In this document: piece after piece, positions 1-32,376 of the stretch
Position numbering within the stretch: the stretch's first letter is position 1
Layout of the letters: each line of letters starts with the position of its first letter
NCBI GenBank assembly: GCA_946629525.1
Contig: CAMOXU010000027.1
Location: 1-32,376, forward strand
From: an uncultured Clostridia bacterium
GTDB taxonomy: Bacteria; Bacillota; Clostridia; Lachnospirales; Lachnospiraceae
DNA: 32,376 bases
Direction: 5' to 3'
Translations under genes and position numbers: made by a program
The notes under the pieces: generated by a model
Told to the model about the DNA's origin: nothing
What the model saw: only the letters and a program-made list of their open reading frames with translations
Database searches by the model: none

Positions 1-28
1 TCACGTGGCATCTTCCGTATTCGAAGGA

Positions 29-34
29 TATAAT
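29..34 (+). promoter_or_regulatory. Possible -10 box upstream of larB
   Basis: A perfect TATAAT lies 174 bases before the larB start. No convincing -35 box sits at the right distance, since the best match keeps only two of six bases. I see no supported gene in 1-207; a short minus-strand reading frame there has no ribosome binding site or recognisable features. Confidence 0.25.
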
Positions 35-207
35 GAGGCCATAAGGATCTGATCATGAAAATAAAAAACACTGCATAAACTCCTTAAGGGAACTTGAACA
101 GGTGATTGCGACACTTTGTACGGAACGGAATTGCGGGAACGATGAACATGCATCGCAGCGTTCTGCAGTCGTCTGAGAGAACTTAAGAGGTGAAAGGATT
201 TTGAAAG

Positions 208-957
208 ATGGAACAAAAAGAATTATATGATCTTCTTCAGAACGTGAAGTCCGGTGAGCTCTCCGTTGAGGACGCCGTCCATAAGATCCGGCTCATGCCT
301 TTCGAGGATATCGGCTACGCCAAGATCGATCACCACCGGGCAGTCCGGCAGGGCGTCGGCGAAGTGATCTACGGGGCGGGAAAGACCCCGGAGCAGATAG
401 AGGGCATCGCGCGCGCCATGCAGGAGCGCGGGCAGAAGACGATCCTGATCACCCGCCTTGACGAGGAGAAAGCTGCCCGGCTCGACCTCCCGGGCCTCCG
501 GTACGAAGCCCTGCCGAAGCTCGGGCTGCTCGGCCCGCTCCCGGAGCCGGACGGGATCGGAACGATCGTCGTCGCGACCGGCGGCACCAGCGATATCGCC
601 GTCGCGGAGGAGGCCGCACTGACCGCGGAAGTTCTCGGAAATAAGGTGAAGCGTCTCTACGATGTCGGCGTCGCAGGCATTCACCGCCTCTTCGCCTGCA
701 GAGAAGATATCATAGGCGCGGAAGTGATCATCGCCATCGCAGGGATGGAGGGTGCTCTCGCATCCGTCATCGGAGGTCTTGCGGACTGCCCGGTGATCGC
801 CGTGCCGACCAGTGTGGGCTACGGCGCTTCCTTCGGAGGACTCTCAGCCCTTCTGTCCATGCTGAATTCCTGCGCAAGCGGAGTCAGCGTCGTCAATATC
901 GATAACGGCTTCGGCGCCGGATACCTGGCAGGCATGATCAACCACAGGCGTATCTGA
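208..957 (+). CDS. larB: Nickel-pincer cofactor biosynthesis protein LarB
   Basis: LarB carboxylates the pyridinium ring of nicotinic acid adenine dinucleotide and releases AMP, giving the first intermediate of the nickel-pincer nucleotide used by lactate racemase and related LarA enzymes. The 249-residue protein has a LarB-type N-terminal segment (about 1-115) and a PurE-like C-terminal domain with ATGGTSDIAVAEEA at 123-136 and GYGASFGG at 204-211. Cys222 in NSCASG and Glu181 in GMEGAL match, from memory, the catalytic Cys and Glu reported for Lactobacillus plantarum LarB. An AAAGGA-type ribosome binding site precedes the ATG. The next gene is convergent and unrelated, so larC, larE and larA are not downstream; they could lie left of the window or elsewhere. 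Confidence 0.93.
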   Translation: MEQKELYDLLQNVKSGELSVEDAVHKIRLMPFEDIGYAKIDHHRAVRQGVGEVIYGAGKTPEQIEGIARAMQERGQKTILITRLDEEKAARLDLPGLRYEALPKLGLLGPLPEPDGIGTIVVATGGTSDIAVAEEAALTAEVLGNKVKRLYDVGVAGIHRLFACREDIIGAEVIIAIAGMEGALASVIGGLADCPVIAVPTSVGYGASFGGLSALLSMLNSCASGVSVVNIDNGFGAGYLAGMINHRRI

Positions 958-991
958 CGCTTCTGTGTCTCCACGCAAAAAACTTTAATCG

Positions 992-1042
992 GACCCCCGC
1001 TGAGACGAGTCGGTCATGACCCGCCGCCAAAAAAGCGGGGTC
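992..1042. terminator. Inverted repeat between larB and the convergent SGNH gene
   Basis: Arms GACCCCCGCT and AGCGGGGTC pair with one bulged C around a 32-base interior holding the palindrome GGTCATGACC. It lies between two convergent genes and probably ends transcription in both directions. The T-tracts are short. Confidence 0.5.
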
Positions 1043-1111
1043 TTCTCACACTGAGATAAAACCGTATGAACATGCAGCACACATTTTCGCAAGAGCCTGA
1101 TTTATAGAGTT

Positions 1112-2086
1112 CTAATACGTAAACTTCTCCGCCAGGATCAGCGAGAACCTCTCCGCCGTCTCCTCGTACATGTGCCCGTCCCAGTCGGCAAAGAGATCGG
1201 GATCCGTCAGATCTTCATTTTCCGAAAGAAGCTCTCCCGACGTGAAGTCCAGATATTCAAAGCCGTATGTCTCCGCAAGAGACCGCATCTCCTCCGATGC
1301 AGCGGCATAGCTGTCGGCACACGCACGAAGCGTCTCATCCGGGACCGGCGTCGTCACGACGACGAACTCGATCTTCATCCTCCTGCAGTATTCCGCCATC
1401 ATCACAAAATATCTGCGCGCGTCCTTCTGCAGCATCGCCTCCGACCATTCGCGGGGCACGATCGAATCGTTCCATTTTCCGGGGTGGATCGCCATAAAGC
1501 CGTCATACTCGACCGTCTGTGTATCCGTATTGAAATTCTCGACGCCATAGTCCCTGTACACTTCGCTTCTCTTCACATCGAGATTTTCGGGGATCAGGCT
1601 CCACTGCTCCCGGTAAAAGTACCAGGGCGCGCAGAACGTTCTGAAATCCACCTTCCACATCTTCGCGAAGAAGTACTGGACCTTTGTCCACGACATGCGC
1701 ATCTCGCCGAAGAGGCCCGAGAACGTGCTGTCCACTTCCTGCGCGGTGATCCAGTAATTCGGGTCGAACTCATAGATCACCCTGGTCGGAGCATGGCCCG
1801 CAGTCACGGCATCCTTCAGAAAGAAGTAGCTGTCGACCGGGAATTCCTCCCCCTGCGCGGCGTTGAACGCGCTCCTGCCCGTCACGTAAGCAACATAGGC
1901 AGGGTCGATATTGGTCGCCCCGTGGGAGGAGCCGAGGATCAGATCGTCAAAGGTCTCATTTTCGATCTTGTGAAGCTTATACCTCGTAAACGTGTAGGGG
2001 ATCAGCAGATAGTTGAAGAGCGCGTTCGTTCCCATAAGAATCGCCAGAAAGAGAATGGGGACCGCGGCCCGTTTAAAAATTCGCAT
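1112..2086 (-). CDS. SGNH/AlgJ-DltD-like membrane-anchored protein, MBOAT partner
   Basis: The 324-residue protein begins with a single hydrophobic segment (about 7-29) that should anchor it to the membrane with the rest outside. An SGNH-hydrolase block I motif, LILGSSHG, lies at 49-56 (Ser54 as likely nucleophile), and DWDGH at 301-305 near the C terminus supplies a candidate Asp/His pair. It starts 14 bases inside the end of the MBOAT gene, after a GGGAGG site. MBOAT acyltransferases such as DltB and AlgI commonly pair with such proteins (DltD, AlgJ, AlgX), which act in outer-face acyl transfer. It is shorter than the roughly 420 residues of DltD, so it is a functional analogue rather than clear DltD. 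The acceptor polymer is unknown. Confidence 0.72.
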   Translation of the reverse strand: MRIFKRAAVPILFLAILMGTNALFNYLLIPYTFTRYKLHKIENETFDDLILGSSHGATNIDPAYVAYVTGRSAFNAAQGEEFPVDSYFFLKDAVTAGHAPTRVIYEFDPNYWITAQEVDSTFSGLFGEMRMSWTKVQYFFAKMWKVDFRTFCAPWYFYREQWSLIPENLDVKRSEVYRDYGVENFNTDTQTVEYDGFMAIHPGKWNDSIVPREWSEAMLQKDARRYFVMMAEYCRRMKIEFVVVTTPVPDETLRACADSYAAASEEMRSLAETYGFEYLDFTSGELLSENEDLTDPDLFADWDGHMYEETAERFSLILAEKFTY

Positions 2087-3560
2087 AGATGAAACCTCCC
2101 TGCGAAAGCGGTTCGCTGCCGATCAGTACAAGTGAGAGAACGAGAAGAAGAAGGACGGCGAACCGTACCGGAAGAGGCTTTTGGCGAAGCACCTCCCCCA
2201 CGTCCGTGCCCCTCTCCTCCATGATACTGTGAAGGAAGAGGACCGCGCATCCGAAGATGATCGCTGCGAACGTGACTGCGGGAGATCCGGACCAGCACGC
2301 GCCCGCATCGACCACGTTGATGCTGAACGAAAAGCGCAGAATGCTGTCCCGCATCATCATAAGGGCCTGTCCCACACTGCCTGCCCGGTCGAAATACCAG
2401 CTGATATTCACGAGCGCGAACGTGCGCAGGATCTGGAAAATGAAGAACCATCTGCTGTCCTTCCCGATCCCGAGCCGCTTCCTTATGTCGCGGTAGTTCT
2501 TTGCAAGAAGTCCCGAAACGCCGATGATGACACCATTGTAGAGTCCGTACGCGATATTGTGCCAGGCGGGTCCGTGCCAGACACCGACGACCAGGAACAC
2601 GATCACGTTGGCAGCGCAGATCGGCATCGTACGGCCGACGCTTTTGCCCATGTGCTTTTTGCACCATTTTCCGAACCGCCCCATCCATCCGGAGAGCGAG
2701 ATCGGGTAAAAAAGGTAGTCCTTCATCCAGGTCCCGAGCGTGATGTGCCAGCGGTGCCAGAAATCCGTGATGGAGACTGCGAAGAAGGGCTGCCTGAAAT
2801 TTTCGTCCAGCGTGATCCCGAGCATTTCCGCGATGCCGCAGACGACATCGATCCCGCCGGAGAAATCCCCGTAAAGCTGTGCGCTGTACATGAGGACTCC
2901 CAGGAGCCCGTAGCCCCGGAGGGTCGCGTACTGATCAAAGATCGTATTGACATAGAGCGCCGCGTTGTCGGCGATCACGATCTTCTTGAAAAAGCCCCAG
3001 ACGATCCTGTACATTCCGCGCAGGATCCGGTCCATGTCAAACTCCCGTTCCGCGTAAAGCGAGTCGGCGAGCCTGCTGTAACGTCCGATCGGTCCCTGCA
3101 GAATCTGGGGAAAGAAAGAAAGAAAAAGTGCGAACCGGAAGGGGTTCCGCTCAGCCCGTATCCTCTTCCAGTGAACGTCCAGAAGATATCCTGTCGCCTG
3201 AAAGGTATAGAAGGAGATACCCAGGGGGAGCAGGAGCTTCATTTCCCGGATCTCAGTGCCGAAGAGCCCGTTCAGGTTGCCGATCATAAAGTTCGTATAC
3301 TTGACCGCCGCGAGCATGCCGAAATCGAGAAGAAGGGTGACAGGCACGGCAGCCTTCGATCCGTTCTCCGCCCAGAGGCCGCCGAGATAAGTAACGACTG
3401 TCGCGAAAAGAATAAAGAAAATGTACTGCGGTCCCTGAGCAAGATAATATATGTATGAAAAAATCAGCAGCCAGACCCACTGACACCTTTTGGGAATCAG
3501 ATAGTATCCGGCTGTACAGATCGCAGTGAACGCTAAAAATTCTACTGATACAAATGACAT
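2073..3560 (-). CDS. MBOAT family O-acyltransferase (DltB/AlgI-like)
   Basis: This is a 495-residue multi-pass membrane protein. MBOAT hallmarks are FWHRWHITLGTWMKDYLFYP at about 267-286 and GVWHGPAWHN at 326-335, whose His329 is the expected catalytic histidine. LPLGISFYTFQ at 111-121 and FFPQILQGPIGRY at 149-161 are also typical of the AlgI/DltB branch. Family members pass an acyl group from a cytosolic thioester donor to a polymer on the outer face. The donor here is probably the carrier protein encoded just upstream (3608-3832), and the downstream SGNH gene overlaps by 14 bases. The start follows an AGAGG site. DltB proper is usually around 400 residues, so the closest relatives may be AlgI-type proteins of exopolysaccharide loci. 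Confidence 0.9.
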   Translation of the reverse strand: MSFVSVEFLAFTAICTAGYYLIPKRCQWVWLLIFSYIYYLAQGPQYIFFILFATVVTYLGGLWAENGSKAAVPVTLLLDFGMLAAVKYTNFMIGNLNGLFGTEIREMKLLLPLGISFYTFQATGYLLDVHWKRIRAERNPFRFALFLSFFPQILQGPIGRYSRLADSLYAEREFDMDRILRGMYRIVWGFFKKIVIADNAALYVNTIFDQYATLRGYGLLGVLMYSAQLYGDFSGGIDVVCGIAEMLGITLDENFRQPFFAVSITDFWHRWHITLGTWMKDYLFYPISLSGWMGRFGKWCKKHMGKSVGRTMPICAANVIVFLVVGVWHGPAWHNIAYGLYNGVIIGVSGLLAKNYRDIRKRLGIGKDSRWFFIFQILRTFALVNISWYFDRAGSVGQALMMMRDSILRFSFSINVVDAGACWSGSPAVTFAAIIFGCAVLFLHSIMEERGTDVGEVLRQKPLPVRFAVLLLLVLSLVLIGSEPLSQGGFIYANF

Positions 3561-3607
3561 AAGAACCTCTATGCGGCGCCTTTACGCGCGCTGCATATCA
3601 CGAAATC

Positions 3608-3832
3608 TCATCCCTGAAGGCGCTGCACCATCTCATAAAGTGCCTTCGCGGAATTAAAGTTCTCCGGAATGATCTCCGCCGGTGTGATGCGGATATCGTA
3701 TGCGTCCTCGAGCTCGCTCACGATGGAGAGAATCGCGAAGGAATCCAGAATTCCGTCGTCGATCAGTGTCGTACAGGTCTCATAATCAGCGTCCGGCTGA
3801 ATATCCTCAAGGATCTCGATCAATTCATCCAT
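3608..3832 (-). CDS. Acyl carrier protein / DltC-like aminoacyl carrier
   Basis: A 74-residue acidic four-helix carrier protein. The phosphopantetheine attachment site is Ser31 in GILDSFAIL (27-35), close to the DSF/DSL motif of DltC and other carriers. The ATG overlaps the last 8 bases of the decarboxylase gene and has GGAGG nine bases upstream, which indicates translational coupling. By position it should carry the group activated by the adenylating enzyme at 5115-6611 and hand it to the MBOAT. The tight link with the decarboxylase suggests that enzyme may act on the carrier-bound amino acid, as BtrK does on BtrI in butirosin synthesis. That last step is inference. Confidence 0.9.
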   Translation of the reverse strand: MDELIEILEDIQPDADYETCTTLIDDGILDSFAILSIVSELEDAYDIRITPAEIIPENFNSAKALYEMVQRLQG

Positions 3833-5051
3833 AGTTAAAGTCCTCCGTAAAAATCTGTTTTCTTGCTTCTTTTATATCCCCGCCGCAGCGAAGATATACG
3901 CGGGGCAGATCCCGGCTCAGGAAGAGACTGATTCCCTCCGTGACCGAATATGCTCCGGTGCAGTCAAACACAAGTATATCACCCGGCTCCGGGTTATGCA
4001 ACGGAACCTCTTTGACAATTACGTCGCTGACCGTGCAGAGGGATCCGCAGACAGAATACTTCTCGTCCGTCTCCGACGGAAGGGGCACGTCCCCGTCCTT
4101 CGACCGCATAAAGGGCAGCTTCATGGCCATCATCTGACCATAGTAATTCACCTGGTGGATCCCGCCGTCGCAGATCAGATAATTAACGCCCCGGTTGGTC
4201 TTCCGGTCCATGATCCGGGTAACGTAGGATCCGCAGCAGGCCGCGAAAAAGCGTCCCATCTCAAGGGAGATCCTCCCTTTGAAGTTCATTCCGTCGAGAA
4301 GATCGTTGAGCGAACGAAGGAGCTCATCCTCTTCCACGGGCTTTTCCTTCCGGAAATAATTGACGGGCAGCCCGGGACCGTACTCGAGCTCCTCCGCCCG
4401 GAATCCGCATTCTTCATCGAGCCTGGAAAGAAGTGCATCCAGATATGCGATCTCCTTCTCAATATTGCGCAGCTTTTTCTGCGTTCCCGAGTAAAGCTGG
4501 ATCCCGATAAAATGAAGGCACGGATACTTTTCCCGCTCCTTAAGGACCCGTACGATCTCCTCCTCGTCCATCCCGAACTGATTGCCGGAGGTCACGCGGA
4601 GAAGGACGTCGACAGGGGCATTTTCACCCAGGACCGCCCCGGCCGCCCTACCCAGGATCTCAATATGGTGCATGGACTCCGCCGTATAGACCGGGCGGGC
4701 TCCCGTATCTCCCGCGCCTGCATATTCCATGATCCGGCGGAAATCCGCCTCCTCCTTGTTGACGCCGGAGAGGACCATCTGCCGGGCGGGGATCCCCGCC
4801 TTCTCGCAGATCCGCTCCTCTCCCGGAGAGCAGATCTCGAACGCATCGACAAGACCCGAGACAGCCCCGACGATGAACGGGTTGGCCTTCATCGCATAGA
4901 CGATGCGCTTTCCCGGAAGGTGCTTTCGAAGGTACTCTGTGCGCGCCTTCAGAATATCAATATCAAAAATGTAGGACGGAGTCTTAAGCTCCGCGTTCCC
5001 GTTGTCGTTCCCGTACAGGGACAGGAATTCTTCTATCTTCATCATCCGCAT
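3825..5051 (-). CDS. PLP-dependent decarboxylase, BtrK/LysA-like (fold type III)
   Basis: The 408-residue protein has the alanine-racemase-fold N domain with PLP lysine Lys55 in VYAMKANP, and the group IV decarboxylase C domain. Motifs include HFIGIQLYSGTQ (180-191), EMGR (264-267), ICDGGIHQ (293-300), CGSLCTVSD (335-343, candidate catalytic Cys339) and GAY (366-368). The pattern is nearer to BtrK-type, carrier-associated decarboxylases and the decarboxylase of exosortase-A loci than to housekeeping LysA. Oddities: the glycine-rich phosphate loop reads GPGLP (225-229) where LysA has GGGxG, and the usual first His of HxHxGSQ is Gln185. Start choice is uncertain; ATGs at 5045 and 5042 are alternatives. 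Substrate and product are not known. Neighbours argue for a cell-surface modification, not lysine synthesis. Confidence 0.85.
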   Translation of the reverse strand: MRMMKIEEFLSLYGNDNGNAELKTPSYIFDIDILKARTEYLRKHLPGKRIVYAMKANPFIVGAVSGLVDAFEICSPGEERICEKAGIPARQMVLSGVNKEEADFRRIMEYAGAGDTGARPVYTAESMHHIEILGRAAGAVLGENAPVDVLLRVTSGNQFGMDEEEIVRVLKEREKYPCLHFIGIQLYSGTQKKLRNIEKEIAYLDALLSRLDEECGFRAEELEYGPGLPVNYFRKEKPVEEDELLRSLNDLLDGMNFKGRISLEMGRFFAACCGSYVTRIMDRKTNRGVNYLICDGGIHQVNYYGQMMAMKLPFMRSKDGDVPLPSETDEKYSVCGSLCTVSDVIVKEVPLHNPEPGDILVFDCTGAYSVTEGISLFLSRDLPRVYLRCGGDIKEARKQIFTEDFNYG

Positions 5052-5114
5052 TCTCAGACACAGCCCGGCCGCCTCTGCCGGCGGGCGGGCCGAAGTGCTC
5101 CTTTCTGCACTGTA

Positions 5115-6611
5115 TCATTTTCTTCCCGCAAGCGCCTTCCTGTCGATCTTCCCGTTCTTTGTGAGCGGCATCTCGTCCACCTGCACAAAACGGTTCGGGA
5201 TCATATATTTCGGAATGCGCAGAGCGAGCTTCGCCGCGAGCTCCTTCTTATCGATCCCGCCGACATAGAATGCCATGATCTTGTTCTTCTCAAAGATACA
5301 GCATGCCCGTTCGACCTCTTCGACCGCGTCGAGCGCCCGGTCGATCTCTCCGAGCTCGATCCGGTGTCCCATATGCTTGATCTGGAAATCCTTCCTCGAC
5401 GCAAAGCACAGGAGCCCGTTCTCATCATAGTGGGCAAGGTCTCCCGTCCTGTAGATCGTCTCAAGGTACTTTTTATTCAGCGGGTTCTGCACGAAGGCTT
5501 TTGCGGTCTGCCCGGGATTATTATAATATCCGAGCGCCAGCGCTGTTCCCGACACACAGATCTCTCCGTCCACCCCCGGCTCCGTGACGAGACGGTCCTC
5601 CTCGTCGAGGAGAAAGACCTTCTCATTGGGGAAGGGCACGCCGCTCGGGATCGACTCCCCGCGCTCGTACATCCGGTCGATCACATAGTACGTGCAGTTG
5701 CAGGTGATCTCCGTCGGCCCGTAGAGGTTCACGAATTTCACGTCCGGCAGTGCCTTCTGCCACTCGGTCAGGTGACGGATCGGCATGACCTCGCCCGAGA
5801 AGAGTACCTTTTTGACTTCGGACGGAACTTTATAGTCAAATCCGTGCAGCTGTGAGATGACGCACATGGCCGAGACCGCCCAGATGAGCGTCGTCACGTG
5901 CCGCTCCACAAGAAAATCGAGAAGCGTCGTCGGGATCGAGAAATATTTCGTCGGAATGATCTGCATCGTAGCGCCGACAGCGATCGTCGAGTAGATGTCC
6001 TTGACGGACACGTCAAAATCGAACGGGGCCTGGTTGCCGATCACGTCGTCCTCCGTGATGTCGAAGAGCTCTGTGAAGCAGTCAATAAAGTCGATGACAG
6101 AGCGGTGTCCTACGAGGACTCCCTTCGGGACGCCGGTAGAGCCCGACGTAAAATTGCAGTAGAGCGGGTCAATATCGAGGCTCTGCCTGCGGATCCTGTC
6201 GAGAAGGACCGGATCCTCCTCCGTTTTCCCGAGATCCTCCAGATAATAAATTGTTCCCTCGAAGCCGAAAGCGGCAAGGTCCTCGTCGTACGCGTGGCTC
6301 GTGATGACGAAATCCCGCTCCAGGGTCCCGAGGATGTCGAGCAGTCTCATTTTCGGCTGTTTCGTGTCGAGCAGCGTATAGAAGCAGCCTGCACAGACCG
6401 TGCCGAAAAACACCTCGATCGTATCCACGCCCTTCCCCATGAACACGGGGACAGGGCTTCCCGGCTCCGCGAAGGATGCGATCGCCGTCCCGATCCGCCG
6501 TGCGCGGGCAAGAAGGCCTGCGTACGTGACCTCGGATTCCGGGTCGGCAAAACTAATCCTGTCCGGAAATCTCCGGGCAGATCTTTCAAGATATTCCAGT
6601 ATATTTTTCAT
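5115..6611 (-). CDS. Amino-acid adenylating enzyme, DltA-like
   Basis: A 498-residue ANL-superfamily enzyme that should adenylate an amino or other carboxylic acid and load it on the nearby carrier. Core motifs are clear: TSGSTGVPK (155-163, ATP loop), FDFDVSVKD (197-205), NLYGPTE (295-301), YRTGDL (387-392), the hinge around KDFQIKHMGHRIELGE (407-422) and the C-terminal catalytic Lys488 in NGKIDR. It is a stand-alone A domain of DltA length. In DltA the segment equivalent to LFSGE (270-274) is, as I recall, LFCGE, whose Cys helps select D-alanine; here it is Ser272, so the substrate may not be D-Ala. The start has GGAGG four bases upstream. Only 38 bases separate it from rex, with no clear terminator. 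Confidence 0.9.
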   Translation of the reverse strand: MKNILEYLERSARRFPDRISFADPESEVTYAGLLARARRIGTAIASFAEPGSPVPVFMGKGVDTIEVFFGTVCAGCFYTLLDTKQPKMRLLDILGTLERDFVITSHAYDEDLAAFGFEGTIYYLEDLGKTEEDPVLLDRIRRQSLDIDPLYCNFTSGSTGVPKGVLVGHRSVIDFIDCFTELFDITEDDVIGNQAPFDFDVSVKDIYSTIAVGATMQIIPTKYFSIPTTLLDFLVERHVTTLIWAVSAMCVISQLHGFDYKVPSEVKKVLFSGEVMPIRHLTEWQKALPDVKFVNLYGPTEITCNCTYYVIDRMYERGESIPSGVPFPNEKVFLLDEEDRLVTEPGVDGEICVSGTALALGYYNNPGQTAKAFVQNPLNKKYLETIYRTGDLAHYDENGLLCFASRKDFQIKHMGHRIELGEIDRALDAVEEVERACCIFEKNKIMAFYVGGIDKKELAAKLALRIPKYMIPNRFVQVDEMPLTKNGKIDRKALAGRK

Positions 6612-6649
6612 TGGACCTCCTATGCCCCGGTAAGCCTCCGCAGGCCGCC

Positions 6650-7291
6650 TTATCGGTTGATATGATGAGACAGCATGGCCAGCGAAGAGGCAAGATTTTC
6701 ATTTTGCACGAGAACGCCTTCCGGCACGTCAAGCCGGAGAAGCGCAAAGTTCCAGATCGCACGGACCCCTGCGTCCACCAGCACATCTGCGACCCTCTGG
6801 GCTGCTTCCATCGGCGTTGTGATAATACCGATCAGGATCCCGTTATCCCTGCAGTAGCTTCCGAGGTCTTCAAAGGACAGGACCCGAATGCCGCTGATCG
6901 ACGTTCCGATCAGTTCTTCCCTGGTGTCAAAGGCAGCCGAGATACTGAGACCGTACTGTTCAAATTCGCTGTTGCCGAGAAGCGCACGTCCGAGTGAACC
7001 GGCCCCGACGATGACAGCGTCCTTCCGATCGTTATAACCCATATACTCCTTGATATCGCGGATCAGCCCCCCGACCTGAAAGCCCGACTTCGGCTTTCCC
7101 TGTGTGGAGGAGACCGCAGCTATGTCCTTTCGCACAAGCACATCATTCAACTTGAGTTCATTGGCGATGGATGTGGCGGAAATCGTCTGTATTCCTTCCT
7201 CCTCGGCTTTTTCCAGACAGTGCAGGTAATACGGCATCCGCTGGAGTGCCTGAATAGTCAGAAGAACCTCTTTCTCACTTGTTTTTTTCAT
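6650..7291 (-). CDS. rex: Redox-sensing transcriptional repressor Rex
   Basis: Rex senses the NADH/NAD+ ratio and represses fermentative and respiratory genes when NADH is low. The 214-residue protein has an N-terminal winged helix (about 1-80, with VLVRKDIAAV and the family motif GKPKSGFQVGGL) and a Rossmann domain with VIVGAGSLGRAL (93-104) that binds the dinucleotide; the C terminus is the domain-swapped helix. I chose ATG 7291 because it is preceded by AGGAAA and matches the family N terminus; upstream extension to 7354 is not supported. It is transcribed towards the adenylation gene with a short gap, so it probably heads that operon. Confidence 0.93.
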   Translation of the reverse strand: MKKTSEKEVLLTIQALQRMPYYLHCLEKAEEEGIQTISATSIANELKLNDVLVRKDIAAVSSTQGKPKSGFQVGGLIRDIKEYMGYNDRKDAVIVGAGSLGRALLGNSEFEQYGLSISAAFDTREELIGTSISGIRVLSFEDLGSYCRDNGILIGIITTPMEAAQRVADVLVDAGVRAIWNFALLRLDVPEGVLVQNENLASSLAMLSHHINR

Positions 7292-7382
7292 CTTGTTTTC
7301 CTGCCTTATGTTTCTGTCAGGAACGCTCCGGCGCTCCCGACGCGATGTGCGCATCTGAATCAGACGTTAAAAAACATAGTTT

Positions 7383-7411
7383 AGTATACCATAGAAGACC
7401 GCTCTTATGAA
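7383..7411 (-). promoter_or_regulatory. Predicted sigma-A promoter for rex operon
   Basis: Read on the minus strand, TTCATA (7411-7406) and TATACT (7388-7383) are separated by 17 bases. It sits about 90 bases before the rex start, in the 338-base divergent region shared with the deacetylase gene. No clear Rex box overlaps it. Confidence 0.5.
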
Positions 7412-7466
7412 CAAAAAACTTCGACCGCCCTCCCCGGAGTCTCCGCCCGTAAATACATCCCTCCTC

Positions 7467-7496
7467 TGGACATACCGCCTCCGACTTTGTTATGAT
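7467..7496 (+). promoter_or_regulatory. Predicted sigma-A promoter for the deacetylase gene
   Basis: TGGACA (7467-7472) and TATGAT (7491-7496) are 18 bases apart and each matches the consensus in five of six positions. The leader to the ATG at 7630 would be about 125 bases. Confidence 0.55.
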
Positions 7497-7629
7497 ATGA
7501 AGATGGACAGACGCGGGGACAGGGAAACCGCAGGCAGCAGCTCTTCCGCCCGTTTTCCCGCAGGATGGACCCGCTCCCAAAAGAAGGCATACCGGGAAGA
7601 CGATTTCACGGAAGAAGAGGTATTAATAT

Positions 7630-9123
7630 ATGGAAACAAATAATCCGGTCGAACAGGGAACCTCCCGCCTTACAAAGGCACAGAAGGCAGCCCGAAAAAA
7701 AGAGCGGCACCGCCGCATGATGATCCGAACGATCACGACGCTGGTCATTTTTTTCATTATCGCGGCTGCTGTGATCCTTGTGGGGACGAGTATTCTGCGA
7801 AAGCGCCGCGAGCGTGCTGCAAAGAACGCTGAGCGGGAAGCCCGCATCACGGCGGAGGAGGCAGCCCTCGCCGCCCGGCGCGAGAAGATCCGGGAAGCCG
7901 ATACGCTCGCCCTCTCCTACGATTACGACGGGGCGATCGCACTTCTTCAGGCACTCCCGAACTACGACAGAGACTCGGATCTTGTCAACGCGATCGCAGG
8001 CTACACGGCGACGAAGTCCACGCTGGAAGCCAAGGATGTGACGAAGATCCCGCACATTTTCTATCACTCGCTCATCGTTGATCCGGGAAGAGCTTTCGAT
8101 ACGACGTTGTGGGATCCCGACACGCTGGCCGGCGTCAACGCCTGGATGACGACCGTCGACGAATTCGACAAGATCACGCAGCAGATGTATGACAGAGGGT
8201 GGGTACTGGTCCGTATGCGGGATCTGGTCACCCAGAAGACCGACGAGAACGGCAATGTCACGTTCGAGAAGAACAAGAGCCTTCTTCTCCCGGAGAACAA
8301 GCAGCCCTTCGTCCTCTCCGTCGATGACTGGAGCTACTATCATTCCTATGACGGGAAGGGCTACGCTGACAAAGCGGTCGTCGATGAGAACGGCAAGGTC
8401 AAGTGCCAGTATACGGATGCGGCCGGAAACGTTTCAGTCGGGGACTATGATGTCGTTCCCAGACTCAATACGTTCCTTGAAGCCCACCCGGACGGAGCCT
8501 ATAAGGGGGCGCGCGGTCTGATCGCCATGACCGGCTATAACGGAGTCTTCGGTTACCGGACCGACACGGCCTACCTGACAGGGGAACGGCTGCAGGCAGA
8601 CCAGAGGATCTTCCTCGAGTCTCATCCGGATTTCAACTGGGAACAGGATGTGGCGGATGCGACAAGAGTCGCGGAAGCGGTCAAGGCGAGCGGCTGGGAG
8701 TTCGCCTGCCATACCTGGGGACACCTGAGCGTCACGGGAAAGCCCGTAGAGACGCTGGCAACGGATCAGGAAAAATGGCAGAACACGGTCGCCAATATCA
8801 CCGGTCCGACTGATACGATCATTTTCGCGCACGGCGCTGACATCGGCACCTGGCGCGATTACGACGAGGCGACAAATGACGTCTTTGCCTACTTCAAGAG
8901 CATGGGCTACAACTTCTACGCAAATGTCGACGCGTCGAGTGAATACTGGGTCCAGATCCGCTCGAATTACTGCCGCCAGGGCCGTATCGACTGTGACGGA
9001 CTGCAGATGTGGCGTTCGATCTCCGGCGCGGCCAAGACCAATGTCTTCGAGAATCTCTTCGATGTGAATTCCGTGTTCGACGAGAGAAGGCCCACACCGG
9101 TAAGCGCGACCGGAAAGTCCTGA
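7630..9123 (+). CDS. Membrane-anchored NodB-like polysaccharide deacetylase
   Basis: A 497-residue protein with a very basic cytosolic N terminus, one transmembrane helix (about 32-56), a charged coiled-coil stretch (57-90), a short helical-repeat-like segment (88-125), then a NodB-like catalytic domain. Carbohydrate esterase family 4 signatures are VLSVDDWSYY (228-237, metal/base pair Asp232-Asp233) and CHTWGH (360-365, His361 and His365). Such enzymes remove N- or O-acetyl groups from peptidoglycan, chitin-like glycans or exopolysaccharides outside the cell. An insert of about 125 residues separates the two motifs, longer than in minimal NodB domains. It stands alone, divergent from rex and convergent with the LacI gene. 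The substrate cannot be told from sequence. Confidence 0.82.
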   Translation: METNNPVEQGTSRLTKAQKAARKKERHRRMMIRTITTLVIFFIIAAAVILVGTSILRKRRERAAKNAEREARITAEEAALAARREKIREADTLALSYDYDGAIALLQALPNYDRDSDLVNAIAGYTATKSTLEAKDVTKIPHIFYHSLIVDPGRAFDTTLWDPDTLAGVNAWMTTVDEFDKITQQMYDRGWVLVRMRDLVTQKTDENGNVTFEKNKSLLLPENKQPFVLSVDDWSYYHSYDGKGYADKAVVDENGKVKCQYTDAAGNVSVGDYDVVPRLNTFLEAHPDGAYKGARGLIAMTGYNGVFGYRTDTAYLTGERLQADQRIFLESHPDFNWEQDVADATRVAEAVKASGWEFACHTWGHLSVTGKPVETLATDQEKWQNTVANITGPTDTIIFAHGADIGTWRDYDEATNDVFAYFKSMGYNFYANVDASSEYWVQIRSNYCRQGRIDCDGLQMWRSISGAAKTNVFENLFDVNSVFDERRPTPVSATGKS

Positions 9124-9211
9124 GACTGAAAGAACAAAGCAGGCAAGCCTGCATCAACTCCCCTGCCCCTCACTCTTGAGGGGCTTGACTGCTTTGTGCG
9201 CCGAGCACGAC

Positions 9212-9308
9212 CGCGCAGCGGTATCTTCCGTGCGTGCGAGTGCGCATCCTGCACGGAGTGCTTTTTGTCTCATAGGAAATCCGGAGGAATTTCCTATGAG
9301 ATAAAAAA
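9212..9308 (+). repeat. Structured intergenic repeat, family A, copy 1
   Basis: The unit starts at CGCGCAGC and holds an outer stem TCCGTGC/GCACGGA (9227-9233 with 9251-9257) whose loop contains GTGCGCATCCT. TTTTTGTCT follows, then a long hairpin CTCATAGGAAAT/ATTTCCTATGAG (9269-9280 with 9289-9300) with loop CCGGAGGA, then an A-tract. A second copy at 30061-30153 keeps the loop sequences but changes paired positions together. A terminator follows directly in both places. Confidence 0.75.
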
Positions 9309-9334
9309 GATCTGACGCTGGTCAGATCTTTTTT
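9303..9334. terminator. Bidirectional intrinsic terminator
   Basis: AAAAAAGATCTGAC and GTCAGATCTTTTTT are perfect 14-base arms around GCTG, giving a hairpin with a T-run on either strand. It serves the convergent deacetylase and LacI-family genes. The last codons and stop of the LacI gene (TGA at 9324-9322) lie inside the stem. Confidence 0.9.
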
Positions 9335-10335
9335 ACTGTATCGCGTTCGACGAGGCTTACCGGGAGCATCACTTCCTTCTCCCCGTCGTATTTTTCCTCT
9401 ATCATCTGTACGAGAATATTGCCGGCCAGAACGCCTTTCATTTCCGTATCCTGATGGATCGTCGTGATGGCCGGCCTGTACAGTCTGCCGAGCAGGCTGT
9501 CGTCAAATCCGATGATCGACAGGTCCTCCGGGATCCGTCTTCCCCGCGCGCGCACCGCATTGGCGAGCTGCACCGCATACAGATCCGACACACAGAAGAC
9601 CGCCGTATACTCTTCACTTCGCGCCGCAAGATCGCTGAAGCATTCTTCCGCTCCCTTTTCCAGAAGCATGAGCTTCAGGAAGTCCCGCTCGCAAAACGAA
9701 ATTCCGGCCTCCTGCAGTCCTCTTCGGAACCCCGCGAACCGCTCCCTGTCCACCCCGTGACAGTTGTCAGACAGAAAAGCGATCCTCCTGTGACCTTTCC
9801 GGACAAGATGTCGAACGGCCAGATACGCTCCCTCCTCATCCCTGAGCCCGATATTTACGACGTTTTTTCTCTCTGTCACGTCAAAACAGTCGATCGAGAC
9901 GATTGGATTCTTATATCGCTCTCCGACCTTTTTCCAGGTATCCCCCATGAGCCCGAAGAGAATGACGCCGTCCGCATTCCATGAGGAGATCTGCTGAATG
10001 ATGCCTCCGATCTCATCCGCTATATAGATCATCATATAGTATCCGTTTTCCCTGATCGTCCGTTCCAGGGCGCTGATCATCTCCGAGATAAAGGGATCCG
10101 TCAGCAGATTCGGGTACTTGTCCGGCCTTGCAAGGAGCGCTACTCCTATAATTTTTGATTTGTTCCTGGCCAGATTGCTGGCGTTGATATTCGGAACATA
10201 CTCATATTCGTCAAGGGCCTCCCGCACCCGCTCGATCGTTGCTCCGGACACTTCTTTTGTCTTGCCGTGAATAACATTCGATACCGTTGTTGTACTCAGA
10301 TTCAGGATCTCTGCCAATTCTTTTATCGTGACCAT
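9322..10335 (-). CDS. LacI-family transcriptional regulator
   Basis: A 337-residue LacI/GalR-type regulator. The N terminus is the classic helix-turn-helix (VTIKELAEILNLSTTTVSNVIHG, split here as residues 2-24) with the hinge helix VPNINASNLAR near 53-63. The rest is a periplasmic-binding-protein-like sensor domain with GIILFGLMGD-like and FLSDNCHG segments. The effector is probably a sugar or related metabolite, but no catabolic gene is adjacent, so its regulon cannot be inferred. The ribosome binding site is weak: AGGGA abuts the ATG and a GGAGG lies 12 bases upstream. An 8-base-arm palindrome in its promoter region (10461-10480) is a candidate autoregulatory operator. Confidence 0.9.
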   Translation of the reverse strand: MVTIKELAEILNLSTTTVSNVIHGKTKEVSGATIERVREALDEYEYVPNINASNLARNKSKIIGVALLARPDKYPNLLTDPFISEMISALERTIRENGYYMMIYIADEIGGIIQQISSWNADGVILFGLMGDTWKKVGERYKNPIVSIDCFDVTERKNVVNIGLRDEEGAYLAVRHLVRKGHRRIAFLSDNCHGVDRERFAGFRRGLQEAGISFCERDFLKLMLLEKGAEECFSDLAARSEEYTAVFCVSDLYAVQLANAVRARGRRIPEDLSIIGFDDSLLGRLYRPAITTIHQDTEMKGVLAGNILVQMIEEKYDGEKEVMLPVSLVERDTVKKI

Positions 10336-10460
10336 TCCCTACACCAGCCTCCGGAACCGTTCATCTCAGCGGGGATGGCGTCCCGTCTCTGAGATGAGTT
10401 TTTTGCAGACAGCTGCACACTGTCAGATCTGCAAAGCCCGGCAGATCACAGCAGCGCTTT

Positions 10461-10482
10461 TGATTAAATATCTTTAATCATA
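10461..10482 (-). promoter_or_regulatory. Palindrome overlapping a possible -10 box of the LacI gene
   Basis: TGATTAAA and TTTAATCA (10461-10468 and 10473-10480) form a perfect inverted repeat with a 4-base centre. The minus-strand hexamer TATGAT (10482-10477) overlaps one arm and may be a -10 box; no good -35 is visible. It lacks the central CG of typical LacI-family operators. The rest of the 324-base gap 10336-10659 holds only the promoter at 10595-10623. Confidence 0.4.
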
Positions 10483-10594
10483 GCATGTTTGCTTTCGGAA
10501 TGAAATCCCCTGTACCGTCAAAGCTTGCCGGAGGCATTGAGAACCGGCCCGGCAGGCCGCAGATTTCCGCTTTTTAAGGACGGGTCAAATCTTC

Positions 10595-10623
10595 TTGCTT
10601 TGCCTCCCGAATCATGATAGTAT
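10595..10623 (+). promoter_or_regulatory. Possible promoter for the lysine-tail protein
   Basis: TTGCTT (10595-10600) and TAGTAT (10618-10623) are spaced by 17 bases, 37 bases before the chosen ATG. Both hexamers are imperfect. Confidence 0.4.
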
Positions 10624-10659
10624 TTAGCTTAGCGAAAATTTAGTTCGGAGGATTTGAAC

Positions 10660-11244
10660 ATGAGTACGTTCTGGAAAGTATTACTGATCATTCTGGTCGT
10701 CCTTATTATCGCTCTGGTCGTCCTGTATTTTGTCGGACGCAGGCTTGAGCGGAAGCAGGCTGAACAGCAGGTGCAGATCGAGGCGGCAAAGCAGAATGTC
10801 ACGCTGCTTATCATTGACAAGAAGCGGGTCCCGCTGAAAGACGCCGGTCTTCCGGACGCAGTCCTTGAAAACACGCCCAAACTCCTCAGAAGAAGCAAGA
10901 TGCCGATCGTCAAGGTCAAGTACGGACCGAAGGTCATGAACATGGTCGCGGACGAGAAGATCTTCGATATGATCCCGGTCAAGAAGGAAGTCCGCGCGAC
11001 CGTATCGGGCATCTACATCACGGATGTCAAGGGCCTGCACGGATCGCTCGAGGTCCCTCAGACCCCGAAGAAGAAAGGCCTCTTCTCCCGTCTCAGAGGG
11101 AAGGCTGTCGAGGAGAGAGACAAGCAGCTCGAGTCGGCAAAGCAGGAGATCCAGGCATCCTCGAACTCCTCCCAGGGCGTACAGAACGCAAAGGTGAAGA
11201 GTGCCACAAAGAAAAAATACAGACCGAAGAAAAAGAAAAAGTGA
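10660..11244 (+). CDS. Single-pass membrane protein with lysine-rich C-terminal tail
   Basis: I do not recognise a named family. The 194-residue protein has one N-terminal transmembrane helix (about 5-26), a short basic/Gln-rich helix (28-47), a compact region up to about 140 with no obvious catalytic motif (VTLLIIDKKRVPLKDAGLP near its start), and a low-complexity tail ending in KKKYRPKKKKK. The ATG at 10660 has GGAGG eight bases upstream; a TTG two codons earlier is too close to that site. The basic tail would suit binding to nucleic acid, acidic lipid or an acidic wall polymer, but this is a guess. It stands alone before a strong terminator. Confidence 0.75.
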   Translation: MSTFWKVLLIILVVLIIALVVLYFVGRRLERKQAEQQVQIEAAKQNVTLLIIDKKRVPLKDAGLPDAVLENTPKLLRRSKMPIVKVKYGPKVMNMVADEKIFDMIPVKKEVRATVSGIYITDVKGLHGSLEVPQTPKKKGLFSRLRGKAVEERDKQLESAKQEIQASSNSSQGVQNAKVKSATKKKYRPKKKKK

Positions 11245-11254
11245 TCCATAAAGA

Positions 11255-11306
11255 AAAAAGAAAGAAGAAAAGACATCCCGGCGGATGTCTTTTCTTCTTT
11301 CTTTTT
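11255..11306. terminator. Very long perfect-stem bidirectional terminator
   Basis: Two perfect 24-base arms (11255-11278 and 11283-11306) surround the loop CGGC. The left arm is almost all purine, the right almost all pyrimidine, so either strand gives a hairpin with a T-rich tail. It separates the convergent lysine-tail gene and the ispE-to-DUF1934 operon. Confidence 0.9.
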
Positions 11307-11326
11307 CTCTCTGCCGGCGGATCACA

Positions 11327-11388
11327 GCCGCGCAGACGGGAGTGTGCTCCGCACCCCGCGCGGCGCAGAAGGAACGCAGAGGCGTTCC
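11327..11388 (+). repeat. Structured intergenic repeat, family B, copy 1
   Basis: GCCGCGC/GCGCGGC (11327-11333 with 11358-11364) encloses the small hairpin GTGC-TCC-GCAC and is followed by GGAACGC/GCGTTCC (11371-11377 with 11382-11388). The same three-stem plan recurs at 14594-14652 and, inverted, at 29402-29449. Confidence 0.65.
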
Positions 11389-11415
11389 TGAATCGCACGG
11401 CATCACCGCAGAGCT

Positions 11416-11883
11416 TCACACGGTCTCAGAAGCAGGCTCGCTTTCCTGTGAAGATCTCGGCTCCACGACGATCTCGAGCATACAGTCCGCCACGAATTCC
11501 CCGTTCATTGACAGAGAATAATCCGCCCGGATCTCAAAAATATCTCCGGCATTCTTCACGTTGAGCCCCATCGTGGATATGCCCATATCAAGGACCCCGT
11601 AGGGGGTCTCATAGTAGGCGATGTTCATTTTCCCGGGCTCAAAGACCATATCGACATTTACCAGTCCCGTCTTGTGGACTGTAAGTGAGTGGTCCGTAAA
11701 TTCCACAACATTTTTTGTCGGCATCTCAAGGACCTCGTCCATGATCTCCTCGTACGTCAGTCTGTGGGTCTCATCATCCGCCTCATGTGTTCCCGGCGTG
11801 ACCAGCTCAACAGGCTCCTCGGATGCGTTCCTTCCTTCCAGGGACTGAATGCCCCTCACTTTAATCAGAACTTCCCGCTTCAT
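11416..11883 (-). CDS. DUF1934 (YwiB-like) beta-barrel protein
   Basis: A 155-residue protein matching the DUF1934 family, small calycin-like barrels common in Firmicutes. Typical features are the opening VLIKVRGIQSLEG, ELVTPG (about 27-32), LTYEEI (43-48), the FEPGKMNIAYYETPYGVLDMG core (split across 81-101) and the closing strand YSLSMNGEFVADCMLEI. No enzymatic residues are known for the family. It is the last gene of the ispE-gntR-murI operon, 89 bases after murI, and a GAGGAGG site lies close to its ATG. The link of this family with murI is a context observation and its role is unknown. Confidence 0.85.
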   Translation of the reverse strand: MKREVLIKVRGIQSLEGRNASEEPVELVTPGTHEADDETHRLTYEEIMDEVLEMPTKNVVEFTDHSLTVHKTGLVNVDMVFEPGKMNIAYYETPYGVLDMGISTMGLNVKNAGDIFEIRADYSLSMNGEFVADCMLEIVVEPRSSQESEPASETV

Positions 11884-11908
11884 CTGCCTCCTCTGAAAAA
11901 ATTCGGTC

Positions 11909-11946
11909 GATAAATCCGCCTTTTTATCGGGAGCTGCTTCGCAGCT
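11909..11946. repeat. Two short hairpins between murI and DUF1934
   Basis: CGATAAA/TTTATCG is followed by AGCTGC-TTC-GCAGCT (11932-11946). The second hairpin closely matches one just after family B copy 2 (about 14661-14675), including the trailing TCCGA. A read-through attenuator or mRNA processing site before DUF1934 is possible. Confidence 0.4.
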
Positions 11947-11972
11947 TCCGAAATCAGATAGTTTCTATCCAG

Positions 11973-12800
11973 TCAATACTCCTCGATCGGCACGATCTTT
12001 GCGGTCTTCACATCGACCGGAAGGATCGAATTGGCAAAGCTTGTAAATTTCTCCGGATCGTCACTCACAAAAAATTTATACGGGTACGGTTCGCCCGCCT
12101 CGATGGTCCCGGTACTTTCCAGCCCCTGGCAGGTGAGCATCCTCCCAAGCTCCTTCGCCGTCTCATACGCGGGGTTGATGAGCGTGATCTCATCCCCCAC
12201 CAGCTTGCGGATCTCGCTCCGGAGGAGCGGATAATGAGTGCATCCGAGGATCAGGGTATCGATCCCGTGCTCCAGCAGATCGTCAAGATAGCGCATGATG
12301 ATCTCATCTGTCACACGGTCATGCACCCACCCTTCCTCTACGAGCGGAACGAGGAGTGCGCCCGCCTGGCTGTACACCCGAATATCCGGATTGATGCGGC
12401 GGATCGCACTGGAGTATGCGTGCGTATGGATCGTAGCCCTCGTCGCGATCACACCGACTTTTCCGTTCCGGGTCGACTCGGCTGCCATTCTCGCTCCCGG
12501 TTCAATTACGCCGATCACCGGCATTCCCGCCTCCTCGCTGACCTCATCGATCGCAAGCGCGGTCGCCGTATTGCAGGCGATCACGATCGCCTTGATATCC
12601 TGTGTCTTCAGGAACCGCACGATCTGCCGGGAATAGCGCACGATCGTGTTCTTGGACTTGCTGCCATAAGGGACCCGGGCCGTATCTCCGAAATATACGA
12701 TCCGCTCATTGGGGAGATTTCTCATGATCTCTCTTGCAACAGTGAGCCCTCCGAGACCGGAGTCGAACACTCCGATCGGCATACTTCCTGTCTTCTCCAT
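11973..12800 (-). CDS. murI: Glutamate racemase
   Basis: MurI interconverts L- and D-glutamate without a cofactor, supplying D-Glu for the peptidoglycan stem peptide in the cytosol. The 275-residue protein has the family blocks IGVFDSGLGGLTV (8-20), YFGDTARVPYG (36-46), the first catalytic cysteine in IACNTATA (about 73-80) and the second in LGCTHYPLL (about 185-193). The ATG shares one base with the TGA of the upstream regulator gene (TGATG), and its GGAG site lies inside that gene, so translation is coupled. The length is normal for MurI. Confidence 0.97.
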   Translation of the reverse strand: MEKTGSMPIGVFDSGLGGLTVAREIMRNLPNERIVYFGDTARVPYGSKSKNTIVRYSRQIVRFLKTQDIKAIVIACNTATALAIDEVSEEAGMPVIGVIEPGARMAAESTRNGKVGVIATRATIHTHAYSSAIRRINPDIRVYSQAGALLVPLVEEGWVHDRVTDEIIMRYLDDLLEHGIDTLILGCTHYPLLRSEIRKLVGDEITLINPAYETAKELGRMLTCQGLESTGTIEAGEPYPYKFFVSDDPEKFTSFANSILPVDVKTAKIVPIEEY

Positions 12801-13492
12801 CAGATCTCTCCTTCCATTGAAGCGATGCCCGCATGGATCACTTTCTGCTGATTGTCAATATGATCTCCGATCAGTTCTGCGGCGAGCTCACTGTCCCGGG
12901 CGGCTACCGCCCTCATGATCTCCTCATGCTCCGAAATCAGAGATTCTCTGATGCTCGCATCCTTCATATATTCAAATCGGAACCGGTACATCTGCTCCCG
13001 CAGATTCTCGAGGATCTGGATCAGCCTTCTGTTCCCCGTTCCGGAATATATGGTATCATGGAAAGCTACATCCGCCTCCGTGAGCGCTGTCAGGTCACAG
13101 CCGGGATCCAGGGCAAGCTTCCTGAACTCTTCCGCGGCGTCCCGCATCGCTGTCATATCTTCCTCGGTCATGCGCTCGCAGGCCTTCGACGCGGCAAGCA
13201 TCTCAAGACTTTTTCGAACTTCAAGGACGTCGTTCAGCTCCTGTTCCGTGATCTTTGCGACCTGGGCTCCGCGGCGGGGTTTCATGACGACAAGTCCCTC
13301 ATGCTCCAGCATGCGGATCGCTTCGCGGACGGGTGTTCTCGACACTCCCAGTCTGTTCGCAAGAGCGATCTCCATGAGCCTTTCTCCCGGCTGCAGTTCA
13401 CCCTTTAAGATTGCTTTTCTAAGCGTCAGAAAAACCACTTCCCGAAGAGGGAGAAATTCATCGATCTCGTTGTCCCTGCTCACTGCTGTCAT
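12800..13492 (-). CDS. GntR-family regulator, FadR/FCD subfamily
   Basis: A 230-residue regulator with a winged helix at about 16-80 (RLGVSRTPVREAIRMLEHEGLV is the recognition region, residues 46-67) and an all-helical FCD sensor domain. Histidines in VAFHDTIY, SEHEEIM and GDHIDNQ are placed as in metal-binding FCD domains that sense small carboxylates. It overlaps ispE by 35 bases and murI by one base. For the start, ATG 13492 has AAGGGG directly against it, while GTG 13483 has that site nine bases upstream and may be the true start. A TTTGTATACAAA palindrome at the operon promoter fits FadR-type operators, suggesting autoregulation. The effector is unknown. Confidence 0.9.
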   Translation of the reverse strand: MTAVSRDNEIDEFLPLREVVFLTLRKAILKGELQPGERLMEIALANRLGVSRTPVREAIRMLEHEGLVVMKPRRGAQVAKITEQELNDVLEVRKSLEMLAASKACERMTEEDMTAMRDAAEEFRKLALDPGCDLTALTEADVAFHDTIYSGTGNRRLIQILENLREQMYRFRFEYMKDASIRESLISEHEEIMRAVAARDSELAAELIGDHIDNQQKVIHAGIASMEGEI

Positions 13493-14354
13493 CCCCTTTC
13501 TGCTGCGGCCTCGTCAGGAAGATCCTGGCCCCGGAGTACTTTCTCCGCATCTCATCCCTGCATTTCATCGCTTTTTTGCTGTCCTCGAAAAGGCCGAATA
13601 CAGTCGGACCGCTGCCGCTCATGATCGCTGCAATGGCTCCCGCCTCCTTCATCTCCGATTCATATTCCCTGATGACCGGATGATTCGGCGCAGTCACATC
13701 CTCCAGCACATTCTCCGCACGCTCAGCGATCCCCCGAAGGTCTCCCTCCCGGATCGCGAGGATCATGCCGTCGATATCCGGATGCTTCACGATCTCATCT
13801 GCTTTGAGCGCCCCGTAGACCTCCTTTGTGGAGACGTTGATCGGCGGCTTTGCGAGAAGGATGCTGCAGGACGGCATATCCGGAAGCGGCGTCAGAATTT
13901 CACCGATCCCTTCTGCCAGAGCGGTCCCCTGCAGAATGCAGTACGGGACATCCGCCCCGATCTTTACGCCCCGGTCCATGAGCTCCTTTTCTGACAGTCC
14001 GAGCCTGAAGATCTCATTTACTCCGGTCAGGACCGCTGCCGCGTCTGTACTGCCGCCGGCAAGACCTGCCGCTACCGGAATAAATTTCTCCAGGCGTATG
14101 GAAAGCCCGTCCGTCACGCCGAATTCTTCCATCAGGAGCGCTGCCGCCCTGTAAGCCAGATTCCGCTGGTCGGCGGGGATATACGGAAGATTTGTCTGCA
14201 GCCTTATTCCGTGTCCGCCCGGGATCGCCCGCAGTGAGATCCGGTCGTACATTCCGGTCATCTGCATGATCATACGAAGATCATGATAACCGTCCGGACG
14301 TTTTCTTTGGACGTCAAGTCCGAGATTGATTTTTGCAAAAGCCCTAAGATCCAT
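13458..14354 (-). CDS. ispE: 4-diphosphocytidyl-2-C-methyl-D-erythritol kinase
   Basis: IspE phosphorylates CDP-methylerythritol in the non-mevalonate route to isoprenoid precursors, needed among others for the undecaprenyl wall carrier. The GHMP-kinase protein (298 residues from this start) shows RAFAKINLGLDVQRKRPDGYH at the N terminus (about 3-23), the glycine-rich ATP loop PVAAGLAGGSTDAAAVL (about 90-106) and the C-terminal IMSGSGPTVFGLF. I place the start at ATG 14354 because GGAG lies five bases upstream; a GTG two codons earlier overlaps that site. It is the first gene of the operon with gntR, murI and DUF1934, so isoprenoid and D-Glu supply share a promoter. Confidence 0.96.
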   Translation of the reverse strand: MDLRAFAKINLGLDVQRKRPDGYHDLRMIMQMTGMYDRISLRAIPGGHGIRLQTNLPYIPADQRNLAYRAAALLMEEFGVTDGLSIRLEKFIPVAAGLAGGSTDAAAVLTGVNEIFRLGLSEKELMDRGVKIGADVPYCILQGTALAEGIGEILTPLPDMPSCSILLAKPPINVSTKEVYGALKADEIVKHPDIDGMILAIREGDLRGIAERAENVLEDVTAPNHPVIREYESEMKEAGAIAAIMSGSGPTVFGLFEDSKKAMKCRDEMRRKYSGARIFLTRPQQKGDDSSEQGQRDR

Positions 14355-14371
14355 GTCCACTCCAGTCTTCT

Positions 14372-14383
14372 TTTGTATACAAA
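14372..14383 (-). promoter_or_regulatory. Candidate GntR/FCD operator at the ispE promoter
   Basis: TTTGTATACAAA is a perfect 12-base palindrome that fits the FadR-subfamily pattern TNGT-N(0-3)-ACNA. It begins four bases downstream of the -10 box and would cover the transcription start, a repressing position. The FCD regulator of the same operon is the natural candidate. Confidence 0.5.
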
Positions 14384-14386
14384 GAT

Positions 14387-14414
14387 ATTATAGCGAACTT
14401 TTCCTTATCTGCAA
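14387..14414 (-). promoter_or_regulatory. Predicted sigma-A promoter for ispE-gntR-murI-DUF1934
   Basis: The minus strand reads TTGCAG (14414-14409), 16 bases, then a perfect TATAAT (14392-14387), about 33 bases before the ispE ATG. Confidence 0.6.
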
Positions 14415-14507
14415 GATTTTCTTATGTTTACTCTTTTCCGGACCTTCCTCATGAAGACCGGTCCGCACCGGGCAGCCGGGACGCTCCGGCCGGCCCTGAA
14501 AACGAAC

Positions 14508-14535
14508 TTGTTTTTTCCAATAATTTATGTATACT
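14508..14535 (+). promoter_or_regulatory. Predicted sigma-A promoter for plsC
   Basis: TTGTTT (14508-14513), 16 bases, then TATACT (14530-14535). The implied leader of about 170 bases before the ATG at 14711 is filled with hairpins, including family B copy 2. This promoter and the ispE promoter account for most of the 356-base gap 14355-14710. Confidence 0.5.
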
Positions 14536-14593
14536 ATTTCTAGCCGATATGCGCCCTGCAGGCGCAGAGCATTAAGCTCCGGCCAGCTTAGCA

Positions 14594-14652
14594 GCCGTGC
14601 AAATGGGAAGGTGCTTCGCACCCGCTGCGCGGCAGGAACGCCCGTGCGTTCC
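14594..14652 (+). repeat. Structured intergenic repeat, family B, copy 2
   Basis: GCCGTGCA/TGCGCGGC (14594-14601 with 14626-14633, one T-G pair) encloses GGTGC-TTC-GCACC and is followed by GGAACGC/GCGTTCC (14635-14641 with 14646-14652). Two further hairpins precede it (around 14550 and 14570-14590) and an AGCTGC/GCAGCT hairpin follows at 14661-14675. Confidence 0.65.
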
Positions 14653-14710
14653 TTGTCGAAAGCTGCTGCGCAGCTTCCGATAAGCTCTATCCCTCCAGCA
14701 AGGAGACAAA

Positions 14711-15451
14711 ATGATCAGATTTATTTTTATTGCTTTATTCCTAATCCTGTATCTCATTCTTTCCTGCCCGGTCATGCTGATCCTGCTCCTCGTGCGCAGG
14801 TTCAACGCAAAGAAGGCAGACTTTATCATGCAGCGCATCGTACAGGGAGCACTCAGCATCGTCTGGCACATGGCGGGAGTGAAGGTCACGACCATCGGAC
14901 TTGAGAACGTCCCGGAGGATCAGGCCGTCCTCTTCGTCGGAAACCATCAGAGCTTCTTCGACGTGATCATAAGCTACAGCCAGATGAAGCGGCAGACAGC
15001 CTACATCGCGAAAAAATCCTTCCGGAAATGGCCGATCCTCTCCTGGAACATGATGTTCCTGCACTGTCTGTTCCTGGACCGGGAAAATATGCGCCAGGGC
15101 GTAAAAACGATCATGACCGCCGCGGAAATGGCGAGAGACGAGGACATCTCGATCTTCATTTTCCCGGAGGGGACGCGAAACAAGGGCGATGAGACCGAGC
15201 TTGCCCCCTTCCATGACGGCAGCTTCAAGGTCGCGCAGAGAGGAAAAGTCCCGATCATTCCGGTCTCATTCAACAACACCGCCGCGGTCTTCGAGAAGCA
15301 TCTGCCGAAGATCACGCCGCAGCACGTCGTCATCGAATACGGAGAACCGATTTACTGGGATGCGCTCACGAAGGAAGAGAGAAAGTACGTGGGCGAACAT
15401 TTCAGAGGAATTCTCACAGAGATGGTCAAAAAGAATAAAGAGCTTGTATAA
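14711..15451 (+). CDS. plsC: 1-acylglycerol-3-phosphate acyltransferase (PlsC-like)
   Basis: PlsC adds the second acyl chain to lysophosphatidic acid at the membrane, giving phosphatidic acid. The 246-residue protein has an N-terminal hydrophobic helix (1-25), the catalytic NHQSFFD motif (about 78-84, His and Asp essential in the family), the substrate motif FPEGTRNKG (about 152-160) and IIPVSFNN near 181-188. A strong AAGGAGA site lies four bases before the ATG. It is a single-gene unit, convergent with murF. The exact acyl donor and acceptor are assigned from the family, so a related glycerophosphate acyltransferase activity is possible. Confidence 0.9.
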   Translation: MIRFIFIALFLILYLILSCPVMLILLLVRRFNAKKADFIMQRIVQGALSIVWHMAGVKVTTIGLENVPEDQAVLFVGNHQSFFDVIISYSQMKRQTAYIAKKSFRKWPILSWNMMFLHCLFLDRENMRQGVKTIMTAAEMARDEDISIFIFPEGTRNKGDETELAPFHDGSFKVAQRGKVPIIPVSFNNTAAVFEKHLPKITPQHVVIEYGEPIYWDALTKEERKYVGEHFRGILTEMVKKNKELV

Positions 15452-15455
15452 ACGC

Positions 15456-15553
15456 AGGCTGCCGCACCTGTAAGCGAAAGAGCACCGTATCCGGCGAACA
15501 TCCCTCAGATGTTCCGGCCCGGCAATGCCTTTCCTTTACGGGTGCGGCAGCCT
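15456..15553. terminator. Large nested inverted repeat between plsC and murF
   Basis: Outer arms AGGCTGCCGCACC (15456-15468) and GGTGCGGCAGCCT (15541-15553) pair perfectly. Inside, GAACATC/GATGTTC (15496-15502 with 15508-15514) makes a second hairpin, and imperfect pairing joins the two. It is a probable bidirectional terminator for convergent genes. Confidence 0.7.
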
Positions 15554-15577
15554 TATTCATTGTTTTGTTAATTTGAT

Positions 15578-16951
15578 TCAAAAGATTTCTTTCAGTTCCG
15601 AAACGATCCGGTCGAACTTCATAAAATGCGATGCCTTGACAAGTACCGCATCCCCTTCGCGGACGAGCGCGGAAAGCTCCGGGAGCAGCGCATCGACCGT
15701 GTCGAAGTGCCTTACATCGGCATCCGGCCTCGTCTCGAGGATCCCGGCATCGATATTGCGGGAAAGGGCGCCGACCGTCACGAAACGGTCGATCCTGCAT
15801 CCGCCGATGAACGTGCCGACCTCGCGGTGAAGCGCTTCCTCCTCCCCGCCGAGCTCGCCCATATCTCCGAGGATCGCGACCGTCCCGTTGTCGATCGTAT
15901 CAAGGATACTGCAGGATGCTTTCATGGACATCGGATTTGCGTTATAGCAGTCATCGATGACCGTGATCCTGCCGGTCTCCGTCACTTTAAAGCGGCCGTC
16001 GAGCGAGCCGACTTTCTCAATTCCCGCCCTGATCTCCTCATCCGTGAGACCGTAAAGCGAACCGACCGTGGCCGCCGCAAGCGCGTTCAGGACCATGTGC
16101 TCACCCGGCACCGGGATCGTCACGTCAAAGGACCGGTCGTCCATATTGATCGTGCAGGCTGTCCCGGCAAAGCCCAGCGGGCGGATATTGTCTGCGTAGA
16201 CCCGCTTTCCCGGGTCCAGACCGTAGAAGATCGGAGCGCGGCCATGTACCTGGTCTACACGGGAGAGCTTGTCATCTTCCCCGTTCAGCACGACCGTTCC
16301 GTCATAACTCACATACTCGAAGCACTCTGTCTTGGCTTCAAAGACCCCGTCCCGGTCCCGGAGGAACTCCAGATGGCACGTCCCTATATTGGTGATGACC
16401 ATTGTATCCGGTCTCGCGGTTCTGGCAAGGTCCGTCATTTCCCCGAAATGGCTGATCCCCATCTCGAGCACCGCGATCTCGTCCTCCGGAGTCATCCTGA
16501 AGATCGTGAGCGGAAGTCCGAGATTGTTGTTGAAATTGCCGAGCGTCTTGAGCGTCCTGTACTTTTGTGCAAGGACGGAGGCGATCATTTCCTTCGTGCT
16601 CGTTTTCCCCACAGATCCGGTGATCCCGACGACCGGGATGTTCATCTCTTTCCGGTAGAATTCCGCGATGCGCTGAATGGCAATTCTGGTCTTCGTGACT
16701 TTAATGTACGGACCGTCCCCCGCCGCGTCCTTTTTCTCCGTCAGGACGAGCAGGGCACCGGCTTCCTGCACCTTTCCGATAAAATCATGTCCGTCGAAGG
16801 TCTCTCCCCTGATCGGGATATAGAGGCATCCGGGCGTGACCGTCCGGCTGTCCGTTGTGACGGCAGTGATCTCCGTGTCCATGATCGATTCGCAGTTTAC
16901 CGGCTTTCCGCCGCAGGCCGCGGCGATATTGCGCGGTGTCATATTCTTCAT
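15578..16951 (-). CDS. murF: UDP-N-acetylmuramoyl-tripeptide--D-alanyl-D-alanine ligase
   Basis: MurF joins D-Ala-D-Ala, the product of the ddl gene immediately upstream, to the UDP-MurNAc-tripeptide in the cytosol. The protein (457 residues from this start) has the three Mur-ligase domains: an N-terminal uridine-binding domain with LYIPIRGETFDGHDFI, the ATP loop GITGSVGKTSTKEMI, the central NFNNNLGLPLT and EMGISHFGEM motifs, and the C-terminal domain with DDCYNANPMSM. An ATG at 16966 overlaps the ddl stop as ATGA but has no ribosome binding site; ATG 16951 has GAGGA eight bases upstream, so I prefer it. Confidence 0.95.
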   Translation of the reverse strand: MKNMTPRNIAAACGGKPVNCESIMDTEITAVTTDSRTVTPGCLYIPIRGETFDGHDFIGKVQEAGALLVLTEKKDAAGDGPYIKVTKTRIAIQRIAEFYRKEMNIPVVGITGSVGKTSTKEMIASVLAQKYRTLKTLGNFNNNLGLPLTIFRMTPEDEIAVLEMGISHFGEMTDLARTARPDTMVITNIGTCHLEFLRDRDGVFEAKTECFEYVSYDGTVVLNGEDDKLSRVDQVHGRAPIFYGLDPGKRVYADNIRPLGFAGTACTINMDDRSFDVTIPVPGEHMVLNALAAATVGSLYGLTDEEIRAGIEKVGSLDGRFKVTETGRITVIDDCYNANPMSMKASCSILDTIDNGTVAILGDMGELGGEEEALHREVGTFIGGCRIDRFVTVGALSRNIDAGILETRPDADVRHFDTVDALLPELSALVREGDAVLVKASHFMKFDRIVSELKEIF

Positions 16952-16962
16952 AATAGCATTCC

Positions 16963-18006
16963 TCATTTTTTCGTATATTTCGCAAGCGAGACCTCGATGA
17001 TCCGCTCGCAGAAAGCAGGATAGTCCATTCCGATGGCTGCGGCTTCCTGCGGCATCAGGGACATCGGCGTCATTCCCGGAAGCGTGTTGGCCTCCAGACA
17101 GTACATATCGCCGTCATCCTTCATGATAAAGTCGAAGCGTGCGTATGCCTCCATAAAGAGCGCATGGTAGCAGGCCTCGGCATAATGCTGCATTTTTCTG
17201 GTGAGCGGCTCGGATATATCCGCCGGACAGATCTCATCCGTCATCCCCGCCGTGTATTTGCTCCTGTAATCATAGAACCCCGACTTCGGCCGGATCTCGA
17301 TGACCGGAAGGGCTTTGCCGTCGATCACCCCGACGGAGAATTCCCGTCCGCTGATATACTCCTCGACCAGTACCTCATCCTCGAGCTCAAAGGCCAGATC
17401 GAGTGAGTGCAGATACTCCTCCTCACTGTTCACGATGTACACGCCTACGGACGATCCGCCGCAGGCGACCTTCACGACCAGAGGAAATGTGAGACCCATG
17501 TCCGCGAGGTCGAACGAATCAAATCCCTTCTGGAGCGTCGTTCCCTTCGGGACCGGGATCCCTCTGGCCCCCAGCATGATCTTGGTCAGCCCTTTATCCA
17601 TGGAGAGCGCCGAGCTGGCATATCCCGTTCCGGTATACCGGATCTTACGCAGATCGAGCGCAGCCTGCACTCTTCCGTCCTCCCCGTTCGCGCCGTGCAG
17701 AGTGAGGAAGACAAGGTCGCTCATGCGGCAGAGCTTCAGGACATTCGGTCCGAAAAAGGCGCGGGTGGGATTTGCTTTCGCGCTCTCGACCTTGCTGTCG
17801 AACGACCGGATATAGGCTGCCGCCTCGTCGACATCGTAAAAATCAGGGAAGGCTTCCATCAGATCGGAATCTTCGCTGCCGAAAAAGGCGTCGACGAGGA
17901 TCGCCAGATGTCCGTTCTGCCGGAGCGCCTTGCAGACACCCGTACCGGAAATAATTGAAATCTCACGCTCTGTGGAAGTTCCTCCGCACAGGACAACAAT
18001 CTTCAT
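16963..18006 (-). CDS. ddl: D-alanine--D-alanine ligase
   Basis: Ddl makes the D-Ala-D-Ala dipeptide for peptidoglycan. The 347-residue ATP-grasp protein opens with KIVVLCGGTSTEREISI, then LTLHGANGEDG, the ATP-binding VKVACGGSSVGVYIV, the EEYISGREFSVGVI segment and the metal site ARFDFIMKDDGDMYCLEANTLPG (split here; Glu and Asn ligands in EANTLPG), ending in AFCERII. ATG 18006 is chosen for its GGAGG site and family N terminus. The reading frame stays open far upstream, but that extension is the untranslated leader. It forms an operon with murF. A terminator hairpin directly before its ribosome binding site suggests regulated read-through. Confidence 0.96.
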   Translation of the reverse strand: MKIVVLCGGTSTEREISIISGTGVCKALRQNGHLAILVDAFFGSEDSDLMEAFPDFYDVDEAAAYIRSFDSKVESAKANPTRAFFGPNVLKLCRMSDLVFLTLHGANGEDGRVQAALDLRKIRYTGTGYASSALSMDKGLTKIMLGARGIPVPKGTTLQKGFDSFDLADMGLTFPLVVKVACGGSSVGVYIVNSEEEYLHSLDLAFELEDEVLVEEYISGREFSVGVIDGKALPVIEIRPKSGFYDYRSKYTAGMTDEICPADISEPLTRKMQHYAEACYHALFMEAYARFDFIMKDDGDMYCLEANTLPGMTPMSLMPQEAAAIGMDYPAFCERIIEVSLAKYTKK

Positions 18007-18024
18007 CAGATCCTCCTTAAAAAA

Positions 18025-18046
18025 GCCGGAAGAATGATCCCCCGGC
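18025..18046 (-). terminator. Terminator hairpin in the ddl leader (possible attenuator)
   Basis: On the minus strand GCCGGGGGA pairs with TCTTCCGGC around the tetraloop TCAT (nine pairs, two of them G-T), followed at once by TTTTTT and then the ddl AAGGAGG. An upstream AAGCCGG (18190-18184) is complementary to the CCGGCTT at the 3' arm and T-run, so a competing antiterminator can be drawn. Confidence 0.65.
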
Positions 18047-18106
18047 AGGTCATTACAGAAATACTCATTTTCGATCGAACGGGCAGGCTCAGCCCCGCCC
18101 ATCCGA

Positions 18107-18233
18107 TTTGCGTGATACGCACATCCCGCGGCACAGCCGCCCGATGCAGGTTGACCCCCGAATGCTTCCCATACCCTAAAGGACCGGCTTCGCGCCGCAG
18201 GCATGCGCGCATTCTCAGGCCTTATCACGCAAA
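18107..18233. repeat. Inverted 11-base pair TTTGCGTGATA / TATCACGCAAA
   Basis: TTTGCGTGATA at 18107-18117 and its exact complement TATCACGCAAA at 18223-18233 bracket most of the ddl leader. The second copy lies just downstream of the -10 box. They could be paired operators or a long-range RNA stem. Confidence 0.4.
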
Positions 18234-18261
18234 ATATAAGGCAGTGAAAAAGCTTTGTTAA
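18233..18261 (-). promoter_or_regulatory. Predicted sigma-A promoter for ddl-murF
   Basis: TTAACA (18261-18256) and TATATT (18238-18233) on the minus strand are spaced by exactly 17 bases and each matches five of six consensus positions. The leader to the ddl ATG would be about 220 bases. The promoter lies within the inverted repeat 18237-18281. Confidence 0.6.
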
Positions 18262-18281
18262 GCTTTAAGTCTACTGCCTTA
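18237..18281. repeat. Inverted repeat enclosing the ddl -35 region
   Basis: TAAGGCAGT and ACTGCCTTA (18237-18245 and 18273-18281) enclose AAAGCTT/AAGCTTT around a short loop. On the minus strand it could end the MMPL operon transcript (weak TATATTTT tail) while also containing the ddl promoter. Together with 18025-18261 it fills most of the 425-base gap; 18282-18431 shows nothing I can support. Confidence 0.5.
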
Positions 18282-18431
18282 TGACAAGAAAAGCAATATT
18301 AAGTTTCAGCCGCCGCAAAGGTGCTTCCCCATGCCTGCCTTAATCGGGACCGGACCGGCGTTTTGCGAATCACCGGGGCTTAATGCACGGTCACTCTGAC
18401 ATTTCCGCTCCGCAAAAGATCCCTCAATTCC

Positions 18432-18995
18432 TTATATGAACTGGAGCGCGATCCCGATTGCACAGAGGGCTCCCCCTCCGATCACCAGCGCAGGCCGTCC
18501 GTTCTCCATCCCGAAGGATCTTCCGCTGATATAGCCGACGGCGGAAAATACTGCCGTCCCGAGCGCGAACGCGATCACCACAAAAAGCATCCGGAAGGAC
18601 AGAAGTCCGCAGACAGCTCCCCCTATGAAGGAATACAGGCAGAGCCGAAGCTCGAGGATCGTGTCGTGCCTGAGATCGATGGTGTCCATCCTGTGCTCAA
18701 GGAGCTGTCTGGACCGGTAAGCCCGGATCAGCATATTGGATCCCGCCGCAAGAAGAAGGATCCCTGCAACAAGATTTATCCAGAAGATCTCACTTTCTCC
18801 GAGATCCATGCTGAGCGCGAACCGTCCGAGGGCGTATCCCCCCGCGGCGACGCTCAGATTAAAGATCCCGCAGAGGAGAGCGATGATCAGGAGCTTCCTG
18901 TCAAGGTTCACGATCATGGCCCCCCGCTTTACGATCGCCTCATAGTGTCCGAGCGCTATTGACAGGACGATCAGAATAACCAGTACTGTCTGCAT
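18432..18995 (-). CDS. MntP/YtaF-like six-helix membrane protein, divergent
   Basis: A 187-residue hydrophobic protein with two similar halves of about three helices each, the plan of MntP manganese exporters and YtaF. Family-like stretches are GGYALGRFAL, INLVAGILLLAAGSNMLI and the closing IGGGALCAIGIALQFI. The positions where MntP has the SMDAF/SIDAL aspartate motifs read ALGHYEAIV and SFIGGAVCG, so the usual metal-binding Asp residues appear absent. Manganese export is therefore doubtful. ATG 18995 has AGGAGGG just upstream; an in-frame TTG at 19010 overlaps that site. It follows the heptad-repeat lipoprotein gene by 54 bases and is probably in the same operon. Confidence 0.6.
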   Translation of the reverse strand: MQTVLVILIVLSIALGHYEAIVKRGAMIVNLDRKLLIIALLCGIFNLSVAAGGYALGRFALSMDLGESEIFWINLVAGILLLAAGSNMLIRAYRSRQLLEHRMDTIDLRHDTILELRLCLYSFIGGAVCGLLSFRMLFVVIAFALGTAVFSAVGYISGRSFGMENGRPALVIGGGALCAIGIALQFI

Positions 18996-19049
18996 AGGCC
19001 CTCCTCTCAATCAGAAAAATGTCAGACGAAAAGCGAAACGCCGTATTTC

Positions 19050-22000
19050 TCAGGCGATCGTGTCCGCCTTAATGATGAATTTGACTGTGCTGTTCATATC
19101 GGAAGCAGCTCCGGAGAACGATGTGTACTCTCTCGCCGCATCCTTGAGCTCGCGGATCCTTGCATCCAGATCCTTGACGTCGTCCTTGTAGAAATCGGCG
19201 ATCTTCTGGATTCCTTCGTCATTGAACTGTACGCATCCGTCCTTCAGTTCCAGAGAACCGGAAAGGATCGTGTCCATGCCCTCCGAGAGCGTGACCGCTC
19301 CGGCTGCGAGCTGATCCGCACCGCTTGTGAGGGCTTCAGAGTTTCCAGCCAGTGTGGATGTACCGGCAGAAAGCGTCGATGTCCCCGCTGCCAGCTCGGA
19401 AAGTCCCTGCGCCAGCGTATTCGCACCGTTCGTGAGGGCTGCGGAATTCTGATCGAGCGCCATAGTGCCGGCTGCGAGCTGATCCATGCCGGCAGACAGA
19501 GCCTGCAGGCCTTCCGCAAGGGATCCTGCCCCCGCCGTCAGCTCTTCCGACTTCGAATCAAGTGTGTTCGCTCCCTCGAGAAGAAGGTTCACACCCTGTG
19601 TAAGCTGTGTCGTGCCATCGCTGAAGCTTCCGACGACCGAGAGGGCAGTCCGGGCAGCGACCTCGCTGGCCGTCGCGGATGCGACCGTTCCGGCTGTCTC
19701 GACCAGCGACTGCTCCACCACGCTTTCCGCTGTCTGTCTTGCCGTCTGCGGGACAGCCTGGCGGATCACACTGTCCGCAGTCTGCTCTGCGACAGTTTTC
19801 GCGGTACTTTCATACACGATCTCGGCAGTCTTCTCGGCAGTCGCCGGAATGACCTGTCCTGCAACGGTCGCAGCGGTCTGCTCCACTGCCTGCGGAACAG
19901 CTTCCTTATATACACTGGACGCGACCTGGGAAGCGATCGTTCCCGCACTGCTCTTCACCGTCTCGTAGGCAGTCTGTGCAGCGACCTCCGGTGCCGTCTC
20001 CTTCACGACATTTTCCGCGACCTGTCCCGCGATCTGCGCGCCGTATCCCGTAACGACCTGCTCTGCAGCGCTCTTTGCCGCTGCCGGAGCTGTCTGTCTG
20101 ACCGCCGTGGAAGCTGCACTCTCCGCCGCCGTGCCGGCTGCCGTCACGGCTGCCTGCTTCATTGCTGTCTCGACGGCACCGCTTGCACTGATCGCGTTCG
20201 TGATCGCCTCGGCTGAAATGCCGTCTCTGATCCCCTGCGCAGTCTGATCTGCCGCACTCTGCGCCGCCTGGGCGGCCGCCGCAGATGCCTGTGCCGATGC
20301 GGCGGCATTGGCCTCACTGTTATAAGAATCCATCATTGCCTGGGCGGTCGAAGCCGCTTCCTCAGCCGACATGCCCTGCGCGACCAGTCCGGCAGCGATC
20401 GCATTCACGATCCCGGAAGCGTCCGCGCTGCTGACATCGATCCCCACTTCGATCGATCCGACTTCCGGTGCGGCAACGCCGGAAGAGAGAGTCCCCGCGA
20501 TCGCCGTTCCGAGTCCGGATGCCACCGCGGATGCGCCCTGACTGTAATCCGCCTCACCGGCTGCCGTCTCGGCTTTCGTCTTTGCCGCCTGGCCTGCCGC
20601 CGCTGCCTTATCGTCGAGTCCTTCCGCTGCCGCAGCCTCTGCCTGCGCGCCGGCACCGGCCGCCGTCTCGGTGAGAGAAGCTTTTGCCGCCGCCTGTGCC
20701 TTCGCACCCGCTGCCTGAGCCTTCTCTTCGAGGCCTTCTTCTGCAGCCGCACGCGCTTTTGCTGCCGCACCCTTGGCATTTTCCTCAGAAGCCGCGCTCA
20801 CCTGAGCTGCCGCCGCTGCGCCTGCCTTCTCCGCATCTGCATCGAGCGTCTCGTTGACCTTTGCTTTTGCTGCCGCCGCAACAGCCTTCTTCTGCTGGTC
20901 AAGCCCGGATTCCGCCTGCTGCTTTGCAGCTGCGCCGACGGCTTTTTTCGTCAGCTCCATCTGCTTATCGAGCGTATCGGCAACTTTTGAGACTACCGCT
21001 TTGGCCGTCTCATTGATCGATTTCTTCGCTGCCGCTTCGGCGGCATCTCCAGCCTCTTTCTTCTTATCCTCGAGCTCTGCTTCGGCAGATGTCCTTGCGG
21101 TCTCTTCCGCCTGTTTTGCCGCCTGAGAGCTGATGGCCAGGAGCTTTGCAGTATCCGTCGGGAATCCCTTCACGACAGAATCCATCGAGAAAATGCCCTC
21201 CGCAAGGGCTGCGACGCCGTCGCCCACCTGAGAGACGCCTTCGGTGTAGGCCTTTACGCCGGAAGCCACCTGTGATGCGCCCTCACCGGCTTTTTTGCCT
21301 GCCGCCGAAAGCTCGGAAGCTCCGCTCGCGATCGTCGCTGCACCGGTCGTATAGGCTGCAACGCCGGATGCAAGCGTGTCCGCTCCGTCCTTTGCGGACG
21401 AAGCACCTGCGGCGAGCTGGGCTGCGCCCTCATTGACCTGGCTCACACCGTCCGTGTAGGCCTTCACGCCGGAAGCGAGCTGGCTCGTTCCGTCCGTGAG
21501 AGTCGGCATCGCGTCATCCGCGGTCTTGATGCCGTCGGAGAGCTTTGTCGCGCCGTCCGCCAGGGCAGTGCCGTCTGTGCTCAATTCATCGACAACTTTA
21601 TCCAGCTCTTCGAATGCGCTGTCCGCATCCTCGTCGAGCTCCGTATCCTCTCCGTCGAGAAGGTTCGAGAAGACCATCGTCATGCACAGATCGACCTTGA
21701 ACGCGGAGGCGTCCATCGTGACGTCGACTTCGCTCGGGATATCGAGATCCATGATCTTATTCTGTACCTTCTGTCCGTTCTCTCCGCCGATCTCCCCGGC
21801 TTTCTCGGAGGCCTTCTCCTTCGTGGCCGCAAGGCTCTCTCCGAGTCCCGGGAAGCCCATCCCGACGACGATCGTGTTCTTGCCTTCCGAGACGACCGTT
21901 CCGTTATCCACCTTGACATTGCTCACGTCATCATTCGAGAACATGAGGCCTGTGACTGCAGTGAACGGAACGTAGACATCTCCGCGCTTTTCATTATTTG

Positions 22001-22565
22001 TATACGCGATATGGATCCTTACCTCGCCTTCCTGGCCGACGATCTCCTCGGGCGTCACTTCCTTACCGTTCAGATAATAGGTGATCTCCGCATTTACGGG
22101 AACCTGCGCATCCGTCTTGCCCTGATAATACACGTCCTCTCCGTTCGAGGTCCAGGTCACTTCATTTCCCGCATTGCTGTATACGGCGTCTCCCTCCGTG
22201 ACCTTCAGGTCCGTCAGGGAAGTCTCGTCATTGATCGCCTTGTTCCTGTCCGGGTTCTTCAGCCATGCGCTGACCGTGACATCCTTCGGCTTTCCGGAAG
22301 CGTCCGTTAAAACATAGACTGTCTCGGATTTCTCGACGCCTTCATTGTTTCCGGCTCCGACCGCTTCCGCCATGATCGTGGCAAGCTTTTCTTCCGACCC
22401 GGCATTTTCATTTTCGGCAGCAGCTTCGGTCACCTTCGCCTGTGATTCGACCTGCTCTGCGCTGCCGGTCGAAGGAGCTTTGCTGCTTCCGCAGGCGGCC
22501 GTCCCTGCGACCATAACGACTGTCAGTGTACCGGCGAGCAGTTTCTTTACCATCTTACTCTTCAT
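19050..22565 (-). CDS. Giant Ala-rich lipoprotein with L-x-x-G heptad repeats
   Basis: A 1171-residue predicted lipoprotein: basic N terminus, hydrophobic stretch and lipidation Cys25 (AGTAAC). A globular N-terminal region (about 75-310) is followed by x-x-x-Leu-x-x-Gly heptads such as LADGATKLSDGI and LASGVKAYTDGV (about 340-480). Next comes a roughly 500-residue Ala-rich, Glu/Lys/Gln helical region and a second heptad block (about 1000-1130). The heptads are those seen in YhgE/Pip-type proteins, but the YhgE transmembrane segments are missing, so it should sit outside the membrane tethered by lipid. Its gene lies 130 bases after an MMPL exporter gene, which suggests a partnership. A start-proximal AGAGG site supports the ATG. 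Confidence 0.8.
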   Translation of the reverse strand: MKSKMVKKLLAGTLTVVMVAGTAACGSSKAPSTGSAEQVESQAKVTEAAAENENAGSEEKLATIMAEAVGAGNNEGVEKSETVYVLTDASGKPKDVTVSAWLKNPDRNKAINDETSLTDLKVTEGDAVYSNAGNEVTWTSNGEDVYYQGKTDAQVPVNAEITYYLNGKEVTPEEIVGQEGEVRIHIAYTNNEKRGDVYVPFTAVTGLMFSNDDVSNVKVDNGTVVSEGKNTIVVGMGFPGLGESLAATKEKASEKAGEIGGENGQKVQNKIMDLDIPSEVDVTMDASAFKVDLCMTMVFSNLLDGEDTELDEDADSAFEELDKVVDELSTDGTALADGATKLSDGIKTADDAMPTLTDGTSQLASGVKAYTDGVSQVNEGAAQLAAGASSAKDGADTLASGVAAYTTGAATIASGASELSAAGKKAGEGASQVASGVKAYTEGVSQVGDGVAALAEGIFSMDSVVKGFPTDTAKLLAISSQAAKQAEETARTSAEAELEDKKKEAGDAAEAAAKKSINETAKAVVSKVADTLDKQMELTKKAVGAAAKQQAESGLDQQKKAVAAAAKAKVNETLDADAEKAGAAAAAQVSAASEENAKGAAAKARAAAEEGLEEKAQAAGAKAQAAAKASLTETAAGAGAQAEAAAAEGLDDKAAAAGQAAKTKAETAAGEADYSQGASAVASGLGTAIAGTLSSGVAAPEVGSIEVGIDVSSADASGIVNAIAAGLVAQGMSAEEAASTAQAMMDSYNSEANAAASAQASAAAAQAAQSAADQTAQGIRDGISAEAITNAISASGAVETAMKQAAVTAAGTAAESAASTAVRQTAPAAAKSAAEQVVTGYGAQIAGQVAENVVKETAPEVAAQTAYETVKSSAGTIASQVASSVYKEAVPQAVEQTAATVAGQVIPATAEKTAEIVYESTAKTVAEQTADSVIRQAVPQTARQTAESVVEQSLVETAGTVASATASEVAARTALSVVGSFSDGTTQLTQGVNLLLEGANTLDSKSEELTAGAGSLAEGLQALSAGMDQLAAGTMALDQNSAALTNGANTLAQGLSELAAGTSTLSAGTSTLAGNSEALTSGADQLAAGAVTLSEGMDTILSGSLELKDGCVQFNDEGIQKIADFYKDDVKDLDARIRELKDAAREYTSFSGAASDMNSTVKFIIKADTIA

Positions 22566-22595
22566 TGTCTTAACCTCTTTTCAAACTCAGTCTTC

Positions 22596-22666
22596 TATCG
22601 GTACGTTTCTAAGCGTTTGTTCTCTTTACAATAATATCGGTACGTGTCCAAGTGCCTGTTCTCTTT
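22596..22666. repeat. Tandem 32-base direct repeat upstream of the lipoprotein gene
   Basis: Two copies starting TATCGGTACGT and containing TGTTCTCTTT (22596-22627 and 22635-22666) differ at five positions and start 39 bases apart. They lie in the 130-base gap between the MMPL and lipoprotein genes, 31 bases before the latter's ATG at the nearer edge. Confidence 0.7.
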
Positions 22667-22695
22667 GCTGAAAGATATCTGTTCCATGCCAGAAA

Positions 22696-24825
22696 TCAAA
22701 GTCCCTGAGGCTTTAAAGTCCTTCTCCCGTGTCCTTTTCCTCCGGCGAAAGAGCCCTTGTCCTTCGGCATGAATCCCAGGCTCGTCCGCACGATCAGCGG
22801 ATCGAACGCCATGAGGATGGCCGGAAGCACGAGAAGGACCGTGACCATGGAGATCAGCGCTCCGCGGGCCATCATGATGCAGAGCGACGAGATCATGCTG
22901 ATGTTCGAGTACATGCCGACTCCGAAGGTTGCCGCGAAGAAGGAAAATGCCGACACGATGACGCTCTGGATCGATGTCTCGTGGGCGATCCGGACAGCCT
23001 CCTCCCTGCTCTTTCCGCCGGCCCGCTCTGTCTGATAGCGGCTCGTCATCAGGATCGCGTAATCAACGGTCGAACCAAGCTGGATCGTTCCGATGACGAT
23101 CGGTGTGATGAATGCAAGGACGGTTCCTGTATATCCCGGTATGCCCATGTTCACGAAGATCGCGAACTCGATGGCAAAGATCAGCAGGAACGGAAGGCTG
23201 ACCGATCTGAATACAAAGAATATGATCAGGAAGACCAGTCCGATCGATACCCAGTTGACGACATTGAAATCGTGGTTCGTGATCCGAATAAGGTCCGCGG
23301 TGCACGGAGCCTCGCCGATCAGCATCCCGGTCGGATCGTACTTCTTGAGGATCGTGTTGAGCTCACCGACCTGCGCGTTGACCTCGTCGGAGGCGGTCGC
23401 ATACTCACTGGTGATGAGCATCAGCTTATAATTTTCAGACTCAAGTGCGTCGAGGATCTTCTCCGGCAGCATCTCGTGGGGGACGCTGGAGCCGATCAGG
23501 GAATCGATGCCGAGGACGCTCTTCACGCCGTCGACCTTCTTCATCTCATTGCACATCTTCTCTGTCTCTGTGCTGTCCGTATCCGCATCGAGAAGGATCA
23601 TGTGGGTAGCGCCCATATTGAACTTCTCCGAGAGCTCGGCATTTGCCGTGACAGACGGAAGATTCGGCGGAAGGGTCTGATCCAGCTGATAGTAGACATC
23701 ATAGTGCATGTATCCCCAGATCGCCGGGATCCATGCGAGCATGTAGACGACCAGAACGGCCTTGTAATGCTTCTGCACAAAATCAGGCAGTTTTTTGAAC
23801 TTCGGTATCAGCGGCTTGTGCCTGGTCTTCACGATCAGCTTCTCCGCCGTCAGGATCATGGAAGGCAGGATCGTGACGCAGCCGATTACTCCGAACAGGA
23901 CGCCCTTCGCCATGACAGCGCCGATATCAAGTCCCAGCGTGAAGCTCATGAAGCAGAGGGCGATAAAGCCTGCGATTGTTGTGATGGAGGATCCGATGAC
24001 GGACTGCAGCGTCTGATTGATCGCCTCCGCCATGGCCTCTTTGTGGTCATCCGGGTACTTCTTTATATTTTCCTGGAAGCTGTGCCAGAGAAAGATCGAG
24101 TAGTCCATAGTCACGCCGAGCTGCAGGACCGCCGCCAGCGCCTTTGTTATATAGGAGATCTCTCCGAAGAATACATTCGACCCGAGGTTATAGATGATGC
24201 ACATTCCGATCGACAGGAGGAAGAAGAACGGCGCGAGGAATGTGTCCATCGCAAGGCCCAGAACGACGACGGCCAGAAGGACTGCCAGAAGAACGTAGAT
24301 CGGTTCCTCCGCGTTGGCCAGATCTCTTGTATCCGTGACAATGCCGGAGATGCCGGCAAGGAAGCAGTTCTTCCCTGCGATCTTCCGGATCGTCGTGATC
24401 GCCTCCATCGTCTCATCCGCCGATGTTCCGGTATCATACGTGATCGCCATGAGCGTTGCGTCCTCGTAGATGAACGCGTCCCGCACTTCCTGCGGAAGCA
24501 TCTCGACCGGCATATTGAGGGACGCGAAGCTGTCATACCAGATCACGTCCTGCACGTGATCGACTTCCTCGATCTCCGCCCTGAGCTTTGAAACATCCTT
24601 AAAGTCCATGCCCTCGACGACCATCATCGAGATCGCGCCCTGACCGAACTCATCGAGCAGAATATCCTGCCCCTTCATTGTCTCGATATCCTTCGGCAGA
24701 TACGTCAGAACGTCGTAGTTGATGCGTGTGTTCAGATAGCCGATCACAGAAGGAACGAGTAGAATTGCAGATATGATGAGGATCACGAAGCGGGATCTCA
24801 CGACTGCTTTCCCGAAATATTTCAT
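22696..24825 (-). CDS. MMPL/RND-superfamily exporter
   Basis: A 709-residue RND-type transporter with the duplicated plan: one helix, a large extracellular loop and a bundle of helices, repeated. Motifs with the Asp-Tyr pair expected in MMPL proton relays are GVTMDYSIFLWHSF in the first half and GSTVDYAILMTSRY in the second. ATG 24825 has GGAGG five bases upstream; an ATG at 24837 overlaps that site and is unlikely. MMPL proteins export lipids, peptides or toxic compounds. Linkage to the heptad-repeat lipoprotein and a TetR regulator suggests export of, or resistance to, an unknown hydrophobic compound. Confidence 0.92.
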   Translation of the reverse strand: MKYFGKAVVRSRFVILIISAILLVPSVIGYLNTRINYDVLTYLPKDIETMKGQDILLDEFGQGAISMMVVEGMDFKDVSKLRAEIEEVDHVQDVIWYDSFASLNMPVEMLPQEVRDAFIYEDATLMAITYDTGTSADETMEAITTIRKIAGKNCFLAGISGIVTDTRDLANAEEPIYVLLAVLLAVVVLGLAMDTFLAPFFFLLSIGMCIIYNLGSNVFFGEISYITKALAAVLQLGVTMDYSIFLWHSFQENIKKYPDDHKEAMAEAINQTLQSVIGSSITTIAGFIALCFMSFTLGLDIGAVMAKGVLFGVIGCVTILPSMILTAEKLIVKTRHKPLIPKFKKLPDFVQKHYKAVLVVYMLAWIPAIWGYMHYDVYYQLDQTLPPNLPSVTANAELSEKFNMGATHMILLDADTDSTETEKMCNEMKKVDGVKSVLGIDSLIGSSVPHEMLPEKILDALESENYKLMLITSEYATASDEVNAQVGELNTILKKYDPTGMLIGEAPCTADLIRITNHDFNVVNWVSIGLVFLIIFFVFRSVSLPFLLIFAIEFAIFVNMGIPGYTGTVLAFITPIVIGTIQLGSTVDYAILMTSRYQTERAGGKSREEAVRIAHETSIQSVIVSAFSFFAATFGVGMYSNISMISSLCIMMARGALISMVTVLLVLPAILMAFDPLIVRTSLGFMPKDKGSFAGGKGHGRRTLKPQGL

Positions 24826-25002
24826 AAAGACCTCCATGTCAGTTCATGTACAGGGAAGAGCAGTTCTCCTGCGGAATTCTGCCTTTCCATGTGCATTTTA
24901 TTCGCTCTCCGGTCTTTCGGATGCCGGTCCCGCGCTGCCGGTTCTGGCGGCTGGCGGAATCCGCTTCCTTTAGAACCCACTCCATATAATAAGAAAAGAG
25001 GC

Positions 25003-25020
25003 TGAATATCGTAATATTCA
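25003..25020. promoter_or_regulatory. Palindrome upstream of the MMPL operon, candidate operator
   Basis: TGAATAT-CGTA-ATATTCA is a perfect inverted repeat of TetR-operator size, 178 bases before the MMPL start. A TATTAT-like stretch lies just downstream on the minus strand, but I cannot place a convincing promoter. Confidence 0.4.
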
Positions 25021-25036
25021 ACCCCCGGAACGTGTA

Positions 25037-25077
25037 AAGGCAGGTTTTACATTTTCACTGAAATGTATACCTGCCTT
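25037..25077. terminator. Terminator between tetR and the MMPL operon
   Basis: AAGGCAGGT and ACCTGCCTT (25037-25045 and 25069-25077) pair, with an inner ACATTT/AAATGT. The U-tract is short, so termination may be partial. Confidence 0.6.
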
Positions 25078-25116
25078 CTTCATATAACTTCAATTGTTCT
25101 TCGCAGCCTTCCCGCG

Positions 25117-25184
25117 TCAGAGACTTCGGTCCGCGCAGACGGAGCCTCCGCTCTGCGCCCCCCGAAGACCGGCATTCCGCTTCC
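25117..25184. repeat. Structured element, possible distant family B relative
   Basis: CTTCG/CGAAG encloses the hairpin GCGCAGACGGAG...CTCCGCTCTGCGC, followed by TCCGC/GCGGA. The opening CCGCGCAGACGG is identical to family B copy 1, but the rest departs from it. It lies within the 401-base gap 24826-25226. Confidence 0.4.
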
Positions 25185-25226
25185 TGCGGAGCTTCCACCC
25201 TGACCCGCACGCGGCTTCCCCGGCGC

Positions 25227-25793
25227 CTATCCCCTGATCTCCCGAACGATCTCCTCGAGCGATCTCGTCGCAATGTATTCATAGGCCCGGGCCATCTCGT
25301 CCGGCGGAATCTTCATGCCCGTCCGGATCCATTCCACGACGACGAAGGTCATCGCCTTCGCATAATATTTCGATACGAATTCCGGTGAGAGCCAGGACTT
25401 ATCCGCTTTCCCCGTAAGCTCCGTCTCTCCGATCGCATACCGGAGGATCTCCTCGATGCCCCGCTCCGCCATCTCCGAGAACGAGTTCTGTCCTTCCATA
25501 TTGACGATATGCATATAGAACTCTTTCTCCTTCTGCATATTTCTGAATATGAGAACGACTGCCTCCCTGAACATCGAATTCGCGAGCAGGATCTGCACCG
25601 GCTCGAGGATCTCCGTCCGCATGATCCACTCGAGCAGGTCATATTTATCCTGGAAATGGTTGTAGAACGTGACCCTGATGACCCCGGCGCCGTCTGTGAT
25701 CTGTTTAATTGTAATTTTTTCAAAGGGGTGCTTTACCGCGAGAGATTTCAGGCTCGCGGCAAGCTTCACCTCTATCGCATTCCGTTCATCCAT
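25227..25793 (-). CDS. TetR-family transcriptional regulator
   Basis: A 188-residue regulator with the TetR helix-turn-helix at about 22-60 (ITIKQITDGAGVIRVTFYNHFQDKYDLLEW, split between helices) and an all-helical ligand domain like that of the DhaS branch. It probably represses the MMPL operon downstream and possibly itself. The ATG has no ribosome binding site, and a well-formed promoter ends seven bases before it, so the mRNA is predicted to be leaderless. The helix-turn-helix begins soon after this ATG, so a much later start is ruled out. Confidence 0.9.
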   Translation of the reverse strand: MDERNAIEVKLAASLKSLAVKHPFEKITIKQITDGAGVIRVTFYNHFQDKYDLLEWIMRTEILEPVQILLANSMFREAVVLIFRNMQKEKEFYMHIVNMEGQNSFSEMAERGIEEILRYAIGETELTGKADKSWLSPEFVSKYYAKAMTFVVVEWIRTGMKIPPDEMARAYEYIATRSLEEIVREIRG

Positions 25794-25799
25794 GCAGTC

Positions 25800-25828
25800 A
25801 GTATAGCATTTCGCAGAATTTCAAACAA
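25800..25828 (-). promoter_or_regulatory. Predicted promoter giving a leaderless tetR mRNA
   Basis: TTGTTT (25828-25823), 17 bases, TATACT (25805-25800) on the minus strand. Seven bases further is the A of the ATG at 25793. Confidence 0.55.
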
Positions 25829-25885
25829 GCGGAAAACTCCTGCCGCGGGTATGGATGGAAGGAATGAGGCTGATTTTCGGCTGAA

Positions 25886-25908
25886 ATTAAAATATATTAA
25901 ATTTTAAT
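25886..25908. promoter_or_regulatory. AT-rich inverted repeat in the tetR-PTS divergent region
   Basis: ATTAAAAT and ATTTTAAT (8-base arms, 7-base spacer) lie 33 bases upstream of the PTS -35 box, within a long A/T-rich stretch that could also act as an UP element. Confidence 0.4.
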
Positions 25909-25940
25909 GAATTTTGTAAAAAAATTCTCAATTCTTTCTG

Positions 25941-25969
25941 TTGAATTCACGATAATAAGATTGTATAAT
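25941..25969 (+). promoter_or_regulatory. Predicted sigma-A promoter for the mannose-type PTS
   Basis: TTGAAT (25941-25946), 17 bases, then a perfect TATAAT (25964-25969). The leader is about 90 bases. I found no sigma-54 type -24/-12 element, which drives man operons in some Firmicutes. Confidence 0.75.
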
Positions 25970-25996
25970 TCATATAGATTCCCTGTAATTCGCCTA

Positions 25997-26021
25997 TATT
26001 GCGGGGATATTTTGTGCAATA
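25997..26021 (+). promoter_or_regulatory. Inverted repeat in the PTS leader
   Basis: TATTGC and GCAATA are separated by 13 bases shortly after the predicted transcription start. It could be an operator or a leader hairpin. Confidence 0.35.
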
Positions 26022-26063
26022 GCACCAAATGATACTATCAATAAAGAAAGGGAGGAAGAGTAG

Positions 26064-27056
26064 ATGGTAAGTATTCTTCTCGCTACTCACGGAGATTTTG
26101 CGGACGGCATCTTCATGACCGGAAGCATGCTCTTCGGTGAGCAGGAAAACGTCGCCGCTGTCACACTGCAGCCAAGCGAAGGTCCTGATGATTTGAGGGC
26201 GAAAATGCTCCGGGCGATCGACGGATTCGAGAACAAAGACGAAGTCCTGATCCTCGTCGACCTCTGGGGCGGCACACCGTTCAATCAGGCCAACTTCATC
26301 ATCAGCGGGCATGAAGACAAGTGGGCGATCGTAGCGGGACTCAACGCCCCGATGCTCATCACAGCCTACGCGAACCGTGACGACTGCGAAACAGCACATG
26401 AACTGGCAGCAAGCATCCTCGAGGATTCCCGCGACGGCATCAAGATTTATCCGAAAGAGCTTGAGCCTGCCGACACAACAAAGGCTGCTGCAGGACCTGC
26501 AGCAGGACCGGTCGGAGCGATCCCGCCGGGAACAGTCCTCGGAGACGGTCACATCAAGATCAAGCATGCGCGTGTAGACACCCGTCTTCTTCACGGACAG
26601 GTCGCAACGAACTGGTCCAAGGCGATCGCCCCCGACCGTATCATCGTTGTATCTGACAATGTCTCTCATGACGCACTTCGCAAGCAGCTGATCATCGAAG
26701 CTGCGCCTCCCGGAATCAAAGCGCACGTTGTTCCGATGAAGAAGATGCTTGAGGTCGTAAAGGACGTCCGCTTCGGCGACACGACCGCTTTCCTTCTGTT
26801 CGAGACCCCGCAGGAAGCTCTCGAGGCGATCAAGGGCGGCGTTGATATCAAGACCCTGAATATCGGTTCCATGGCGCACAGCCAGGGCAAGGTCGCCGTC
26901 AATAAGGTCCTCTCTCTTGACGCAAAGGATGTGGAGTGCTTCGAGGAGCTGAAAAAGCTCGGCGTGACCTTCGATGTCCGCAAGGTCCCGGCCGACACTC
27001 CGGAAAATATGGACAAGCTTCTCCAGATCGCCAAGGATGGTCTTGGAATCAAATAA
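26064..27056 (+). CDS. manX: PTS mannose/fructose/sorbose family IIAB subunit
   Basis: A 330-residue fused enzyme II that relays phosphate from HPr to incoming sugar. The IIA domain (about 1-130) carries the phospho-His9 in LLATHGDFADGI and the conserved LVDLWGGTPFNQA. An Ala/Pro/Gly linker (about 135-158) joins it to the IIB domain, whose phospho-His177 is in RVDTRLLHGQVATNW. It is cytosolic and partners with IIC and IID encoded next. GGGAGG precedes the ATG. The family imports mannose, glucose, fructose, N-acylated amino sugars and similar; the substrate cannot be fixed here. Confidence 0.95.
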   Translation: MVSILLATHGDFADGIFMTGSMLFGEQENVAAVTLQPSEGPDDLRAKMLRAIDGFENKDEVLILVDLWGGTPFNQANFIISGHEDKWAIVAGLNAPMLITAYANRDDCETAHELAASILEDSRDGIKIYPKELEPADTTKAAAGPAAGPVGAIPPGTVLGDGHIKIKHARVDTRLLHGQVATNWSKAIAPDRIIVVSDNVSHDALRKQLIIEAAPPGIKAHVVPMKKMLEVVKDVRFGDTTAFLLFETPQEALEAIKGGVDIKTLNIGSMAHSQGKVAVNKVLSLDAKDVECFEELKKLGVTFDVRKVPADTPENMDKLLQIAKDGLGIK

Positions 27057-27091
27057 CAATTGAATAAATCACACAAACAGGAGGAAATGAA

Positions 27092-27892
27092 ATGTCAGGC
27101 ATTTCTATTATCTTAGTATTTATCGTGGCATTCCTGGCCGGTGTTGAAGGTATCCTTGATGAGTTCGAATTTCATCAGCCGCTGGTTGCCTGCACACTGA
27201 TCGGGCTTGTTACCGGACATCTTCCGGAATGCCTCATGCTGGGCGGATCTCTCCAGATGATCGCTCTCGGCTGGGCGAATATCGGTGCTGCTGTTTCCCC
27301 GGACGCTGCTCTCGCGGCAGTCGCTTCCGCGATCATCCTTGTCCTCGGTAATCAGGGCACAAAGGGTGTCGACACCGCGATCGCGGTCGCCGTACCGCTG
27401 GCCGTTGCAGGTCTTTTCCTTACAATGATCGTCCGTACGCTCTCCGTCGCGGTCGTACATCGAATGGACAAAGCCGCAGAAGATGCAAACTTCAAAGCAA
27501 TCGAAATCTGGCAGCTCATCGCGATCGCCCTTCAGGGCCTTCGTATTGCGATCCCGGCGATGGCGCTCTGCTTCATCCCGGCTGACATCGTCCAGGGCTT
27601 CCTGCAGTCCATGCCTGCATGGCTGACAGAAGGTATGTCCATCGGCGGCGGCATGGTCGTTGCCGTAGGTTACGCGATGGTCATCAACATGATGGCTACT
27701 CCGGAGGTTTGGCCGTTCCTGATCATCGGCTTCTGCCTCGCAGCCATCGGCGACCTCACTCTGATCGCTCTCGGCGCGATTGGTGTCTGCATTGCCCTCA
27801 TCTATCTGAAGCTTTCGGAGAACACAGGTGTTGCCGGAGCAGCTGCCGGTACAGGCGATCCGCTTGGCGATATTCTGGATGATTACGAATAA
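27092..27892 (+). CDS. manY: PTS mannose/fructose/sorbose family IIC subunit
   Basis: A 266-residue multi-pass membrane protein forming the sugar channel together with IID. Family features are the opening ISIILVFIVAFLAGVEGILDE, QPLVACTLIGLVTG, GGSLQMIALGWANIGAAVSPD and IPADIVQGFLQSMPAWL (each part of the first 200 residues). It follows the IIAB gene by 35 bases with a GGAGG site and precedes IID by 22 bases, in the usual IIAB-IIC-IID order. Confidence 0.95.
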   Translation: MSGISIILVFIVAFLAGVEGILDEFEFHQPLVACTLIGLVTGHLPECLMLGGSLQMIALGWANIGAAVSPDAALAAVASAIILVLGNQGTKGVDTAIAVAVPLAVAGLFLTMIVRTLSVAVVHRMDKAAEDANFKAIEIWQLIAIALQGLRIAIPAMALCFIPADIVQGFLQSMPAWLTEGMSIGGGMVVAVGYAMVINMMATPEVWPFLIIGFCLAAIGDLTLIALGAIGVCIALIYLKLSENTGVAGAAAGTGDPLGDILDDYE

Positions 27893-27914
27893 TTGAAGAA
27901 GGAGGTATGAAAAA

Positions 27915-28835
27915 ATGGCAGAAGAGAACAAAAAAGTTGCGTTAACTGTTGCCGACCGCAGAGCGGTCATGCTTCGTTCTACCTTCCTTCAGGGCTCCTG
28001 GAACTATGAACGTATGCAGAACGGTGGATGGTGCTATGCGATCATCCCGGCCATCAAGAGACTTTACACAACAAAAGAAGAGCAGTCTGCTGCTCTGAAG
28101 AGACATCTCGAATTCTTCAACACACAGCCGTATGTGGCTTCCCCGGTCATGGGCGTTACCCTTGCTCTTGAGGAAGACCGCGCGAACGGCGCGCCTGTCG
28201 AAGATCAGGCGATCCAGGGTGTCAAGATCGGTATGATGGGACCTCTTGCCGGTGTCGGCGATCCTGTATTCTGGTTCACACTTCGCCCGATCCTGGCTGC
28301 TCTCGGCGCTTCCCTTGCGATCTCCGGAAATATCATCGGACCGATCCTCTTCTTCATCCTCTGGAACGTATTCCGTATGGGATTCATGTGGTATACACAG
28401 GAATTCGGATACAAAGTAGGTATGGAGATCACCAAGGACCTCTCCGGCGGTCTTCTCGGCAAGGTCACGAAGGTCGCTTCCATCCTCGGTATGTTCATCC
28501 TGGGTGCTCTGGTCGAGCGCTGGGTCAGCATTAACTTCGTACTTCCGGTATCGACGATCACGAACGCGGAAGGATCCTTCATCGACTGGGCAAATCTTCC
28601 GGCCGGCGCAGAGGGGATCCATACGGCGATCTCCCAGTTCGCAGGCGGATATTTCCTTGAGCCCACCAGAGTGACCACCCTTCAGGACAACCTGAACTCC
28701 CTGATCCCGGGCTTCGTTCCGCTTCTTCTCACGCTCCTCTGCATGAGACTTCTGAAGAAGAATGTATCCCCGATCGTCATCATCCTTTGCCTGTTCCTGG
28801 TTGGTATCCTCGGACACGTGATCGGTCTTCTGTAA
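27915..28835 (+). CDS. manZ: PTS mannose/fructose/sorbose family IID subunit
   Basis: A 306-residue IID membrane subunit. Typical blocks are RSTFLQGSWNYERMQNGGWC near the start, HLEFFNTQPYVASPVMGVTL (about 65-84), KIGMMGPLAGVGDPVFWFTL (about 105-124) and the hydrophobic C terminus. It works with IIC in translocation. A GGAGG site precedes the ATG, and a strong terminator follows 27 bases after the stop, so DUF956 downstream may depend on read-through or its own start. Confidence 0.95.
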   Translation: MAEENKKVALTVADRRAVMLRSTFLQGSWNYERMQNGGWCYAIIPAIKRLYTTKEEQSAALKRHLEFFNTQPYVASPVMGVTLALEEDRANGAPVEDQAIQGVKIGMMGPLAGVGDPVFWFTLRPILAALGASLAISGNIIGPILFFILWNVFRMGFMWYTQEFGYKVGMEITKDLSGGLLGKVTKVASILGMFILGALVERWVSINFVLPVSTITNAEGSFIDWANLPAGAEGIHTAISQFAGGYFLEPTRVTTLQDNLNSLIPGFVPLLLTLLCMRLLKKNVSPIVIILCLFLVGILGHVIGLL

Positions 28836-28862
28836 TGATAAAGATCTGATTTCGGATTACAA

Positions 28863-28888
28863 AAGGGCCCGGAAGCATCCGGGCCCTT
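28863..28888 (+). terminator. Terminator after the PTS IID gene
   Basis: AAGGGCCCGGA-AGCA-TCCGGGCCCTT, a perfect 11-base stem followed by CTCTTT. It sits between IID and DUF956 and may separate or attenuate their expression. Confidence 0.8.
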
Positions 28889-28915
28889 CTCTTTGAAGCA
28901 AACTTAGGTGAAAAT

Positions 28916-29353
28916 ATGGCAGAAGTCAAAAAAACCAAACGGTTCGGGAAGAGACCGGAGGACACGCTCGTCGAACGCCTGAACAGCAATATCGAGTTCT
29001 CCAATAAGGCGACCGCATTTCACGGACTCGACACCTACGGCTACATCCTGGTCGGTGAGAAGGGCATTGAGTACTATAATGAGCGCACACTGCAGGATTA
29101 TATCCAGATTCCCTGGGAGGAAGTCGAGCTCATCATTGCCGCGGTCTATTTCAAAGGCCGGTATATTCCGCGCATAGCGATCCGTACAAGGAACAACGGT
29201 GATTTTCCGTTCTCCGTGAGAGAGCCGCGGACTTTTCTCCGCGCCTGCAGAAATCATTTTCCGGCGGAGAAGATCGTTCGCTCCCTGAATTTCTTCCAGG
29301 TCCTCCGTCAGAATTTTATTCTGCTGGGAAACAAACTGCGCAGGAAGGGCTGA
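28916..29353 (+). CDS. manO: DUF956 (ManO-like) mannose-PTS-associated protein
   Basis: A 145-residue DUF956 protein. The family is encoded beside mannose-type PTS operons and is thought to modulate or protect the transporter; the mechanism is outside what sequence shows. Recognisable parts are the N-terminal basic segment, FHGLDTYGYILVGEKGIEYYN (about 36-56), QIPWEEVELI (about 64-73) and FYFSVREP-like FPFSVREPRTFLRACRNHF (about 98-116). It has no signal peptide or membrane helix. An AGGTGA site precedes the ATG. The linkage supports the man-family call for the PTS. Confidence 0.88.
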   Translation: MAEVKKTKRFGKRPEDTLVERLNSNIEFSNKATAFHGLDTYGYILVGEKGIEYYNERTLQDYIQIPWEEVELIIAAVYFKGRYIPRIAIRTRNNGDFPFSVREPRTFLRACRNHFPAEKIVRSLNFFQVLRQNFILLGNKLRRKG

Positions 29354-29401
29354 TCCCTTTCCTGCGCTTTTCTTTTCCTCTTCTTATCTGATTCGCCGGA
29401 T

Positions 29402-29449
29402 CAGGAGCGTCCGCTCCTGCCGCGCCGGGTGCAGAGCTCCTTCCCGGCC
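29402..29449 (-). repeat. Structured intergenic repeat, family B, copy 3 (inverted)
   Basis: On the minus strand GCCGGG...CCCGGC encloses a segment like GGAAGGAGCTCTGCACC and is followed by CAGGAGC-GGAC-GCTCCTG, the counterpart of the GGAACGC/GCGTTCC stem in copies 1 and 2. It lies between the convergent DUF956 and sigma-like genes. Confidence 0.55.
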
Positions 29450-29515
29450 TCGATCCGCAAAAGGCTGTCTTTGCAGATGCATGTCGGAAGCCCTTTCCGC
29501 AAGCATCCTCAAAGA

Positions 29516-30004
29516 TCATAAAAATCTTCTGAGCATCGGATTGTCTTCCCAGAGCTCCCTGGCAGCCTTGTACTCTTCCCCTTCCGGAAGGGTCTCGCCC
29601 ATGAGCTTCAGGATCTCCAGGACCTTCGACTGGGGGACCCCCATATCGTTCGCCACCTCATCGATGGTCGGCTTCGTCCCCAGCTCGCCGGTGAGCCGGT
29701 TGATGCTCTCATTCAGAAGCTCGACCTCGGCGATCAGGCGCTTATCCTGCTTCATATAATCTTCCTGCTCCCCGAGCGCCAGAAGGACCTGCTCCCGGAT
29801 TGCCTGCTCGACAGTCAGGCCGAGCGGAAGGCCTTCTCCCGTCTCGTCGCTCTCCGCGACGCGATTCAGGCCCGCGACAAGACCCAGAAACGCCTCCTGC
29901 GTGAGGTCTTCGAGAGGGATGGTCCCGTTATCCAGCTCTGCGGCGATCTGCATCGCGAGCGGCATGAATTCTTCTGTAAGGTCTGCTTTCTGAAATTCGT
30001 TCAT
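29516..30004 (-). CDS. Sigma-70-like protein with regions 2 and 3 but no region 4
   Basis: A 162-residue protein. Residues about 10-50 (LTEEFMPLAMQIAAEL and IPLEDLTQEAFLGLVAGL) match sigma region 2, including the core-binding DLxQE segment. About 95-135 (LGTKPTIDEVANDMGVPQSKVLEILKLM) match region 3. The protein then ends with ENPMLRRFL-like residues and has no region 4, the part that reads -35 boxes. An acidic insert separates the two parts. ATG 30004 has AGGTGA upstream and is preferred to a start at 30040. It could be a partial sigma factor, an antagonist that binds core polymerase, or half of a split sigma. It stands alone after the mscL terminator. Confidence 0.7.
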   Translation of the reverse strand: MNEFQKADLTEEFMPLAMQIAAELDNGTIPLEDLTQEAFLGLVAGLNRVAESDETGEGLPLGLTVEQAIREQVLLALGEQEDYMKQDKRLIAEVELLNESINRLTGELGTKPTIDEVANDMGVPQSKVLEILKLMGETLPEGEEYKAARELWEDNPMLRRFL

Positions 30005-30024
30005 TTTGTCACCTCTGTAAATGA

Positions 30025-30042
30025 GAGTGCGCCTGCGCACTC
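30025..30042. repeat. Palindrome in the leader of the sigma-like gene
   Basis: GAGTGCGC-CT-GCGCACTC is a perfect inverted repeat 21 bases before the ATG at 30004. It may be an operator or a hairpin that limits translation. Confidence 0.45.
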
Positions 30043-30060
30043 ATCGCGCGCGGGCGGAAT

Positions 30061-30153
30061 CGCGCAGCACTTTTCCGCTCCGCAAGCTGCGCATCCTCGC
30101 GGAGAGTTTTTGTCTCACAGGAAATCCGGAAGAATTTCCTGTGAGAGAAAAAA
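30061..30153 (+). repeat. Structured intergenic repeat, family A, copy 2
   Basis: It matches copy 1 (9212-9308) from CGCGCAGC to the A-tract. Outer stem CTCCGC/GCGGAG (30078-30083 with 30099-30104) replaces TCCGTGC/GCACGGA, the loop TGCGCATCCT is kept, and TTTTTGTCT is kept. The long hairpin is CTCACAGGAAAT/ATTTCCTGTGAG (30114-30125 with 30134-30145), one base pair changed from T-A to C-G. Confidence 0.75.
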
Positions 30154-30182
30154 GGTCATGAGCTTGAACGCTCATGGCCTTT
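30151..30182. terminator. Terminator of mscL, bidirectional
   Basis: AAAGGTCATGAGC and GCTCATGGCCTTT pair around TTGAAC with one T-G pair, flanked by an A-tract and a T-tract. It follows the mscL stop on the minus strand. Confidence 0.8.
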
Positions 30183-30197
30183 TCTTTCTTATCCCAT

Positions 30198-30653
30198 TTA
30201 TTTCAGCTCAGATGTGCAGAAACCGCAGCGTGTAGCTTCGACCGGAATCTCGTTCTGGCAGTACGGGCACTTCTTGGTTGTCGGAGCGGCTTCCTCTTCC
30301 TGCTTCTTTGTCAGTGTGCTCAGCTTGTTGACAGCCTTGACCATGAGGAAGATGCAGAACGCGATGATCAGGAAATTGATGACCTGTGTGAGGAATACAC
30401 CATAATTCAGTGTGGAAGCGCCTGCCTCCTGTGCAGCTGCGTAGGTAGCATACTGCTCGCCATTCAGAGAAACGAACCAGTTCTCGAAGTTGATTCCTCC
30501 GGTGATCATCGTGATGACCGGCATGATGATATCATTTACGAGAGATGTGATGATCGTTCCGAACGCACCGCCGATGATAACACCGACTGCCATATCCATG
30601 ACATTTCCGCGCATTACGAACTCTTTAAATTCGCCGATAAACCCTTTGCTCAT
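30198..30653 (-). CDS. mscL: Large-conductance mechanosensitive channel with zinc ribbon
   Basis: MscL opens under membrane tension to release solutes on osmotic downshock. The 151-residue protein has the family N terminus [32 protein letters not shown] (split over 1-32), the first transmembrane helix, a periplasmic-type loop and a second helix (about 87-108). The C terminus adds a CPYC...CGFC zinc-ribbon-like pair (about 127-146), an extension seen in a number of clostridial MscL proteins. ATG 30653 has AGGAGA upstream; earlier in-frame ATGs lack one. Confidence 0.95.
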
Positions 30654-30749
30654 GTCTATCTCCTTTCTCATATGCATGAAGCTTCACGCTTCTGACAGGC
30701 TGATTATAAAACTTTTATAAACAATTTACAAGTACTCACTTGTAAAACG

Positions 30750-31217
30750 TCATTTTCCGGCCTTCGAATGCGTGAGATTCTCCGAATCCAGCATGACGGT
30801 GAAGGGCCCGTCGTTTACGAGCGAGATCTTCATGTAGGCCCCGAACACTCCCCGCTCGACTCTTCTGCCGGACTCAGCGCACTTTTCGATGATGTATTCA
30901 TAGAGCTCACTGGCCTTGTCCGGCGATCCCGCCTTCACGAAGGACGGCCTGTTTCCCTTGCGGCAGTCCGCATATAATGTGAACTGGGAAATGAGGAGCA
31001 GGCTCCCCCCGACATCCGCAAGACTCAGATTCGTCTTTTCATTTTCATCCTGGAAAATGCGCAGCCCCAGCATCTTCCGCACCATGAGGTCCGCGGTCTC
31101 CCTGGTATCCTCCTCCGAGACCCCGATCAGCACACAAAAGCCCTGATCAATGGCGCCCACGGTCTCCCCGTCGATCGAAACACTTGCCTCCTGCACTCTC
31201 TGTATCAAAAACCTCAT
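30750..31217 (-). CDS. dtd: D-aminoacyl-tRNA deacylase
   Basis: Dtd hydrolyses D-aminoacyl-tRNAs, clearing D-Tyr and others mischarged to tRNA. The 155-residue protein starts [18 protein letters not shown], contains the catalytic-site block [17 protein letters not shown] (about 77-93), and the cross-subunit Gly-Pro motif in [11 protein letters not shown] (about 135-145). ATG 31217 has AAGGAGA upstream; the longer in-frame extension to 31424 is not supported. No RelA-like gene adjoins it here, although the two are often neighbours in Firmicutes. It is useful in a cell that makes D-Glu and D-Ala, though that is only a general link. Confidence 0.95.
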
Positions 31218-31527
31218 ATTTCTCCTTTTTCTGTGTAATGACCACAGGCGATCGCGAAACTGTATGCGGGATAGAATTGTGTGAAGCGCAGTGTCCCGCA
31301 GTTCCCTGTACGATAAGCCGATGAAATTCAAAGTCTTCCAATAAAGAATCTTCCGTTGTATACTGTAGATAATGCTTCCGGTTCCGAAAGAGTATCCCGG
31401 CATCCGCCGGGGTATGGCCGGCATTTAGTGCGAATATGTAGAGGAAAAAGCTAAAATAGCACGGCCGCCGGAAGCTTCTTGCAAAATGCTTTGTCTGCTT
31501 TTCAGATCTCCGGTGCCCGGCTTTTAT
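31218..31527. other. 310-base intergenic region, little recognised
   Basis: The gap between yfcE and dtd contains one 9-pair hairpin (TATCCCGGC-ATCC-GCCGGGGTA, 31393-31414) that may end yfcE transcription on the minus strand; its T-tract is weak. I could not place a convincing dtd promoter and see no small gene. Confidence 0.4.
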
Positions 31528-32091
31528 TCAGAGCTTTATCTCCCCGTCCTGTCTGCGGTGCCATACTTCGCCGCTCGTGACATCCTTCCAGAAGAACTCC
31601 CCGTTCTCCCAGATCATATAGCTGTGCCGCGAGCCCTGCTTCGGAATCGCGACCGACCCGGGATTCATGTACAGAAAGCCCTCATACCGGGTGCAGGCGG
31701 GGACGTGTGTATGTCCGCACAGAAGAATATCCCCCGGCCGCATCGGCGGCGGATTCTTCTCCCCGTGATGATGGCCGTGGGTCATAAAGACGGTCTCATC
31801 CCCGAGAAGCAGCATCCCGTATTCCGCGAGGATCGGGAAATCCAGCACCATCTGATCCACTTCCGTATCACAGTTCCCCCGGACACAGATATACTCATCC
31901 CTGCGGGAATTCAGCATGGAGATGACCTGCTTTGGGTCATACTCCTCGGGAAGGTCGTTCCTCGGCCCGTGATAGAGCAGATCTCCGAGGAGAAGGATCC
32001 TCTCCGGCTGTTCCTCGTCAATGCGGCAAAAAAGCTCCCTGCAGTAATGCGCAGAGCCGTGGATATCCGAGGCGATCAATATTTTCTTCAT
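31528..32091 (-). CDS. yfcE: YfcE-type metallophosphoesterase
   Basis: A 187-residue calcineurin-like phosphodiesterase of the YfcE/MJ0936 group. Metal-binding motifs in order: SDIHGS (8-13), GDLLYHG (about 36-42), RGNCD (about 73-77), THGHHHGE (about 104-111) and CGHTHVP (about 128-134). Such proteins hydrolyse phosphodiesters in vitro with Mn or similar metals; the cellular substrate is unknown. AAAGGA lies ten bases before the ATG. It is separate from the neighbouring genes. Confidence 0.92.
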   Translation of the reverse strand: MKKILIASDIHGSAHYCRELFCRIDEEQPERILLLGDLLYHGPRNDLPEEYDPKQVISMLNSRRDEYICVRGNCDTEVDQMVLDFPILAEYGMLLLGDETVFMTHGHHHGEKNPPPMRPGDILLCGHTHVPACTRYEGFLYMNPGSVAIPKQGSRHSYMIWENGEFFWKDVTSGEVWHRRQDGEIKL

Positions 32092-32187
32092 ACGCTTTTC
32101 ATCCTTTCATCGGTCCCGCCGTGCTTTTATGTCCGCCGGACCGTCCCCAACAGTTTAACATAACGGAAGCCCTTGGTCAAAAAAGAA

Positions 32188-32222
32188 GCTGCCGCCCGCG
32201 CAGTTTCCCTGCGGGCGGCAGC
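32188..32222 (-). terminator. Terminator of the gene at the right edge
   Basis: GCTGCCGCCCGC and GCGGGCGGCAGC form a perfect 12-base stem. On the minus strand it is followed by TTCTTTTTT and lies just after the stop of the partial gene. Confidence 0.85.
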
Positions 32223-32235
32223 CGGTCAGTTCGTA

Positions 32236-32376
32236 TCACATGAGTTTCTTCTTATAGGCTTTATTCTTCCTGCTGTTGCCGAAAAATCCTCCTATGATCT
32301 TCCCTGCCCCGCGGAAGAAATGCCCGTTCACTACGGTGACCATTCCGTCCACCATGTCGCTGCTCACAGCTCCGCC
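32236..32376 (-). CDS. C-terminal end of an unidentified protein (partial)
   Basis: An open frame enters from the right edge and ends at TGA 32238-32236, encoding 46 residues that include MVDGMVTVVNGHFFRGAGK and a basic end NSRKNKAYKKKLM. A strong terminator follows at once, which supports it as a real gene end. I do not recognise the family. The start lies outside the window. Confidence 0.6.
   Translation of the reverse strand, partial: GGAVSSDMVDGMVTVVNGHFFRGAGKIIGGFFGNSRKNKAYKKKLM

Follow-up and report, generated by a model that had tools for sequence, protein, structure and literature searches.

A five-gene cassette in the 32,376-nucleotide stretch of DNA analysed here (the window) is, on balance, probably a Dlt-type surface-acylation system with a tailoring step of its own, in which an acidic amino acid would be loaded onto a carrier protein, decarboxylated there and moved by an MBOAT transferase and an SGNH protein to a surface polymer. 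The proposal builds on the gene set and its conservation, a pocket code unlike that for D-Ala, a decarboxylase placed on the side of BtrK, a fused acyl-shuttle motif and an SGNH fold, each read from sequence or from a structural model. Lachnospiraceae are major gut bacteria, and many gut members of the family and their relatives carry this conserved gene set, which looks built to attach amine-bearing acyl groups to the surface. No complete dltABCD appears among the eight commensal strains in the table of one study (PMC10877564), and of the genomes searched, 80 with that of the window, not one passed the cut-off of the DltA model TIGR01734, although a genome of the same genus with a full dlt operon (G012) came close; the cassette is a concrete and testable candidate for the means by which such gut bacteria tune surface charge.

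Layout and conservation of the cassette

The cassette spans positions 1112-6611 with all five open reading frames on the minus strand. It encodes a stand-alone adenylation (A) domain (5115-6611, 498 aa), identified by its AMP-binding family and pocket code, a BtrK-like PLP fold-III decarboxylase (DEC; 3825-5051, 408 aa), an ACP/DltC-like carrier protein (ACP; 3608-3832, 74 aa), an MBOAT transferase related to DltB but longer (2073-3560, 495 aa) and a membrane-anchored SGNH protein (1112-2086, 324 aa) with DltD entries as its top structural matches. The start of ACP overlaps the end of DEC by 8 bases (3825-3832) and the SGNH and MBOAT frames share 14 bases (2073-2086), so that the five genes, single strand and two overlaps described in the original prediction were all found where it had placed them. 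A possible alternative start of DEC is residue M4 (ATG at 5042), the point from which its relatives align. Directly upstream of the A domain gene lies the gene for a Rex redox-sensing repressor (6650-7291, minus strand; 252 bits with the Rex model), inclusion of which explains why the range first proposed ended at 7291, although the accompanying text did not name it. A Rex match was present in only 2/80 relatives' loci (L039 and L043), some loci having little upstream flank, and Rex was rejected as a cassette member; it shares the strand of the cassette but is no conserved part of it.

Neighbourhoods were counted in 80 loci selected by DEC alone. The A domain adjoins DEC in 77 of these, the order A-DEC-ACP is kept in 73, and A domain, DEC, ACP and MBOAT occur together in 65, indicating that the grouping is not due to chance. 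An MBOAT is present in 67/80 loci, with an SGNH-type G-x-S motif in 57 of the 60 genes right after it. Both of these counts argue against a reading that we consider very improbable, in which A domain, DEC and ACP serve the N-acylation of a small molecule or sugar and the MBOAT-SGNH pair is one of several users. In keeping with that reading, seven of the 80 loci have no MBOAT match despite at least 6 kb of downstream DNA, one trio (L115) has an LpxD-like acyltransferase as its neighbour within a sugar cluster, and similar trios occur in exopolysaccharide and other clusters.

The cassette was found in 28 of the 80 genomes searched, its own included, a figure of 28/80 and not 31/80 since weak DEC matches of 25-28% identity in three genomes (G053, G064 and G067) were left out. 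In the tree, the copy from G064 sorted with LysA. The spread across the phylum is narrow, an even draw of 398 genomes giving 4, own included, at E<=1e-45. The co-occurrence of the gene families across genomes, which the original prediction had put forward as a check, was borne out in that the genes stay together.

Substrate loading and decarboxylation

The A domain (Pfam AMP-binding, 191 bits) has the pocket D200 V201 K204 I243 L270 S272 L296 C304 N305, residues which we take to correspond to GrsA positions 235, 236, 239, 278, 299, 301, 322, 330 and 331 (Stachelhaus position names). The code D-V-K-x-x-S-x-C-N is present in 77/77 aligned rows. Lys204 (position 239; codon 6000-6002, minus strand) is invariant in all 77 and, judging from the alignment, is the proposed contact for a second carboxylate of the substrate, such that a loaded substrate bearing one would be well suited. 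Position 301 is Ser in 77/77 cassette A domains as against the Cys of the D-Ala pocket in DltA, two true DltA from the same genus having the code DLMVLCTVC. The A domain thus lacks the D-Ala code of DltA, which suggests that the loading of D-Ala only, named at the outset as one part of a refuting outcome, does not apply. Ser301 is the equivalent of VinN Ser299 in an alignment without VinN itself, the VinN residue being taken from the literature, and Val236 is the residue selected in beta-Phe TycA (PMC11253843). Assignment as a VinN-type A domain recognising the side-chain carboxyl was rejected, the beta13-beta14 loop not being shortened and residue 331 being Asn and not Arg, with VinN outside the alignment.

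It is hardly probable that the locus is a divergent but ordinary dlt operon transferring D-Ala, with the PLP enzyme a racemase-like source of D-Ala. The four functional classes are those of DltABCD and DEC does match Ala_racemase_N, but DEC also has a C-terminal decarboxylase sheet domain and the pocket code is unlike that of DltA. Against the NCBIfam Dlt models the cassette scores 280/560 bits for DltA, 170/375 for DltB and 34/68 for DltC, all under cut-off, with no match to a DltD model in the same scan, while a real dlt operon used as positive control from the same genus (G012) passes the DltB, DltC, DltD and PRK04813 DltA models, its DltA missing only TIGR01734 (532 of 560 bits). Furthermore, cassette and DltA-type A domain coexist in one genome (G020). 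An ordinary dlt operon was therefore rejected on the pocket code and model scores.

DEC scores 55 bits with Orn_Arg_deC_N and 48 bits with Orn_DAP_Arg_deC, carries the motifs CGSLCTVSD and AMKAN (containing K55) and is nearest to BtrK by sequence. It shares the fold of DAP decarboxylases, fold comparison scores alone not separating BtrK from LysA. In a midpoint-rooted tree with some long branches DEC falls among the decarboxylases of carrier trios, BtrK included, apart from five LysA (97/97 split), and its cysteine loop has CT as against CE in 5/5 LysA. The score with the LysA model TIGR01048 is under cut-off (132 of 298 bits) and the genome holds a separate LysA-type enzyme. DEC as a second LysA was rejected by motif and tree; these, together with the separate LysA-type enzyme, also speak against an enzyme for free diaminopimelate, named in the other part of the outcome that the original prediction had set against itself. 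DEC would instead belong on the BtrK side, the carrier-linked type, and is predicted to act on an aminoacyl-carrier.

Diaminopimelate is common in such cells and DEC has the DAP decarboxylase fold, both of which would accommodate loading of meso-diaminopimelate via one centre and removal of the other carboxyl by DEC, to give lysyl-ACP and a lysylated surface polymer. This is improbable, given that DEC is without the CE motif of the five LysA and that no additional acidic residue is available in the pocket code to hold a distal amine; the separate LysA-type enzyme means moreover that lysine could be loaded directly.

The substrate and the order of loading and decarboxylation are what we infer from these features, and an order in which DEC first decarboxylates a free amino acid, leaving the product (e.g. 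beta-alanine or GABA) for the A domain to load, is unlikely. IdnL3 does use free beta-glutamate, yielding a starter amino acid (PMC11284099), and same-code A domains without DEC fit a product available from another source, DEC being absent from the genome for 2/26 same-code modules (G005 and G043) in a table without A-domain entries for four genomes that have DEC (G002, G003, G017 and G018), these A domains having been absent or fragmentary in the search. Contig ends also truncate several loci, G036 and the DltA of G020 included. Against this, invariant Lys239 suggests that the second carboxylate is still on the loaded substrate, DEC groups with BtrK, whose substrate is a carrier-bound amino acid (PMC7857480), and DEC adjoins ACP in 73/80 loci and overlaps it in the window.

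In the preferred reading, with loading first, the A domain would activate a small amino acid with a second carboxylate (Asp/Glu class) and load ACP, on which DEC would decarboxylate it like BtrK and VinO. The product would be a primary-amine acyl thioester, beta-alanyl if the amino acid is Asp and gamma-aminobutyryl if it is Glu. ACP scores 20.6 bits with PP-binding, just below the 20.8 cut-off, and 33.7 bits with the DltC model (cut-off 68), with GILDS31F as the expected phosphopantetheine site. The interpretation offered in the original prediction, a carrier-bound decarboxylation feeding surface acylation, thus stands in part; the gene set is kept, the code is not that for D-Ala and DEC is not LysA-type, while the two modules of 26 without DEC and the seven loci of 80 without MBOAT depart from it.

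Transfer to the surface

The MBOAT (Pfam MBOAT, 47.5 bits), to which the only solved structures related by sequence are DltB, has conserved H272 and H329 and ends in the hexapeptide FIYANF (Tyr492; 2076-2093, minus strand), in keeping with the C-terminal FxYxxF acyl-shuttle motif described in MBOATs (PMC12148441). The shuttle tyrosine is kept in 69/70 MBOATs, and H329, Y492 and F495 are conserved in at least 97% of the 70. The SGNH protein gave no Pfam or NCBIfam match, but its AlphaFold2 model (mean pLDDT 96.0) matches SGNH proteins, DltD among them, DltD entries heading the structure comparison, and S54, D301 and H305 are invariant in 32 aligned rows. The pair therefore combines the conserved His, the C-terminal shuttle Tyr and a partner with Ser/Asp/His, and with the fused hexapeptide and the SGNH fold the transfer end is firmer than first proposed.

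MBOAT would move the acyl group from ACP to its own Tyr492 on the outer face, from where the SGNH protein would pass it via Ser54 to a surface polymer, the proposed acceptor being an LTA-like polymer or an exopolysaccharide and the proposed consequence a change in surface charge. Five Sulfatase-family matches were found in the genome, which is 82% complete; three were scanned, two of them being weakly LtaS-like (29 and 53 bits vs 970), and there was no TagF-type match. The flanking genes, as listed and judged by eye, include no consistent polymer genes. By further extension, additional MBOAT-SGNH pairs elsewhere in the genome may be supplied by the same loader. We also advance, tentatively and at somewhat under an even chance, that the cassette is a second, hitherto unrecognised carrier-fed surface-charging system in gut Clostridia, passing from acidic amino acid to beta-alanyl or GABA on the carrier, then to the MBOAT tyrosine shuttle and a DltD-like enzyme, with one loader for several transferase pairs. 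On that view the cassette would belong to a modular family whose members differ jointly in pocket code and in tailoring enzyme, which may be a decarboxylase, an Asp-type racemase, a GNAT or missing altogether.

Relation to known systems

BtrK-BtrI of butirosin and VinN-VinO-VinL of vicenistatin likewise join a PLP decarboxylase to a carrier, DEC being closest to BtrK, and BtrJ is presumably not an A domain. These systems feed antibiotics and are without MBOAT-SGNH, whereas the cassette has such a pair, and VinN has a shorter loop which the cassette A domain does not. In both, a carrier-bound dicarboxylic amino acid is decarboxylated by the PLP enzyme (PMC7857480, PMC11284099). The cassette would show how a carrier-linked decarboxylase of the antibiotic-pathway type can be built into a cell-envelope acylation route.

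The exosortase-A trio (TIGR03098, TIGR03099 and a carrier) has the same three functions as A domain, DEC and ACP, and trios of this type lie among glycosyltransferase or exopolysaccharide genes in S. meliloti pSymB, Sphingomonas and Aureimonas; a search of openly licensed PMC papers found no paper on its function. Its ligase differs from the cassette A domain in pocket and loop, and with DEC at 169 of 478 bits and the A domain at 178 of 592 bits, both under the cut-offs of the exosortase-A models, an exosortase-A system was rejected. No description of the cassette gene set was recognised among openly licensed PMC papers, an absence that is weak.

The Dlt pathway (DltABCDX), which D-alanylates teichoic acids, has in common with the cassette a stand-alone A domain, a carrier, an MBOAT and an SGNH protein, the last with DltD entries as its top structural matches, but has no decarboxylase, and judging from the fused motif the cassette carries at the C-terminus of its MBOAT the shuttle that Dlt supplies as the separate microprotein DltX. 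PatA-PatB, like the cassette, pairs an MBOAT bearing a fused C-terminal FxYxxF shuttle with an SGNH partner (PMC12148441), but draws on acetyl-CoA and has no carrier, whereas the cassette encodes one alongside. The carrier-fed design of Dlt and the fused-shuttle design of PatA are thus joined in one system.

Conservation and spread of the gene set

The noted five-gene arrangement (minus strand, 1112-6611), comprising a stand-alone adenylation (A) domain, a PLP decarboxylase (DEC), a carrier protein (ACP), an MBOAT and an SGNH protein, was confirmed and the gene set is kept in relatives. Scanning a DEC alignment against a collection of genomes described as covering 84,980 species gave at least 576 confirmed pattern stretches, these being stretches rather than distinct genes, from which the best 80 loci were retained. 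In these 80 DEC-picked loci the A domain adjoins DEC in 77, the order A-DEC-ACP is found in 73 and A, DEC, ACP and MBOAT occur together in 65. An A-domain match is absent from three loci, two of which end at a contig end, and in locus L100 no A domain was found in the 10 kb upstream of DEC. The MBOAT match is absent from 13, six being cut within 1.5 kb and seven having 6 kb or more available. The gene found directly after MBOAT carries an SGNH-type G-x-S motif in 57 of 60 cases.

Among 80 searched genomes (the cassette's own genome and near relatives) DEC was present in 28, three further matches of the 31 being weak, of another kind and left out. Cassette-type MBOATs at 50% identity or above occur in 18 of these genomes, 17 of which have DEC. 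The cassette was found in many gut Clostridia, with the cassette gene rare phylum-wide (4/398 genomes, own included; E ≤ 1e-45). A full cassette with a two-component system upstream lies in a record titled Streptococcus suis SSHP-D (L092:4731-16350), where a nearby tyrosine integrase gene suggests possible acquisition through a mobile element. In the window, the cassette is flanked on the opposite strand by a LarB homologue (208-957) and by a protein weakly resembling polysaccharide deacetylases that scores slightly below its cut-off (7630-9123).

Adenylation pocket and substrate class

The nine classical pocket positions of the A domain read D V K [ITV] [LIM] S [LVI] C N (the DVK code), six being invariant in all 77 rows (the window and 76 loci, without the L040 fragment) of an alignment with 89 of 498 invariant columns and 56% mean pairwise identity. 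By contrast, two genuine DltA proteins from the same genus carry DLMVLCTVC, including the cysteine described as the key D-Ala contact (PMC11253843). DEC adjoins 22 of 26 DVK-code A domains versus none of 10 with other codes (36 A domains in the 80 genomes; Fisher p 4e-6, treating A domains as independent, with some loci cut by contig ends). Both genes were found in 24 genomes, lying together in 22, with the DVK-code A domain at a contig end in the other two.

Judged from sequence, Lys239 (GrsA numbering) is taken as the contact of the substrate's second carboxylate. Lys239 is also present in a sister code, DAKCAGLGM, where an Asp/Glu/cysteate-type racemase gene adjoins the A domain in three of six modules, lying directly upstream in L152:363-2728 and L154:6580-8777 (by profile) and L174:1030-3213 (by eye); these modules perhaps load D-Asp (or D-cysteate) onto surface polymers. 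Two further Dlt-like modules have other pocket codes. In one (DSKDMCIVD, L158:6694-11903) a GNAT gene, identified by Pfam, separates the A domain from the carrier, and the other (DNFFLCLDV, L153:1141-4504) has a GNAT-like gene there, judged by eye.

Two pocket residues of the cassette A domain, Ser301 and Val236, are similar to those of A domains for beta-amino acids (PMC11253843). The shortened loop of VinN is absent, unlike in five other decarboxylase trios, whose ligases have a shorter stretch and an Arg at that site, and the A domain therefore probably came to its role from the Dlt side rather than the VinN side.

Lineage of the decarboxylase

The best solved relative of DEC is BtrK (97 bits), followed by SbnH and LysA. 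In a midpoint-rooted tree of 28 rows with some long branches, all 15 cassette DECs fall in a single clade (100/100). This clade sits on the same side as BtrK and six further enzymes, three of them exosortase-type, while five LysA and the enzyme of genome G064 lie on the other (97/97). At the cysteine loop, BtrK-side enzymes have CT, whereas 5/5 LysA have CE. CT is also found in 24/24 cassette rows picked by similarity alone and in 81/81 rows of a larger set, the latter count being partly circular because this motif was among the two patterns used to find that set. Structure scores against BtrK and LysA were tied. A LysA-type enzyme is encoded separately in the own genome. The substrate of BtrK is glutamyl-BtrI, and that of VinO is 3-methylaspartyl-VinL (PMC7857480, PMC11284099).

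No DEC match was found in the genomes (G005, G043) of two DVK-code modules (L148:4074-9970, L150:6652-10880), so the modification may also exist in an undecarboxylated form, or the product of DEC may be supplied from another source. An odd trio context was seen on a Streptomyces plasmid (L162:7947-12857), with PLP decarboxylase, AcpS, hotdog protein, AMP ligase and carrier beside ectoine synthase and ectA.

Transferase heads and the fused shuttle

In the own genome, which is 82% complete, a single cassette-type A domain was found, and two further MBOAT-SGNH pairs lie on contigs 14 and 137 (L132:7016-9653 and L133:1-2724), the MBOATs sharing 53-56% identity with that of the cassette and the same hexapeptide type, with neither A domain nor carrier seen beside them. 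One loader may thus serve several transferase heads. Extra MBOATs at 54% identity or above, away from DEC, occur in seven of the 80 genomes (G000, G001, G010, G018, G020, G033, G035), all with DEC, the adjoining SGNH gene being examined in the own genome only. Locus L048 has one trio followed by two MBOAT-SGNH pairs. At L115:3846-14712 the trio lies in a sugar/capsule-type cluster beside a DegT aminotransferase and an LpxD-like acyltransferase (131 bits vs 207 cut-off).

The cassette MBOAT ends in FIYANF. Of 70 cassette MBOATs, 69 end in Y-x-x-F: 42 have the full F-x-Y-x-x-F and 27 differ at the first residue, while the seventieth (L064) is truncated by the contig end. In a control dlt operon (G012), whose DltB, DltC and DltD pass their models, the 386-residue DltB does not carry the motif, and FTYAEF instead ends a separate ORF of 53 residues. 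The terminal hexapeptide and this control together indicate that the cassette joins a predicted carrier-fed donor to a fused shuttle.

The most likely route is that an Asp/Glu-class amino acid would be loaded, decarboxylated on the carrier and passed to MBOAT Tyr492, then to SGNH Ser54 and finally to a polymer, with beta-alanyl and GABA both fitting as the transferred group. HisKA kinases upstream in the four loci scanned (L069, L073, L082, L092) would be compatible with a regulated surface change but are no proof of one. The original prediction of a dlt-like surface modification, with an amino acid decarboxylated on the carrier and moved by the MBOAT, is supported in part and strengthened by three new results, the pocket code, DEC lineage and fused shuttle. 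No description of the cassette was recognised in openly licensed papers, making this a weak negative.

In the literature consulted, carrier-fed MBOATs are named only with DltX and CoA-fed ones only with a fused shuttle, the hexapeptide of PatA acting as an acyl-tyrosine shuttle and that of Dlt coming from DltX (PMC12148441). The cassette thus differs from Dlt, where in G012 the motif lies on a separate ORF rather than on the MBOAT itself, and resembles PatA in placing the hexapeptide on the MBOAT, with the fused-shuttle MBOATs of that literature being CoA-fed whereas the cassette would be carrier-fed.
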